Below are positions 1 through 60,943 of a stretch of DNA of 60,943 nucleotides, in pieces. The stretch is from Sulfurovum sp. (lineage in GTDB: Bacteria > Campylobacterota > Campylobacteria > Campylobacterales > Sulfurovaceae). Numbering within the stretch: the first letter of the stretch is position 1; every line of letters starts with the position of its first letter. Made by a program: the position numbers and the translations under genes. Where the stretch lies: positions 1 through 60,943 of the forward strand of contig JALSUP010000126.1 in NCBI GenBank assembly GCA_027071315.1. The letters are read 5' to 3'. Below the pieces are notes generated by a model. That model worked only from the letters and a program-made list of their open reading frames with translations. It had not been told where the DNA came from and did no database searches.

Positions 1-68
1 TTTACACCACGTTCTCTTAGCTCTTGTTGTGCTGATATTTTTAGTTTTCTTGCGTCTCGTTTTTCCAT
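1..68 (-). CDS. IS630-family transposase, N-terminal fragment (runs off the window)
   Basis: This partial gene starts with ATG at 68 and reads MEKRDARKLKISAQQELRER before leaving the window. The charged start followed by QQELRER resembles the beginning of the helix-turn-helix domain of IS630-type transposases. Only 22 codons are visible, so neither completeness nor activity can be judged. An identical fragment begins at 60877. Confidence 0.5.
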   Translation of the reverse strand, partial: MEKRDARKLKISAQQELRERGV

Positions 69-125
69 ACGCTTATTATAGCATTTCTTAGCATAATATT
101 TGACTGTTTAATTAGTGGTTTAATA
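1..125 (-). mobile_element. 5' end of an IS630-like insertion sequence (left copy)
   Basis: Positions 2-125 are the exact reverse complement of 60820-60943, so the same element begins at both ends of the window and points outwards. The element holds the first 22 codons of a transposase-like gene. The identity stops just after TA (followed by TTAAACCACTAATT inside the element), which fits the TA target dinucleotide used by IS630/Tc1 elements. The family call is inference from a short N-terminus; the repeat itself is directly visible. Confidence 0.7.
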
Positions 126-130
126 TTTAA

Positions 131-164
131 GAAAAAAGAAGAAAATGCTGCCCGGACGGGCAGC
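131..164 (-). terminator. Rho-independent terminator of the NlpC/P60 gene
   Basis: GCTGCCC at 147-153 pairs with GGGCAGC at 158-164 around a GGAC loop. Read on the minus strand, the stem is followed by a T-rich run (146 down to 131). It lies 17 bases past the stop of the endopeptidase gene, and the insertion sequence lies just beyond it. Confidence 0.8.
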
Positions 165-180
165 GGGGAGGAAGGGAGAG

Positions 181-942
181 TTACGAGGTTACTCTTCTTG
201 CACCTTTGTATCTCTGGCTGTAAAAGTTTTTACCCAATGAAGTAATAATCACTTTTTTCTTAGCCGAACTTGCGTGAATGAATTTATTGTGACCGATGTA
301 GATACCCACATGATTCACATAACCTTTACGTTTTTTTGATGTGTCAAAGAAGATCAAATCACCCGGCTGTAGGTTTTTTCTGCTGACATATTTACCGTAT
401 TTGGACTGCTGAATAGCTCTTCTTGGAATTTTAATACCGTTTTGCTTACAGACATAGGAAGTGAGACCTGAACAGTCAAAGGTATTTTTTTGTCCTACCG
501 CACCCCATACATATCGACGTCCCAGCTTTTTCTTGGCAAGTTTGATCATTTTCATGGATTTCTTGCTGTTTTTTCCTGAGAAAATAATATCTTTTATAGC
601 AAACTTATTACTCTTTTTAGTGTTTGTCTTTTTAAACTTGACACTTTTTAGCGTGCTTGCCAGTTTTTTCTCTTGTCTCTTTGACGAAGCGACTCTTGTT
701 CTCTTCTTTTTCTTGGTTGTGGTTGCTTTTGTCGGTACTTTCAAGACAGTACCGAGCTTTAAAGCATTTCCATTTTTAATACCATTCGCTTTTTTAATGG
801 CCGAAATACTTGTGTGGTTCTTTTTTGCCAAGGCATAAAGTGTGTCACCCTTTTTCACTGTATGCTTTACCATTTTTGTAGCGGCATGACTGGACACAGT
901 CATAAAAGACAGTAGTACCAGCAGCTTATAAACTCTTTTCAT
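181..942 (-). CDS. Secreted LysM-NlpC/P60 peptidoglycan endopeptidase
   Basis: This 253-residue protein should cut peptide stems of peptidoglycan in the periplasm. A signal peptide (residues 1-20) is followed by one LysM domain (about 25-70, HTVKKGDTLYALAKK), a long Lys/Thr-rich linker (72-125) and a C-terminal NlpC/P60 domain. The catalytic triad is visible: Cys157 in FDCSG, His211 in NHVGIY and His223 in FIHAS. The start is supported by AGGGAG a few bases upstream. The gene is monocistronic, with its own terminator. Family assignment is firm; the physiological role (cell separation or turnover) is inference. Confidence 0.9.
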   Translation of the reverse strand: MKRVYKLLVLLSFMTVSSHAATKMVKHTVKKGDTLYALAKKNHTSISAIKKANGIKNGNALKLGTVLKVPTKATTTKKKKRTRVASSKRQEKKLASTLKSVKFKKTNTKKSNKFAIKDIIFSGKNSKKSMKMIKLAKKKLGRRYVWGAVGQKNTFDCSGLTSYVCKQNGIKIPRRAIQQSKYGKYVSRKNLQPGDLIFFDTSKKRKGYVNHVGIYIGHNKFIHASSAKKKVIITSLGKNFYSQRYKGARRVTS

Positions 943-1284
943 ATAAATCTCCCTAAAGTATTGTTTTTACCCGATATTTGCAACCATACTAAATAATATG
1001 TAATTTATTGTATCAACAATTTTCTTAATCAAAAATAAAAAAATGCTTTATTTTATTTGATCAACTTGCAAAAATACAATTACAGTATTCACTATCGGTT
1101 TTTGAGAAGGAAATTGATTTCACGTAGATTATGCGTTCAAACATTGGTAATCTGGCGATCTTTTAAAAGACCCATGACTTTCTGTCCCTGTTTCACAACA
1201 GGTTTAGCTTTTCAACATCTCGGCAATATGATATCAAATTGCCCTTAAACAAATATAAAATCAAAAATGGTTTATTTATAATTG
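943..1284. other. Intergenic stretch, no gene seen
   Basis: This AT-rich gap of 342 bases lies upstream of the endopeptidase gene and downstream of the GMC oxidoreductase gene. A 63-codon plus-strand frame (1057-1248) has no recognisable product or ribosome site. On the minus strand a short frame near 1140-1215 reads KPVVKQGQKVMGLLKDR but is closed by stops on both sides; it may be a gene remnant. No clear terminator or promoter was found. Confidence 0.5.
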
Positions 1285-2970
1285 TTATAATGCTTTTAAT
1301 TTCTTTTTTATATGATCGGCAACCCTGAAGGCATTGGCATAAATAGTCCAGGTATAGGGCACCGAACCTCCCGTTGGCATAAAACTTGCATCTGCCACAA
1401 AAAGATTGGCGACATCATGACTCTGACAATATTTGTTGAGCACAGACGTTTTAGGGTCGTTGCCAAAGCGGCAGCCTCCTGCCACAAGGTTCTGGGGAGG
1501 GGCAGAGGAGACCGACGAGTAGACATTTTGGGCACCCATCTCTTCAAGCACTTTTTCACACTTCTTGGCAATGTACTTACCCACCTTCAGATCCTGGGGG
1601 TGTCCCTCCAAGCGGAGTTTACCCACAGGCATACCGTACTTGTCTTTATGGTTTTTGTCCAAAGAGACAAAGCAGTTGTCGTTGGGCAGCCAGTCATTGA
1701 AGATCTCAAAACGGATCTTTTTACTTTTGGTAAAACGCTCTGTCAGTTTTTCACCAAGGACAGTTCCCCAAACCATCTTTCCATTCTCTTCATTGTTCTT
1801 TCGGGCACGTGAAATGATATTTTGATGCTCGAACATAAATTCAACTGACCCTCCTTTGAACTTTCCGTCCCACCAGTGGTCTATAAAATACCAGTCAAGT
1901 ATAGAACGGTTCACAAAGAGTCCTGTCTGCATCAGCTCTTCAAACTTGATCTCTTTGAGGCTGTCTTCATGTAACTCTCCCTCTCCGGAACCTCCTGCAG
2001 AGAAGACAAGATTCTTTCCCAGTTCTCCCGAACTGTTACCCAAACCGTTCGGGTGCAGGGCATTGGCAGAATTCAGCAGCAGTCGTGCACTCTCATGTGC
2101 CTGTGCCGCCACAACAAACATTTTTGCATAAATCTTCTCTTCTTTTCCGCTTATCGTGTCGACGACCACCGCATAGTCCACGGCATCCTTCCTGCTTGTA
2201 TGCAGAGACTTGACATAGGTATTGCTCTTAAGGGTTAAATTGCCTGTTGCCAGGGCAGGCATGAGCAAAGCTTCCCGTGAAGAGCCCTTTGCCCCGGAAC
2301 TGCAGCCATAGGATCCGCAGAAGTTGGAGTAGTAGCAGGCGTTTCTATGCCCTTTGTCTCGTGAGAGTACGGCTCTGGGTGTGACCAGAGGGGTAATATC
2401 CAGCTCTCTGCATGACTTGTCAAGTAACTTCACCACAGCATTTTCATTGGTGGGAGGCTGTGTAAAGTCTGCTGTACTGCGCGGCGGTTCTGCCGGATGT
2501 TTCTGGTACTTACCCGAAATACCCACCAACTCTTCAGCCTGAAGGTAATAGGGTTCCATCTCCTCATAAGAGATAGGCCAGTCAACCACATTGGCACCCT
2601 CTATGGCACCATATTTACTTTTGAGTCTAAAGTCATCGGGGTGCATACGATGCAGCATCCCTGACATAAAGTTTGATGAACCTCCGACAACATTACCGTT
2701 CCAAAAAGACCAGCCGGAGTCATAGGTAGGCGTACTTTCCCATTTGCCATCTACTCTTTCCTCAATGACGTGGTATTCGTCAAAAAGACTGGGGGTCACG
2801 ATGTCTCTTCGACAGTAGGCCAACTCGTCTTTCGAGAACTCTTCACGTTTCAGCAGTCTCCCTTTTTCCAGTACCGCGACTTTATAGCCTGCTTTTGCCA
2901 GAGTATAGGCCACAGCACCGCCGCTTGCACCCGAACCGACGATGACCACATCATATTTCACAGTTGTCAT
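1285..2970 (-). CDS. GMC-family FAD-dependent oxidoreductase, large subunit
   Basis: This 561-residue flavoprotein oxidises an alcohol or sugar substrate that cannot be named from sequence. It opens with the ADP-binding fold (VVIVGSGASGG, about residues 8-18), has a GMC-like stretch WNGNVVGGSSNFMSG near residue 90, and ends with a GMC C-terminal domain containing LFVADASFMPTGG. It overlaps the small-subunit gene by 4 bases (ATGA), showing translational coupling. The pairing with a gluconate 2-dehydrogenase subunit 3-like protein is typical of periplasmic membrane-linked dehydrogenases. No cytochrome c subunit gene is present here. Confidence 0.85.
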   Translation of the reverse strand: MTTVKYDVVIVGSGASGGAVAYTLAKAGYKVAVLEKGRLLKREEFSKDELAYCRRDIVTPSLFDEYHVIEERVDGKWESTPTYDSGWSFWNGNVVGGSSNFMSGMLHRMHPDDFRLKSKYGAIEGANVVDWPISYEEMEPYYLQAEELVGISGKYQKHPAEPPRSTADFTQPPTNENAVVKLLDKSCRELDITPLVTPRAVLSRDKGHRNACYYSNFCGSYGCSSGAKGSSREALLMPALATGNLTLKSNTYVKSLHTSRKDAVDYAVVVDTISGKEEKIYAKMFVVAAQAHESARLLLNSANALHPNGLGNSSGELGKNLVFSAGGSGEGELHEDSLKEIKFEELMQTGLFVNRSILDWYFIDHWWDGKFKGGSVEFMFEHQNIISRARKNNEENGKMVWGTVLGEKLTERFTKSKKIRFEIFNDWLPNDNCFVSLDKNHKDKYGMPVGKLRLEGHPQDLKVGKYIAKKCEKVLEEMGAQNVYSSVSSAPPQNLVAGGCRFGNDPKTSVLNKYCQSHDVANLFVADASFMPTGGSVPYTWTIYANAFRVADHIKKKLKAL

Positions 2971-3467
2971 AGTGCCACATACCTCACCGTTGGTTTAGGC
3001 TCACCACCATAGGCAGATAACGCTTTCCAGCCTGCCTCTTTTTGATTGCTGCCATAGACGGGAGCAGAAAAAAGCCCTTCCATCGTAAGTGTCATAATAC
3101 GCGAAAGCCAGTTACGTCCATAGTTCGTCTCTTCAAAGCCCCGTAAGGCTTTCTCTTTTTCTGCTGCTGTCATAGTATTAAACTTTCCTTTTTCACGGTC
3201 TATAAGCTCCTGGGCACCCTCTAAAACAAAAGCACGGATGTCTTTGTCATAACTTTTATGCTCAACTGTCTCAAAAAGAAAACGGATCGTATTCATCTCT
3301 CTGGCAGAGGGGATTTTACTCCCCTGAGGAAACATATGTTCCTGTACGGCAGCAATGGTACTTTTGACGTTTTCAAATTTTTTAGAAAAAGCACTTTGCG
3401 CTTTTGCTTCTATATAGGGAGAAGCTCCCAGAAGAGAGCCCAAAATTAAAAAGTGTCGTCGCTGCAT
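2967..3467 (-). CDS. Gluconate 2-dehydrogenase subunit 3-like small subunit, Tat-type signal
   Basis: This 166-residue protein is the likely partner that escorts the GMC flavoprotein across the membrane. Its N-terminus has a twin-arginine-like start (MQRRHFLILGSLLGA) and a hydrophobic segment, followed by a helical body typical of the subunit 3 family. The flavoprotein gene follows with a 4-base overlap. The Tat call rests on the RR pair and hydrophobic stretch; the full SRRxFLK consensus is only partly met. Confidence 0.75.
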   Translation of the reverse strand: MQRRHFLILGSLLGASPYIEAKAQSAFSKKFENVKSTIAAVQEHMFPQGSKIPSAREMNTIRFLFETVEHKSYDKDIRAFVLEGAQELIDREKGKFNTMTAAEKEKALRGFEETNYGRNWLSRIMTLTMEGLFSAPVYGSNQKEAGWKALSAYGGEPKPTVRYVAL

Positions 3468-3569
3468 GAAAGCCCCTTTATTTTCAGTATTCTAATTATA
3501 TTGTGTGTACTTTAAGTGCAGCTCATTTGTCTCAAAGCATGAAACATCAATAAAAATAATACACAGACA

Positions 3570-3589
3570 TTACACGGAAAAAAGTGTAA
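3570..3589. promoter_or_regulatory. Inverted repeat upstream of the GKC peptide gene
   Basis: TTACAC (3570-3575) and GTGTAA (3584-3589) form a perfect 6-base inverted repeat with an 8-base spacer, about 34 bases before the start codon at 3623. The position fits an operator or promoter element. No regulator can be named, and a chance repeat of this size is possible. Confidence 0.35.
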
Positions 3590-3622
3590 ACTGCGCTTAT
3601 CTTCAAATTAAAAGGAAAAAAG

Positions 3623-3811
3623 ATGAAAAAGTTAATTTTCGGTTCTCTGCTTGGTTTGGCACTTGTCGCCTTTACAGGATGTACAGATGCCAATGATGCA
3701 AAAGTAGCCAAGTGTCAGTCAGGTAAATGTGACGCAGCGAAAAAGATGGACAAGAGTCAATCTGCAAAATGCGGTGATGCCAAAAAAGCATCTAAGAAGT
3801 GTGGTAGTTAA
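3623..3811 (+). CDS. Small Cys-rich exported lipopeptide with GKC motif (HvfA/bufferin-like candidate)
   Basis: This 62-residue product has a signal peptide ending in a lipobox-like LVAFTGC (Cys20) and then a Lys/Ala/Cys-rich tail with KCQSGKC, AKCGDAKK and KKCGS. The start is preceded by AAAGGAAAAA. The GKC(G) repeats resemble precursors of the HvfA/bufferin class, copper-linked peptides whose cysteines are modified by MNIO (DUF692) enzymes. A second such peptide lies after the DoxX gene at 4412. No MNIO gene is in the window, so modification is inference. The lipobox Cys is unusual for that class, so a plain Cys-rich lipoprotein is also possible. Confidence 0.65.
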   Translation: MKKLIFGSLLGLALVAFTGCTDANDAKVAKCQSGKCDAAKKMDKSQSAKCGDAKKASKKCGS

Positions 3812-3827
3812 TACACACTCAGTACAC

Positions 3828-3861
3828 AGGTTTCATACTATACTTACAGCGTATCAAACCT
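3828..3861. other. Hairpin between the GKC peptide gene and the DoxX gene
   Basis: AGGTTTCATAC (3828-3838) pairs with GTATCAAACCT (3851-3861), 10 of 11 positions. No T-run follows, so it is not a standard terminator. It may set a different expression level for the peptide than for the downstream membrane protein. Confidence 0.4.
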
Positions 3862-3943
3862 AAAGCAGCATTGGACGATTTGAATAACCGACATTACTCA
3901 AATGATTCAATTCCCGATCAGATACATATAAAAGGAGGGCAAG

Positions 3944-4381
3944 ATGCTAAAAGCAATCTACCCATTTACCAAGAACATTCTAAGTAACGGTCAAAGCATT
4001 TCACTACTTTTGGCCAGATTCGCTGTGGCATACGGGTTTTATGACCCTGCCATGCAAAAGTGGTCAGATATAGGTGCTATCGCTACCTGGTTTGGCTCTA
4101 TGGGAATTCCTTTTCCAACACTCAATGCCTATATGGCAGCCAGTACAGAGCTTCTAGGGGTGATACTCCTCACATTAGGGCTTTTTACAAGGCTCATTTC
4201 GATACCATTGATGGTCGTCATGGTCGTAGCGATCACGACCGTTCACCTGGCTCACGGCTTTTCAGCCGGAGACAACGGCTTTGAAATACCTCTGTATTAT
4301 ATGCTGTTCTTAGCGATCTTTGCTTCATTTGGAGCCGGAAAATTCTCTTTAGACTATCTACTGTTCGGTGACGATCAGTAA
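3944..4381 (+). CDS. DoxX-family membrane protein (HvfX-like)
   Basis: This 145-residue integral membrane protein has about four hydrophobic segments and the DoxX pattern: LLLARFAVAYGFYDPAMQKW near the N-terminus and ASTELLGVILLTLGLFTRL in the middle. A strong ribosome site (AAAGGAGGG) precedes the ATG. It lies between two GKC-rich exported peptides. A DoxX protein (HvfX) commonly accompanies HvfA-type peptides in other bacteria, which supports reading the three genes as one unit. Biochemical role is unknown; membrane-linked redox support for peptide maturation or copper stress is inference. Confidence 0.8.
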   Translation: MLKAIYPFTKNILSNGQSISLLLARFAVAYGFYDPAMQKWSDIGAIATWFGSMGIPFPTLNAYMAASTELLGVILLTLGLFTRLISIPLMVVMVVAITTVHLAHGFSAGDNGFEIPLYYMLFLAIFASFGAGKFSLDYLLFGDDQ

Positions 4382-4411
4382 GTAGCTATGATCAAACAAA
4401 AGGAAAAAACT

Positions 4412-4666
4412 ATGAAAAAATTAATCAAATTAGGACTTATCGTACTTGGCGCTTCGGCACTTACATTCACAATGGCATCTGCAAACTGTGGTTCAGGAAA
4501 AGAAGCACCAAAAGCAATGAAGTGTCAGGCTGGTAAATGTGGTGCAGCTAAAAAAGCTGAAAAGTGCCAAAGTGGTAAATGCTCTGGAGACAAGAAAGAG
4601 ATGAAAAAAGATATGAAGAAAGACGCAAAAGGTAAATGTGGCCAAGGAAAATGTGGCGGTAAATAA
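4412..4666 (+). CDS. Exported GKC-repeat peptide (HvfA/bufferin-like candidate)
   Basis: This is 84 residues from the ATG at 4412. An ATG at 4388 is in frame, but AAAGGAAAAA sits correctly only for 4412. A signal peptide (about 1-25, ending ASA) is followed by a low-complexity Lys/Cys/Gly tail with four GKC units in KCQAGKCG, KCQSGKCS and GKCGQGKCGGK. Such CxxGKC repeats match the core of HvfA/bufferin precursors, where cysteines become thioamide/oxazolone copper ligands. It follows the DoxX gene by 30 bases and shares its repeat style with the peptide at 3623. No MNIO or DUF2063 partner gene is present. Confidence 0.7.
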   Translation: MKKLIKLGLIVLGASALTFTMASANCGSGKEAPKAMKCQAGKCGAAKKAEKCQSGKCSGDKKEMKKDMKKDAKGKCGQGKCGGK

Positions 4667-4690
4667 GCCTCACCCTTCCTCTTCTCAGTA

Positions 4691-4711
4691 CCTATCCGTT
4701 CTCCGGATAGG
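4691..4711 (+). terminator. Terminator-like hairpin after the GKC/DoxX locus
   Basis: CCTATCCG (4691-4698) pairs with CGGATAGG (4704-4711) around TTCTC, 25 bases past the stop codon. The following sequence is T/C-rich (TCTCTCCTC), not a pure T-run. It probably ends the locus transcript. Confidence 0.55.
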
Positions 4712-4778
4712 TCTCTCCTCACATATTCTCCACAATTCATAGTATAATAAACCTATATTTAACACTAAAGGTTTACGC

Positions 4779-5243
4779 ATGAAAAAAATACTGATAGCAC
4801 TTACTGTCCTTCTTGCCCTGTCCGGATGTCAAGACAAGCAAGAGAATCAGGCAGCACATGATGCCAAAGTAGCCGCACAGGCAAAAGCAGAACTCCGTGC
4901 CGAGCTCAAAAAAGAGCAGGAAGCAGCGGTACAGGCACAAGACAATAAACTTGCCCACATCGGCATTACTACCACCAACGGAAAACTCATCATCGACACA
5001 AACAAGACCAAAAGCTACTTCCAGAAACTGGCAGAAAAGCTCAAAGTCCATGCAGACAAATTTGCCAAAGATATGGAAAATGGTGACATTAACAACTCTG
5101 AAGCCGGTGTGGTCGTCACCAAAACCGAAATCAACATAGACCTGAACAAAACCAAAAGCTTTTTAGACAACTGGGGCAAAACCATAGAACAATACACAAA
5201 AGAGTTCAAAAAAATGACAGAAGAGCTTAATACGAGTAAGTAA
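4779..5243 (+). CDS. Lipoprotein of unknown function with internal duplication
   Basis: This 154-residue protein has a type II signal peptide ending in the lipobox LALSGC (Cys17), then an Ala/Lys/Glu-rich helical stretch likely to form a coiled coil (about 25-60). Two related segments follow: LIIDTNKTKSYFQKLAEKLK and INIDLNKTKSFLDNWGKTIE, each a short strand, then NKTKS, then an amphipathic helix. The function is not recognised. It appears monocistronic. Confidence 0.7.
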   Translation: MKKILIALTVLLALSGCQDKQENQAAHDAKVAAQAKAELRAELKKEQEAAVQAQDNKLAHIGITTTNGKLIIDTNKTKSYFQKLAEKLKVHADKFAKDMENGDINNSEAGVVVTKTEINIDLNKTKSFLDNWGKTIEQYTKEFKKMTEELNTSK

Positions 5244-5265
5244 CATACCCTCCTTTTCGATTATT

Positions 5266-5292
5266 GTCGGGGTAAGGGTACTCCGACCTACG
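5266..5292 (-). repeat. GTAG-type REP sequence, GTCGGGGT flavour
   Basis: On the minus strand this reads CGTAGG followed by TCGGAGTA, a short loop and TACCCCGAC, an imperfect hairpin. The same flavour occurs at 9365-9390, 9488-9514, 17787-17813 and 59522-59549. It lies between the lipoprotein and rplT. Confidence 0.75.
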
Positions 5293-5352
5293 CATCTTTC
5301 AACAATTCAAAACAGATAGCACTTTCTACCTGCAGACACAATAAATCGCTTA

Positions 5353-5420
5353 CGTTTTTTTCTTTTTGGTTACTTCTTTCTTTTTTTGTCGTAGTACAAA
5401 AAAGAAAAAGTGACAGAGAA
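5353..5420. repeat. Polypyrimidine/polypurine hairpin repeat, copy A
   Basis: A T-rich arm containing GGTTACTTCTTTC is followed by a short loop and an A-rich arm with AAAAAAGAAAAAG. A second copy at 20050-20121 shares the order and most bases, including GGTTACTTCTTTCTTTTTTTG. It is intergenic, and its function is unknown. The strong A/T asymmetry between arms makes it easy to spot. Confidence 0.6.
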
Positions 5421-5482
5421 AAACAAGATCACAATGAATAAAAAATAAAATTTAGAAAATTTAAAGGGAGTTTTGAAGGGAT

Positions 5483-5500
5483 GAGGAGCCGAAGCTCCTC
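5483..5500 (-). terminator. Stem with UUCG loop, likely end of the rpmI-rplT transcript
   Basis: On the minus strand GAGGAGC and GCTCCTC enclose a TTCG tetraloop, an exceptionally stable RNA hairpin. It begins 28 bases after the rplT stop. The downstream minus-strand sequence is only moderately T-rich, so the terminator call is inference. Confidence 0.6.
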
Positions 5501-5527
5501 AAGAGATAATCAACGAAAAGTCAATTA

Positions 5528-5881
5528 TTATGCAATTGCTGCTTTAGAAGCATCAGCTACTTTTGTGAATGATTCAGGTGCATTCATAGCCATATCTGCA
5601 AGTACTTTTCTGTCAAGCTCAATGTTTGCCAATTTAAGTCCGTGCATAAATGTTGAATAGTTCATACCATTCAATCTTGATGCTGCGTTAATACGGATAA
5701 TCCAGAGTTTTCTGAAATCTCTCTTCTTTTGTCTTCTATCTCTATAAGCATATACTAATGAACGCTCGAGTTGCTCTTTGGCTTTTCTAAAGTGCTTTCT
5801 TCTACCACTGTAGAATCCTCTCGCTTGTTTTAATAATTTACGGTGACGTCTATGTCTAACTGTACCAGTTTTTACTCTCAT
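5528..5881 (-). CDS. rplT: 50S ribosomal protein L20
   Basis: The 117-residue sequence [20 protein letters not shown] and the later [12 protein letters not shown] are characteristic of L20, which binds 23S rRNA early in large-subunit assembly. Length is normal. It follows rpmI by 104 bases on the same strand. In many bacteria L20 represses its own operon by binding the leader; no such site was resolved here. Confidence 0.97.
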
Positions 5882-5985
5882 GGTGTTTCCTTTACCTTAT
5901 CTGTTTAAGAATCGGTGCCAAACATTCTCTCTGTTTGAACTTGCCCCTAATCGGGGGTTATCGCTTGTGAAATGGTACTAATAAC

Positions 5986-6177
5986 TTAGTTGATCATCTC
6001 TTTAATGTTCTTCGCATCAACTGGGTCAACGTGCTTGGAACTTCTCATACTTCTGTGATGTTTACCATCAACTTTAGTAAGGATGTGACTTCTATACGCC
6101 GTACCTCTTTTGATCTTGCCGCTTTTTTTAACTTTAAAACGCTTAACAGCGCCTTTTACACTTTTCATTTTTGGCAT
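5986..6177 (-). CDS. rpmI: 50S ribosomal protein L35
   Basis: The 63-residue basic protein [20 protein letters not shown] is a typical L35 with full length. A ribosome site (GGGAG) lies upstream of the ATG. In the widespread gene order thrS-infC-rpmI-rplT this gene follows infC. Here the MutS7-HNH gene and REP sequences separate them, and rpmI has its own -10 element. Confidence 0.97.
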
Positions 6178-6240
6178 ATGCTTACTCCCTATATAAATTT
6201 TTTACTGTCTAGAATTTTCTATCCACTAAAATGGGACGGT

Positions 6241-6246
6241 ATTATA
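6241..6246 (-). promoter_or_regulatory. -10 element of rpmI-rplT
   Basis: TATAAT is read on the minus strand (6246 to 6241) about 64 bases before the rpmI start, inside the small palindrome GGTATTATACC. No good -35 is seen, which is common for Campylobacterota sigma-70 promoters. It explains how rpmI-rplT can be expressed apart from infC. Confidence 0.5.
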
Positions 6247-6294
6247 CCGAAATATTCTGAAATTTTTATGAACAGTGGTTCTTCCCCTTTTTAT

Positions 6295-6365
6295 CGGTGG
6301 GTACCCCCCCTACGGGAGCACAGATATCTTGATGTAATTAACCCGCAAGGGTGGGATCTCCCACC
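6295..6365. repeat. REP-like pair between rpmI and mutS7
   Basis: On the minus strand 6314-6295 reads CGTAGGGGGGGTACCCACCG, a GTAG-headed imperfect palindrome. At 6350-6365 GGTGGGA and TCCCACC form a perfect 7-base stem. Together they look like a degenerate REP doublet of the GTGGGA flavour also seen at 33997-34049. Confidence 0.5.
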
Positions 6366-6434
6366 AATCAACCCTATATGCAACAGCAAGGCTTTCTGTG
6401 TTAAAATCTACCTGATCAAACACAGGGGTAGGAC

Positions 6435-9368
6435 GTGGACAAAGCAGCAGAAATACTTTCACAAAAAAAGAAACTACTCACCGAAGTCTACTTCGACCTG
6501 CAGCGCCATTTTGAAGAGAAATATGGAAAAGACGCCCTTATTTTAATGGAGATCGGGACTTTTTTCGAAGTCTATGAAGTCAACAATGACGAACTTAAAG
6601 TCGGGAAAGCCAAAGAGATCGCCGAACTGCTGAACATCCAACTCACACGTAAAAGCAAAGCTGTCCTTGAAAATTCCGTTTCCAACCCCTTATTGGCAGG
6701 TGTTCCTGCTGTCTCTCTTGACCGTTACCTAGCCAGACTTATCGGCACTAAAAAATATACCATTATCGTGGTCAAGCAAAAAGGTGAGATGCCCAATGTG
6801 AAGCGTTACGTGGCGAACATCATCTCTCCGGGTACCAACTTTGAGTACCTCTCAGAACCCAACGAAAACAACATTGTCTCACTCATGGTCGATGAAAATG
6901 CCGGTATTTACTCTGTAGGGTACGCTGCCATCGATGTCTCTACAGGCAAGACCATCTGCAACGAGATCCACTCTACGCGTGATGACAAAACTTATGCACT
7001 TGATGAAGCCTTTAACCTACTGCAAACCTATACAACTTCGGAAGTCATAGTCACACTTGAAGGAAAAGAGATCAACAAAGAGTGGCTCATCCACTACCTG
7101 GAACTCTCCTCCGTGCACTACAGCATCAATACCAAACGCTTCAAGATCAACTTTCAGAATGCACTCTTTACACGCATCTTTGAGATAAACTCTTTTCTCT
7201 CTGCCATTGAATTTTTAGATCTGGAGCGTCATCCCTATACCACGGAAGCCTTGGCGGTACTCATCGACTTCATTATTGAGCATGATGAGAGCATTATAGA
7301 GAAGATGAACAAACCACAGTTTTTGGGTTCAAACCGCTACATGTACATTGGGAACAATGCCATGGAGCAACTCTCAGTCATCTCCCGAGATTCTTCCGAT
7401 ATTACGCTATTGGATCTTATTGACAAGACATCGACTGCTTTTGGAAAACGTTTGTTAAAAGAGCGTCTACTGAACCCCATTTGTGACAAAGCCCTGCTTG
7501 AAGAACGCTATGACCTGACGGAACGTCTCCTGCCTAACATTGCCCGTTTTGAGACACACTTGAAGCAGATCTACGACCTGGAGCGTATTGCCAGACGTAT
7601 CAAACTGCGTAAACTACACCCTGTGGAACTCACCTATATTGCCATGTCTCTGGAGTCGGTACTGAAGCTTTTGGAAGATGCCCAGGAGAATGGTCTTGAA
7701 CTTGATGCCAAACTCTTTGACGAGAGCAGAGAGATGCTCTCTGTTCTGGAAGAGACCTTTGAACTCAACATTTGCGCCCGTTTCCGTATAGAGCAGATCA
7801 ATGACAACATTTTCAAGAACGGTGTCTACCCGGCTATTGACACGATTGTCAGAAAGCAGGAGAAAGAGGTTGACAAAATGCATTCCGTGGCAGCCCATGT
7901 CGAATCTCTCTTCTCTTCAGACAAACTCTTCTCCTCGGCCACAGCCAAATACACCACGGTGAGTTACCTTGAAAGCGAAGGCTACTTCATCAACCTCACA
8001 AAGAACCGTTTTTCACTCATAGAGAAGAGCCTCAAAGACTCTTTTGTCACCATTGACGGAGAGCACCACTTCTTTAAAGACTTTCATTACAAATACCTCA
8101 AGAACGCAGTCAAGGTACAGGCACCGCTCTTTGAAGAGATCACACGCTCTTACGAAACAGCCCAGGTCAAACTGGTCTCACTTGTCAAACAACGGTACAC
8201 TGAGAGTCTCGATGTACTGGAAAACCGTTTCTCTCTCCTGCTTGACAAGCTCATTGCCTTCATAGCCAACATTGATGTCGCGATCTCCAATGCCAAATGT
8301 GCCAAAAGCATGAACCTGAGCAGACCCATCATTGAAGAGGGGAACTTCTATGAAGCCATCGCCCTGAGGCACCCCATCATTGAAGCCAATGATGAACGGG
8401 GTATCTATGTACCTAACGATGTCTACCTGGGAGAGAATAACCATACCAAACACAACCACATCACTCTCAACGCCTCTGACGGAGAAGACGTGCTTGGTGT
8501 GCTGCTGTACGGTATCAACTCTTCGGGAAAATCTTCTTTGATGAAGAGTATCGGTCTCTCTGTCGTCCTGGCGCAGGCAGGCTTTTTTGTCCCTGCCGTG
8601 GAGCTTCGTTTTGGGCTGTACGACAAACTCTTTACACGTATTGTCTCTCAAGACAATCTCTATAAAGGCTTGTCAACCTTTGCTGTGGAGATGATGGAGC
8701 TAAAAAATATTTTCAACAGAGCAGATGCACGCTCTTTGGTATTGGGAGACGAGATCTCACAGGGGACAGAGACAGAATCGGCCCTTGCCATCGTCTCCTC
8801 TGCTATTTTAAAGCTCATCTCCCTCAAGTCAACCTTCATCTTTGCCACGCACCTGCATCAACTGGGGAGCATTGCACAACTACAAAACATTAAACACTTG
8901 ATTTTTCTGCATCTGGACATTAAGTATGATGAATCTAACGATACACTTATTTATAACAGAGTGCTACAGTTAGGTCGGGGAGACAGTCTTTATGGCTTGG
9001 AGTTTGCAAAATCTTTACATATGGACAAAGATTTTCTGCAAATGGCACAGAATATACGTGAAAGCCTTAACGATTCCGGTTCTGAAATTAAAAAATTACG
9101 TAAACAAAAAAGCAGTAAATACAACAAAGAGCTCTTTTTGGCAAAATGTGCCCTCTGTGATGAAAATGTAGAAGATGTCCACCATATTGCTGAGCAGCAA
9201 GAAGCCAATACCGATGGGAATATTGACCATTTTCATAAAAACCATAAGTACAATCTCATTCCACTTTGTAAAAAACACCACAGTATGGTACATGAGGGGA
9301 AAATTAATATTTCAGGGTTTGTGATGACGTCTGAAGGACTAAAACTGCATTATGAAGTAAAACCGTAG
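6435..9368 (+). CDS. MutS7-type mismatch repair protein fused to an HNH endonuclease
   Basis: This 977-residue protein has a mismatch-binding N-terminal domain with the F-x-E motif (Phe43-Phe44-Glu45 in GTFFEVYE), connector/lever/clamp regions, the MutS ATPase (Walker [10 protein letters not shown] from residue 693; Walker B Asp772-Glu773; FATHLH) and a C-terminal HNH/zinc domain (905-977: Cys905-x2-Cys908, His916-His917, Asn940, Cys945-x3-His949). This is the architecture of the MutS7 subfamily known from Campylobacterota, giant viruses and octocoral mitochondria. A built-in nicking nuclease would replace MutL/MutH. The start is GTG, with AGGGG upstream. The TAG stop lies inside a REP sequence. 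Confidence 0.9.
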
Positions 9369-9514
9369 GTCGGGGTCCCCTGACCCCGACACCCAATCGG
9401 CATACATAGGTATGTTGGTGATTTGATTACATGTCACTTGATGTTTTGTGATGTATGCTGGGTTGCTTTGTGAATGTGTGATTTTTTGTCGGGGTGAGGG
9501 CACCCCGACCTACG
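9365..9514. repeat. REPIN: inverted pair of GTAG-type REPs between mutS7 and infC
   Basis: The left REP (9365-9390) reads GTAGGTCGGGGTC, a short loop and GACCCCGAC. The right REP (9488-9514) is its mirror image, ending CACCCCGACCTACG. About 97 bases lie between them. This inverted doublet is the classic form of a REP unit moved as a pair. The TAG of the left GTAG is the stop codon of mutS7. Confidence 0.8.
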
Positions 9515-9529
9515 CGTAATATTTATATA

Positions 9530-10081
9530 TTACTTCTTAAGAGGAGTGACGTACATGTTAATGTAACGTCCTTCCTGCTTTGCAGGACTTTCAAGGTTGG
9601 CGATGTCTTCCAGCATTGGCCAGACACGGTTAAGTACCTCTACACCCCATTCAGGGTTTGCCATTTCACGTCCTCTTAGGAAGACACGAAGTTTCACATG
9701 CTTTCCTTTTTCAAGGAACTCTCTGGCATGTTTCACTTTGTAAGCAATGTCATTCTCTGCAATTTTACAGGAGAACTTCACCTCTTTGACTTCGATCTTC
9801 TTCTGGTTCTTACGTGCTTCTTTTTTCTTTTTCTCAAGCTCGTATTTGTGTTTACCGTAGTCCATTACTTTGGCAACAGGGGGTTTTGCATCGGGAGAGA
9901 CAAGTACGAGGTCAAGTCCCTTGTCTTCTGCAATTTGAAGAGCATCTGCTCTGGAAATAATACCGAATTGCTCGCCGTCATCACCAAGTACTCTTAATTC
10001 ACTCGATCTGATTGCCTCATTCATGACTGTATCGTCAGGCTTCTTTCTACCTCTGTTGTTTCTGTCGTTTTGTCTACTCAA
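9530..10081 (-). CDS. infC: Translation initiation factor IF-3
   Basis: This 183-residue IF-3 has an N-terminal domain (FGIISRADALQIAEDKGLDL) and a C-terminal domain (KVKHAREFLEKGKHVKLRVF, GRYINMYVTP). It prevents premature subunit joining and checks the initiator codon. The start is TTG at 10081, overlapping the thrS stop as TTGA, so it is translationally coupled to thrS. IF-3 genes commonly use a rare start codon for self-control. Here rpmI does not follow directly. Confidence 0.95.
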   Translation of the reverse strand: MSRQNDRNNRGRKKPDDTVMNEAIRSSELRVLGDDGEQFGIISRADALQIAEDKGLDLVLVSPDAKPPVAKVMDYGKHKYELEKKKKEARKNQKKIEVKEVKFSCKIAENDIAYKVKHAREFLEKGKHVKLRVFLRGREMANPEWGVEVLNRVWPMLEDIANLESPAKQEGRYINMYVTPLKK

Positions 10082-11892
10082 ATTTTACCTTCTTGAAGTT
10101 GTTTGTTTAATTCTACCATAAATTCATCTTGTGTAAGATTATACTGTTCTCTGGTTCTTCTGTTTCTAATTGCCACAGAATTTCCCTGGACTTCTTCATC
10201 TCCCACAATAACAACATACGGTACACGCTGCTTTTCAGCCGTTCTGATACGTTTGTTCAGTGAATCATTTTTGTCAAAGACTTCAGAGTCCAGTCCCTCA
10301 AGTCTCAATCTTTTCTTAAGCGCATAGGCATAATCGGCATGAGAATCGGAGATCGGTACGAAAATAACCTGTGTCGGTGCCAGGAAGAGTGGGAACTCTC
10401 CGGCATAATGCTCTGTCAAAATACCGATGAAACGTTCAAAGGATCCAAGGATCGCACGGTGTATCATCACCGGTTGTTTACGTGTATTGTCTTCATCGAC
10501 ATACTCGACTTCAAAACGCTCAGGCAGGTTAAAGTCCACCTGAATCGTTCCACACTGCCACTTACGCCCAATGGCATCGGTGATCTTAATGTCGATCTTC
10601 GGTCCGTAGAAGGCACCACCACCTTCGTCAATACTGTACGGAAGGTTGTTTCCATCAAGTGCATCTATGAGTCCCTGTGTCGCTGTCTCCCAGACGGCAT
10701 CTTCACCAATGGCCTTTTCAGGTTTGGTGGCGATCTCCATGGTGTATTCAAAACCAAAGAGTTTCATGACCGAGTCTACGAACTCAACCACTTCCAGTAC
10801 TTCCGGAGCAATCTGCTCTGGTGTACAGAAGATATGCGCATCATCCTGTGTAAATTCTCTTACACGAAGTAGTCCATGAAGTACACCCGATTTCTCATGT
10901 CTGTGTACCACACCATACTCATAATAACGCAACGGCAGGTCACGGTAAGACTTTTGTGTCTGCTTGAATATTTGTATATGCCCAAGACAGTTCATAGGCT
11001 TGATCCCATACTCCTGCTCATCGATCTCTGTGAGGTACATGTTCTCACCGTAACAGGCGTAATGTCCTGAAGTTCTCCACAGGTCTGCTTTGAGGATCTC
11101 CGGACCGCGTACCGGCTCATACTCTCTTACCAGGTGAGCTTTATGAAGGATCTGCTCCAGTTTATAACGAAGCTTCGCTCCCTGAGGCATCCAGAACGGC
11201 AGTCCTGCGCCAGACTCTTCATTGAACATGAAAAGTTCCATCTCTGCACCGATCTTACGGTGGTCACGCTTCTTTGCCTCTTCCATCATGGTGATGTAGG
11301 CTTTAAGCGACTCTTTGTCTGCAAAGGCCACACCGTAAATACGTGTCAGCATTTCCGCTTTTTCATCTCCGCCGAGGTAGGCACCCGCTACACGGGTCAG
11401 TTTAAAGTTATGTAAAAAACGCAGTGCCGGTACATGAGGTCCACGGCAGAGGTCTTCAAAGTCACCCTGCTTATAGACAGAGATCGTCTCATCGGGGATA
11501 CGTGAAAGCACTGCCTGCTTCAGGTCATCATTGGCAAATTTAGCCAAGGCCTCTTCTTTAGTGATCTCATATTTTTCGATCTTATACTTTTTCTTGATAA
11601 GCTCTTTCATCTTCTTTTCGATGGCTTTGAGGTCATTTTCCCCGATCTGCTCATCGACTCTGAAGTCATAGTAAAAACCTTCATCTACCACGGGTCCGAC
11701 AAAAAATTGTGAATTGGGGTAAAGTTCGCTGATCGCCTGTGCCATCAGGTGTGCCGTCGAGTGACGAATGATCTCCAGTGCCTGCTCGCTGTTATCGTAC
11801 TCTATGGGAGTTGCTGTACAGTTCTCTCCTGCACTCTGTGTGTCTAAAATATTGCCCTGGTCATCAATGTAACCTATAAGATTTTCGCTCAA
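10078..11892 (-). CDS. thrS: Threonine-tRNA ligase
   Basis: This 604-residue class II synthetase has the editing domain signature HSTAHLMAQAI near residue 43, the catalytic core (EYGVVHRHEKSGVLHGLLRVR, motif 2; GSFERFIGILTEHYAG, motif 3) and a C-terminal anticodon-binding domain. A TGS domain is missing or very short, as in other Campylobacterota enzymes. The start is TTG at 11892 with AAGGG upstream. It forms an operon with infC (4-base overlap). Confidence 0.95.
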   Translation of the reverse strand: MSENLIGYIDDQGNILDTQSAGENCTATPIEYDNSEQALEIIRHSTAHLMAQAISELYPNSQFFVGPVVDEGFYYDFRVDEQIGENDLKAIEKKMKELIKKKYKIEKYEITKEEALAKFANDDLKQAVLSRIPDETISVYKQGDFEDLCRGPHVPALRFLHNFKLTRVAGAYLGGDEKAEMLTRIYGVAFADKESLKAYITMMEEAKKRDHRKIGAEMELFMFNEESGAGLPFWMPQGAKLRYKLEQILHKAHLVREYEPVRGPEILKADLWRTSGHYACYGENMYLTEIDEQEYGIKPMNCLGHIQIFKQTQKSYRDLPLRYYEYGVVHRHEKSGVLHGLLRVREFTQDDAHIFCTPEQIAPEVLEVVEFVDSVMKLFGFEYTMEIATKPEKAIGEDAVWETATQGLIDALDGNNLPYSIDEGGGAFYGPKIDIKITDAIGRKWQCGTIQVDFNLPERFEVEYVDEDNTRKQPVMIHRAILGSFERFIGILTEHYAGEFPLFLAPTQVIFVPISDSHADYAYALKKRLRLEGLDSEVFDKNDSLNKRIRTAEKQRVPYVVIVGDEEVQGNSVAIRNRRTREQYNLTQDEFMVELNKQLQEGKI

Positions 11893-11909
11893 AATAGCCC
11901 TTTATGTAT

Positions 11910-11948
11910 CGCACTTACAATGTGCGCGTTAAAAATTGTGGTATTGTA
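11910..11948 (-). promoter_or_regulatory. thrS promoter and short leader hairpin
   Basis: On the minus strand TACAAT (11948-11943) is a good -10 element about 50 bases upstream of the thrS start. Within the leader, CGCAC and GTGCG (11910-11926) can form a small hairpin. No T-box or threonine-attenuator features were seen. Confidence 0.45.
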
Positions 11949-12017
11949 GCCAAATTTTACTTTTTTAGAAGTTTAGCTGTTAAATTAAAAGTGTTTGATT
12001 GTTTGTTTTGTTGTAGA

Positions 12018-12102
12018 TGGTGCGGATGAAAGGACTTGAACCTTCACGCCGTAAAGCACCAGATCCTAAGTCTGGCGTGTATACCAATTTCACCACATCC
12101 GC
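12018..12102 (-). tRNA. tRNA-Leu (anticodon UAG)
   Basis: Acceptor GCGGATG pairs with CATCCGC, the anticodon loop is CTTAGGA, a long variable arm marks the class II leucine tRNA, and CCA is encoded. It is the last gene of a five-tRNA cluster transcribed leftward. Confidence 0.93.
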
Positions 12103-12137
12103 ATATAAATGTATTATATCTAAACAATGTTAAAAAG

Positions 12138-12214
12138 TGGTACACCCATTAGGATTCGAACCTAAGACCCTCGCCTTAGAAGGGCGATGCTCTATCCAGC
12201 TGAGCTATGAGTGC
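12138..12214 (-). tRNA. tRNA-Arg (anticodon UCU)
   Basis: Acceptor GCACTCA pairs with TGGGTGT (two wobble pairs), the anticodon loop is CTTCTAA, the T-arm holds GTTCGAATC, and CCA is encoded. Its length of 77 bases is normal. Confidence 0.92.
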
Positions 12215-12251
12215 ACAAAAAATAATAATAAATAACATTTTTAATCTATAA

Positions 12252-12328
12252 TGGTACGCCTGAGAGGACTCGAACCTCTAACCCTCAGATCCGAAGTCTG
12301 ATGCTCTATCCAATTGAGCCACAAGCGC
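12252..12328 (-). tRNA. tRNA-Arg (anticodon UCG)
   Basis: Acceptor GCGCTTG pairs with CAGGCGT, the anticodon stem-loop is CAGA-CTTCGGA-TCTG, the T-loop is TTCGAGT, and CCA is encoded. Confidence 0.92.
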
Positions 12329-12377
12329 TTCTTCATTTCTGTATAAAGGGTGGTTCTACCCGATTAATTTCTAATTA

Positions 12378-12454
12378 TGGGGTAGGCGACGGGACTCGAA
12401 CCCGCGACAACCAGTACCACAAACTGGCGCTCTACCAACTGAACTACGCCTACC
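12378..12454 (-). tRNA. tRNA-His (anticodon GUG)
   Basis: Acceptor GTAGGCG pairs with CGCCTAC. An extra 5' G opposite C73 is encoded, the identity mark of tRNA-His. The anticodon loop is TTGTGGT and CCA is encoded. Confidence 0.93.
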
Positions 12455-12494
12455 ATAGTTAAAATTACTTATTATTAAATGTTAAATATCTAAA

Positions 12495-12571
12495 TGGTCG
12501 GAGTGAAAGGACTCGAACCTTCGACCCCCTGGTCCCAAACCAGGTGCGCTACCAGACTGCGCTACACTCCG
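12495..12571 (-). tRNA. tRNA-Pro (anticodon UGG)
   Basis: Acceptor CGGAGTG pairs with CACTCCG, the anticodon stem-loop is CCTGG-TTTGGGA-CCAGG, and CCA is encoded. It is the first gene of the cluster, 33 bases after the -10 element. Confidence 0.93.
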
Positions 12572-12603
12572 TTCAAATTACATCAGATGTAAAATGGAGT
12601 GCA

Positions 12604-12632
12604 ATTATAGTCAAAAGGTTTCGATTTGTCAA
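12604..12632 (-). promoter_or_regulatory. Consensus sigma-70 promoter of the tRNA cluster
   Basis: On the minus strand a perfect TTGACA (12632-12627) and a perfect TATAAT (12609-12604) are separated by exactly 17 bases. This is the strongest promoter seen in the window and fits high-level stable RNA synthesis for the Pro-His-Arg-Arg-Leu cluster. Confidence 0.9.
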
Positions 12633-12691
12633 TAGTTTTTGCAAAAAAAATAAAATTTCTTTATTTCTTCCCTATTTTAGGGCTTTGTGTG

Positions 12692-12697
12692 TATAAT
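12692..12697 (+). promoter_or_regulatory. -10 element of the alanine symporter gene
   Basis: A perfect TATAAT lies 28 bases before the start codon at 12726, with GTG just upstream as in extended -10 promoters. No clear -35 is present. Confidence 0.5.
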
Positions 12698-12725
12698 CAT
12701 TGAAGTTTAAACATAGGAATTATTT

Positions 12726-14174
12726 ATGAACGGGATCTTTGAACAACTCAACAGCATACTGGCTTCAGTTTTCTTTTTTGATGTCTTTTTTGGACAGGTA
12801 GAAGGATCTACCATGCCCTTTATTGTCGCATGGCTCATTGTCGGCGGTGTTTTTCTGACCTTTCGTTTCGGCTTCATCAATGTACGTATGTTCTCGCACT
12901 CCTTCAAGATCATTACCGGTAAATACAGAACCGCAGATGATGTAGGGGAGATCACACCCTTTCAGTCACTCACCACAGCACTCTCTGCAACAGTAGGTCT
13001 GGGAAACATCGCCGGTGTGGCCATAGCCATTGCCATTGGCGGTCCGGGTGCCACTTTCTGGATGATCCTGGCCGGCTTCTTCGGTATGACCCTCAAATTT
13101 ACCGAAGTCACACTCGCACAGATCTATAGAGAAGAGAGACCCGACGGTCGTCTTATGGGTGGGGCAATGCAGTACCTCTCCAAAGGTTTGGCTTCCAAGG
13201 GACATAGCAAACTGGGAAAAGTACTTGCCGTCTTCTTTGCCATTCTTGCCATTGGCGGTTCTTTTGGTGCCGGAAATGCATTCCAGGCTTCACAGGCACT
13301 CGGTGCTATTTCAGAACGCGTGCCTTTCTTTCAGAGTTACCCTATTGTCTTTGGACTTGTCTTGGCAGCCATCGTCGGTTTTGTCATTATCGGAGGCATC
13401 AAGCGTATTGCCAGTACCGCAGAGAAGATCGTACCGCTGATGGTCGTCATCTATCTTCTGGCTTCCATGTGGATCCTCGTAGCCAATGCTTCTGCTGTCC
13501 CTGCTGCCATTGCCACCATCTTCCATGAAGCCTTTGCACCGACTGCTGCTGCAGGTGGTCTTGTCGGGGTACTCGTTCAGGGCTTTAAACGTGCTGCTTT
13601 CTCCTCTGAAGCCGGTATCGGTTCCGCTGCCATCGTCCACTCGACCGCAGCCGTTAAATACCCGGTAAGACAGGGAATGGTCGCCCTCTATGAACCTTTC
13701 ATTGACACCATTGTCATCTGTACTATGACCGCGCTGGTCATCGTGACCACAGGCGTTTACGACCCGGCAGGCGAATTTGCCAACCTTGTTGCTTCAAAGC
13801 AGGGTGCAGCCCTGACCTCTGCCGCTTACGGTACCGTCATTTCCTGGTTCCCTGTGATCTTGTCATTCTCCATTGTCCTCTTTGCCTTCTCAACCATGAT
13901 CTCATGGTCTTACTACGGTGAACGTTCATGGACTTACCTTTTTGGTGAAAAATACACTTTACTCTACAAACTCATTTTCATCTCATTTACCGTCATGGCA
14001 TCAGTCACCTCTGCAGGTGCCATCCTCGAGTTCTCTGACCTCCTCATACTCTCCATGGCCCTGCCAAACCTCATTGGTCTCTATATGCTGCAGGGAGATG
14101 TCAAATCGAACCTGAATGCCTATTTGATTAAATGGAAGAGTGGTGAGCTGGATGAAGAGGCGATCAGGAAGTAG
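12726..14174 (+). CDS. Sodium:alanine symporter family (AGCS) transporter
   Basis: This 482-residue membrane protein should import alanine or glycine with Na+. Family marks are visible: FQSLTTALSATVGLGNIAGV (about residues 79-98), GGPGATFWMILAGFFGM and KRAAFSSEAGIGSAAIVHS. About ten hydrophobic helices are present. AGGA lies upstream of the ATG. The gene stands alone between the tRNA promoter and a REP sequence, and its TAG stop is formed by the GTAG of that REP. Substrate choice within the family is inference. Confidence 0.92.
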   Translation: MNGIFEQLNSILASVFFFDVFFGQVEGSTMPFIVAWLIVGGVFLTFRFGFINVRMFSHSFKIITGKYRTADDVGEITPFQSLTTALSATVGLGNIAGVAIAIAIGGPGATFWMILAGFFGMTLKFTEVTLAQIYREERPDGRLMGGAMQYLSKGLASKGHSKLGKVLAVFFAILAIGGSFGAGNAFQASQALGAISERVPFFQSYPIVFGLVLAAIVGFVIIGGIKRIASTAEKIVPLMVVIYLLASMWILVANASAVPAAIATIFHEAFAPTAAAGGLVGVLVQGFKRAAFSSEAGIGSAAIVHSTAAVKYPVRQGMVALYEPFIDTIVICTMTALVIVTTGVYDPAGEFANLVASKQGAALTSAAYGTVISWFPVILSFSIVLFAFSTMISWSYYGERSWTYLFGEKYTLLYKLIFISFTVMASVTSAGAILEFSDLLILSMALPNLIGLYMLQGDVKSNLNAYLIKWKSGELDEEAIRK

Positions 14175-14192
14175 GGTGTAATCACGCACCAC
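14171..14192 (+). repeat. GTAG-type REP at the symporter stop codon, GGGTGCG flavour
   Basis: GTAGGGTGTAATCACGCACC forms a short stem (GGGTGT with GCACC, one wobble) after GTAG. The TAG at 14172-14174 is the stop codon of the symporter. The bases that follow resemble the interior of the full pairs at 14576 and 39403, so this may be half of such a unit. Confidence 0.65.
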
Positions 14193-14205
14193 TAAAAGAA
14201 ATAAA

Positions 14206-14496
14206 CTACAGCCCCAATTTTATTTTGTCATGTGCATAATTATGTACAAGGGTCTGGATAAGATTCTGATATCCAATCCCCATCTCTTTCGCTTTGGCTT
14301 TAATAATGGCTAAATCACTTACAGAAAAACGTATAGTCGTCTGTTTTTTCTCCTGTAAAGCCTTGGTATAGGCAGCATTCTGTGCATATTCTTTACTTTC
14401 TTCATCAGATAAAGGTGCATCAAGCCATTCACCTTGTTCAATCTCATTAAGTAATACTAACTCTTCATTGTCATAAATCATTTTATTTTTTGGCAT
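14206..14496 (-). CDS. CopG-family antitoxin (orphan)
   Basis: This 96-residue protein has a C-terminal ribbon-helix-helix domain (TTIRFSVSDLAIIKAKAKEM then GIGYQNLIQTLVHNY) and an acidic N-terminus (EIEQGEWLDAPLSDEE), the layout of CopG-type antitoxins of type II toxin-antitoxin pairs. AAGGAG precedes the start. The toxin should lie just upstream with a short overlap. Only its C-terminal end remains there (14483-14575), cut by a REP pair. The antitoxin may now be a solitary DNA-binding protein. Confidence 0.75.
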   Translation of the reverse strand: MPKNKMIYDNEELVLLNEIEQGEWLDAPLSDEESKEYAQNAAYTKALQEKKQTTIRFSVSDLAIIKAKAKEMGIGYQNLIQTLVHNYAHDKIKLGL

Positions 14497-14575
14497 TTTG
14501 AAACTCCTTCTTCAATTTTCTACTTGGAATAATTGTTTTTAAAAATATCTCTTCATCATTTTCTATCGTTAGCCT
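14483..14575 (-). pseudogene. C-terminal remnant of the partner toxin
   Basis: A minus-strand frame ends with YRLTIENDEEIFLKTIIPSR followed by KLKKEF and a stop that overlaps the antitoxin start by 14 bases, the spacing expected of a toxin-antitoxin operon. Upstream, the frame runs into the GTAG REP pair at 14576-14671 and soon meets a stop (TGA). No start or N-terminal domain is left. The toxin family cannot be named from 30 residues. Confidence 0.5.
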
Positions 14576-14671
14576 GTAGGGTGCGTAGTCACGCACCACA
14601 TAAAGAAATTTGCATACAAAACAGTTTCACCGAAAGGCCTGAATAAAAAAGGTGCGTGGCTACGCACCTAC
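14576..14671. repeat. REPIN, GGGTGCG flavour, disrupting a toxin gene
   Basis: The left half reads GTAGGGTGCGTAGTCACGCA with CC to follow, and the right half is the mirror, GGTGCG-TGGCTA-CGCACC then TAC. The interior (ACATAAAGAAATTTGCATAC) matches that of the pair at 39403-39502, so the two are copies of one element. Confidence 0.8.
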
Positions 14672-14807
14672 TCGAAATACAAAGACCTGCCTGGTCCATT
14701 AGTTTGTGGTAAGTTTGGTCTGATGGGGTGTATGAAGAGAGGAAGCATACGTGAAGTATGTGACCGAATGGAATAGATCCCATCCGATCAAAAATATCGT
14801 GAAATAA

Positions 14808-15803
14808 TTAGACCAGGTCTACGCCTTTTTCACCTTTGGCTAAGGCTCCGATGACATATCCGTCCGTACTAGCCAAAACCACGTCTACATCTTCAGGTTC
14901 CACGACCCATACCATTCCGACACCCATGTTAAAGGCTCTGAACATCTCCTCTTCATCGACATACTGTGCCATGAATTCAAAAATAGGAAGAACCCTAATG
15001 GAGTCTTTGTTGACAATGGCTCTCATACCATCAGGAAGGACTCTAGGAAGGTTTTCAACGATTCCCCCACCAGTAATGTGTGCCAAGGCCTTCACGTACT
15101 CTTTGTTGGCCTTGTACTCTTTCACATAAATACGTGTTGGCTCAAGTAATGTGTCAAGTAAAGGTCTCCCCTCAAACTCTGTTTCAAGGCTCATTCCTAA
15201 CTTATCAAAGAAGATCTTTCTGACAAGTGAATACCCGTTGGAGTGAACCCCGGAACTTGGCATAGCGATCAAAACCTGACCCTCTCTGACATTGGCAACC
15301 GTATCCATCTCTGAACGCTCTGCAATACCTACTGCAAAGCCTGCAAGGTCAAAGTCGTCATCTGAGTACATACCCGGCATTTCAGCCGTTTCTCCACCGA
15401 CAAGGGCACACTCTGAACGTCTACACCCTTCAGCAATACCCGCAACCACATCTTTGGCATTGCCCGGAAGCAGTTTTCCTGTCGCATAGTAGTCAAGGAA
15501 GAACATTGGTGTACCATTGTTACAAATGAGGTCGTTCACACACATGGCTACGAGGTCAATCCCTACGGTATCCAACTTACCGCTCTCAATAGCAATTCTA
15601 AGCTTCGTCCCTACACCATCTGTTGCGGAGAGGATAACTGGCTCTTTATAGCCTGTCGGAAGGGCATATGCGCCTGCGAATGAACCAATACCACCAATGA
15701 CGTTTTTATCGAATGTTGATTTTACATCTGCTTTGATCGCTTCTACGAACTCATTTCCTGCATCGATGTCGACACCGGCATCTTTATATGAAATATTTGA
15801 CAT
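14808..15803 (-). CDS. purM: Phosphoribosylformylglycinamidine cyclo-ligase (AIR synthetase)
   Basis: This 331-residue enzyme closes the imidazole ring in purine synthesis, FGAM + ATP to AIR. Characteristic stretches are NVIGGIGSFAGAYALP, LSATDGVGTKLRIA, DLVAMCVNDL, ALVGGETAEMPGMY and AHITGGGIVENLPRVLP. Length is normal. It overlaps the upstream small membrane-protein gene by one base. Confidence 0.96.
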   Translation of the reverse strand: MSNISYKDAGVDIDAGNEFVEAIKADVKSTFDKNVIGGIGSFAGAYALPTGYKEPVILSATDGVGTKLRIAIESGKLDTVGIDLVAMCVNDLICNNGTPMFFLDYYATGKLLPGNAKDVVAGIAEGCRRSECALVGGETAEMPGMYSDDDFDLAGFAVGIAERSEMDTVANVREGQVLIAMPSSGVHSNGYSLVRKIFFDKLGMSLETEFEGRPLLDTLLEPTRIYVKEYKANKEYVKALAHITGGGIVENLPRVLPDGMRAIVNKDSIRVLPIFEFMAQYVDEEEMFRAFNMGVGMVWVVEPEDVDVVLASTDGYVIGALAKGEKGVDLV

Positions 15804-16024
15804 TATTTTTCCTTCGTTTCTTCACACTTACATGGTGGAAATACTTTTTTTAAAATGATAAGTCCCGGACAGAAACCGGTGAATCCTGCTATGAGAAGCA
15901 TGATCATCATTGCCAGCATAAGCAGGAATGCTGCTTTCAGCATATGCAATCCGGCCAGTAAAAAAATAAAACCTAAAATTATCGCCTGTATGATTCTTTG
16001 TACTCTTTCAGCACATATTTCCAT
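15803..16024 (-). CDS. Small YgaP/DUF2892-like inner-membrane protein
   Basis: This 73-residue protein has two hydrophobic segments and the ending GFTGFCPGLIILKK, with a Cys-rich C-terminus (PPCKCEE). This pattern is common in DUF2892 membrane proteins, sometimes fused to rhodanese domains. Its stop overlaps the purM start. Function is unknown. Confidence 0.65.
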   Translation of the reverse strand: MEICAERVQRIIQAIILGFIFLLAGLHMLKAAFLLMLAMMIMLLIAGFTGFCPGLIILKKVFPPCKCEETKEK

Positions 16025-16064
16025 CTAAAATCCTTGTGAAAATTTGACGTTATTATATCTAAAA

Positions 16065-16379
16065 CTAACTTCTAAGCTTCCGATCCAGTTTTGCCTCTAC
16101 AGAGCCTACTTTTTTGTTCAGTCGACCGACGGGACCTTTTCTATAATCGATCTTTATGGAAGAGTAGACACGTTCACAATCTGTCTGCAACTCTTCGTAT
16201 GCTTTGTTGATGATGGCTAATACTTCTTCGACTGTTTCGCCTTCTATGATAGTTCCCATCGGTGTGAGCTGGTATTCCAGACCGCTTTTATCGACGATGT
16301 CCAGGACTCTTGCTACGAAGATACTTTTGCTTTGAGTGGCTTCTGTGGGGAACATAGAAAATTCTACTAATGCTGACAT
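16065..16379 (-). CDS. MTH1187/YqgV-type thiamine-binding protein
   Basis: This 104-residue protein matches the small ferredoxin-fold family PF01910: VEFSMFPTEATQSKSIFVAR, LTPMGTIIEGETVEEVLAII and a C-terminal helix. Members bind thiamine or a related ligand and form tetramers. It is encoded divergently from the flavoprotein at 16415, with a 35-base gap. Confidence 0.8.
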   Translation of the reverse strand: MSALVEFSMFPTEATQSKSIFVARVLDIVDKSGLEYQLTPMGTIIEGETVEEVLAIINKAYEELQTDCERVYSSIKIDYRKGPVGRLNKKVGSVEAKLDRKLRS

Positions 16380-16414
16380 GGAGGATCCTTTTGTAATTTC
16401 AAGTATAATATCGT

Positions 16415-17629
16415 ATGAATAATGAAAAGATGATAATTATTGGGGCGGGGGCAGCCGGTTTGGTGGCGGCTATAGTAAATGCCAGAGCAGGACGGCAGGT
16501 GCTTTTGCTGGAGCAAAACAGTAGAATTGGGAAGAAGATCCTTGTTTCTGGTAACGGGAAGTGTAATATTGACAACAAGTATACCAATATCACCCGTTTT
16601 CATTCACAAAACCTCTCTTTTGTAGAAGAAGTCTTAAAAGGTTATAACTTTCAGGTAGTGGAAAAGTTTTTCACCTCTATTGGTCTGACACTGATAGAAG
16701 GGAAAGAGGGGAAGATGTTTCCGATGTCTCTGCAGGCTTCCTCTGTCGTCGAGTTACTCGAATATGAAGCAAAAAGTGCAGGGGTTGAGATACACAGTGA
16801 TTGTAAAGTGACGGGCATCGATAAGAAAAATGATATTTTCAGACTTGAAACAAATCAAGGCACAAAAACCTGTGATAAACTGCTCATCTCTTCAGGCTCT
16901 CCTGCTGCACCGCAACTCGGAGGTTCTGACTCTGGCTATGCCTTTGCAACCAAGATGGGGCACTCTCTCATTCCCCGACACCCTTCACTCGTACAGCTCT
17001 GTTCCGATGAAACCTGGGTCAAAGCCTGTGCCGGTGTGAAAGTGGCAGGTTTAGCCAAACTTTATGCCAATGGTGAATACATTACAGAAAAAAAGGGTGA
17101 TTTACTCTTCACCAACTACGGTATCAGCGGACTGGCCATTTTAGACCTGAGCCGTGAAATCAGTACCCGATTGGCAGGCTTTGACTACTGTGAATTGAGT
17201 TTAGACCTTCTGCCTGAATTTAGTAAAGAAAAACTGACCAATTTACTCTTGGAAAGAATAAACAATGAGAGTGAAAAACCCATCGGCCTGTGGCTGCAAG
17301 GAGTACTCAACAAAAAACTTATTCACATCATTTTGGAACAGTCAAGATCCAAAGTCAAAAAAGAATCGGATCTAAACAGAAAAGAGATCAACAAACTCGT
17401 ACACAGCATTAAAAACCTCAAACTGAGTATCTCCAACACCAAAGGGTTTAAGAGTGCAGAAGTTTCCACAGGGGGGATAGACACGACAGAAGTACATGCA
17501 CACAACATGGAATCAAAACTCGTGCCTGATCTTTTCTTTGCAGGGGAAATTTTAGATGTCGATGGTGACAGAGGAGGGTTTAATTTTCATTGGGCCTGGG
17601 TGACAGGGATGAGGGTTAATGTTGAATGA
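16415..17629 (+). CDS. BaiN/HI0933-like NAD(P)/FAD-dependent oxidoreductase
   Basis: This 404-residue flavoprotein starts with the dinucleotide fold MIIIGAGAAGLVAAIVNARA, followed by IGKKILVSGNGKCNI, and ends with FFAGEILDVDGDRGGFNFHW and ATG-like motif WAWVTGMRV, all typical of the HI0933/BaiN family. The reaction is unknown for most members. It is monocistronic; three hairpins follow before typA. Confidence 0.85.
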   Translation: MNNEKMIIIGAGAAGLVAAIVNARAGRQVLLLEQNSRIGKKILVSGNGKCNIDNKYTNITRFHSQNLSFVEEVLKGYNFQVVEKFFTSIGLTLIEGKEGKMFPMSLQASSVVELLEYEAKSAGVEIHSDCKVTGIDKKNDIFRLETNQGTKTCDKLLISSGSPAAPQLGGSDSGYAFATKMGHSLIPRHPSLVQLCSDETWVKACAGVKVAGLAKLYANGEYITEKKGDLLFTNYGISGLAILDLSREISTRLAGFDYCELSLDLLPEFSKEKLTNLLLERINNESEKPIGLWLQGVLNKKLIHIILEQSRSKVKKESDLNRKEINKLVHSIKNLKLSISNTKGFKSAEVSTGGIDTTEVHAHNMESKLVPDLFFAGEILDVDGDRGGFNFHWAWVTGMRVNVE

Positions 17630-17652
17630 TAAATGTTGAATTTTGAATGAAT

Positions 17653-17674
17653 GTAGGTTCGATTTTATCGAACG
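17653..17674 (+). repeat. GTAG-type REP, single, TTCGAT flavour
   Basis: GTAGG is followed by TTCGAT, TTT and ATCGAA, a perfect 6-base stem. It lies in the 190-base gap between the flavoprotein and typA. Confidence 0.6.
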
Positions 17675-17734
17675 TCAAAATAAGAGGCAGTTTATAAAAT
17701 AATCAAAAAAATAGAGGAAAGGTTGAAATATGTA

Positions 17735-17755
17735 TTCCCATCGAGACGATGGGAA
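17735..17755. repeat. Perfect hairpin TTCCCATCG/CGATGGGAA
   Basis: A 9-base perfect stem with an AGA loop lies between convergent genes. It lacks GTAG and a T-run. It may belong to another palindrome family or act as a transcript end. Confidence 0.5.
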
Positions 17756-17786
17756 CGAGGGTTACATTTTATTTTATGCAATTTTT

Positions 17787-17813
17787 GTCGGGGTGAGGGC
17801 ACCCCGACCTACG
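17787..17813 (-). repeat. GTAG-type REP, GTCGGGGT flavour, downstream of typA
   Basis: On the minus strand CGTAGG is followed by TCGGGGTG, CCCT and CACCCCGAC, a perfect stem. It is identical over its length to the right-hand REP of the pair at 9488-9514. It lies 7 bases past the typA stop. Confidence 0.8.
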
Positions 17814-17819
17814 GAAAAA

Positions 17820-19637
17820 TTACTTAGAATTTTTCTTATCTCTTGCTAATCTCTTTCTTACTACCGGATCCAAAGATTTCTTACGAATTCTTACAGATTC
17901 AGGTGTGATCTCGATAAGCTCATCATCTTCGATCCACTCCATTGCTGACTCAAGTGTGATCTGTCTTGGTGTTACCAGTTTGATGGCATCGTCTGCACCG
18001 GATGTTCTCATGTTTGTAAGCTGCTTACCTTTAAGTGGGTTCACGTCAAGGTCACCAGGTCTTGCTGACTCACCGATGACCATTCCTGAGTAGACTTTGT
18101 CCTGTGGGCTAATGAACATAATCCCACGTGACTGCAGGTTAAAGATAGAGAAGGCAACTGCTTCACCGTCATCCATAGAAACCAATGCACCCGGTGTTCT
18201 GGACTCAACCGTACCTGAATACGGTCTGTACTCAAGGTAAGAGTGGTTCATGATACCTTCACCTTTAGTGTCAGTCAAGAATTCATTTCTAAACCCGATA
18301 AGTCCTCTTGCCGGGATCTCGAATTCAAGTCTTACTGTACCGTCAGGCATTGGTGTCAATGAAGTCATGTTTGCTTTTCTTTTTCCAAGCTTTTCAATGG
18401 CCACACCCTGGAACTCTTCAGGCACATCTACAACAAGGTGCTCAAATGGCTCCATTTTCACACCATTCTCTTCTTTGGTGACAACTTCCGGTCTTGCAAG
18501 CATGAACTCGAAACCTTCACGTCTCATGTTCTCTGCCAAAATACCGATCTGAAGTTCACCACGACCTGAAACTTTGAAAGAAGCATCTCCCATTGGTTCC
18601 ATACGCATAGCAATGTTCGTCTCCATCTCTTTTTCAAGACGCTCTTTGATCTTGTTAGATGTGACGTGCTTACCTTCCTGTCCCGCCAAAGGTCCGTTGT
18701 TAACAGACATAATGACGGAAAGTGTAGGCTCTTCGACGTGCATTGGGTCAAGTGGGACAGGGTTTTGTGGGTCACAAAGAGAGTCACCGACATCAATGTC
18801 GTTAAATCCTGCGATCGCAACAATATCACCTGCTTCTGCTTCCTGGATCTCAATTCTTTCAAGACCTTTAAAACCGATGAGCTTAGAGATACGTGATTTA
18901 GACTTTGCACCACATGCTTTCACAAGAAGGTACTCATCACCCTTTTTTACTTTACCGTTAAAGATACGTGTAATACCGATACGTCCTACAAAGTTGTCAG
19001 AATCAAGTGTAAATACCTGTGCCTGTGTATCGGCATCCGGTGAACCTTTCGGATAAGGCACTTTTGTAAGGATCGCTTCAAACAATGGTGTCATGTCTTT
19101 GTTCTCGTCTTCCATCTCCCACTTTGCATACCCGTCTCTTGCTGCGGCATAAAGTACAGGGAATTCAAGCTGCTCTTCGTTTGCATCAAGTGCCACCAAA
19201 AGGTCAAATACTTCGTCCATGACTCTGTCCGGATCTGAACCGTCTTTGTCAATTTTGTTAATAACAACAACAGGAATAAGACCAAAAGCAATCGCTTTTT
19301 TCAAAACGAATTTTGTCTGTGGCATTACACCTTCCTGTGCATCGACCAAAAGAAGTACACCGTCTACCATTTTAAGAACACGCTCTACTTCTCCACCGAA
19401 GTCTGCGTGACCCGGAGTATCAATAATGTTGATCTTGTGGTCACCATAGACAATGGCTGTGTTTTTGGAAAGAATGGTAATTCCTCTCTCTTTTTCAATG
19501 GCATCTGAGTCCATTGCTCTCTCTTCTACTTCCTGGTGTGCTTCGAAAGTTCCTGACTGCTGGAGAAGTTCATCTACCAGTGTTGTTTTACCGTGGTCAA
19601 CGTGCGCGATAACCGCAATGTTTTTGATTTTTTGCAT
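17820..19637 (-). CDS. typA: Ribosome-associated GTPase TypA/BipA
   Basis: This 605-residue translational GTPase has G1 [10 protein letters not shown] (11-20), G2 in EKERGITI, G3 [13 protein letters not shown]4 NKIDK, EF-G-like domains II, III and V and the BipA-specific C-terminal domain ([20 protein letters not shown]). It acts in 50S assembly and stress adaptation. Length is normal. It is a single gene. Confidence 0.96.
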
Positions 19638-19747
19638 AAAATGTCCTAAAAAAGGGTCATAACCCTGTGTAATTTTCGCGAATTATATCTAAAACTTACT
19701 ATATAAGAGATTTTTTAGCAAAATCTCTTATGGAAATTTAGGTACTC

Positions 19748-19774
19748 GTAGGGGGTTTGTGCCCTCACAACACC
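19748..19774 (+). repeat. Degenerate GTAG-headed REP
   Basis: GTAGGGGGTTTGTGCCCTCA is followed by CAACACC. The stem (GGTTTGTG with CACAACACC) has mismatches. It is included because of its GTAG head and intergenic site. Confidence 0.35.
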
Positions 19775-20049
19775 TTCAATTATGTCTTCTGATATAAATA
19801 TTTCCTCTTATTTACATTGTGGCGTACATCTCTCTTCATTTTTTTAGAAAAAACGAAGCAAAAAAGCGTTGTGACTCTCGAATCGCTTTGCTTTCAAGGG
19901 CGTTCGCCACAACAGGTAGAGCAATTGATGACTTGGCTTTCGCCAGATACACACTTTTAGAGAATATAAATTTGTTTACTGTGGGAAAAGCTAATGCCTA
20001 TAGAAATTATATTTGAAATGAAATTTATTCAACACGCCAGCAGTTTGTG

Positions 20050-20121
20050 CTTTTTTCTTTTTTGGTTACTTCTTTCTTTTTTTGCGCATTGCAAAAAAGA
20101 AAAAAGTAATGAAGAGAAACA
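20050..20121. repeat. Polypyrimidine/polypurine hairpin repeat, copy B
   Basis: The T-rich arm containing GGTTACTTCTTTCTTTTTTT, a CGCATT loop and the A-rich arm CAAAAAAGAAAAAAGTAA form a long stem. It matches copy A at 5353-5420 in order and most bases. Confidence 0.65.
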
Positions 20122-20196
20122 CCGCCACAGTCAAAATAAAAGGAATTTTATAAATAAAATAAATTTTAAATTGTCATTGTAAAAACAAGATGGTTT

Positions 20197-21300
20197 TTAC
20201 AATGACAAGCCATACACCTCATGATATGTCTTCATCGCATACCGGTCTGTCATCGCAGCAATATAATCCGCAATGACACGCTCTTTTTTTCTCACTTCAA
20301 AAAGTTCTTTCTGGTGGGGAGGGAGAAGATCTGTATCTTCTCTGAAGGCTTTGTAGAGACCTTTGATACACTGTTTTCCTGCATACATTTTTCTGGCGAT
20401 CTTTTCGTGGGTGTAGAGTTTGCTAAAGAGCAGCTTTTTTAACACTTTTAACTGCGTTGCTGTCTCTTTCGAGAATCCGACCGGGAGTTTTTCCTGTGAA
20501 TCCATGCTTGCCACGATCGGGACATCCTGGCGGAATTTCTCTGCTCCCTCTGAAGAATTGTGAATAAAATCTTCCACCAGGAGCTTAATGAGTCCTGCCA
20601 CAAAACGGTGACGGTAGAGTTTTTCACCTCTCTGCACACCCTCTGTTTGCACCTTTTCATCGACGCGCAGACAGAGAGGGTCTTGCAATAAGTCATCAAA
20701 AGTGATGAGACCGTATTTGATACCGTCGTCAATATCGTGTGAAGTATAGGCAATTTCATCTGCATGGTCCACTACCATCGCTTCGAGAGAAGGGTGCTTT
20801 TCCAGGTCGAAACGGCTGTCAAGTCCTTCGAGAAAGGGTTTTTTGTAAGGGTAAGAGTGTTTGAGTACACCTTCCAGCGTGGCAAAAGTCAAATTCAAAC
20901 CGTCAAACTCTTTATAGCGTTTTTCCAACTTTGTTAAAACTCTGAAGGACTGAAAGTTATGTTCAAAGCCTAAGGGTCTGCCATCCTCTCTTAGCAGTCT
21001 GTCCAGTTCATCCCCACCTACATGTCCAAAAGGCGTATGCCCGAGGTCATGGGAGAGGGCGATGACTTCTGCCAGGGTTTCGTTGAGTTTGAGCATACGC
21101 GAAAGTGTTCTTCCTATTTGAGAGACTTCAAGTGAGTGTGTCAGACGGGTACGAAAGTAGTCTCCTTCATGGTTCAAAAAAACCTGTGTCTTATACTCCA
21201 AACGTCTAAATGAAGAGCAGTGAAGTACTCTGTCCCTGTCTCTTGCATAGGGGTCTCTAAAATCCTCTTCAAAACTGAAAAAGCGCGCATTTGCTTTCAT
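20197..21300 (-). CDS. dgt: Deoxyguanosinetriphosphate triphosphohydrolase-like protein
   Basis: This 367-residue HD-superfamily enzyme probably removes triphosphate from dGTP or other dNTPs and so tunes nucleotide pools. The HD metal ligands appear in TRLTHSLEVSQIGRT, ALSHDLGHTPFGHVGGDEL and VVDHADEIAYTSHDIDDG. Length and order match the type 2 dGTPase subfamily. It is transcribed divergently from thyX, a thematic match in dNTP metabolism. Confidence 0.88.
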   Translation of the reverse strand: MKANARFFSFEEDFRDPYARDRDRVLHCSSFRRLEYKTQVFLNHEGDYFRTRLTHSLEVSQIGRTLSRMLKLNETLAEVIALSHDLGHTPFGHVGGDELDRLLREDGRPLGFEHNFQSFRVLTKLEKRYKEFDGLNLTFATLEGVLKHSYPYKKPFLEGLDSRFDLEKHPSLEAMVVDHADEIAYTSHDIDDGIKYGLITFDDLLQDPLCLRVDEKVQTEGVQRGEKLYRHRFVAGLIKLLVEDFIHNSSEGAEKFRQDVPIVASMDSQEKLPVGFSKETATQLKVLKKLLFSKLYTHEKIARKMYAGKQCIKGLYKAFREDTDLLPPHQKELFEVRKKERVIADYIAAMTDRYAMKTYHEVYGLSL

Positions 21301-21323
21301 TCCATACCTTTACATTTTACTGC

Positions 21324-21329
21324 TATAAT
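21324..21329 (+). promoter_or_regulatory. -10 element of thyX
   Basis: A perfect TATAAT lies 28 bases before the thyX start codon in the short dgt-thyX gap. The adjacent GGAG at 21347-21350 is the ribosome site. Confidence 0.55.
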
Positions 21330-21357
21330 TGTAGCCAAATTAATTTGGAGTCACGTT

Positions 21358-22188
21358 ATGGAAATGTATCAGATAAGCTATGAAAAACCAAAAGTCACAC
21401 TTTTACAGGAGTCAGGTCTGGGTGTGGCAGAAATTGCTGCACGTACCTGTTACGACTCTTTTGAGAACTCTGAAAATGACTGTGTCAAACATGCCATGGA
21501 AGAGCTCGATACCGATGCCATCAATAACATTGACAAGTCAGAGCTGCTCTCCAACCTTGCCTGGGTACATCACCACCACTCCATCATAGAGCATGCCACC
21601 CTCTCATTTTTGATTCAGGGGACTTCCAGAGGGGTACTTCAGGAACATGCACGACACAGACTTCAGGCGATCTCGGTTCGTTCGACACGCTACACCATGT
21701 CTTCGGTCATCAACGCTTTTGTCGCTTCACTGGAAGCCAAAAACGGATTTGATTTCTTTCTGAAAACCGTACTTGATCTGAAACTCTTTGTCGTCGATGA
21801 TGAAGCTTATCTCGCCATTGAGATCAAAGCCATGTATGACAAACTGATGTTCCAGTACGACAGAGATAAAAATTTCCTCAACAATGCAGTTGCCAAATCT
21901 TCTCTTCCTTTTCTTGAAACACACAAAAGTGATGCGGAAGCACTTTACAACGCTTTACAGTGCGGTAAGAAAAAGCGCAATGTCGGTGACGGTTTCAAAC
22001 ACATTGTCTCTGACAACTGGAAGGTTGACATGGTTGTCACCTTTAATATTCGTTCACTCAAAAACTACTTTGACCTCAGAGATTCGGGTGCAGCGTGGTT
22101 CCAGATACAATGGCTGGCAGAAGAGATGAAAAAAGTCACCCCTGTCAAATACTTGAAACTGATTGACAAAAAACAGAAAGATGCTTAA
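21358..22188 (+). CDS. thyX: FAD-dependent thymidylate synthase
   Basis: This 276-residue enzyme makes dTMP from dUMP with methylenetetrahydrofolate and FAD. The ThyX signature is in ARHRLQAISVRSTRYT, and HHHSIIEHATLSFLI holds FAD-contacting histidines. The frame is open further upstream, but the ATG at 21358 has GGAG seven bases before it and aligns with the family start. ThyA is not needed where ThyX is present. The next gene starts within or right after the stop. Confidence 0.94.
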   Translation: MEMYQISYEKPKVTLLQESGLGVAEIAARTCYDSFENSENDCVKHAMEELDTDAINNIDKSELLSNLAWVHHHHSIIEHATLSFLIQGTSRGVLQEHARHRLQAISVRSTRYTMSSVINAFVASLEAKNGFDFFLKTVLDLKLFVVDDEAYLAIEIKAMYDKLMFQYDRDKNFLNNAVAKSSLPFLETHKSDAEALYNALQCGKKKRNVGDGFKHIVSDNWKVDMVVTFNIRSLKNYFDLRDSGAAWFQIQWLAEEMKKVTPVKYLKLIDKKQKDA

Positions 22189-22189
22189 C

Positions 22190-23890
22190 ATGACCACCCC
22201 TTTTAAACTCATACTGTCAACGATCATATTAAATGTTCTACTCTTTTCCCAGCCTTTAAGTATGGAGAATATTGGACTCAATATTCAGACTTCTCTGCCC
22301 AAACTGCTTAAATCCAGTAAGAACAGAGAGATCATTGAAAATATCTACGCACAGACCAACTATCTGCCACTGTGGACAGGTAAAAGTAACGAAGGCAAAA
22401 CAGCCCAGCTCATACAGGCACTCAAAGATCCTCTTTTCAACTATAAAGAGAAAAGTTTTGATCAGAAGGCCCTTGCCAAACTTTTTTATATGCTCGACAA
22501 CAATGAGATATCTGAAAACAAAAAAACAGCTGTCTATGCAAGACTGGACTTGATGCTGACCAATTCCATGGTACGTCTGGTACGTTTTATTGTGCAGGGT
22601 GATGTAGACTGGGCACTGGTACAGAAGAAGCTCAAAGCACTTAAAGAGAGTGATGATGTCAGAGCCGACTGGGAGATGGATATAAAAGCCTTCCCGGCAC
22701 AGCATGACCTTGTGAATGCCATTGCAAACGGGACTATTCGTTCTTATTTGAAATCTCTTATTCCTATGGAGAAGCGTTATACAAAACTGGTTGAACTTCT
22801 AAAAAACTATAAGGTCATGGACAAATTCCCAAAAGTGGCATACAGTAACTCTCCCCTTAGTGTCGGTGACTGGTCAAACCGTGTCCCTGAAATCAAAAAG
22901 CGGCTTCAGATCACAGGAGATTACCCTAAGAATGCTGACTTGAGCTGGACTTTCAATAAAAGCCTTGAAAAAGCGGTCAAAACCTACCAAAAACGCTATC
23001 TGCTTGAAATCAACGGAAAAGTTGATAAAAAAACGACCTATTACCTGAACCAGCCGCTGCATACCAATATTCAAGCTATTATTACCAATCTGGACAAGAC
23101 AAAACTCTACCCTAGAAGTTTTGAGTCTGAACATATTGAAGTGAATATCCCCGATTTCAATCTGCGTTACTATAGAAAGGGACAAAAGATCATCAAAATG
23201 GGTATTGTGGTAGGACGTATGGACAGACCTACCCCACTTTTTTCAGACAAGATCGAATACATGGTACTCAACCCTACCTGGACGGTCACGGACAACCTTG
23301 TAAAGCGTGACCTTATACCTGTACTGAAAGAGCATCCTGATTACTTGACGACACACAACATTCATGTCTTTTCCGGGAAAAAAGAGGTCGAAGTGAATTA
23401 TGAACTGCTCGAACCCTTCCTGAATTCTGACAAACGTGTTCCCTACCGCTTTGTACAGTACCCCGGTGAAGACAATGCCCTGGGGCGTGTCAAGTTTATG
23501 TTTCCCAACAAATATGCTGTCTACCTTCACGACACAGACAATAAAACACTGCTGACAAGACGCTATAAACTCTACAGTTCAGGCTGTATGCGAGTGGACA
23601 AACCTTTTGAGCTGCTCGATATTTTACTTCAAAATGCCAAGAGATCCTACAGTAAAGAGAAGATCGATGAAATTCTTGCATCCAATAAACCCACGACGAT
23701 TAGGCTGAAGAGGTTTATTCCTGTGCATATACTCTATTTTACTGTGTATAAAGAGGATGGGCTTGCCTACTTTAAAAATGATATTTACTCTTATGACAAG
23801 ATCATTGAAGAGTCGGTACCCTACAATCGTAAAAGTACCTTTACACTCCCAAAACACAAGATGATCTCTGTCGACAGCAATGCGAAATAG
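22190..23890 (+). CDS. Periplasmic L,D-transpeptidase (YcbB/LdtD type)
   Basis: This is 566 residues from the ATG at 22190; an in-frame ATG at 22181 overlaps the thyX stop. A signal segment (FKLILSTIILNVLLFS) is followed by a helical scaffold domain (YAQTNYLPLWTG), a peptidoglycan-binding-like module (KAVKTYQKRYLLEINGKVDK) and a YkuD catalytic domain with the nucleophile Cys466 in SSGCMRV. It forms 3-3 crosslinks in peptidoglycan. It is likely co-transcribed with thyX. Confidence 0.88.
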   Translation: MTTPFKLILSTIILNVLLFSQPLSMENIGLNIQTSLPKLLKSSKNREIIENIYAQTNYLPLWTGKSNEGKTAQLIQALKDPLFNYKEKSFDQKALAKLFYMLDNNEISENKKTAVYARLDLMLTNSMVRLVRFIVQGDVDWALVQKKLKALKESDDVRADWEMDIKAFPAQHDLVNAIANGTIRSYLKSLIPMEKRYTKLVELLKNYKVMDKFPKVAYSNSPLSVGDWSNRVPEIKKRLQITGDYPKNADLSWTFNKSLEKAVKTYQKRYLLEINGKVDKKTTYYLNQPLHTNIQAIITNLDKTKLYPRSFESEHIEVNIPDFNLRYYRKGQKIIKMGIVVGRMDRPTPLFSDKIEYMVLNPTWTVTDNLVKRDLIPVLKEHPDYLTTHNIHVFSGKKEVEVNYELLEPFLNSDKRVPYRFVQYPGEDNALGRVKFMFPNKYAVYLHDTDNKTLLTRRYKLYSSGCMRVDKPFELLDILLQNAKRSYSKEKIDEILASNKPTTIRLKRFIPVHILYFTVYKEDGLAYFKNDIYSYDKIIEESVPYNRKSTFTLPKHKMISVDSNAK

Positions 23891-23893
23891 GTC

Positions 23894-24373
23894 TTAATTC
23901 CTGCGCATCTTCACTCTCTGAAGGTGTGTTAAGGCAATGGCCATGGCATCGGTGATGTCCAATGGCTTGATCTCTTTTTTAATACCCAGCAGACGTTTCA
24001 CCATAAAGGCCACCTGTTCTTTTGTGGCCTTTCCGTTTCCTGTGACTGCTTTTTTCACCTGTAAGGCTGTATATTCATGAAAAAATCCTATCTCCTGCAG
24101 TATCTTTAAACAGAGTGCGCCTCTGAACTGTGCCAGCTTTATGACAGACTTCGGATTATAGGCAAAAAAGATATCTTCAATGGCGACTTCATCAATGGTA
24201 TGTGCCTTTAAAATGATGTCTATGCCCTCTACAAGCTCTACCATTTGGGCCTGCAGCTCTTTTTCTTTCATTTTAAGTAATCCGGCTTCCACAAGTGAAA
24301 ACTTTTTACCATCCCAATTGAGTATGCAATAGCCTAAATTACGGCTTCCGGGGTCTATTCCTAAAATATTCAT
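23894..24373 (-). CDS. ruvC: Holliday junction resolvase RuvC
   Basis: This 159-residue nuclease cuts four-way junctions made by recombination. Acidic catalytic residues are visible: Asp7 in [11 protein letters not shown], Glu in [12 protein letters not shown] and the Asp pair near the C-terminus in [13 protein letters not shown]. The ruvC-oriC-dnaA order is characteristic of Campylobacterota. Its start overlaps the first DnaA box of the origin. Confidence 0.95.
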
Positions 24374-24501
24374 TCACACCTTTGTTCACATGGTGAATAA
24401 AACTATTCAACCAGCTTTTCTAACGCTATTTTAGCTAAAGTTGGCTAAAATGCCACAAGTTATTCACATTAAGGTTTCAAACTTTCATTTTATGTGAATA
24501 C
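24370..24501. other. oriC1: DnaA-box cluster between ruvC and dnaA
   Basis: Five sites resemble the Campylobacterota DnaA box: TCATTCACA at 24370-24378 and TTATTCACA at 24460-24468 are exact, and TTGTTCACA (24382-24390), TTATTCACC (minus, 24392-24400) and GTATTCACA (minus, 24493-24501) have one change. The location next to dnaA and the clustering support an origin half. Related species have bipartite origins flanking dnaA. Confidence 0.75.
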
Positions 24502-24503
24502 AT

Positions 24504-24772
24504 AGGGGATCTCTAATAATAGGTAATTCCCACAATGGGCTTTACAAATGTAAGATTGTGCAAGAGATTTATAAGTCCTAGCCATAGCTAAGACGAAGTA
24601 AATATCTTGTGCAAGATTGCGTTTGCAAAGCCTACCCTTCGGGCATCACTAGCTTTCGCCTATGCGTTGTTACTCTTTTTCACCTTAGCTTACGGCTAGG
24701 CTTTCAAAAGAGTGCCTAGCCTAGACAAAAGCTAGTGATGTTGTGGGTATCACCTATTATTAGAGATCCCCT
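24504..24772. mobile_element. 269 bp MITE-like element inserted between oriC boxes and dnaA
   Basis: Perfect 21-base terminal inverted repeats, AGGGGATCTCTAATAATAGG plus T at 24504-24524 and its mirror at 24752-24772, are flanked by a perfect 5-base duplication TACAT (24499-24503 and 24773-24777). The arms go on, with a gap, to CCCACAA/TTGTGGG. The interior is built from two further hairpins: about 24538-24634, and 24644-24656 with 24728-24740 (CATCACTAGCTTT). No frame encodes a transposase. The target duplication is good evidence of transposition. The parent family is unknown. It lies 24 bases from the dnaA start and may carry or alter the dnaA promoter. Confidence 0.8.
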
Positions 24773-24796
24773 TACATACAGAGATGAGGAACAGCT

Positions 24797-26131
24797 ATGA
24801 ATCTTGGACAAAAAGTACTTTTTGAACTTAAAAAAGAGATAAGTCAGACAGAATATGAGCGCTATATCAGTAAACTGGTCTATGATGCCAAAGGTTCGAG
24901 AAGCAACCTGGTCTATTTTTCCGCACCCAACCTCTATATTGCCAAATGGATCAAAACAAAATATGCAGAGAAACTGGCACATCTCTTTGAACTTCAAAAT
25001 GAGATAAAACCGGAAATAGAGATACTCGTAGGGAAGCAGAAGAAAACTGCTGCTTCGAAAGTACAGAGACAGAGTACAGAGAAAAACACTTCTAAAAGTA
25101 CTTACCTGAACCCCTCTTTAACCTTTGACAGTTTTATTGTCGGAGACTCAAACCAGTTTGCCTATACCACTTCAAAATCCGTAGCAGAGAAACCCGGTCA
25201 GCTTTACAACCCACTCTTCATTTACGGGGGTGTAGGTCTGGGTAAGACACACCTTTTACAGGCCATAGGTAACTACCATATAGAGTTGGGTAAAACAGTC
25301 ATCTATACCACACTTGAACAGTTCATGAACTCATTTACCTCCCACCTCCGTTCACAGACCATGGACAGATTCAGGGACAAGTTCCGTGAGTGTGACCTGC
25401 TGCTGATAGATGATATACAGTTCATCTCCCGTAAAGAGGGAACACAGGATGAATTCTTTCACACCTTTAATGAACTCTACAATATGGATAAACAGATCGT
25501 CATGACTTCTGACAGACCGCCGAATAAAATCGCCGGACTGGTAGACAGACTGAGAAGCCGCTTTGAAATGGGCCTTATGGCAGACATACAGCCTCCCGGA
25601 CTGGAAACAAAGATCGCTATTATCCAGAAAAAGTGTGAATTGGACAATGTACAGCTTGACCATGAGATTATTAACTACATCGCTTCACATATGGGTGACA
25701 ACATCCGTGAAATTGAAGGAACCATCATCCGACTCAATGCCATGTCTTCCATGCTGAACCAGGACATTACGCTCGATTTTGCCCAGAATGCCATTAAAGA
25801 CCAGCTCAAAGAGAAGAAAGAGAATGTCACCATTGATGATATTGTTAAAATTGTTTCACGTGAGCTCAACATCAAGCCTTCTGATATCAAATCCAAAAAA
25901 CGTACGAAGAGTGTGGTGCACTCACGCAGAACAGCTATTTATCTAGCAAGAAACCTAACACCCAATTCCATGCCGCAAATTGCCATGTATTTTGGTATGA
26001 AAGACCACACAGCTATCTCTCATGCCATGAAAAAGATACATGAGATCATTGACAACGATGAGAATTTTAAAGTCCTTTTGGATGAACTCTCCAATAAAAT
26101 ACATACAGACATACAAAGCACGGAAAATTAA
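24797..26131 (+). CDS. dnaA: Chromosomal replication initiator DnaA
   Basis: This 444-residue initiator has an N-terminal interaction domain, a variable linker (about 85-105), the AAA+ core (Walker A GGVGLGKTH, Walker B LLIDDIQF) and domain IV with the box-reading helix (DHTAISHAMKKIHE). The start is ATG with GAGGAA upstream. DnaA boxes lie on both sides. The MITE immediately before the gene is the odd feature. Confidence 0.97.
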   Translation: MNLGQKVLFELKKEISQTEYERYISKLVYDAKGSRSNLVYFSAPNLYIAKWIKTKYAEKLAHLFELQNEIKPEIEILVGKQKKTAASKVQRQSTEKNTSKSTYLNPSLTFDSFIVGDSNQFAYTTSKSVAEKPGQLYNPLFIYGGVGLGKTHLLQAIGNYHIELGKTVIYTTLEQFMNSFTSHLRSQTMDRFRDKFRECDLLLIDDIQFISRKEGTQDEFFHTFNELYNMDKQIVMTSDRPPNKIAGLVDRLRSRFEMGLMADIQPPGLETKIAIIQKKCELDNVQLDHEIINYIASHMGDNIREIEGTIIRLNAMSSMLNQDITLDFAQNAIKDQLKEKKENVTIDDIVKIVSRELNIKPSDIKSKKRTKSVVHSRRTAIYLARNLTPNSMPQIAMYFGMKDHTAISHAMKKIHEIIDNDENFKVLLDELSNKIHTDIQSTEN

Positions 26132-26168
26132 ATGAAAAATGAATTATTGAACTTGAATAAAAAAAAGA

Positions 26169-26295
26169 TATAATTTTAAAAGTGAATAAATGTGAATGTT
26201 CGAATGCCTTTTGAACATTTGCCAAATAACGGTCAGTCAGTCAATATCGTGGTTTTTCACATATTCATGTGATACTACTACTAGCTACTAATAAT
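26169..26295. other. oriC2: dnaA-dnaN gap with AT-rich stretch, DnaA boxes and DnaA-trios
   Basis: Box-like sites are at 26181-26189 (minus, TTATTCACT), 26191-26199 (minus, ACATTCACA) and 26253-26261 (TTTTTCACA). From 26273 the plus strand reads TACTACTACTAGCTACTAAT, so the opposite strand read 3' to 5' is a run of GAT triplets, the DnaA-trio pattern beside a box that marks where DnaA opens the duplex. A TATAAT at 26169-26174 could be the dnaN -10. The unwinding role is inference. Confidence 0.65.
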
Positions 26296-26316
26296 ATTAA
26301 ATATAAAAGGATGTCA

Positions 26317-27384
26317 ATGAAGATAAAAGCACAAAAGCAAATCATAGAGTCTATACTCATCAATTTGCAACCTTTTTTAGAGAAAAAAGATGCAAGTCAA
26401 ATTACTTCACATGTATTGTTCAATTCTCAAAATGATAAATGCATCGTCAAAGCAACTGACGGTGAAATAGGTTTGAAGATCGTTACAGATCATATACTCA
26501 TAGAATCCGAAGGTTCTTTTACTGCGAATGGTAAAAAACTGCTGGATATTATCCGTATTTTAAAAGATGATGAAATTACGTTGGAACTTCTTGACAATAC
26601 ACTTATTGTCAAACAGAAACACTCTAAATTCAAACTTCCTACTTTTGATCCAAACACTTATCCTGCATTTCCGGCAAAAGATGATAAACCGCAGATCAGT
26701 CTGGATTCCCTGAGTCTAATTCAAAATCTTAAAAAAATATCACCTGCTATTGATACGAACAATCCCAAATTTGAACTTAACGGTGCACTTATCAATATTA
26801 AAAATGACTCAACCGATCTTGTAGGTACTGATACCAGAAGACTGGCCATTGCCAAAATTGAAAGTTCCAATGCTGAAGCACTTTCACTGATCGTACCGAA
26901 AAAAGCTATTTTGGAAATACAGAAACTCTTTTTAGATCAAATAGATATCTTTTTTGATGAGACCAATCTGATCATCTCTAATGAAAACTACTATTTTTAT
27001 ACCCGTTTAATTAATGGAAAATTCCCTGATTATCAGAGAATCGTACCCAATACGGTGAAACACTCTTTGACTTTGCCTAAAAGAGAAATGCTTGAAGCCA
27101 TTAAAATGATCACGACTATTTCTCAGGAAATTAAAATGACATTACTCTCAGATACCATCATCTTCAACTCTTTGTCTGCAGACAATGTGGAAGCTAAAAC
27201 TGAACTTGAGGTCAATACAGGTTTATCTGAAAAATTTGAATTGAGTTTCAACAGTAAATACATTCTGGATTTTATCTCTCAGGTAGATAAAAATGAATTT
27301 ACCATTGAATTTAATGAACCGAGTCTCCCTTTTATCGTAAAAGATGAAAACTTCATTACTATTATTATGCCTATTGTGGCATAA
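26317..27384 (+). CDS. dnaN: DNA polymerase III beta sliding clamp
   Basis: This is 355 residues from the ATG at 26317, chosen because AAGG lies six bases before it and [12 protein letters not shown] fits the family start; an ATG at 26269 falls in the DnaA-trio region. Three clamp folds are visible ([33 protein letters not shown]-terminal [15 protein letters not shown]). It tethers the polymerase to DNA. pyrG follows after 17 bases; gyrB is not next. Confidence 0.95.
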
Positions 27385-27401
27385 CCCAAGGAAAGCGTTA
27401 T

Positions 27402-29042
27402 ATGAGTGAAATTAAAACAAAATATATTTTTGTTACAGGCGGTGTCCTCTCCTCTTTAGGAAAAGGAATTACTGCTGCAAGTGTGGGAACCCTTCTTAAA
27501 CATACAGGCTTAAGAGTAGGTGTTCTAAAATTGGACCCTTACATCAATGTTGACCCGGGAACCATGTCTCCTCTGGAACATGGAGAAGTTTTTGTCACCA
27601 AAGACGGTGCAGAAACAGACCTTGATCTTGGCCACTATGAGCGTTTTTTAGATACTTCTCTGACACAAAAGAACAACTTTACTACCGGTCTGGTCTATAA
27701 AACAGTCATTGAAAATGAACGTAAAGGTAAATACCTCGGAAAAACCATCCAGGTCGTACCACATATTGTCAATGAGATAAAAGAGCGTATTATCCGTGCA
27801 GGTGAAGGCAGAGATATCCTCATTGTTGAACTTGGCGGTACCACAGGTGACATTGAAGGACTCCCTTTCCTTGAAACCATCAGACAGATGAAGCATGAAC
27901 TGGGTAAATCAAAAGTGATGAATATCCATGTAACACTGCTTCCCTACATTAAAGCAGCCGGTGAGTTGAAAACCAAGCCGACACAGCACTCTGTTCAGGA
28001 GTTAAGACGTATCGGTATTGCACCGCATATGCTGGTTCTAAGAGCAGAAGTACCTGTCACCACAGAAATTAGAAGAAAGATCGCTTACGCCTGTGATGTC
28101 GAAGAAGATTCTGTCATTGTGGCTGAAGATGCTCCTACCATTTACCAGGTACCGTTGAATTTTTTAAGACAGGATATTCTGGCACCTATCTGCAAGCAGT
28201 TGGAACTTGATAACTGCAACCCTAAAATGGATGAGTGGACAGACCTTGTACATAAGATCATTATGCCAAAAGATGAAGTAAAGATCGCTTTTGTCGGAAA
28301 ATACCTTGATCTTAAAGAGTCATACAAATCACTGACGGAAGCACTGATCCACGCTGGGGCACACTTGGATGCCAAAGTGAACATCAAGTGGGTCGACTCT
28401 GAAAAAGTAGAAGAAGACGGTGCCACAAAATACCTCAATGACTGTGATGGTATCTTAGTCGCAGGTGGCTTTGGGGAGCGTGGTATTGAAGGAAAGATCC
28501 TTTCTATCCAATATGCCAGAGAGAACAAAATACCGTTCCTGGGTATTTGTCTTGGTATGCAGCTTTCCATGGTCGAGTTTGCAAGAAATGTGCTTAAACT
28601 TGAAGATGCAAACTCTGTAGAGTTTAACCCGGAGACAAAAAATCCTCTTATTTACCTGATCGATGAATTCATTGATGCTGCAGGTTCTGTACAAATTCGT
28701 ACAGCCACTTCTGCTATGGGCGGAACACTGAGACTGGGTGAGTATGAATGTGAAACCAAAGAGGGTTCAAACCTCAGAGCAGCCTATGATGCTAAAATGA
28801 TCTTTGAGAGACACAGACACCGTTACGAAGCCAACCCTAAATACAGAAAAGCTCTGGAAGCCAACGGTATGGACATTACAGGTGAGTCTCACGGGCTTAT
28901 AGAAGCCGTAGAAGTGGTAGACCACCCCTGGTTCCTCGGGGTACAGTTCCACCCTGAATTTACGTCCAGACTGCAAAATGTCAACCCATCTATTTTAGCT
29001 TTTGTGGAAGCTTCTTTTAAAAATAAAAAAACAGATGACTGA
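27402..29042 (+). CDS. pyrG: CTP synthase
   Basis: This 546-residue enzyme makes CTP from UTP with ATP and glutamine. The synthetase half begins [20 protein letters not shown]. The glutaminase half has the nucleophile Cys in [15 protein letters not shown] and the His-Glu pair in GVQFHPEF. Length is normal. It overlaps recJ by 8 bases (29035-29042). Confidence 0.97.
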
Positions 29043-30618
29043 AAACTTAACGCTGCAAGCGTTAGAAACACAACTTCAAGCACGTTTTAAAGAGGGTTTT
29101 CTCTCTTTAAAAGACCTCCCCAAACCTTCCGAATTTAAAGACATGGACAGAGCCACCGCGCGTATTGTCTCAGCCATGCAAAAGAAAGAAAAGATCACCA
29201 TTATCGGTGATTACGATGTCGACGGCGTCACTTCTACCACAGTGATGAAACTCTTTTTTGAAGAGATAGACTATCCTGTCGAGTGGATCATCCCCAATCG
29301 ATTCAGAGACGGTTACGGACTCTCTGCCAAACTCATCCCCCGTATTGCAGGCACCGACCTGGCCATTACGGTGGACAACGGTATTTCAGCCGTTTATGCT
29401 GCACAACTCTGTAAAGAACAGGGGATAGAACTCATTATTACCGACCACCATCTGCTTGCTCCTGAAGTACCCGAAGCCTATGCGATTATTGACCAGAAGC
29501 AGGAAGAGTGTACTTTCCCCTATGAAGAGGTCTGCGGCGCACAAATTGCCTGGTACTTAATTGCTTCTGTAAAAAATGCACTCAAAGTAGACATTAAAAT
29601 GATGGAGTATATGGAGTTGGTCGCCATTGCTATTATTGCCGATATGATGCCTCTGCAGCACATTAACAGAGCCATGGTCATAGCGGGTATTGAGAAGTTG
29701 AACAAAAGTCACAGACCTGCCATTAAAGCGTTTAAAGAGCAGAGCCAGAAAGAGACGATCAGCGCAGAAGATATCGGTTTTTTCCTGGCACCTATTTTAA
29801 ACTCTGCCGGGCGCATGGAAGATGCCTCTTTTGCAGTGGAGTTTTTAACCTCTAAGAATATTTACGATGCCCGCGTCCGTCTGGAGAGACTCATTGACTT
29901 TAACACGGCACGTAAAGCGGCAGAGCAGGAGATCACCCAAAAAGCTTTGGCTCAAAGTACAAAAGAGGACCATGTCATTGTGGTGGCAGGTGAAAACTGG
30001 CATGAGGGTGTGGTAGGCATTGTGGCTGCCAGAGTTTCCCGTGCTTTTGAAAAACCCTGTATTGTTTTAACCAGGAGTGAAGAGGGTTTGCTTAAAGGAA
30101 GCGGCCGTTCTTTTTCCAACTGTGACCTTTTTGCCCTTGTAGATGACTGTAGAGAGCACCTGGAGAAGTTTGGAGGTCATGCTGCGGCCATTGGTCTTAG
30201 TTTGCATGAAAAACGCTTAGAAGCCTTTAAAATGAAGATGGAAGAGAATTATTTGGCTAAAAACTATGTACAGGATGAAATTGACCCGGACATTGTGGGT
30301 ATGTTAGACTTTAAAGAGGTGAGTTTTGACTTGACTTCTCTCATGAAGCAGTTTGAACCCTACGGTCAGGGAAATCCGACACCGAAGTTTCTTTCTAAAA
30401 ATGTAGAGCTGTATCAAGTCGACACCATGGGAAAAGAGGGAGAGCATTTACGTTTTTCACTCATGCAAAATGGCATTTTACTTCCGGGTGTGAAGTTCAA
30501 GACCAGAGAAAAGTTTACTGCGGGTGACAAAGTAGACATCGTCTATACAGTCAACGAAAATCACTTTAGAGGCAATGTGACCCTGCAGCTGATGCTTGAG
30601 AAGATCACACTTCTGTAA
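29035..30618 (+). CDS. recJ: Single-stranded-DNA exonuclease RecJ
   Basis: This is 527 residues from the ATG at 29035. An earlier in-frame start at 29002 would lie deep in pyrG. DHH-family metal motifs are present: [28 protein letters not shown], then the DHHA1 part with NSAGRMEDA and FGGHAAAIG. It degrades 5'-3' single-stranded DNA in recombination and repair, thematically linked to the neighbouring replication genes. Confidence 0.94.
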
Positions 30619-30694
30619 AAGTGCTTTTTCCCAAAGAATTTATGTTATGATTCTGACGATACAAAAATTACTTTTGAACAGATAAGGATAGAAT

Positions 30695-30916
30695 ATGAAA
30701 AAAGAGTTGATCATTTTTTTGAGTATATTTCTGGTGTTAGCACTTGGTATGCACTTCAAAGAGTTCACCACGCACCCCATTGACCACATACTGGCACTGC
30801 CCCATGCAGGCGCATTTGGACTGGGACCCTTCCATCCGCTTATTATTACGACGTTCTTCTATCTGGTACTGGCACTCTTCAGAGGGATCGCAAAGCTTTT
30901 CAACAGAAAAAAGTAA
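30695..30916 (+). CDS. Small membrane protein of unknown function
   Basis: This 73-residue protein has two hydrophobic segments (LIIFLSIFLVLALGM and LIITTFFYLVLALF), a central HPIDHILALPHAGAFGLGPF stretch rich in His/Pro/Gly, and a basic C-terminus. AAGGATAGA lies before the ATG. It is not recognised. It may be co-transcribed with recJ. Confidence 0.6.
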   Translation: MKKELIIFLSIFLVLALGMHFKEFTTHPIDHILALPHAGAFGLGPFHPLIITTFFYLVLALFRGIAKLFNRKK

Positions 30917-30950
30917 GGGTGTAAAATAAATAGTGTGTTTGAAAGGAGGG

Positions 30951-30975
30951 CTATCACAGCAAGATGCTGTGATAG
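30951..30975. terminator. Hairpin between convergent genes
   Basis: CTATCACAGC and GCTGTGATAG form a perfect 10-base stem around AAGAT, between the ends of the small membrane-protein gene and nifU. No T-run follows on either side, so termination is inferred from position only. Confidence 0.5.
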
Positions 30976-30981
30976 TCAAGA

Positions 30982-31956
30982 CTAGATAGGTAAAACGCGA
31001 ATGTTCTCGTCCAGCTTCTCTTTTAAAATGTTTTCAATGGCAAAGAGTGTTCCTGTGCTTGAAGATGCACAGCCGTTACAGGCACCCAGGTATCGGATGT
31101 AAATGTCGAAGTTGGCACCATTCTCTTTAATGTCAAGAATTTCCATATCTCCACCATCCATAATAAGCATTTGACGAATATTTTCATCAACGATCTTATC
31201 GACTGCTTTGATCTTCTGTACAATGGTCATTTTGCCAAATTCTGCGTCTGAAGCACTTTCATTCCCGAGTGTAGCAGCAGATGCCATCTTCTCTTTTTCA
31301 TACTCTTCAAGCAGGTCAACAAGATAGATGTCTTTCTCTTCGTGTCCACCGGGTCTGATACATGATTTACAGAAAGCACCCGCTTTGGTGTAGTCGGTGA
31401 TCTGCTCAACCGTGGTCAGGTCATTAAGACGGATCACTTCCTGAAGTGTCGAGAGGGAAACACGGGCACATTCACAAACAATGATCTCTTCTTCGAAGCT
31501 CTCCATGTCAACACCTTTGTACTGTGCCGCTGCTTTTTTGATGACATCATAAGCCATGACAGAACAGTGCATCTTTTGCGGCGGTACGGCAGGAGTGTCC
31601 GGGTTGTCACGCATGGCCATCTCAACATCGATGTTGGTGATCTTGACTGCTTCATCAACCGTTTTACCTTTACAAAGCTCAGCCATCGTATCTGAAGAGG
31701 CAATGGCTGTACCACAACCGAAACTCTTGAATTTGGATAAAAGAATTTTATCTGTCTCCGGCTCAACTGCCCAGTAAAGTCTTACGGCATCTCCACAGGA
31801 CTCTGCACCGAAGTCAGCCACAATGAGTCTTGCACCCATCTCTTTTGCCTGCTCTTCTGTAATTTCACCCATGTTCTGCGGGTTATTCATCAAATCTGTT
31901 ACTTTATCGCTGTACTCATCCCAGATGGTACCGCCAATTAAACTATCCATTCCCAT
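30982..31956 (-). CDS. nifU: NifU-type Fe-S cluster scaffold protein
   Basis: This 324-residue modular scaffold has an IscU-like domain (FGAESCGDAVRLYWA, FKSFGCGTAIASSD, KMHCSVMAYDVI), a BFD-like [2Fe-2S] domain (IIVCECARVS and AFCKSCIRPGG) and a C-terminal Nfu domain (YLGACNGCASSSTGT). It receives sulfur from NifS, encoded upstream on the same strand. In Campylobacterota this NIF pair serves general Fe-S assembly, not only nitrogenase; no nif structural genes are here. Confidence 0.95.
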   Translation of the reverse strand: MGMDSLIGGTIWDEYSDKVTDLMNNPQNMGEITEEQAKEMGARLIVADFGAESCGDAVRLYWAVEPETDKILLSKFKSFGCGTAIASSDTMAELCKGKTVDEAVKITNIDVEMAMRDNPDTPAVPPQKMHCSVMAYDVIKKAAAQYKGVDMESFEEEIIVCECARVSLSTLQEVIRLNDLTTVEQITDYTKAGAFCKSCIRPGGHEEKDIYLVDLLEEYEKEKMASAATLGNESASDAEFGKMTIVQKIKAVDKIVDENIRQMLIMDGGDMEILDIKENGANFDIYIRYLGACNGCASSSTGTLFAIENILKEKLDENIRVLPI

Positions 31957-31989
31957 TTTATATCCTTTATATTCTATTCAAATTTATCA

Positions 31990-32045
31990 GGTACCCACAA
32001 GGGGCACCCCTACGATTAATGTAGGGGCAATCCCTTGTGGTTGCC
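31990..32045. repeat. Head-to-head pair of GTAG-type REPs between nifS and nifU
   Basis: The left REP (minus) reads CGTAGGGGTGCCCCTTGTGG then GTACC; the right REP (plus) reads GTAGGGGCAATCCCTTGTGG then TTGCC. Their GTAG heads face apart around ATTAAT, and both share the CCCTTGTGG loop region. The arrangement is the opposite of the REPINs, whose heads are outermost. It sits within the nifS-nifU operon gap and could alter the relative expression of nifU. Confidence 0.7.
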
Positions 32046-32051
32046 TTAATT

Positions 32052-33284
<1,233 letters not shown>

Positions 33285-33286
33285 TT

Positions 33287-33311
33287 AATTAAGACTATTT
33301 TAGTCCTAATT
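33287..33311 (-). promoter_or_regulatory. IscR/Rrf2-type operator upstream of nifS
   Basis: The 25-base near-perfect palindrome AATTAGGACTA-AAA-TAGTCTTAATT (minus strand) lies about 30 bases before the nifS start. Its GACTAAAATAGTC core matches the known IscR binding motif. This would let an Rrf2-family Fe-S sensor adjust nifSU. No iscR gene is in the window. Confidence 0.65.
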
Positions 33312-33391
33312 GATTTCCTGCATAGTACGCAGTTTTTCTTAAATTAACATAAAAACGGTGCGTAAAGAGGAGAATTATACTCTGATTTAGA

Positions 33392-33970
33392 TTAAAAATG
33401 TGAAGGAGCAGGGGTATTTATGAGATTATAGAACTCTGACCTTGTACGTTCATCACTTTTAAAGAGACCACGCAGGGCAGAAGAAACAGTGGTAGAGTTG
33501 ACTTTCTCCACCCCTCTCATTTCCATACACATATGACGTGCATGCAGGACGACTGCGACCCCTTTGGGTGCAATACTCTCAGAGATGGCATCGGCAATTT
33601 GCTCTGTCATTTGCTCTTGTATCTGTAGACGTCTGGCAAAGACATTGACGATACGGGGGATCTTGGAGAGTCCCACCACTTTACCGTCAGGAATGTAGGC
33701 GACATGGGCACGACCGATAATGGGCAGCATGTGGTGCTCACACATGGAGTAGAACTCAATATCGCGTACCAGGACCATTTCGTCATTAGAGGTGGTAAAG
33801 AGCGCCTGAGAGAGTATCTCTTTTGGGTCCTGGGTGTATCCTTCAGTTAAAAAACCAAAGGCTTTTGCCACACGTGAAGGGGTCTTCAGCAAACCTTCTC
33901 TGCCTGGGTCTTCGCCAATGAGTTCTAAGACTTTTGTGATGGCTTGTTCAAATTCTTCATTTTTGTTCAT
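33392..33970 (-). CDS. folE: GTP cyclohydrolase I
   Basis: This 192-residue enzyme turns GTP into dihydroneopterin triphosphate, the first step to folate. Zinc-site residues appear in [20 protein letters not shown] and [25 protein letters not shown] and QEQMTEQIA are also typical. Length is normal. Confidence 0.95.
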
Positions 33971-33996
33971 GTCTATATTCCATATATAAATGTCGC

Positions 33997-34049
33997 GTAG
34001 GGCGGATTAATCCACCGTTTTCATATCATGGTGGGAAATCCCATCCTAC
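33997..34049. repeat. REPIN, GTGGGA flavour, spanning the mutY stop codon
   Basis: The left half GTAGGGCGGATTAATCCACC and the right half GGTGGGAAATCCCATCCTAC face each other with GTAG heads outermost, 13 bases apart. On the minus strand the TAG of the right-hand GTAG (34048-34046) is the stop codon of mutY. Confidence 0.75.
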
Positions 34050-35107
34050 GGATTTTTCATTATTGTATCTAAATACAAATTAACAATCTTCTCGTCCACC
34101 TTTGAAATGGCCAGTTTTCGTATCTCTGAAAGCGTAAAATAGTGATCCTGCTCCGCATCCAGTTCATTATAGACATACACCTTGCAGATGAGTTTAAAAT
34201 GTGTATAGACGTGTGTCACTTCTCCAATGCACTCAGAAGCACAGAGCGGCACTTCGGTAGAAGAAAAACCCCAAAGACCATGCAAAAACTTCCCTTTTCT
34301 CTGTGTTAAAGAGAGTTTGTCATTGTAAACCGAGAGCATCACTATCTCTTCTCTTGTGGGTACCACTCTCTTTTTCTTTGTCGGGTAACGTGCTGCTTCC
34401 TCTTTCCCCTGACAGATACTGTTAAGAGGGCAATGGTCACAGTCCGGTTCTTTGGGTGTGCAGACCATAGACCCAATGTCCATCATCGCCTGATTGTATT
34501 CAAAAGGATGCTTCTTGTCTACGAGCGCATAGGCATATTCCCAAAGTTTTTTCTCATTCACCGTTTCCATTTTATGCAGACGACAAAGTATACGCTTCAC
34601 ATTGGCTTCCATGACAGGTACAGGCTGTTTAAACGCAAAAGCAGCCAAAGCATGTGCTGTATTCTTCCCAATCCCCGGCAATACCATCAGATCATCGATC
34701 CCCGATGGAATGACCGTAGGGGCAGACCTGCGTGTCTGCCCTTTTTCCTGTTCATCGGTTTGTCCCGAATTCTTACCCTCCGTCAAAATCCCCGCAGCCC
34801 GATGCAAATTCTTAGCCCGGTTATAATACCCCAAACCTTCCCACATCTTCAAAACATCATCCAAAGGGGCACTCCCCAATGCTTCCAGGGTAGGAAACTT
34901 CTTCAAAAAAGGAAAGTAATAACGTTCCAGAACCGTCTTCACCTGCGTCTGCTGCAACATCACTTCAGAAAGATAGATATGGTAAGGGTCATCTGTTGTA
35001 CGCCAGGGAAGGTCATGCCGTCCATGCCTCTGGTACCAGTTTTGAATGTTTTCATGGGTTTTTAAATAGGGGTTTCTCATGGCAGAAGTGTAGCCAAATT
35101 TTGACAT
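34046..35107 (-). CDS. mutY: Adenine DNA glycosylase MutY with in-frame REP insertion
   Basis: This 353-residue base-excision enzyme should remove A opposite 8-oxoG. Visible are Glu48 in LSEVMLQQTQVKT, the helix-hairpin-helix MVLPGIGKNTAHALA, and the iron-sulfur cysteines in CTPKEPDCDHCPLNSIC (C-x6-C-x2-C-x5-C). Two oddities stand out. Residues about 113-135 (with GQTRRSAPTV) are an extra segment encoded by a REP palindrome before the hairpin. The position that is Asp138 in E. coli is Glu168 here (VPVMEANVKRIL). The C-terminal NUDIX-like domain is present. The start could also be the ATG at 35080. Confidence 0.85.
   Translation of the reverse strand: MSKFGYTSAMRNPYLKTHENIQNWYQRHGRHDLPWRTTDDPYHIYLSEVMLQQTQVKTVLERYYFPFLKKFPTLEALGSAPLDDVLKMWEGLGYYNRAKNLHRAAGILTEGKNSGQTDEQEKGQTRRSAPTVIPSGIDDLMVLPGIGKNTAHALAAFAFKQPVPVMEANVKRILCRLHKMETVNEKKLWEYAYALVDKKHPFEYNQAMMDIGSMVCTPKEPDCDHCPLNSICQGKEEAARYPTKKKRVVPTREEIVMLSVYNDKLSLTQRKGKFLHGLWGFSSTEVPLCASECIGEVTHVYTHFKLICKVYVYNELDAEQDHYFTLSEIRKLAISKVDEKIVNLYLDTIMKNP
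34714..34741 (+). repeat. GTAG-type REP inside mutY, GGGCAGAC flavour
   Basis: CCGTAG is followed by GGGCAGAC, CTGCGT and GTCTGCCC, a perfect 8-base stem. It is read through in the mutY frame (minus strand) as GQTRRSAPTV. This resembles palindromic elements known to be kept in frame in Rickettsia proteins. Confidence 0.8.
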
Positions 35108-35177
35108 GAAAAAAGAGGGATTGTTTCTTATTAGTATTTTTTAGATAAAATCACGGAATTATATTTAAAGGATTGTA

Positions 35178-36467
35178 GTGAAAGTTGCAGTAAAAAAGAT
35201 TGACGACGCGAATATTTTAGTAGAAGGTAGCATTGAAAACGCAGTAATTGATGCCAATGTAGACAGACTTGCAAAAGAGGCTGGCAAGCAGATGAAAGTT
35301 GACGGATTCAGACAGGGGAAAGTACCTCCACATGTTGTAAAGAAACTTCATGGTGACAAATTGAAGCAGGATGCTGAGCAGGATGCCCTTAAAACACTGA
35401 TGGATGAAGGTATCAAAGAAGCAGGTATCAATGCTGCCGATATCATTGGTGAGCCAATGTTCAAGAAGTATGACAAAAAAGATGACGGCATTGATGTTGA
35501 ACTCCAGATCTCTTTGAGACCAACGATTGCGCTTGAGGGGTATGAGAAAGTCGTACCTGCGTTTGAAAAGCCGACAGCAGAAGACAAAGAAGTAGAAGAG
35601 AAACTTGCAGATATCGCCAAGCAGCAGGCACCTTTTGAAAAGATCAAGAGAAAAAGAATGGTCAAAGACGGTGACACAGTCATTATTGACTTTACAGGTT
35701 CTGTTGACGGTGTTGAGTTCGACGGTGGAAAAGCTGAGAAATTCTCATTGAAGATCGGTTCTGGTCAATTCATTCCGGGATTTGAAGAGCAGATCATTGG
35801 TATGAAGTATGACGAAGAGAAGACAGTTGAAGTGACTTTCCCGGCAGAGTACCAGTCAGAAGAGCTTGCAGGTAAAGCAGCAGAATTCAAAGTACTTTTA
35901 CACGAAATTCAAGAGCAGGTAGAAGCAGAAGTAAACGACGCGTTTGCTCAAAAACTGCTTCAAGATGAGAAAGCAACGGTTGAGACACTGAAAGAGAAGC
36001 TTGCTGAGCAGGTTGTTCAAGAGAAAGTTTCTAAAGTCTATAACGAAGAGTTGAAGCCAAAGCTTGTTGAAGCATTGGTGAAGCACTTTGACTTTGCATT
36101 GCCAAATAACATTGTTGATCAAGAGATCGATGCAAAGATCAATGCAAAAGCAAGAGAGATGAAAGAGGAAGAGCTTAACGAGTTTAAAGACAATCCTGAA
36201 AAGATCGAAGCACTGCGTGACGAAGTCAAAGAAGATGCAGAGAATTCAGTGAAAGCGACTTTCATTGTAGATGCATTGGCGAAGAAAGAAGGCGTAGAAG
36301 TGAATGACCAGGAAGTATCTCAGGCGATCTACTATGAAGCGATGATGTCCGGTCAGGATCCCGAGCAAGTGATCAAGTATTATACTGACAACAACCTTCT
36401 TCCAGCGGTGAAGATGGGTATGATCGAAGACAAACTTTTCGGTAAACTTATAGGCTTAGACAAATAA
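35178..36467 (+). CDS. tig: Trigger factor
   Basis: This 429-residue ribosome-bound chaperone and prolyl isomerase has an N-terminal ribosome-binding domain (GFRQGKVPPHVVKKL, signature loop), an FKBP-like domain (KDGDTVIIDFTGSVDGVEFD) and a C-terminal helical arm. The start is GTG with AAAGGA upstream. The order tig-clpP-def is common in proteobacteria, linking folding, proteolysis and N-terminal processing. Confidence 0.95.
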   Translation: MKVAVKKIDDANILVEGSIENAVIDANVDRLAKEAGKQMKVDGFRQGKVPPHVVKKLHGDKLKQDAEQDALKTLMDEGIKEAGINAADIIGEPMFKKYDKKDDGIDVELQISLRPTIALEGYEKVVPAFEKPTAEDKEVEEKLADIAKQQAPFEKIKRKRMVKDGDTVIIDFTGSVDGVEFDGGKAEKFSLKIGSGQFIPGFEEQIIGMKYDEEKTVEVTFPAEYQSEELAGKAAEFKVLLHEIQEQVEAEVNDAFAQKLLQDEKATVETLKEKLAEQVVQEKVSKVYNEELKPKLVEALVKHFDFALPNNIVDQEIDAKINAKAREMKEEELNEFKDNPEKIEALRDEVKEDAENSVKATFIVDALAKKEGVEVNDQEVSQAIYYEAMMSGQDPEQVIKYYTDNNLLPAVKMGMIEDKLFGKLIGLDK

Positions 36468-36483
36468 TTTCCATGTAGGCTAG

Positions 36484-36505
36484 GTAGGGTGCGTAAACAC
36501 GCACC
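36484..36505 (+). repeat. GTAG-type REP between tig and clpP, GGGTGCG flavour
   Basis: GTAG is followed by GGTGCG, TAAA, CACGCACC, a short stem. It is a single REP with no inverted partner, 17 bases past the tig stop. Confidence 0.65.
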
Positions 36506-36585
36506 TTATCACCTATTAACTTTTTTAATGTATATTTGAATCGATTAAAACAATCCATTTTACTATCTATTAATAAAGGCAATTC

Positions 36586-37173
36586 ATGAGTTATATTCCA
36601 TACGTTGTAGAACAGACAGGCAGAGGTGAAAGATCGTACGATATTTACTCACGATTGCTCAAAGACAGAATCATCATGCTGAGCGGTGAGGTGAATGATC
36701 AGGTAGCCTCTTCCATTGTGGCACAACTTCTTTTTCTGGAAGCACAGGATCCGGACAAAGACATTTACTTTTACATCAACTCTCCGGGTGGGGTCATTAC
36801 TTCAGGTCTCTCTATGTTTGACACTATGAACTACATTAAGCCGGACATTGTGACTATCTGTATCGGTCAGGCAGCCTCTATGGGTGCTTTCTTGTTGGCT
36901 TCCGGTACCAAAGGGAAGCGTTATGCCCTGCCGAATGCACGTATTATGATCCACCAGCCTTCAGGCGGTGCACAGGGACAGTCGACAGACATCCAGATAC
37001 AGGCGCAGGAGATCCAGAGACTGAAAGACACACTCAATCATATTTTGGCAGAGAAGACCGGTAAAAAAGCGAAGCAGATCGAAAAAGACACAGAGCGTGA
37101 CAACTTCATGTCTTCTCAGGAAGCCGTTGATTACGGTCTCATTGACAAAGTATTGACAAAGTCTTTTAACTAA
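36586..37173 (+). CDS. clpP: ATP-dependent Clp protease proteolytic subunit
   Basis: This 195-residue serine protease has the nucleophile Ser in [14 protein letters not shown], the His in [13 protein letters not shown] and the family stretch [14 protein letters not shown]. It forms a tetradecamer fed by ClpX/ClpA, which are not encoded here. def follows after 9 bases. Confidence 0.97.
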
Positions 37174-37182
37174 GGTTCCTGG

Positions 37183-37728
37183 ATGATCAGAGAAATTGTT
37201 GTCTACCCGGATAAAAGACTAAAACTCATCTCTAAAGAGGTAAGTGAATTCAATGCTGACCTCCATACCCTTTTGGACGATATGTATGAAACCATGCGTT
37301 CAAAGAACGGTGTAGGGCTGGCAGCCATCCAGATAGGTGAGGCACAGCGTGCACTTATCATCAATATCCCTCTGGACGATCAGGAGGGGGAAGAATATGG
37401 TGAAGAGCGTTCTGCCAATGATCAGCCAAAAGAGAATACCCTTGAAATGATCAACCCGGTCATTCTTGCCAAAGACGGCTTGGAGAAATTTCAGGAAGGC
37501 TGTCTTTCAATTCCCGGTGTGTATGAAGATGTGGAGCGTGCCAAGCATGTGAAAGTAGAATACTTCGACCGTCATGGGAAGAAACAGATCATAGAAGATG
37601 ACGGTTTTTTAGCCATTGCCATACAGCATGAGATGGACCACCTTGACGGGAAAGTCTTCATTGAAAAACTCTCTTTCCTCAAACGTAAAAAGTTTGAAAA
37701 AGAGTGGGCAAAACGTCAGAAAGCATAA
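37183..37728 (+). CDS. def: Peptide deformylase
   Basis: This 181-residue metalloenzyme removes the formyl group from new proteins. The three motifs are visible: GVGLAAIQIG, EGCLSIPG and QHEMDHLDG. A charged insert (GEEYGEERSANDQPKEN) between motifs 1 and 2 is longer than in E. coli but common in Campylobacterota. It is in an operon with clpP. Confidence 0.96.
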   Translation: MIREIVVYPDKRLKLISKEVSEFNADLHTLLDDMYETMRSKNGVGLAAIQIGEAQRALIINIPLDDQEGEEYGEERSANDQPKENTLEMINPVILAKDGLEKFQEGCLSIPGVYEDVERAKHVKVEYFDRHGKKQIIEDDGFLAIAIQHEMDHLDGKVFIEKLSFLKRKKFEKEWAKRQKA

Positions 37729-37745
37729 TCTTCAAGTATTAGCTT

Positions 37746-37774
37746 AAAAAATATGTCAATATGACATATTTTTT
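37746..37774. terminator. Rho-independent terminator after def
   Basis: AAAAAA, TATGTCA, ATA, TGACATA and TTTTTT form a symmetric stem flanked by A and T runs. It ends the tig-clpP-def transcript, 18 bases before the next start codon. Confidence 0.75.
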
Positions 37775-37791
37775 AATAAAACTCCCAAACT

Positions 37792-39396
37792 ATGTCACAC
37801 TACCGTATGAATGCACATGCAGATAGTGGTACTCCACCCAAAATGAAAACACCCAAAGTCAAACAAAAAGCAAAAGAGACAGTCATTGTCAACAGTCTGG
37901 CCTGTGCCACACTCGAAGGTGTCAATGCCAAAGTCATTGAAGTCGAAGCAACCTTTACCAAGGGACTTCCCGGCTTTGCTGTGGTTGGTTTGGCCAGTTC
38001 AGACATACAGGAATCTAAAGAGCGGACAAAGTCAGCCCTTCTCACCAATGACTTTGTCTTTCCTCCCCTTAAAATAACGGTCAATTTAAGCCCTAGCGAT
38101 ATTAAAAAGAATGGTACGCATATGGACCTCTCTATTGCCCTTCTTATTGCTTTGCACAAAGTCAATATAGAAGAGGAGGGACTCTTTGTCTTTGGTGAAC
38201 TGGGGCTTGACGGAAAGGTAAAAAGTTCTTCGATGCTCTTCCCTCTGGTACTTTCACTCAAAGAGCAGGGGCTTATCAAACGGGCCATCGTACCCAAAGA
38301 GTCTATTTCCTACCTCTCCCACATTTCCGGTGTTGATTTTATAGCAGTTGAGACACTGAGCGAAGCTCTGGATATTGTGAAAAGTAAAAACTTTAAAGCC
38401 AACGTGCAGGCTTTCTCTTATGACTCGGAAAGTTTTACCATTAATGACATACCCTACTATTTTGAACGTAGCTATAAGAGTAATTTTTTAGATGTGAAGG
38501 GGCAAAGCATTGCCAAAAGGGCTTCTCTCATTGCTGCTGCCGGTATGCACAACTATTTGATGGAGGGGAACCCCGGCTGTGGGAAAAGTATGATCGCCAA
38601 GCGTATTAAAGACATCTTACCACCACTCTACGAAGAGGAGATCCTCTCCATCGCCAAGCATCAATTTCTTGATGGTGTCACACCTGACTTTAAAGCCTTA
38701 CGTCCCATACGAGGCCCTCACCATACCGCTACTTCGGCTTCCATATTCGGCGGCGGTTCTACAAGTGCGAAGATAGGGGAAGTGGCCCTTGCCAATAAGG
38801 GTGTACTCTTTTTTGATGAACTCCCGCACTTTTCCAAGAATGTACTCGAAGCCCTTCGAGAACCTCTGCAAGATAAAAAAGTCCACATTGCCAGAGTCAA
38901 TGCCAAGATAGAGTACGAAGCAGACATTATGTTCGTAGCTGCACAGAACCCCTGTCCCTGTGGAAATCTCCTCTCCAAAATGAAGATATGCCGCTGTTCA
39001 GAGATGGAGATAAAGCGCTATCAGAATAAACTTTCTGACCCATTTTTGGACAGGATTGATCTTTTTGTAGTGATGCAGGAAGTGCAGAGTGATGACAAAG
39101 GAGACATCAGCTCTGAAGAGATGCATGAAGCGGTACTCTCGGCCTTTAAAATGCAAAAGAGCAGAAGACAGCAGCGTCTTAACGGAAAACTGACAGAAGA
39201 GGAGATAGAAAGTTATTGTCTTCTCAGCAGGGATGCAGTAAAAATTCTTGAAGGTGCCATAGGTAAATTTGCCCTCTCACATAGAAGTATTGCCTCTTTA
39301 AAGAAGATAGGCAGAACCATCGCAGACTTAAATGGGAATAAAATGATAGAAAAATCAGATATTCTGGAAGCGTTGAGTTACAGAAGAAGAAAATAG
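37792..39396 (+). CDS. YifB/ComM-family Mg-chelatase-like AAA+ ATPase
   Basis: This 534-residue protein has a Lon-like N-terminal domain (KGLPGFAVVGLASSDIQESK), the AAA+ core (Walker A MEGNPGCGKSMIAKR; Walker B VLFFDELPHF), a Cys-rich insert (NPCPCGNLL, ICRC) and a C-terminal helical domain. In competent bacteria ComM is a branch-migration helicase for natural transformation. The first ~30 residues before VIVNSLACATLEG are a basic extension and the true start may be internal. A REP pair follows the stop by 6 bases. Confidence 0.88.
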   Translation: MSHYRMNAHADSGTPPKMKTPKVKQKAKETVIVNSLACATLEGVNAKVIEVEATFTKGLPGFAVVGLASSDIQESKERTKSALLTNDFVFPPLKITVNLSPSDIKKNGTHMDLSIALLIALHKVNIEEEGLFVFGELGLDGKVKSSSMLFPLVLSLKEQGLIKRAIVPKESISYLSHISGVDFIAVETLSEALDIVKSKNFKANVQAFSYDSESFTINDIPYYFERSYKSNFLDVKGQSIAKRASLIAAAGMHNYLMEGNPGCGKSMIAKRIKDILPPLYEEEILSIAKHQFLDGVTPDFKALRPIRGPHHTATSASIFGGGSTSAKIGEVALANKGVLFFDELPHFSKNVLEALREPLQDKKVHIARVNAKIEYEADIMFVAAQNPCPCGNLLSKMKICRCSEMEIKRYQNKLSDPFLDRIDLFVVMQEVQSDDKGDISSEEMHEAVLSAFKMQKSRRQQRLNGKLTEEEIESYCLLSRDAVKILEGAIGKFALSHRSIASLKKIGRTIADLNGNKMIEKSDILEALSYRRRK

Positions 39397-39402
39397 GTAT
39401 CT

Positions 39403-39502
39403 GTAGGGTGCGTTTCCCAACGCACCACATAATAAAATTTGCATAAAATATACCGTTCACCAAAAGGGTTAACAAAAGGTGCGTTGGGAAACGCACCCTA
39501 CG
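39403..39502. repeat. REPIN, GGGTGCG flavour, between yifB and yeiH
   Basis: GTAGGGTGCGTTTCCCAACG with CACC to follow and its mirror ending CGCACCCTACG enclose about 50 bases. The interior (ACATAATAAAATTTGCATAA) matches the pair at 14576-14671. The outer 24 bases are perfect mirror images, so this copy looks young. Confidence 0.85.
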
Positions 39503-39503
39503 G

Positions 39504-40589
39504 TTACAATACTTCTACCACCATCTTGGTGATGACGAAACCACCGATGACCAGCCAACCAAACATAGTTGCCGCAGTATAGATAGGAGCCAGTCCCAGA
39601 CCTTTAAACTTGGCGAAGATCGTTCCCATACCCAGTGCCGTCATGGCCATGGTCAGGAGGAATGTGTCGATCTCGTTGATGACATCAACGATATTCTGCG
39701 GGATCAGGTGGAAGGAGTTGAATGCCGCTACCATGATGAAGTAGACCGCAAACCAGGGGATAACCAGTTTGGTTTTCCCGCCTGATTCGCCACCCGCTTT
39801 TTTGGCTTCCCAGGCAAGGTAAAGACCCAGTACGATCAGCATAGGGGCGATCATAATGACACGTGTCATCTTCACGATGACCGCGGCATCTGCCATCTCT
39901 TTAGGAGAACCAGGTACAGAAGCCGGTACGGCAACGACCTGAGCGACTTCATGGATGGTACCGCCTACATAAATACCGAATTCTCTGGCTGTCATATGCA
40001 GGAAGCCTGTTGCATGCTCGATGATAGTGGTATAGAGTACCGGGTAAAGGAACATGGAGATAGTTCCGAAAAGTACGACCATCGAGACAGCTACGGCTGT
40101 TTTATACTCTTCGGCTTTGAGGACAGGCTCTGTCGCCAGTACCGCTGCCGCACCACAGACCGCTGCACCTGAAGCGGTCAGGATGGAAGTGTCTTTTTCC
40201 ATACCGAAGAGCTTGGTACCTGCCCATGAACCGAGGATCAGTGTCGTGGTCAGCATAATGAGAGAGACGAGGAATCCGTCCATCCCCACATCGGCGATCT
40301 GCTGGAAAGTGATACGGAAACCGTAGATAACGATGGCGAAACGGAGGATCTTCTTTCCGGAGAAAGTGATACCCGACTGCCACTCTTTAGGTGTATGGTT
40401 ATGCAGGGTATTAGCATAAAAAATACCCATGACAATACCAATGACCAGAGGGGAAAGCCCCAAAGCTTTGACTGGACCGAGTCCCGCAATATAGGTTGCA
40501 CCCGCTGCAAAGATAGCAACGAAAAAGATACCGCTCAGTGTTCCTATTCTGTTTTGTTTAGAAAATGCCATATTGACCCTTTTGTTCAA
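39504..40589 (-). CDS. yeiH: YeiH/UPF0324-family membrane protein (putative sulfate exporter)
   Basis: This 361-residue protein has about ten hydrophobic helices and the family stretches LGLSPLVIGIVMGIFYANT, SGAAVCGAAAVLATEPV and GGTIHEVAQVVA. Members are annotated as sulfate exporters on limited evidence. It is transcribed divergently from a LysR regulator, the usual YeiH-YeiE arrangement. Confidence 0.85.
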   Translation of the reverse strand: MNKRVNMAFSKQNRIGTLSGIFFVAIFAAGATYIAGLGPVKALGLSPLVIGIVMGIFYANTLHNHTPKEWQSGITFSGKKILRFAIVIYGFRITFQQIADVGMDGFLVSLIMLTTTLILGSWAGTKLFGMEKDTSILTASGAAVCGAAAVLATEPVLKAEEYKTAVAVSMVVLFGTISMFLYPVLYTTIIEHATGFLHMTAREFGIYVGGTIHEVAQVVAVPASVPGSPKEMADAAVIVKMTRVIMIAPMLIVLGLYLAWEAKKAGGESGGKTKLVIPWFAVYFIMVAAFNSFHLIPQNIVDVINEIDTFLLTMAMTALGMGTIFAKFKGLGLAPIYTAATMFGWLVIGGFVITKMVVEVL

Positions 40590-40744
40590 AATTATTGATT
40601 AGATTTCAGGAATTCTACCATAATTTTGATATAATGAAAAATTAATTGAATAAAGCAATGTAATAAGTTTAATAGATAATCTTTGGAAATCCTGCATACA
40701 TGCAGTCTCCTTGGCCAATTAATCACTAAAAAAATGAGGTAACG

Positions 40745-41656
40745 ATGAAAATAACCCTAAGGCAAATGCAGATTTTTCTCAATGTCGTGAAGTCCGGTCA
40801 CTTGACCAATGTGGCAAAAGAGATGAATTTGAGTCAGTCCGCTATTTCCATGTCCATTAAAGAGTTGGAAAACATATTGGGCAGACCTGTCTTTGACAGA
40901 ATCAACAAAAAATTGGTACTCAATGAAGTAGGGCGTGCTTTTCACAAAGAGATAGAACCCATTTTTAAAAAGCTTTCAGACATTGAGTATGAATTTAAGA
41001 ATTCCGAGAACAAAGGCATGATCCGCGTGGGTGCGAGTACCACGATTGTTGACTACCTGATGCCCTCCATCATCTGTTCCTATATGTCCTCTTATCCCGA
41101 TGTGAAAATTACGCTCAAAGAGGGAAATACCAAAGAGATCACGCAGATGATACAGGAGGGCAGTATTGACGTTGCCTTTGTTGAAGGTATTGTTTCCGGG
41201 TCAGATATTATTCAGGAGAAGATCGGTATAGATGAATTGATCGTAGTGACTTCCGATGCCAAACTTGCAGAAGAAAAATATATTGACGAATTGGCCGATA
41301 AGAGATGGATACTCAGAGAAGAGGGTTCCGGTACCAGAGAAGTCTTTTTAAATTATATTAAAGACAAGGTTACCAACCTCAATATCTTTTTTGAATTGGG
41401 ACATACAGAATCGATCAAGAGTATTTTGATGAACCGTGAATGTTTAACCTGTATTTCTAAAATTTCTGTGGAGAATGAACTGAGTGAAGGGAAGCTCTAC
41501 AAGGTAGATGTGAAAAACTTTGAATGTAAAAGAGACTTCCTGATGATCTACCATAAAGACAAGTACCACAGTACCCTTTTTGAGAAATTCCTTTTCTTCT
41601 CTAAAAAACTGATGTTACAAATGATCGATGGGACCAAAGAGATTAACCCACATTAA
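40745..41656 (+). CDS. LysR-family regulator divergent from yeiH
   Basis: This 303-residue regulator has an N-terminal winged helix (MKITLRQMQIFLNVVKSG, NLSQSAISMSIKELE) and a substrate-binding domain (MIRVGASTTIVDYLMPSIIC). ATGAGGTAACG before the start holds the ribosome site. Its closest functional type is YeiE, encoded beside yeiH in other bacteria. It likely binds the 155-base shared promoter region. Its last 4 bases overlap the end of mobA. Confidence 0.85.
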   Translation: MKITLRQMQIFLNVVKSGHLTNVAKEMNLSQSAISMSIKELENILGRPVFDRINKKLVLNEVGRAFHKEIEPIFKKLSDIEYEFKNSENKGMIRVGASTTIVDYLMPSIICSYMSSYPDVKITLKEGNTKEITQMIQEGSIDVAFVEGIVSGSDIIQEKIGIDELIVVTSDAKLAEEKYIDELADKRWILREEGSGTREVFLNYIKDKVTNLNIFFELGHTESIKSILMNRECLTCISKISVENELSEGKLYKVDVKNFECKRDFLMIYHKDKYHSTLFEKFLFFSKKLMLQMIDGTKEINPH

Positions 41657-42222
41657 TCTTTAAGTCGGGCTAAGGCTTCTTCATACTCATGGGGATGGTT
41701 TAGATTGCTAAATACCTGGTCATCTTCAAAGCTGACAAGATGTGTGTTCACCTTTTTCAACAGATTTCCGATTCGATGATTGTCTTCTTCAATATGTGCC
41801 TGTGCCACAGGCAGAATACTGCGTTTATAGATACCGCAAAGAGGCTGTTTCCCGGCAGGACTCTGGGCAATGACAACATCGTGCCCCTCTTTGTTCTGCA
41901 TGAGCTTTTCAATGACATTGGCATCGACAAAGGGTGCATCTACCGATAAGATGAAGACCTCTTCTGTCTCCAGTGTTTCAAAAATACTGGCCATTCCTAC
42001 CAGAGGTGAGTGTGCCTCGTAACGATCTGTAATGATGTCTGCTTCAAAGTCAAACTTATCTTCTTTTGCGGAAATGTACACAGTGTCAAAGAGTGCTAAA
42101 AGACGCTCAACCTGGTATTGACTGAGTGTTTTGTAGCCTGAAAAAGGGAGAAGGGCTTTGTCTTTTCCCATTCGGGAACTTTTCCCTCCGGCAAAAAGAA
42201 CAGCGGGCATGTCATATTTCAT
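41653..42222 (-). CDS. mobA: Molybdenum cofactor guanylyltransferase
   Basis: This 189-residue enzyme joins GMP to molybdopterin, making the cofactor for bacterial molybdoenzymes. The nucleotide-binding start AVLFAGGKSSRMGKDKALLPF, LVGMASIFETLE and LSVDAPFVDANVIEKL are typical. It overlaps the upstream MFS gene by 4 bases. Confidence 0.9.
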   Translation of the reverse strand: MKYDMPAVLFAGGKSSRMGKDKALLPFSGYKTLSQYQVERLLALFDTVYISAKEDKFDFEADIITDRYEAHSPLVGMASIFETLETEEVFILSVDAPFVDANVIEKLMQNKEGHDVVIAQSPAGKQPLCGIYKRSILPVAQAHIEEDNHRIGNLLKKVNTHLVSFEDDQVFSNLNHPHEYEEALARLKD

Positions 42223-43337
42223 GAAAGTATCTCCTCTTTACGTTTTTGGTGTATCCAGAGTACAAAGAAAGCAGCCAAAGTGATAAGTGCTTCAATAAGA
42301 AAGATATTCTCTCCGTAAATTTGTCCTGAAAGCAGGGCACCCACCGAGCCACCCAAACCAAAAGCAATGCCCAGGAAAAACTGTTGTGCCAGCTTTTTCT
42401 GGGTGTAGAGTGAAAAAACGTAGGTAATGGCAGCGGTGTGATAGAGGGCAAAAGAGACGGCATGCAGAGACTGTGAAGCGAAAGTGAAGCCAATAGAGTC
42501 TGGAAACAGGTAAAGAATGAGCCATCGTCCGGCAGTGACAAGCGTGGCGAATTTGAGAATGTTCAGCAGGTTTCTGTGCAGCAGCGGTCCCTGGAAATAG
42601 AGCATAAGTACTTCACAGACAACACCGAAACTCCACATCCAGGAAGTGACTTCAAGAGAGACACCGTGATCGGTCTGATAAATGGTAAAGAAGTTATAAA
42701 ACCCGCCAAAGCCCACCTGCATTAAAAAGACAGAGAGCCAGAATGCCCAGTATTTGCCGAGGGAGAATGAACGGTTGTCCTGCGTTCCCGGGTAGTCTAT
42801 GGTGTCATGCCTGATTAAAATACCGCCAAAGATCAGTGTTAAAAAGGCAGTTGCTGCGAGGTAATAGAGTGCTTCGTAGGGCGCAGAGAGTATTTTCCCA
42901 AGAAGGAGGGCAATACCCATAAAGCCAAGTGAACCCCAGAGACGTACTTTCCCGTAACGGTTTTTTGAGAGGGAAGCGAGTGCAATGGTTTCCACATAAG
43001 GAAGCGAAATTCCCATGGAGGCACCCAAGAGAAGATTGGCAAGAAAATAGAGCCAAAAATCATCGACTGTACCCAAAAAAAGCAGGGTACTGACGAAGGT
43101 CATAAGCAGTGCAAGCAGGTAAACCCTGAAGGTCAGAGAGACAAAATGTCGAAAGAGAAAAGGAAGCAAAAATCGCATAAACGGTGCTGCAGCATAGATG
43201 ATGCCGACTTCCGCAGTAGTGTAGCCAAGTTCAAGCAGCACCTTGGGAAGAAAGATAACATACACCCCTACAAGGGAAAAGTAGAAAAAGTAGTAGGCAC
43301 TCAAAAAGAGTGAAAGTGAGGGTTTAGGGTTTGGCAT
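42219..43337 (-). CDS. MFS transporter, HcaT/PPP-like
   Basis: This 372-residue protein has about twelve hydrophobic helices and the MFS_1-like pattern (LGYTTAEVGIIYAAAPFMRF, YGKVRLWGSLGFMG). The layout fits the nucleoside:H+/phenylpropionate-type MFS proteins. Substrate is unknown. It overlaps the upstream RDD gene by 14 bases and mobA by 4, so the three are one operon. Confidence 0.8.
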   Translation of the reverse strand: MPNPKPSLSLFLSAYYFFYFSLVGVYVIFLPKVLLELGYTTAEVGIIYAAAPFMRFLLPFLFRHFVSLTFRVYLLALLMTFVSTLLFLGTVDDFWLYFLANLLLGASMGISLPYVETIALASLSKNRYGKVRLWGSLGFMGIALLLGKILSAPYEALYYLAATAFLTLIFGGILIRHDTIDYPGTQDNRSFSLGKYWAFWLSVFLMQVGFGGFYNFFTIYQTDHGVSLEVTSWMWSFGVVCEVLMLYFQGPLLHRNLLNILKFATLVTAGRWLILYLFPDSIGFTFASQSLHAVSFALYHTAAITYVFSLYTQKKLAQQFFLGIAFGLGGSVGALLSGQIYGENIFLIEALITLAAFFVLWIHQKRKEEILS

Positions 43338-43848
43338 CTGTTTTAGGTTTTTTTTCTGGCATGGGTTTTTGAATCACAGCCGTACCACTGAGCAGGTCAT
43401 GCAGTGTTTTGCTGTCTTTTCTGAAGAACATCAGGATCCATCCGAAAAAAGTAAAGAGTGAAAGGATGGCAGAGAGATTTCTGAAAACAATGATGAAGAG
43501 AGAAGGCTTCTCACCGGTACTTTCATCGATCACTGTAATATCGTAGGCGCGATAGCCCGGAGTCTGGCCGGTCTTGAACATAAAGACCGTCTGCACGATC
43601 ACAAGCGGCACTAAAATGTAGAGCCAACCCAGTGCTTTATGCTCTGCAAACCCTTCCCGTCCACCCATAACAAGATAGAAAATGATATACATGATGGGCA
43701 TCACCAGCATAAATGAATCTGTGAGAAATGCTTTGACCTTGCTTCCTGCGGAAGCATAATTCCTTTTGAGGTGTTTCGGCTGTTCTGTTTCACTGTGCTG
43801 CACGGTCACTTTTCCCTGCTTAACATCTCTAAATCGTTGTTTTGCCAT
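43324..43848 (-). CDS. RDD-family membrane protein
   Basis: This 174-residue protein has the RDD pattern (KAFLTDSFMLVMPIMYIIFY; QTPGYRAYDITVIDESTGEK; NLSAILSLFTFFGW) and three hydrophobic segments. The first position of the name-giving R-D-D is replaced by TD in this copy. The stop overlaps the MFS gene. Function of the family is mostly unknown; some members exchange cations. Confidence 0.75.
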   Translation of the reverse strand: MAKQRFRDVKQGKVTVQHSETEQPKHLKRNYASAGSKVKAFLTDSFMLVMPIMYIIFYLVMGGREGFAEHKALGWLYILVPLVIVQTVFMFKTGQTPGYRAYDITVIDESTGEKPSLFIIVFRNLSAILSLFTFFGWILMFFRKDSKTLHDLLSGTAVIQKPMPEKKPKTDAKP

Positions 43849-44642
43849 TAAAAATCCCAGACAACGGCAGCATATGGACCGGAGGAGTCAACATCGACAA
43901 CAAGTCCGTCAGTGAGATCTTCACTGTCCAGGTGTATAGACTTGTACCCTGTCTCTACCCCGAGTCCCATGGCGAAGGTATAGCGGGCACTGAGCTCATA
44001 ATCATAGAATGTCGTATCCTGATAAGTGATCCCGTTGCCTTCAAGTTGAAGACTGATATCTGTCGTTGGAATATTAAATCTCGCTTTACCGTAGACCAGG
44101 GGGATCCACATGTCGATATCGGTAGACTGGGGTGCAGAGACAGAAAAGTCCGGTATGAATCCGGGTAAATTAAAATCTGCTGTAGGTGTCACGTCAATAT
44201 TACCATTCAGGTATCTTGCGGTAAGACCCGCATCAATCTCCACGACATTATCCAAAAGTTCATAATAGGCAGTCAGATCATACATTTGAAGGTCAAGTAC
44301 CGTGTCTATGGTGCCATCCAGACCGATGATACCGCCCCAGGAGAAAGATTCAACAGTGCCTTCCCCGGACTGGTTGAAGTTACTGTAAGCCAATTTCACA
44401 TTGGGTACAAAAGGCAAAGGAAGCTCAAAATAGGCTTTCAGCATGGCATCCTGCGCATCGCTCCATCCCAGATCATTTTCCAGGTCGACCTCTTCATTAA
44501 GTGTCATGTATGGCAGTGTGTAGGAAGCACTCCCTGTGGGTGTATGGCTATAGATACCTAAAGAGATTTCTCCTCCTATCATGTCCGCATAGAGTACAGA
44601 TGAAGCCAGAAGAGAAGCAAGCGCCAGTTTTTTAAACATCAT
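43848..44642 (-). CDS. Outer-membrane beta-barrel protein (TIGR04219 type)
   Basis: This 264-residue protein has a signal peptide (to about residue 20, SSVLYA) and a body of alternating aromatic strands that ends in VVWDF, the C-terminal aromatic mark of barrel proteins. SGEGTVESFSWGGIIGLDGT and similar strands fit the TIGR04219 group found in Campylobacterota. It starts ATGATG, so the true start is 44642 or 44639. It overlaps the RDD gene start by one base. Confidence 0.75.
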   Translation of the reverse strand: MMFKKLALASLLASSVLYADMIGGEISLGIYSHTPTGSASYTLPYMTLNEEVDLENDLGWSDAQDAMLKAYFELPLPFVPNVKLAYSNFNQSGEGTVESFSWGGIIGLDGTIDTVLDLQMYDLTAYYELLDNVVEIDAGLTARYLNGNIDVTPTADFNLPGFIPDFSVSAPQSTDIDMWIPLVYGKARFNIPTTDISLQLEGNGITYQDTTFYDYELSARYTFAMGLGVETGYKSIHLDSEDLTDGLVVDVDSSGPYAAVVWDF

Positions 44643-44674
44643 TTTTCCTTATTACATTTATTTGATAAATAATA

Positions 44675-45889
44675 CTATTTTAATCCTTGGGTCATCGTAA
44701 ATATCGGGAGAAGCATCGCCGAAACAATGACTCCCACAACAACTCCGATGAAGAGCATCATAAAGGGTTCAAGCAGCCCAAGCAGCAGTTTGAGTTTGTC
44801 TTCATTCTCTTCGGCATAGAGGTGAGAGATATTGTCAAGTATATTGGCCACTTCACTGGACTCTTCTCCCAAGGCAAGTGACTGCATGAAGTTTCGCTTG
44901 AGTTTGACCCCTTTGGCCATCTGTAGGGCATTGGAGAGTTTATTTCCTTCAAGCACCTTGTTCGATGCCTGATCAAAAAGGGCTTTGAGTCTGGTATTGC
45001 CGAAAGAGGCTGCAGAGAGCTGTACCGCCTGTGCATAGGCTACTCCGGAACTGAGCATAAGGGAGAGGATATAGGAGAATCGTCCCAGCTCATGGTTCTG
45101 TATGAGTGCTCCCAGTACAGGTACTTTCAGGAGCCATCCGTCAATCAGCCTGTGAAAGGCATCTATTTTTGCGTAGGCAAGTTTAAAGAGTACAACAATG
45201 AGAACAAAGCCTATAATGATATGCAGATAATAGGCCGTGAGAAAATCAGAAAGATTCAGTACAAACTGTGTAATGGGAGGCAATGCCTGGTCTGTGTCTT
45301 CAAAGACTTCTGTGATCTTCGGTACGACAAAGGCAATGAGAAAAGAGGTCATGGCAATGGCTACGGTAAAGATGATGGCAGGATAGACCATGGCACCTTT
45401 GACCTGCTTTTTGACTTTGTTCTGGGCAGAGAAAAAGTTTCCCATGTTGGTGAGAACTTCGACCATTTTACCACTCTGTCCGGCAATATTCAGACTTTGT
45501 ATGAAAAATTCCGGAAGAGCATAGACTTTCTGGCTGTTGAGTGCATGGTAGAGTGATTTACCTTCATCGATCATGGTTTTAAGAGAGTTGAGAAAAGAGA
45601 GGTATTTCTTCTCTCCTTCGTGCTGGTTTTCAAGCAGCCTGATAGCAGTTAGAATGGTCATACCCGAATTAAGATAGGAGGAGAGCTCTTTGGAGAACAT
45701 GGCAAGCATCTCTCCGGGCATTTGACGTTTTGAAAAAGCTTCAAAGGAGAACTCTTTTGTGGGGCTCAGGGATTCATAATAGATGGAGCTGCTGCGCAGT
45801 TTCTGTCCCGCCTCTTCACTAGAGCTTGCAGATACCGTCCCCTTAACCCGTTTACCGGTTTTATCAAACCCTTTGTACTTAAAAAGCAT
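44675..45889 (-). CDS. gspF: Type II secretion inner-membrane platform protein GspF
   Basis: This 404-residue protein has two repeated GspF domains (MFSKELSSYLNSGMTILTAI and FSYILSLMLSSGVAYAQAVQ) and three membrane helices, ending LPIFTMTQGLK. It anchors the secretion ATPase GspE to the membrane. It is the last gene of the leftward operon gspG-gspH-gspI-gspF, after a 76-base gap. Confidence 0.93.
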   Translation of the reverse strand: MLFKYKGFDKTGKRVKGTVSASSSEEAGQKLRSSSIYYESLSPTKEFSFEAFSKRQMPGEMLAMFSKELSSYLNSGMTILTAIRLLENQHEGEKKYLSFLNSLKTMIDEGKSLYHALNSQKVYALPEFFIQSLNIAGQSGKMVEVLTNMGNFFSAQNKVKKQVKGAMVYPAIIFTVAIAMTSFLIAFVVPKITEVFEDTDQALPPITQFVLNLSDFLTAYYLHIIIGFVLIVVLFKLAYAKIDAFHRLIDGWLLKVPVLGALIQNHELGRFSYILSLMLSSGVAYAQAVQLSAASFGNTRLKALFDQASNKVLEGNKLSNALQMAKGVKLKRNFMQSLALGEESSEVANILDNISHLYAEENEDKLKLLLGLLEPFMMLFIGVVVGVIVSAMLLPIFTMTQGLK

Positions 45890-45965
45890 GCGCTATCCTG
45901 TCCTTCTTCTTCTTGGCTGTATTATAACTTTTTTAGCTGTATCTTGTTCTCTATAGGCGCTGCTT

Positions 45966-46382
45966 TTAAAAAGTATTGATCTTGAAATGAAAATAGGAAG
46001 AGGAGAATTTATCTTTGATCTTTATCTCGTTCACGACTGCGGCAGGGACACCCTCTTCATTCTCGGAGAGCTGAATGGCTTCGGGAATGTAGTACTCTCT
46101 TTCGATCTTCTTCAGGATCTCTCTGCTTTTGAGTTCATCGATCCTGAAATAACGCTCTAAGACATCATAGGCAGACTTTTTCTCCTTATGATAGGCAAGT
46201 GCAGTATCGCTCACAAAAAGAGAGTCCTGCAGGGCTAGTTTGGAACGCTCTGAAATATAAATGATCTGCTCATGGTTCTGAGAGTGTATCTGCAGGGCAT
46301 AGACAATAGACCCCGAAAGGATCAGTACCGAGACAAGTATTTCAATGAGCGTAAACGCAGGGGTCATTTTAAGGGTCTTCAA
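45966..46382 (-). CDS. gspI: Minor pseudopilin, GspI-like
   Basis: This 138-residue protein has the prepilin site TPA-FTLIEILVSVLILSGS. The residue before the cut is Ala, not the usual Gly. The hydrophobic helix is followed by a small globular domain. Start overlaps gspH by 4 bases. GspI is assigned by size and order; another minor pseudopilin is possible. Confidence 0.7.
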   Translation of the reverse strand: MKTLKMTPAFTLIEILVSVLILSGSIVYALQIHSQNHEQIIYISERSKLALQDSLFVSDTALAYHKEKKSAYDVLERYFRIDELKSREILKKIEREYYIPEAIQLSENEEGVPAAVVNEIKIKDKFSSSYFHFKINTF

Positions 46383-46927
46383 TAGAAATCTCCACTGTTC
46401 GCAACGGCTTGTGTATTTTGAAGCCAGTACGCTTTGGCATCTTCCAGTGAATCAAAGCGTGCAGGTTCTCCAAAATAGGCAGGAAGAAAATAGACTTTGT
46501 CTTTTTGTTTCAGTATCACCTGGCTGGAAGAGCCATTGGGGTAAAAATGCATGGAGAGACAGACCTTTTCATCCTGATAGCGTCCGTATTCCACACGCTG
46601 AAGGCTGTCTCTGCTGTCCAGTGTATAGACCTGTAATCCTTTAAGGTCTATCGTATTTTCATAGGCTTCAAAAGGGGAAGAGATATCTTTCCGTAAGTAA
46701 CAGGTTTTACAGTTGTCAATACAGAGAAGGGTTGCTTCTCCTGAAAAAAGTTCAGACTTGACAATTGATGATTTTAAATTGACAGGGGTGAGTGCCTTGG
46801 GTTTGCTTTTAGTGTTCTCCATACCGGAAAAACCAAGATAGTAGACAAGAGAGATGATAATAATGACGATAAGGAGTTCAATGAGTGTGAACCCCTTAAC
46901 CAACTTCTCTCTTCGTGTTTTGGGCAT
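46379..46927 (-). CDS. gspH: Minor pseudopilin, GspH-like
   Basis: This 182-residue protein has the prepilin site VKG-FTLIELLIVIIIISLVY, then a beta-rich domain with two Cys in CIDNCKTCYL. It lies 8 bases after gspG. GspH is assigned by length and position next to GspG. Confidence 0.7.
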   Translation of the reverse strand: MPKTRREKLVKGFTLIELLIVIIIISLVYYLGFSGMENTKSKPKALTPVNLKSSIVKSELFSGEATLLCIDNCKTCYLRKDISSPFEAYENTIDLKGLQVYTLDSRDSLQRVEYGRYQDEKVCLSMHFYPNGSSSQVILKQKDKVYFLPAYFGEPARFDSLEDAKAYWLQNTQAVANSGDFY

Positions 46928-46935
46928 ATTGTGTA

Positions 46936-47367
46936 TTATTTATTACACTCTGAGAAGAGGATGTCTTTGTTATTCTCTTCTCCTCCCTCTTTTCTGTCTG
47001 AAGCATAAGAGATGATCTCTACATCATCCCCTTTTTTAAGATAGACAAAAGGTGTCCTCCATGAGTCTTTAGGAAGTTTTTTCAAGTAAGGCTTTGCTCG
47101 GTAGTTCGGGTATTTTTCTGTATCCGGATTGCTTAAAAGTGCTTCGAATCCCTCTTCTGTATCAGGGTAGACACCATTGTCCAGGTTGAACATATCAAGT
47201 CGTTTCTTGAGGTCATTCATTTTAAGACAGACGGTATCTCTTTTTGCCTGATCGGCAGAGTCCATGAGCCCCGGTGCAACCACGGCAACGAGTCCTCCCA
47301 GAATGACAATAACGATAAGTAATTCAATGAGAGAGAAACCCGTTCTCAATCCAGTATTTTGTTTCAT
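46936..47367 (-). CDS. gspG: Major pseudopilin GspG
   Basis: This 143-residue protein has the prepilin site RTG-FSLIELLIVIVILGG and the GspG body (NDLKKRLDMFNLDNGVYPDT, EEGFEALL, PYLKKLPKDSWRTPFVY). It polymerises into the pseudopilus piston. It is the first gene of the leftward operon and is divergent from gspK. Confidence 0.92.
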   Translation of the reverse strand: MKQNTGLRTGFSLIELLIVIVILGGLVAVVAPGLMDSADQAKRDTVCLKMNDLKKRLDMFNLDNGVYPDTEEGFEALLSNPDTEKYPNYRAKPYLKKLPKDSWRTPFVYLKKGDDVEIISYASDRKEGGEENNKDILFSECNK

Positions 47368-47413
47368 TTATATCCTTTGAGGGTGCTTGTTGTAACCCTT
47401 TAGTTTGCTTAGG

Positions 47414-47419
47414 TATAAT
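47414..47419 (+). promoter_or_regulatory. -10 element of the rightward gsp operon
   Basis: TATAAT lies 33 bases before the gspK start, in the 84-base gap between divergent operons. The leftward promoter could not be resolved. Confidence 0.5.
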
Positions 47420-47451
47420 ATTATCCAATTTACTTTAACAGAGCCTTGATT

Positions 47452-48381
47452 ATGTATGAACCAGAGAATCCTTTTCACCACAGTGTAGCATACAAAAAGG
47501 GTTTTGCTCTTATTTTAACGCTTTCAGCACTCACAGTCATCATTGCACTCTCTGCCGTACTTGTCAACTATCTTGACGAGGCACGACAAGATGCCAGCAC
47601 TTCCAAAGCCATGATCCAGGCAGACCTCTACTATGCAGATATCAAGAAAGTCTTTAAAGGCTTTAAAAAGAAGAAGACACTCTATTCTGTACTCTATCTG
47701 TCGCCTGTACCCCTGGTCTCTCCGGACGGGCGATTTTCTGTCATCGTAGAGTGTAAACCTATGTCAGCCGGTGTCAATATCAACTGGTTGTCCTTTGCGA
47801 ATGATGTCAACATGACAAGTCAATACACCGTTGCCCAAAAAACATTTGACACCATTGCCCAGAGTTATGACCTTGAAGATGCTTCAAAACTCGAAGAGAT
47901 GCTTTTGGAAGAGATAGGGGCAAAGAAAAAGTATGTTCAGAGGGAACAAAGCAGGTTGCGACAAAAAAATGGTATTATAACGTATAAACAATTTGCAGAT
48001 ATTTTGGACAGATATCAATACGAATCCGATGACAGTAAAATAGGTACCGTTCCCTGGGACAAGTACTTTGTATTTAACCCTGTGAGCAAGTACGCAGATG
48101 AGAACCTCATAGACGGTAATTACATTTCAGCAGAACTGCTTGCCGTCATTTTTGACATTGACCTGGCATCGGTCAAAGAGGAGTGGGTACCGGGCGGTAT
48201 AGAGTTGAAGACATTTGTCCAAAGTATGGCTGCAAATTATGAGGAAAAGCTGTTTGTGAAAGAGTTTCTTTCCCAGGCACGCTGTGAAATACAGTATGAG
48301 TACGAAGGAGAACACTTCGGCTTCAGATTCGAAGATATGGACGGGGAGGTAAGATATTTTGAATTTCTTGGGAAACAGTAA
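47452..48381 (+). CDS. gspK: Minor pseudopilin GspK-like
   Basis: This is 309 residues from the ATG at 47452; a TTG at 47446 is in frame but poorly spaced from the ribosome site. The prepilin site is KKG-FALILTLSALTVII, lacking Glu at position 5, a known mark of GspK, the tip subunit. Size is right for GspK. It starts the rightward operon. Confidence 0.75.
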   Translation: MYEPENPFHHSVAYKKGFALILTLSALTVIIALSAVLVNYLDEARQDASTSKAMIQADLYYADIKKVFKGFKKKKTLYSVLYLSPVPLVSPDGRFSVIVECKPMSAGVNINWLSFANDVNMTSQYTVAQKTFDTIAQSYDLEDASKLEEMLLEEIGAKKKYVQREQSRLRQKNGIITYKQFADILDRYQYESDDSKIGTVPWDKYFVFNPVSKYADENLIDGNYISAELLAVIFDIDLASVKEEWVPGGIELKTFVQSMAANYEEKLFVKEFLSQARCEIQYEYEGEHFGFRFEDMDGEVRYFEFLGKQ

Positions 48382-49291
48382 CAGACTGCTGCTTGTGTAT
48401 AGAAATATGCCTCAGCAGGCTTTTTCTGAAACAGTCAATATTATGTTGCCACCACAATTTTATACCCTCAAAAGAGAAGCTTTGCCGGTGAAATATGCCT
48501 TTCAGGCAAAGAAGATCGCTCCCTCACTTTTTGACGGACTGCTTGAACATCCGGAAAAGTATGACTATATGGTCTATAAAGAGGCAGACAGGTGGGTCTT
48601 TATTGCCTATGACCTTTCGGCCATTAGCCTCTTTTTAAAGAGTAAGGGGATTCCGACGACACAAGTGGCTAAAGTCTTTTTTGCACAGCAGTCCTGCCCC
48701 TCTTTTGAAAACCCGGTCCTTTTGGGAGAAAAAGATGCACTGCTGGCCATTGACGGTACGGTTGTCAATGTCCCCCAGACCGCCTTGCCGGAAGGTCTTA
48801 GCCCTGTCTCTTTTGATGACAGTTTTACTCCTAAGCAAGGCTTGACACTCCACAGTGCTTCGAGTGCCCTTTTTACACGAAAACAGGCATTTGGTTTGGC
48901 TGCATTCTTTATACTCTTCTCCTTCACTTTTTTTGTAGAGGGTTGGCGTTACGGAAGCGCTTCCCAAACACTTCAAGATGAAATTAATGGACTGCTGGAA
49001 GAGTATCCTGCCTTGCAGAGTCAATACAAACGCCAAAGTATTGCCCAAAAGTATCGTCAGATTGACAAGGATGAGAGAGCTAAACGTGAATACATCAAAA
49101 CCGTGGGCGAGATGATCTTTAAAGGGGTCAAAATTGAAAGTTTCAAAATGGATAACAAGGGCTTTTCTGTCCGTTTCCTCTGCAGCGATGCAAAAGTAAC
49201 ACGACGTTTACAGGAACTGGCTAAAAAAGAGGGCTTTACTCAAGTCAAAACCTTAACGGGCAACGTTGTGAGCATTGAGGAAAAACGATGA
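48359..49291 (+). CDS. gspL: GspL-like inner-membrane protein
   Basis: This is 310 residues if the TTG at 48359 is used, overlapping gspK by 23 bases; a GTG at 48395 or the ATG at 48407 is also possible. A cytoplasmic N-terminal part is followed by one membrane helix (AAFFILFSFTFFV), a helical linker and a small ferredoxin-like domain. This is the layout of GspL, which ties the ATPase to the platform. The assignment rests on layout and order. Confidence 0.7.
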   Translation: MNFLGNSNRLLLVYRNMPQQAFSETVNIMLPPQFYTLKREALPVKYAFQAKKIAPSLFDGLLEHPEKYDYMVYKEADRWVFIAYDLSAISLFLKSKGIPTTQVAKVFFAQQSCPSFENPVLLGEKDALLAIDGTVVNVPQTALPEGLSPVSFDDSFTPKQGLTLHSASSALFTRKQAFGLAAFFILFSFTFFVEGWRYGSASQTLQDEINGLLEEYPALQSQYKRQSIAQKYRQIDKDERAKREYIKTVGEMIFKGVKIESFKMDNKGFSVRFLCSDAKVTRRLQELAKKEGFTQVKTLTGNVVSIEEKR

Positions 49292-49692
49292 TATTTTTAA
49301 AACGTTATCAAAATGAACTCATTGTCCTGTTCTCTTTTTTGCTTTTACTCTCGGCGATTGGCTATAAGCAGTCAAAAGTCTCTTCCCGTACTGAGATGAC
49401 ACGTTCACTCAAGGCTTCTGCCCAGGAGTTTAAAGAACTCCTTGTCTTAAAGAAACGTTGGGTCAATAAAAATACAGGGAAAAAAGTCGATAAACTGCAG
49501 AGCATTGCACCCGCTTCCAAAGTGACATGGCAGAAAAAAGGAAAAAAACTTTCTGTACGCTATAAAGACCTTAGTGCAAAAGAGTTGAACAAGATCAGTT
49601 CAACGCTGCTTAACCTGGGTGTACAGATCGAGCTTATTAACTTACATCAGGAAAATGGATCTTACACTCTGGAGTTAAAATGCAAGTGGTAA
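49288..49692 (+). CDS. gspM: GspM-like inner-membrane protein
   Basis: This 134-residue protein has an N-terminal membrane helix (LIVLFSFLLLLSAIGY), a short helix and a ferredoxin-like fold (KKLSVRYKDLSAKELNKIS). It overlaps gspL by 4 bases and gspN by 13. Assigned by size and place. Confidence 0.65.
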   Translation: MIFLKRYQNELIVLFSFLLLLSAIGYKQSKVSSRTEMTRSLKASAQEFKELLVLKKRWVNKNTGKKVDKLQSIAPASKVTWQKKGKKLSVRYKDLSAKELNKISSTLLNLGVQIELINLHQENGSYTLELKCKW

Positions 49693-50195
49693 AAACAACG
49701 CTTCTCTCTCTGTTTATTTTTTGGTTTGCACTGCTCTTTTTTATGCCAAAAGAGGAGCTCTATTTTACACTCGAAAAATCACTGCAGACAGAAGATATTA
49801 TTATTCAAGAGACAAAGAGAGAGACAGGTCTCTTGTCGCTGAAACTCAAAGAAGCCAAAGTGTTTTACAAAGGTATTGAAATTGCCAGCATCGATGAGAT
49901 TGACTTCTTTACCCTGCTGTTTTATACCACAGTAGAGATCAAAGGACTTCACTTTGATGACTCTTTGCGTACTTTTGTTCCCGGAGACATTGACAATGTC
50001 CTCCTGGTGCACTCTCTAGTTTCCCCTCTGTCTGTCTCTCTGACGGCGTTGGGAGACTTTGGTCTTGCCGAAGGAAAAATAGACTTGCAGGCACGTAAAG
50101 TACGTGTAGACATTGTCAAAGCAAAAGCCATACAGAACATTAGGGCGCAGTTGAAAAAAGATGAGAAAGGCTTGTATTATGAAACATCTTTTTAA
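49680..50195 (+). CDS. gspN: GspN-like protein
   Basis: This 171-residue protein has an N-terminal membrane helix followed by a beta-rich AsmA/GspN-like region (LLSLKLKEAKVFYKGIEIAS). GspN is optional in type II systems. The frame overlaps gspM and gspC. The call rests mainly on context. Confidence 0.6.
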   Translation: MQVVKTTLLSLFIFWFALLFFMPKEELYFTLEKSLQTEDIIIQETKRETGLLSLKLKEAKVFYKGIEIASIDEIDFFTLLFYTTVEIKGLHFDDSLRTFVPGDIDNVLLVHSLVSPLSVSLTALGDFGLAEGKIDLQARKVRVDIVKAKAIQNIRAQLKKDEKGLYYETSF

Positions 50196-51042
50196 AGCTT
50201 CTTTTTTTAAAAGTATGCTCACGGTTCTTATTGTCCTGCTTGTGGTAAAGATCCTGTGGCTTGTCGTGGAGATCAACTGGCTCTCCTCCGAGGGGGTGGA
50301 CCATGAAGAGAAAGTAGGAGGCAAGTCACTTTACTATAGAGTGAAGTTGACACCCAACGACGCTCTGGTACCTAAAAAGGCGGAGAAAAAAGTCGTCAAG
50401 ATCGCAGGGAGCATTAAAGACATTCGTCTCATCGCTGTCTACAATGCCTCCGACAATACAGTCATTACCATTGAATATAAAAGAAAAACAAAAATACTGG
50501 GACGTGGAGATGAGATCAATGGCTTTACACTTTTAGGGGGAGGAAGCAACTATGCGACATTCACCAAAGAGGGAAAGACTTATAAGGTTGATTTGGTCAA
50601 AGCCAAAAAGAGTTCAAGCTCTCAAGGGAGCATTCGTCCTTCTTCTTTTACGCGTGCAGAAAGTAGACCTGCAGCACGTAACAATGCAGCTGTAGCTGTT
50701 GAAGGTGAGATCGTAGATGCCGGAGACCATAAGATCGTTGACAAATCACTGCTTGATCATTATGCCAGCAATATGGACGATATTTACAAAAATATCGGTA
50801 TTACAGAGTTTAAAGAGAATGGTAAACTAAAGGGCTTCAAGATCACTTTTGTCAAGCGAGGTTCTCCTTTTTCCAAGCTCGGACTCAAGCGCGGTGATGT
50901 GATCAAGTCCATTAATGGAGAAGAGATCAACTCTTACAGCGCAGCTTTCAATACATATAAAAATATTAAAGACGTTGACAACCTGTCACTTGTCATATTA
51001 AGGGGTAAAAAAGAAATGGAGTTAGAGTATGAAATTAACTAA
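50179..51042 (+). CDS. gspC: GspC-like protein with PDZ domain
   Basis: This is 287 residues from the ATG at 50179, preferred to 50161 because AAAGG is eight bases before it. A single membrane helix (LTVLIVLLVVKILWLVVEI), a homology-region domain (DIRLIAVYNASDNTVITIEY) and a C-terminal PDZ domain (GSPFSKLGLKRGDVIKSING) match GspC, the link to the secretin GspD. It overlaps gspD by 14 bases. Confidence 0.85.
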   Translation: MKHLFKASFFKSMLTVLIVLLVVKILWLVVEINWLSSEGVDHEEKVGGKSLYYRVKLTPNDALVPKKAEKKVVKIAGSIKDIRLIAVYNASDNTVITIEYKRKTKILGRGDEINGFTLLGGGSNYATFTKEGKTYKVDLVKAKKSSSSQGSIRPSSFTRAESRPAARNNAAVAVEGEIVDAGDHKIVDKSLLDHYASNMDDIYKNIGITEFKENGKLKGFKITFVKRGSPFSKLGLKRGDVIKSINGEEINSYSAAFNTYKNIKDVDNLSLVILRGKKEMELEYEIN

Positions 51043-53071
51043 GATAATAATGAGCATAGTGTTTGTTCTGACCATTGGACTACATGCAGAAGAAGAAACT
51101 GTTGATGTCAATTTTCGTGACCTGACAGTGAAAGACTTTGTAGAGATGGTTGCCAAAATTACACATAAAAACATTTTGATAGAGGGTGACTTAAAAGGGA
51201 AAATAAACTTTGTTTCTCAAGAACCTATCAAGAAAAGCTCTTTAATGGCTTTGGCAAACTCCATACTGGGAAGTAAAGGCTACACCATTATTGATCAGGG
51301 TGACTTCTACAAAGTGGTCAAAGGCTCACTCGCCGCAGGGGAAGGATTGGATGTCAGCTCTTCCGTCGAAGGAGAAACGATGAAAACGGTCATGTTCCCG
51401 CTGAAAAACTCCAATGCCGCCGTGATCAGAGCAAAGATCAAACCTTTGTTGCATAAAAATGCAAAAGTGATCTCTTTCAAAGAGAATAATGTGTTGGCAA
51501 TTACCGCAACCCCAAGAGCACTGCGTTCCATTTCCAAGATCATCAATGCCGTAGAACAGCGCGGTATTAAGCGTTCTACCGTTATTAAACTGAGGAATTC
51601 ATCGGTGAAAGATGTCTTCCCAAATGCGACCAATATGGCTAAAAAACTCTTTCCACAGACCATTGAGAGTGAAAAAGTGGATATCTTTAAAGATGAAGCG
51701 ACCAACTCCATTATTCTGGTAGGGAAAGCGGACAATACACGCAGAATGATCAAATATATCAAGCAGTTGGATATCAAGGGAGATGACCAGACACAGAAGA
51801 TGTATGTGATCCGTCTCCAGAATTCCAATGTGGAAGAGATGGAAAAGATACTCTCAAAACTGGTCTCCCAAATGAATAATATGGCAACGAAAATACCAAA
51901 AAAAGGCGGGAAACCTGCCACCAAAGCGATGGTTGTCTCCGACATAGAGAGAAATGCACTGATCGTACTGGCGACAGGAGAGCAGATACGGAATATTCGA
52001 AGAACAGTCTTGCAGATCGATATCCCGAAAGTACAGGTGTATGTGAAAGCAAAGATCGTAGAAGTAGACAAAAATCTTGCGCAGCAGGTTGGATTGAAGT
52101 ACGGAATGAACGGGGGTACCATAACCTCTTCGGGACTCTTTACCATGGCAGCCAATCTTGGTGGCAATGCTTTGCAAATGTCTCCGGCACTTTTGGGTTT
52201 CCTCAATACAAACAATACGACAACCGTACTTGATAATAATGGTAATGCCATTACCACAACGGACCCTGCCTTTAAATTTGACTCAACAGACAAAGTATTT
52301 GCCCTGGGTGCGGCTTTAGATCTTCTACAGCGTAACGGTGCAGCGAACATTCTTTCTGAACCCTCTATTTTATGTACGAACAACAAAGAGTCTGAAATAT
52401 ATGTCGGTCAGACAAGGTCTATTTTGACACAGGCACAGCAGTCAACTTCGGGTGTTTCCAATGTGGTTAACAACTACTCCCGAGAAGACATCGGGTTGAC
52501 ACTGAAAGTAAAACCGAGACTCTCCAGTAACAATAAAGTAACACTGGATGTAGAAACAACCATTGAGGATGTCTTAGACAATGAATCTCCAAGTGCAGAC
52601 CGTCCGACAACCACCAAGAGAAAGGTAAAGACGAATGCCATTGTCAATAACGGAGAGACGATCATTTTAGGGGGACTCATTAAAAATGCAGGAGGGAAAG
52701 GGGTACAGAAAGTACCATTCCTCGGTGATATTCCTGTCTTAGGCGAAATGTTCTTTACGCATAACTCTGACTTGAGCAGAGAGACCAATGTGGTCATTTA
52801 CTTGACACCCTATATTGTCAGAAGATCCGATGACCTTCAGAAACTCAAAAAAATGCTCTCTGAACTCGAAGAGGTACAGGGGCGTTACAATGAGTATATG
52901 CGTTCAGTACTTGAGGCTAAAAAAGATGATGGTTTTTTTAAAGGCAGCAGCTGTAAAACAAAGAGGGCACCGGCAGCGAATAGCTATACGGCACCTGCAA
53001 GAAGTCCTTTTAAGTCAGGTGGCAGAAGTTCAAACTTAGACTTGCTTAACAGCAGCGTGGAGGATTTCTAG
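51029..53071 (+). CDS. gspD: Type II secretion secretin GspD
   Basis: This 680-residue outer-membrane channel has a signal peptide, an N0 domain (VNFRDLTVKDFVEMVAKITH), three N-domains (for example TVMFPLKNSNAAVIRAKIKP) and the secretin core ending GDIPVLGEMFFTHNSDLSRE then TNVVIYLTPYIV. The C-terminus is Ser/Arg-rich. It lies 2 bases before gspE. Confidence 0.94.
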   Translation: MKLTKIIMSIVFVLTIGLHAEEETVDVNFRDLTVKDFVEMVAKITHKNILIEGDLKGKINFVSQEPIKKSSLMALANSILGSKGYTIIDQGDFYKVVKGSLAAGEGLDVSSSVEGETMKTVMFPLKNSNAAVIRAKIKPLLHKNAKVISFKENNVLAITATPRALRSISKIINAVEQRGIKRSTVIKLRNSSVKDVFPNATNMAKKLFPQTIESEKVDIFKDEATNSIILVGKADNTRRMIKYIKQLDIKGDDQTQKMYVIRLQNSNVEEMEKILSKLVSQMNNMATKIPKKGGKPATKAMVVSDIERNALIVLATGEQIRNIRRTVLQIDIPKVQVYVKAKIVEVDKNLAQQVGLKYGMNGGTITSSGLFTMAANLGGNALQMSPALLGFLNTNNTTTVLDNNGNAITTTDPAFKFDSTDKVFALGAALDLLQRNGAANILSEPSILCTNNKESEIYVGQTRSILTQAQQSTSGVSNVVNNYSREDIGLTLKVKPRLSSNNKVTLDVETTIEDVLDNESPSADRPTTTKRKVKTNAIVNNGETIILGGLIKNAGGKGVQKVPFLGDIPVLGEMFFTHNSDLSRETNVVIYLTPYIVRRSDDLQKLKKMLSELEEVQGRYNEYMRSVLEAKKDDGFFKGSSCKTKRAPAANSYTAPARSPFKSGGRSSNLDLLNSSVEDF

Positions 53072-53073
53072 TA

Positions 53074-54585
53074 ATGAAGTTCCCTTACCTGGAAGATGTC
53101 AATCTTGAACCCCTCTGGGAAGAAGAGATCAACCATAAACTGGCCATACGGCACTCTCTGCTTTTTTCTACACTTGAGGGTGAAAAAACAGCCATTGTAG
53201 AGCTGGGTACACTGGGGGAAGCCCTGAACCATCTCTCTCAACTCGGTTTGGAATACCCTATTGTCCGTTTAGATGAGGAGAGTTTTGAGAGGCTGAAGAA
53301 CAAGTTCCTTGAAATACAGACAGGCTCAGACTTTGAAGAGATGTCGACGACTTCCGATGAACTGATCGAGGCAGAATCAGACCTGCTTGATTTCATTCGA
53401 AATTCACAGGATCTTCTCTCCAGTGAAGAGTCTGCTCCTATTATCAAACTGGTGAATTCACTCTTTTTCCAAGCCCTCAAAAAAGGGGCATCTGACATTC
53501 ACATTGAGAGTGGAGAGAGAAAAGGGGAAGTTAGGCTGCGTATTGACGGGGCGCTTAAAAAACATCTTGACCTTGAGCGTAGTATCATTGGTCTGGTGAT
53601 CAACCGTATCAAGGTTATCTCCAGTCTGGATATTTCGGAAAAAAGAATCCCCCAGGACGGTCGTACACAAATTTCTATTTCAGGTAAAACACTCGATGTC
53701 AGGGTTTCTGTGCTTCCCACCTATCACGGGGAACGCGTGGTCATGAGGATCCTGGCACAGAGTGAGCATATTCCGACTCTGGAGTCCCTTGGTTTTCAGG
53801 AAGATATTACGCAAAAGCTCTATAAACTCCTGAACCATGCCCACGGTATGATACTGGTCACCGGACCGACTGGTTCGGGTAAATCAACCACACTGCATGC
53901 CTGCCTTCAGCATATTGCAACGCCTGACAAAAATATTATTACCGTCGAAGATCCTGTCGAATACAATGCGGACAATATATCACAGATACAGGTCAATGCT
54001 AAAGTAGGGTTGACCTTTGCCGCAGGTTTGCGTTCCATTTTGAGACAGGATCCTGACATCATTATGGTCGGTGAGATCCGTGACTCCGAAACGGCAGAAA
54101 TCGCCCTTCGTTCTGCTCTAACGGGACACCTCCTGCTCTCCACGCTTCATACCAATGATGCGACCTCTTCTTTAAGCCGTCTGATGGATATGGGGATTGA
54201 AGATTTCCTTATCTCTTCAACACTCCTGGGTGTTTTAGCCCAGAGACTGGCAAGAAAGCTCTGTGTCAACTGTAGAGAAGAGACACGACTCTCTCCTGTC
54301 ATTGCACAGGAGATAGAACTTCCCGAAGAGAAGGTTTACTTTAAAGCCATGGGCTGTAAAGAGTGTGATTTTACAGGATACAAAGGAAGACAGGCCATTG
54401 GTGAACTTTTCATTATTGATGACAGCGTGAAAGAGATGGTCAAAGACGGACTTAACGACCATCAGGTCAGAGAAGCCATGAAGAAAAATGGTATGATCAC
54501 CATTGCCGATAAACTCAAAACAATGCTTATTGCCGGAGATACCAGTTACGAAGAAGCCATCCGTGTCGGGATGATGGACGGCTAA
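53074..54585 (+). CDS. gspE: Type II secretion ATPase GspE
   Basis: This 503-residue hexameric ATPase has an N-terminal domain, Walker A GPTGSGKST (264-272), Asp and His boxes, Walker B (RQDPDIIMVGEIRD, TAEIALRSALTGHLLLSTLH) and a tetracysteine zinc site (CVNC, CKEC). It powers pseudopilus assembly. It overlaps gspJ by one base (TAATG). Confidence 0.95.
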   Translation: MKFPYLEDVNLEPLWEEEINHKLAIRHSLLFSTLEGEKTAIVELGTLGEALNHLSQLGLEYPIVRLDEESFERLKNKFLEIQTGSDFEEMSTTSDELIEAESDLLDFIRNSQDLLSSEESAPIIKLVNSLFFQALKKGASDIHIESGERKGEVRLRIDGALKKHLDLERSIIGLVINRIKVISSLDISEKRIPQDGRTQISISGKTLDVRVSVLPTYHGERVVMRILAQSEHIPTLESLGFQEDITQKLYKLLNHAHGMILVTGPTGSGKSTTLHACLQHIATPDKNIITVEDPVEYNADNISQIQVNAKVGLTFAAGLRSILRQDPDIIMVGEIRDSETAEIALRSALTGHLLLSTLHTNDATSSLSRLMDMGIEDFLISSTLLGVLAQRLARKLCVNCREETRLSPVIAQEIELPEEKVYFKAMGCKECDFTGYKGRQAIGELFIIDDSVKEMVKDGLNDHQVREAMKKNGMITIADKLKTMLIAGDTSYEEAIRVGMMDG

Positions 54586-55202
54586 TGCTCAAGCGTCCGG
54601 CATTTACCATCATAGAAGTACTCATCGCCATTGTGCTGATGGGACTCATACTGCCTGCACTCTATGAAACCGTTGCCCTGCTCAGAGACTCCAACACACA
54701 CCTTTTTAAACACTTGGAAAAAGCAAAAAAAATCACACAGGCAACTGATACCCTCTATTTGGACCTTGCAAGTTCCGATGGCAATATCAGCATTAAGAAA
54801 GATGAATTCTCCAGAGTCTGCATTGAAAACACACGTAATTCACTCTATAACCTTTCCCTTGCAAAAGTATGTTGGGTAGTACTGAAAAAAGATAAAACAC
54901 TGCTACGGGTAGAAGGCTATGACTATCAGCTCCCTTTAGGATTAGAAGAGCGTGTTGAAGCCGATAAAGTCATGAAAGATATAGAACTTTTCGATGTCTA
55001 CTATAAGGGCGATAAGATACTGGTGCTTTTGAAACAGCAGCGCAAAGAGGCGATTACCTTTATGATCCAGGGAGTCAGTAAGCCTGTGAAGAAAAAACGA
55101 AAAAAAATTAAAAAGGGCATAGTCCCAAATGCCGTACCGACAGGAGATGTGACACCGCCGACATTTGTGCCCGCGACACCCGGTTCTACTCCCACATTCT
55201 AA
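54585..55202 (+). CDS. gspJ: Minor pseudopilin GspJ-like
   Basis: This 205-residue protein has the prepilin site RPA-FTIIEVLIAIVLMGLIL with Ala before the cut. A Lys-rich stretch (KPVKKKRKKIKKG) and a Pro/Thr-rich tail (VTPPTFVPATPGSTPTF) are unusual extensions. It is assigned as GspJ by size and as the one minor pseudopilin otherwise missing. It ends the operon; no prepilin peptidase gene is present. Confidence 0.7.
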   Translation: MLKRPAFTIIEVLIAIVLMGLILPALYETVALLRDSNTHLFKHLEKAKKITQATDTLYLDLASSDGNISIKKDEFSRVCIENTRNSLYNLSLAKVCWVVLKKDKTLLRVEGYDYQLPLGLEERVEADKVMKDIELFDVYYKGDKILVLLKQQRKEAITFMIQGVSKPVKKKRKKIKKGIVPNAVPTGDVTPPTFVPATPGSTPTF

Positions 55203-55313
55203 GAGACTCTCTTCTTAGCGGACTTTTCTGGTGTAAATGCCGGATAAGCCTTCTTCTTCTGATATTTTGTTACAATTATTGTCAGTAATAAAATCTGCTC
55301 AGAAGGATAGACA

Positions 55314-57653
55314 ATGAGAGAACTCTATGAAAAGTTGGGACTTTTTTATCTTGGGAAAGAGATAGACAAATCTACTATGCAGGCCAGTGAAACACTCACC
55401 CTCCTCAAAAATAAAAACTTCACCACCCATGCCGCCATTATCGGTATGACGGGCTCAGGTAAGACAGGTCTGGGTGTGAGTATGATAGAAGAAGCCTGTA
55501 TCGACAATATCCCTTCTATTATCATCGACCCCAAAGGTGACATGGGAGACCTCTGTCTCGCAGACCCTGAATTCTCAGCCAAAAGTTTTGAACCCTGGGT
55601 GGCAGATGAGGCCAAAGCAAAAGAGAAAGAACTCTCTGCTTATGCGGCCCAGACAGCAGCCACATGGAAAGAGGGTATTGAGAGTTGGCATCAGGATGCC
55701 TCACGTGTACGTACCTTTCAAAATGTACCTAAGACCATCTACACCCCTGGCAGTACAGCCGGTGTCTCTATCAATATCATGTCCTCACTCGAGCGTCCCC
55801 CTTCAGAAATTATGGAAGAGAGTGATGCCTTTGCTTCCTACCTGAAAAGTACAACTGTTTCTTTGCTTTCACTTGTGGGTATCACGGCAGACCCTATGGA
55901 CTCCAAAGAGTATATACTCTTAGCCCAGATTATTACAAAAGCATGGCTGGCAGATGAGGAAGTCTCTATTGAATCACTGATAGGAAAGATCATCAGCCCC
56001 TCTTTTAAAAAGATAGGCGTACTGCCTCTGGAGCGTTTTTATGCACAGGATGAACGCTTTAAACTGGCCAGTAAGTTCAATTCGCTTTTGGCAAGTCCCT
56101 CTTTCTCTCTGTGGCTTCAGGGAGAGACGCTCGATATCCAAAAACTGCTTTATGATGAAAACGGAAAAGCAAAAGTAGCCATCTTCTCTATATCACACCT
56201 TAATGATGATGAGCGTATGTTCTTTGTGACACTGCTGTTAAATAAATACATTGCATGGATGCGTAGACAAAGCGGTACCTCTGCCCTTAAAACACTGCTC
56301 TACATGGATGAAATATTCGGTTTCTTCCCGCCTACCAAAAACCCGCCGAGTAAAGAGCCTATGCTGCTGCTTCTCAAGCAGGCACGTGCCTTTGGTGTGG
56401 GTATTATCTTAAGTACGCAAAACCCTGTTGACCTCGACTATAAAGGACTCTCCAATATTGGTATGTGGTTCATCGGTAGGCTTCAAACCACACAGGATAT
56501 AGACCGTGTCATAGATGGGCTGGGGGGCAAGATCGGTTCAACGTATGAGAAGTCAGAAATCAAAGCCATGTTGTCAAATCTTCAAAAAAGAACCTTCTTC
56601 CTCAAGTCTGCACACTTGGACGACATTCGACTGTTTACGACACGCTGGGTACTCTCTTATTTGAAAGGACCATTAAAACGTGATGAGATAGCCACACTGA
56701 TGAAAGCACAAAAAGAGGATAATGATCTCGATGGCGAGTCAGCAGAAAGTATGATACAAAGAAGTCAAAATTTCATGAGTTACCAAAACATAGACAAGTC
56801 CATCCCGCAATATTTTGAACCTGACAGCAGCGGACAGAATAATTATGTTCCTACCTTAATGGCAGAAGGGAATGTACACTTCTATAGTCAGAGCAGAGGC
56901 ATTGACGAAGCACAGCCTTTTAATCTTTCACTGGAATTAGAAAAAGAGACAGTAGCCCTTTCATGGGAAGAGGGGAGAGAAGAAGATTTCAATTTTATGG
57001 TTTTTCCGCATAAAGCACCAAGTAAAGCCCAATTCTCACCCCTTCCCGAGTTGGTACTTAAAGACAAAGGTCTGCGTGCTGCGACTTCTGATCTCAAAGC
57101 ATACCTTTACCAAAATAAAAAAATCGAACTTTTTCGCTGTACCTCTCCCAAACTGGAGTCCAGGGCAGGGGAATCCAAAGCAGATTTTATGGTACGCCTG
57201 CAAGACCTTCTTTCCGAAAAAAAGGAAGCAGAGATAGAAAAATTGAACAGTCGCTATGCTGCAAAAGAGAAAGTACTGACAGCAAGACTGCAGCGGGCAA
57301 AGGAGCGTGTGGAAAAAGAGTCATCGGACTCTCTCAGCTCTATGATAGATGTGGGAATAGCCACACTCAGCGGACTCTTTACCGGACGGGGATTGACAGC
57401 AACAAAAATTTCCCGTGCCATTAAAAAAGGAAGTAATGTTCTCAAAGAGCGTGGTGATATGAGTCGTGCAGAAGAGCGTGTGGCAAAAGTAGTCGATGAT
57501 ATTGCACTTATACATGATGAGCTTGAAGAGAAGATCAGCTTACTTGATGATAAATACAATATAGACCAATGTGAGATCAGTACATTCAGTATAAAGCCAC
57601 GCAAAACGGACATAGCCGTTGAAGAGTGTGCTATTGTCTGGAGAGTTTCATAA
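55314..57653 (+). CDS. HerA/FtsK-like DNA-translocase ATPase, stand-alone
   Basis: This 779-residue protein has Walker A GMTGSGKT (44-51), a WPDPKGDMGDL-like stretch (IIIDPKGDMGDLCLADPEF), Walker B LLYMDEIFGFF, and LSTQNPVDLDYKGLSNIGMW with the sensor region typical of HerA-type ATPases. The C-terminal third is coiled coil (about 640-690) plus a small domain. Such proteins pump DNA or peptidoglycan-linked substrates, or pair with nucleases in phage defence; no nuclease gene is adjacent. The Walker A lies near the N-terminus, so the HAS-barrel is short or absent. Confidence 0.8.
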   Translation: MRELYEKLGLFYLGKEIDKSTMQASETLTLLKNKNFTTHAAIIGMTGSGKTGLGVSMIEEACIDNIPSIIIDPKGDMGDLCLADPEFSAKSFEPWVADEAKAKEKELSAYAAQTAATWKEGIESWHQDASRVRTFQNVPKTIYTPGSTAGVSINIMSSLERPPSEIMEESDAFASYLKSTTVSLLSLVGITADPMDSKEYILLAQIITKAWLADEEVSIESLIGKIISPSFKKIGVLPLERFYAQDERFKLASKFNSLLASPSFSLWLQGETLDIQKLLYDENGKAKVAIFSISHLNDDERMFFVTLLLNKYIAWMRRQSGTSALKTLLYMDEIFGFFPPTKNPPSKEPMLLLLKQARAFGVGIILSTQNPVDLDYKGLSNIGMWFIGRLQTTQDIDRVIDGLGGKIGSTYEKSEIKAMLSNLQKRTFFLKSAHLDDIRLFTTRWVLSYLKGPLKRDEIATLMKAQKEDNDLDGESAESMIQRSQNFMSYQNIDKSIPQYFEPDSSGQNNYVPTLMAEGNVHFYSQSRGIDEAQPFNLSLELEKETVALSWEEGREEDFNFMVFPHKAPSKAQFSPLPELVLKDKGLRAATSDLKAYLYQNKKIELFRCTSPKLESRAGESKADFMVRLQDLLSEKKEAEIEKLNSRYAAKEKVLTARLQRAKERVEKESSDSLSSMIDVGIATLSGLFTGRGLTATKISRAIKKGSNVLKERGDMSRAEERVAKVVDDIALIHDELEEKISLLDDKYNIDQCEISTFSIKPRKTDIAVEECAIVWRVS

Positions 57654-57706
57654 AATTCAGAGTGTTATCATGTTACAATAAATGAAAGCAAGAGAGGGAC
57701 TGAACT

Positions 57707-58177
57707 GTGGAAGTGATGAAAAGTGATACTGCTGTTGCCTATACAGGTAAAAATTTAATTCTTGAAACCGATGTTGACGGCGTGGTCGTGTATGCCAACA
57801 GACGTTTTGTTGAGACAAGCGGTTACGCTAAAGAAGAGATCATGGGTTTCCCTCACTGTATTCATATGCATCCCGGTATGCCTTCCAAGATCTTTAAAGA
57901 TGCCTGTAAAATGACCTCTTCGGGAAAAACATGGATGGGCTATTTTCATAACATACGTAAAGATGGCTCCTCCTATTGGACAGAAACATCCATACAGCCA
58001 AAACTCTCCGACAGCAATGAGATCATCGGTTTTCTTGCTATCAGAAGAGAACCTGACAGTAGAGAACTGCCTTCTGTGATAGAGGAGTATGAAAAACTGC
58101 ATGATGCAGTTGATGAGAGTATGAAAAGTCAATATTGCGGAGAAGTCTATATGGGAAGAGGTGCCTGTAACTTTTAG
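57707..58177 (+). CDS. Single PAS-domain protein, Aer-like sensor without output domain
   Basis: This 156-residue protein starts at GTG 57707 with AGAGAGGG upstream. It is one PAS domain (ILETDVDGVVVYANRRFVET, then GYAKEEIMG and SSGKTWMGYFHNIRKDG), the form that binds FAD in Aer-type energy taxis proteins, with a short helix after it. No membrane or signalling domain is present. It may act through a partner methyl-accepting protein. Confidence 0.8.
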   Translation: MEVMKSDTAVAYTGKNLILETDVDGVVVYANRRFVETSGYAKEEIMGFPHCIHMHPGMPSKIFKDACKMTSSGKTWMGYFHNIRKDGSSYWTETSIQPKLSDSNEIIGFLAIRREPDSRELPSVIEEYEKLHDAVDESMKSQYCGEVYMGRGACNF

Positions 58178-58204
58178 TCAGTCACCTCATGTTTAAAGGA
58201 TGCG

Positions 58205-58810
58205 CTAGCTTTTGCTGCCGGGTTTAATAGCCGTACTGCCCTCTTTGCACATTGGACACTCTTCGGGTGCATACATCTCAAAGGTAAAGTCATCCAGTGC
58301 AAAGAGTGGAATGTCCTGTGGCAATGCACAGGCACTCTTCGCTTCATCTAAACCACCTACGCGTTTACAGAATCCTCTGTTCGCAAGTGAAGCAAAGGCG
58401 ACTACTTTTCCACCCAGTGCTTCTATGGCTTTGGCTGCCTTAAGGGCAGAACCACCTGTTGTAATAATGTCTTCACATATAATGATCTTCTCACCTTCTG
58501 CAATTTCAAAACCACGGCGCAGTTCCATACCGCCCTCTTTTTTCTCAACAAAAATAGAACGAACATCCAAAGAGCGTGCCAGTTCATACCCTGTTAAGAC
58601 ACCTCCGAGTGCAGGGGCACAGACGGTATCGACTTCAATACCGTTCTCACGGATCATTTCAGCAAGGGCATCTGTCAGTTCTGCAGCCTTTTTTGGGTAC
58701 TCCATCACTTTGGCACTTTGCAGATAACGCGATGAGTGGTTCCCGCTGGCTAAAAGAAAGTGACCATCCAGAAGTGCATTGGCATCTTTATAAACTTGTT
58801 CTACATTCAT
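58205..58810 (-). CDS. pyrE: Orotate phosphoribosyltransferase
   Basis: This 201-residue enzyme joins orotate to PRPP in pyrimidine synthesis. The PRPP motif is KIIICEDIITTGGSALKA. The C-terminus (FEMYAPEECPMCKEGSTA) is the extended type of Campylobacterota. One base separates it from frr. Confidence 0.95.
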   Translation of the reverse strand: MNVEQVYKDANALLDGHFLLASGNHSSRYLQSAKVMEYPKKAAELTDALAEMIRENGIEVDTVCAPALGGVLTGYELARSLDVRSIFVEKKEGGMELRRGFEIAEGEKIIICEDIITTGGSALKAAKAIEALGGKVVAFASLANRGFCKRVGGLDEAKSACALPQDIPLFALDDFTFEMYAPEECPMCKEGSTAIKPGSKS

Positions 58811-58811
58811 C

Positions 58812-59369
58812 TTAAACCTTTAAAATATCTGCTTCTTTCACTTTGAACGTCTCATCAATTTTGGCAACGTGCTCATCTGTGATCTTCTGTATCTGCTCTT
58901 GTGCTTTTTTAGACTCATCTTCAGAGATCTCTTTCTCTTTCTCAAGCTTTTTGATCTTGTCGTTACCGTCTTTTCTTACGTTTCTAATAGCCACCTTTGC
59001 ATGTTCAACCATCCCTTTGGCCTGCTTGACGATCTCTTGTCTCTGCTCTGATGTCATTGGGGGGAAGAAGAGTTTAATAAAGTCACCGTCATTATTCGGG
59101 TTTACACCAATGTTCGCTTCCTGAATGGCTTTCTCAATAGCACCCAAAAGTGATTTTTCCCAAGGCGTAATGCTAATGGTCGTTGCATCCGTTGCGATCA
59201 CATTACCGACCTGTGTCAGTGCTGTCATTGTCCCGTAGTAATCTACTTTAATATTATCGACGATACCCGTGGTTACTTTACCTGTTCTCAGTGTTGCAAA
59301 GTCTCTCTTAAGGGCTTCAATACTCTTATCCATCTGTTCTGTTGTGTGGTCAAAAACTTCATTTATCAT
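58812..59369 (-). CDS. frr: Ribosome recycling factor
   Basis: This 185-residue protein splits post-termination ribosomes with [41 protein letters not shown] and [20 protein letters not shown] are hallmarks. Length is normal. It is co-transcribed with pyrE. Confidence 0.97.
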
Positions 59370-59521
59370 TGTGTTCTCCTAAGCTGTTATGCTGTGAATT
59401 TTACCCTTTTTTACCTTTGGGTTCAGGTTTTGGGATAAGAAGCCAAGGGTTGTGCCTGTATCTGGGTTCTATGCTATAAGGTAAAAAGAGAATAGGGGTG
59501 AATGAAAAAGGTGTGGTAACT

Positions 59522-59549
59522 GTAGGTCGGGGTGTGGGCACCCCGACCT
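59522..59549 (+). repeat. GTAG-type REP between frr and secG, GTCGGGGT flavour
   Basis: GTAGGTCGGGGTG, a TGGG loop and CACCCCGACC form a perfect stem. It is 20 bases past the secG stop. A single unit. Confidence 0.75.
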
Positions 59550-59568
59550 TAATAAAATAAAATGTCTA

Positions 59569-59910
59569 TTATTTCGCAGCTGGTGCAGCAGGTGCCGAAG
59601 GAGCAGGTGCTTCTGTCTTCACGGGAGAAGCAGGAATCGCCGCATTGTTCTTTGGTACGATCGTATCAGCCACAGATTTACTGTTCTCTGCTGTATACAT
59701 ATATCCCAGTGCCAAGGTATTGACAATAAAGAAAAAACCTAAAGTAAATGTTGCTTTTGCCAAAAATCCTGTAGGCCCTTTTGCACCAAAGACAGATTCG
59801 TTACTGCCGCTGTATGCGCCAAGTCCGATACTTGAACTTTTTTGGAGTAAAACAGCGATGGTGATCGCAATAGCAAGTACAATTTGTACAATTAAAAGTG
59901 TTGATGTCAT
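59569..59910 (-). CDS. secG: Preprotein translocase subunit SecG
   Basis: This 113-residue protein has two membrane helices (LLIVQIVLAIAITIAVLLQK and ATFTLGFFFIVNTLALGYMY) around the cytoplasmic loop SSSIGLGAYSGSNESVFGAK. The C-terminal tail is rich in Ala and Pro. It helps SecYEG move proteins. It has a -10 element of its own at 59965-59970 and a REP after it. Confidence 0.92.
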   Translation of the reverse strand: MTSTLLIVQIVLAIAITIAVLLQKSSSIGLGAYSGSNESVFGAKGPTGFLAKATFTLGFFFIVNTLALGYMYTAENSKSVADTIVPKNNAAIPASPVKTEAPAPSAPAAPAAK

Positions 59911-59950
59911 AATTAGCCTCTTTTAGATAGTGCATAGCCCAATAAATTTG

Positions 59951-59972
59951 GGTATAATTTCGGGATTATACC
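59951..59972. promoter_or_regulatory. Divergent symmetric -10 pair for secG and bioC
   Basis: GGTATAAT, TTCGGG and ATTATACC form a palindrome in which the plus-strand TATAAT (59953-59958) and the minus-strand TATAAT (59970-59965) face apart. Plus serves bioC, minus serves secG. Confidence 0.6.
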
Positions 59973-59996
59973 TAAATAAGATTGAATGTGTGATGA

Positions 59997-60036
59997 AGTA
60001 TTACTGCAGTAGGTATTTACCTGCTGCAGTAATACT
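59997..60036. promoter_or_regulatory. 18-base-pair hairpin in the bioC leader
   Basis: The arm at 59997-60014 (AGTATTACTGCAGTAGGT) pairs with 60019-60036 over 18 positions with one G-T pair and an ATTT loop. It ends 14 bases before the bioC start codon, next to the ribosome site (AAGG). There is no T-run, so it is a leader structure or palindrome insertion, not a terminator. Confidence 0.6.
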
Positions 60037-60050
60037 CAAGAAAGGTCAGA

Positions 60051-60773
60051 ATGTCAACGATTATAAAAGAGTTTTCACGCTTTGCACATGCCTACGACAG
60101 TCACAATATGATTCAGGCAGAAGTGGCAAAACGACTGGTCTCCAAACTCCCAAAGAAACACTATAGCAGTATACTGGAGCTGGGTGCCGGTTCAGGCGAA
60201 GTAACTAAGAATTTAGCAAAGCATCGCATTGACTATGCACACTTAATGGCTTTTGACTCTTCAGTAAATATGCTTTCTCTTCACCCTTCTGCAGACAACA
60301 TTGTCAAAATTGCAGGTGACTTTAACAAGAGAGATTTTGCAGACACTTTAGCACAGAAAGAGTATGAACTCATTCTCTCTTCTTCTGCCTTGCAATGGAG
60401 TCAGGATCTTGATTTTACTTTAGAGCAGCTCTCAAAACTTTCCAAACAGTTACATGCAGCCATCTTTACATCAAACACTTTTAAAACACTCCACCGTACG
60501 GCAGGCGTGACTTCTCCTATCTATAGTGCAGAGAGATTACAAGAGGCTTTATCCAAGTATTATAAATCAGTTACTTTTGAAGTCCATACCTATACTTTGT
60601 ATTTTGATTCCGTGAGAGAAATGTTTCGTTACATTAAAAAGTCCGGTGTGAGTTCAGGTGAAAAGAAGTTAAGCTATAAGGAGACAAGGTCTCTCATGAA
60701 AAAGTATCCATTGGATTATTTAGAATTTGAGGTACTGTTTGTAGAAGCACGTAATATCGATAAAATCGCGTAG
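60051..60773 (+). CDS. bioC: Malonyl-ACP O-methyltransferase BioC-like
   Basis: This 240-residue SAM-dependent methyltransferase has FSRFAHAYDSHNMIQAEVAK at the N-terminus, the SAM motif ILELGAGSGEVTKNL, SSSALQWSQDLDFTL, and a late TYTLYFDSVREMFRYIKKSG, together the pattern of BioC, which starts biotin synthesis by masking malonyl-ACP. No other bio gene is near. Other class I methyltransferases remain possible. Confidence 0.75.
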   Translation: MSTIIKEFSRFAHAYDSHNMIQAEVAKRLVSKLPKKHYSSILELGAGSGEVTKNLAKHRIDYAHLMAFDSSVNMLSLHPSADNIVKIAGDFNKRDFADTLAQKEYELILSSSALQWSQDLDFTLEQLSKLSKQLHAAIFTSNTFKTLHRTAGVTSPIYSAERLQEALSKYYKSVTFEVHTYTLYFDSVREMFRYIKKSGVSSGEKKLSYKETRSLMKKYPLDYLEFEVLFVEARNIDKIA

Positions 60774-60819
60774 ATTCCGTGTTAAAGAAAGCTGAATAAA
60801 TCAGCTTTCCACAGAATGT

Positions 60820-60943
60820 TATTAAACCACTAATTAAACAGTCAAATATTATGCTAAGAAATGCTATAATAAGCGTATGGAAAAACGAGACGCAAGAAAA
60901 CTAAAAATATCAGCACAACAAGAGCTAAGAGAACGTGGTGTAA
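60820..60943 (+). mobile_element. 5' end of an IS630-like insertion sequence (right copy)
   Basis: These 124 bases are the exact reverse complement of 2-125. TA lies at the border, then TTAAACCACTAATTAAACAG, the likely terminal repeat, then -10-like TATAAT (60865-60870) before the transposase start. Confidence 0.7.
60877..60943 (+). CDS. IS630-family transposase, N-terminal fragment (runs off the window)
   Basis: It starts with ATG at 60877 and has the same 22 codons as the left copy (MEKRDARKLKISAQQELRER), cut by the window end. Family call is inference from the N-terminal resemblance only. Confidence 0.5.
   Translation, partial: MEKRDARKLKISAQQELRERGV

Follow-up and report, generated by a model that had tools for sequence, protein, structure and literature searches.

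A widespread GKC-peptide/DoxX cassette in Sulfurovum that lacks the modifying enzyme MNIO and is associated with copper through its promoter

Sulfurovum possesses a cassette of two exported GKC peptides and a DoxX membrane protein that is real, widespread and, through its promoter, associated with copper, and that does without MNIO, the dedicated iron enzyme by which GKC-type peptides are normally altered. We favour the reading of the cassette as a new variant, acting like a copper buffer and standing outside the MNIO-modified family. The window, i.e. the whole stretch of DNA analyzed (60,943 nucleotides), corresponds to contig C126 in a 99.8% complete Sulfurovum genome (G000) of 217 contigs. 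The original prediction had placed a pair of KCxxGKC peptides around a DoxX gene, with a lipobox on one precursor, and had seen only precursor-like genes and DoxX at the locus. The three genes and the lipobox were confirmed (the signal sequence of peptide A ends in FTGC), and neither MNIO nor its DUF2063 partner is present. However, peptide A contains only one full repeat, KCQSGKC, together with two more KC, and the unit extends to position 1285, because an adjacent, divergent Gluconate_2-dh3 (Glc3)/GMC pair is part of it as a conserved partner (Table 1). Peptide B has a type I signal peptide (judged by eye) and three KCxxGKC units (counted by codon pattern); its start was taken at 4412, with 4388 being an alternative upstream ATG.

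Table 1. Features of the cassette and their positions in the window
Feature	Position	Strand	Basis
GMC-fold FAD oxidoreductase subfamily	1285..2970	-	PF00732/PF05199; solved relatives; active-site columns; linkage
Gluconate_2-dh3-like (Glc3) small subunit, twin-arginine signal MQRRHFLIL	2967..3467	-	PF13618, 1.4e-9
Box TGTGTACTTTAAGTGCA, oriented to the Glc3/GMC genes	3504..3520	.	Conserved in divergent promoters; copper-cluster-only matrix score 10.9
Box TACACAGACATTACAC, oriented to peptide A	3560..3575	+	Exact match to TRCACANNNNNTRCAC
Peptide A (62 aa), a GKC peptide with lipobox, presumably anchored by lipid	3623..3811	+	Lipobox in 24/26 of the relatives' peptides at this place
Further exact box match TACACACTCAGTACAC, before DoxX	3812..3827	+	Genome pattern scan; conservation uneven at this position
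HvfX-family DoxX integral membrane protein, 145 aa	3944..4381	+	NF050144 ('HvfX family') 121.3 bits, cut-off 80; PF07681
Peptide B (84 aa), a soluble GKC peptide secreted through Sec	4412..4666	+	NF050188 23.6 bits, under cut-off 95

Two other genes of the window deserve mention. A conserved lipoprotein is encoded downstream of peptide B (4779-5243), with box-like sites upstream of it in 8/20 relatives, and a MutS-like protein of 977 aa (6435-9368) scores 378.9 against a MutS cut-off of 480 and carries, as judged by eye, an HNH-like C-terminal stretch, CALCDEN...HHSMVH.

A match to the HvfX-like DoxX was found in 60 of the 78 Sulfurovum genomes, usually as a pair of paralogues, of which one belongs to the cassette and the other adjoins a Glu_synthase-domain protein and has no GKC peptide nearby. 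The order peptide-DoxX-peptide is repeated in most of the Sulfurovum loci examined, and thus the arrangement is not due to chance. Around the cassette copy, a lipobox is present in 24 of the 26 peptides upstream of DoxX and in none of the 28 downstream; the division into an anchored and a soluble peptide therefore looks like a fixed design. The two upstream peptides without a lipobox possess an N-terminal hydrophobic segment, through which they may be anchored. Longer stretches were examined for 20 Sulfurovum regions, and in every one of them the divergent neighbours are GMC and Glc3. The second HvfX-family DoxX (L031:493-2611, on contig C157 of G000, and L032-L050) scores 94.8 bits, above the family cut-off; its operon includes Glu_synthase-domain and HSP20-like proteins, often lies by a metallo-beta-lactamase-fold gene, and in some genomes has a copper box in front.

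In a tree of HvfX proteins, MNIO-linked and MNIO-free members are interspersed, so MNIO has been gained or lost more than once among them. A single origin of the MNIO-free DoxX was rejected on the same ground, the labels being interspersed in a tree that, at 147 columns, is poorly resolved. Repeated gain or loss is what might be expected if the cassette were the remnant of a decaying hvf operon, stripped of its modifying genes. This explanation is largely refuted by DoxX open frames that are 75-95% identical across most of Sulfurovum, by the regulatory box, by the strict anchored/soluble division, and by the Lys-Cys pairs that have been kept, and we regard it as extremely improbable.

The enzyme itself was sought by profile search, as the original prediction had proposed, in the cassette's own genome and 77 congeners. 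Neither MNIO (PF05114) nor DUF2063 (PF09836; the PME-type 1 partner) was found in any of these 78 Sulfurovum genomes. Many of the 78 are incomplete, but 40 reach a completeness of 90% or more with contamination not exceeding 5%, and MNIO was likewise found in none of these. The absence of MNIO from Sulfurovum is real, because the same search recovers it above the cut-off in 25 of 397 genomes of the phylum (E values of 1e-81 to 1e-96); the DUF2063 profile recognises the phylum's own HvfC. The MNIO loci examined in the phylum are arranged canonically as peptide-MNIO-DUF2063, in many cases with DoxX next in line. A split locus, with MNIO encoded elsewhere in the genome, is thus ruled out as far as the search reaches, while Sulfurovum may have a modifying enzyme outside PF05114. 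In a survey of Buf_EGKCG precursors, 67 of 2583 precursor-bearing genomes were without MNIO, and its authors suggested that precursors with no MNIO gene nearby may be modified by a distant MNIO or not at all (PMC12452194).

The DoxX passes the cut-off of the HvfX family. Comparison of the peptides with HvfA profiles, also suggested at the outset, came out negative: peptides A and B score 8.9 and 12.5 bits, respectively, against NF050137 (HvfA/KCGExKCG; cut-off 19.5), and peptide B falls far below NF050188 (Table 1). The cut-off of NF050137 is passed by two MNIO-free peptides, one from a Sulfurimonas and one from a member of the Bacteroidota. The MNIO-free peptides at L122:7292-7573 and L306:4539-5213 lie above the cut-off of the NCBIfam domain 'oxazolone/thioamide-modified RiPP'; for these peptides the name is likely a misnaming in automatic annotation.

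The original prediction had left it between a modified variant and unmodified metal-binding peptides, and the residues around the cysteines favour the latter. Cysteine is followed by Gly at 98% in MNIO-linked peptides, at 89% in MNIO-free peptides of the Sulfurimonas type, and at only 38% in the Sulfurovum peptides, in which Lys precedes Cys at 95%. In FonBC, a studied MNIO pair, only Gly or Ala is tolerated after Cys (PMC13097082). The Gly (or Ala) that follows each modified Cys in MNIO systems is therefore not kept in Sulfurovum, and since a studied MNIO accepts nothing else, the peptides are more readily understood as unmodified. Counting against a universal relaxation is the retention of Cys-Gly, at 89%, in Sulfurimonas.

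The repeat is not restricted to the two peptides. A codon pattern for KCxxGKC occurs at 13 places in the genome, compared with none for the reversed pattern used as a control. The other genes found in this way all encode exported or membrane proteins, and several of these are copper proteins. One is a CusB-type adaptor, whose tag is predicted to lie at the N-terminus of the mature protein; another, a small lipoprotein, is encoded close to the efflux cluster of that adaptor. The copper cluster contributes a cytochrome c and a second copper island a small exported protein, and the tag is also carried by a NosL-like protein and by a membrane protein of the DsbD_2 type. All but the lipoprotein are covered by the tagged loci L226/L347 on contig C117, L353 on C14, L220 on C193, L335 on C109, and L221 on C8; some were assigned by Pfam through homologues of the G000 proteins (NosL in G001; the CusB-type adaptor and cytochrome c in G002). 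The presence of KCxxGKC on copper-handling proteins in MNIO-free genomes argues for direct copper binding, and it is likely that KCxxGKC is a copper motif in its own right.

A link to copper is also evident in the divergent promoter, where a conserved direct-repeat box, TRCACANNNNNTRCAC, faces both directions. The genome holds 18 sites of this box, compared with two for the reversed pattern. These sites adjoin a heavy-metal P-type ATPase (whose cluster also encodes CopB, a regulator of the OmpR type and the kinase that goes with it), two multicopper oxidases, and an HMA-domain protein; another lies at the outer-membrane efflux gene of a CusCBA-type cluster. A matrix trained on copper-cluster sites only, with the 95th percentile of random windows as threshold, exceeds that threshold upstream of Glc3 in 17 of 20 Sulfurovum cassettes, as opposed to 0/47 promoters of MutS, L35 and L20 and 1/17 of NlpC. 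The box is weak or absent in 3 of the 20 cassettes; it precedes some MNIO loci, unevenly, and some second-DoxX operons (G002 and G004). The copper linkage suggested originally is thus supported by a promoter box common to copper genes, and the divergent promoter is predicted to be a copper switch. A perfect palindrome, TTACAC-N8-GTGTAA (3570-3589), is not conserved in relatives, and the direct-repeat box was preferred to it. In a scan for sigma-70 promoters and terminators, sites were no more numerous than in shuffles.

The divergent partner is an atypical enzyme. Among solved chains, those of FAD-glucose dehydrogenase and of fructose dehydrogenase come closest to its GMC subunit (1e-39 to 1e-34). 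At the active site, the subfamily has Asn-Leu where these dehydrogenases carry the catalytic Asn-His (residues mutated in 8k6k and 8k6j), His being replaced by Leu in all subfamily rows aligned. A second catalytic site, His/Asn elsewhere, reads Pro, Ala or Thr followed by Tyr, one row having His. The subfamily retains the FAD motif and, at the Fe-S position, a cluster of three Cys. The His is still present in three homologues from Campylobacterota that are more distant (L349-L351; about 31% identical). With GMC domains and a Tat small subunit present, but the catalytic His lost and the second catalytic site changed, the subfamily probably does not act as a normal sugar dehydrogenase. A twin-arginine motif occurs in nearly all Glc3 homologues listed, and Glc3 is presumed to be the Tat carrier of the GMC subunit; no match to the small subunit was found among solved structures. 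A special Cys near the GMC active site (GGC) was considered and dropped, as more distant homologues share a Cys there.

The partnership extends beyond Sulfurovum. Among the 58 genomes of the phylum sample that have a strong HvfX match, a GMC orthologue is present in 41 of the 43 that are MNIO-free and in 4 of the 15 with MNIO (Fisher 4e-7), and it is adjacent to DoxX (within 2.6 kb) in 28/43 and 0/15, respectively (Fisher 6e-6); the genomes are related, the tests ignore kinship, and the counts are not independent events. The cassette is divergent in Sulfurovum and another family and co-directional in Sulfurimonas, where the order on one strand is peptide-DoxX-(Glu_synthase)-Glc3-GMC. GKC genes also adjoin Glc3-GMC without DoxX (L177, L309, L297 and L372), and in Saprospiraceae/Flavobacteriales Glc3-GMC follows a GKC protein whose repeats resemble EF hands (L304, L306 and L308), MNIO not being found in these Bacteroidota genomes, for which completeness is not given. 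At these three loci and at L312, again with MNIO not found, the exported protein immediately upstream of Glc3-GMC is of the GKC/EF-hand-like or the KCEGDHKCEGD-repeat kind. The slot is taken in family f8 by a Met/Cys-rich exported protein, MKCGSGMMPK... (L375:2428-3096), possibly another metal ligand. Nonetheless, the role of GMC may not concern the peptides, because GMC also occurs with no GKC gene nearby. If genomes are counted irrespective of HvfX, MNIO and GMC occur together at roughly the frequency expected by chance (five genomes). In the literature searched, we found no paper linking GMC proteins with GKC-repeat peptides.

Perhaps the genes have nothing in common but their regulation, the peptides, DoxX and GMC all responding to copper (or to a linked sulfur or oxidative stress) with no physical or chemical cooperation. 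The box stands at many genes, including the second DoxX operon noted above, and many genomes have GMC alone, some with a box-like site. A shared regulator, however, would not require the genes to be adjacent in several families and again in a second phylum, with differing orientations, and we consider this explanation unlikely. It is conceivable, as a tentative proposal, that the His-less GMC has replaced MNIO as redox partner of GKC peptides in two phyla, be it through a new cysteine chemistry or through thiol/copper redox control via HvfX. That Glc3/GMC took over from MNIO by oxidatively modifying the GKC cysteines of exported peptides in the periplasm seems distinctly unlikely. MNIO and GMC do behave as alternatives among HvfX genomes, even inside genera g36, g30 and g52; GKC-Glc3-GMC pairs exist without DoxX; the EF-hand-like GKC proteins paired with GMC in MNIO-free Bacteroidota are a precursor type known from MNIO clusters; and the GMC active site is atypical. 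On the other hand, GMC enzymes oxidise CH-OH groups, we know of no precedent for cysteine chemistry by them, and the usual catalytic base has been lost here. Moreover, GMC often stands alone, it occurs together with MNIO in the five genomes mentioned, and the residues after Cys in Sulfurovum have drifted, as expected without selection by any enzyme.

We therefore return to a copper-regulated periplasmic module free of MNIO, in which unmodified Cu(I)-thiolate peptides, one anchored and one soluble, act with a membrane redox partner; this is the reading we think probable, though far from certain. Copper stress would be sensed, probably by a CopRS-type two-component system beside the genome's copper cluster, whose regulator would presumably bind the box, and both arms of the divergent promoter would be turned on. 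In lipid-anchored peptide A and soluble peptide B, unmodified KCxxGKC thiolates would hold Cu(I), giving a copper buffer at the membrane and another in the periplasm. The inner-membrane HvfX-type DoxX and the Tat-exported Glc3/GMC would form a redox link with a presumed flow of electrons; it most plausibly keeps thiols reduced or sets the valence of copper, rather than oxidising sugar.

Oxazolin work describes HvfX as uncharacterised (PMC13419390). Since Sulfurovum retains GKC peptides and HvfX without MNIO, HvfX must do something other than serve MNIO chemistry. What that role is, and whether copper buffering needs the modification, become testable questions. In present naming, GKC-repeat peptides are modified RiPP metallophores and HvfX is their maturation protein; where MNIO is missing, a label such as 'oxazolone/thioamide-modified RiPP' or 'RiPP maturation protein' can be mistaken when it is assigned automatically.

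The closest known systems are the oxazolin (Hvf) operon of Haemophilus influenzae and the Buf_EGKCG MNIO clusters (captophorins), with which the cassette has in common a secreted KC-rich repeat peptide, an HvfX-family DoxX, and a link to copper. In contrast to these, the Sulfurovum genome has neither MNIO (HvfB) nor the DUF2063 partner (HvfC); there are two peptides, one with a lipobox, which remain under the HvfA family cut-offs and do not keep Gly after Cys, and the partner is a GMC/Gluconate_2-dh3 pair. The canonical HvfA-MNIO-DUF2063-DoxX loci of other Campylobacterota (L142-L161) have a homologous DoxX, similar peptides and, in some cases, the box, but they contain MNIO and DUF2063 and never have GMC within 20 kb. 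Like the FAD-dependent glucose, fructose and gluconate dehydrogenases (GMC with subunit 3), the Sulfurovum pair has a small subunit with a Tat signal and a Cys cluster at the Fe-S position; unlike them, it has Leu for His and a changed second catalytic position, has no cytochrome c gene in the cassette, and is linked to GKC peptides. CusF and metallothionein-like peptides buffer copper in the periplasm of bacteria. Their role is also the one predicted here, a small exported ligand for copper that belongs to a copper regulon, whereas the KCxxGKC thiol motif, the pairing of an anchored with a soluble peptide, and the DoxX and GMC partners set the Sulfurovum cassette apart.
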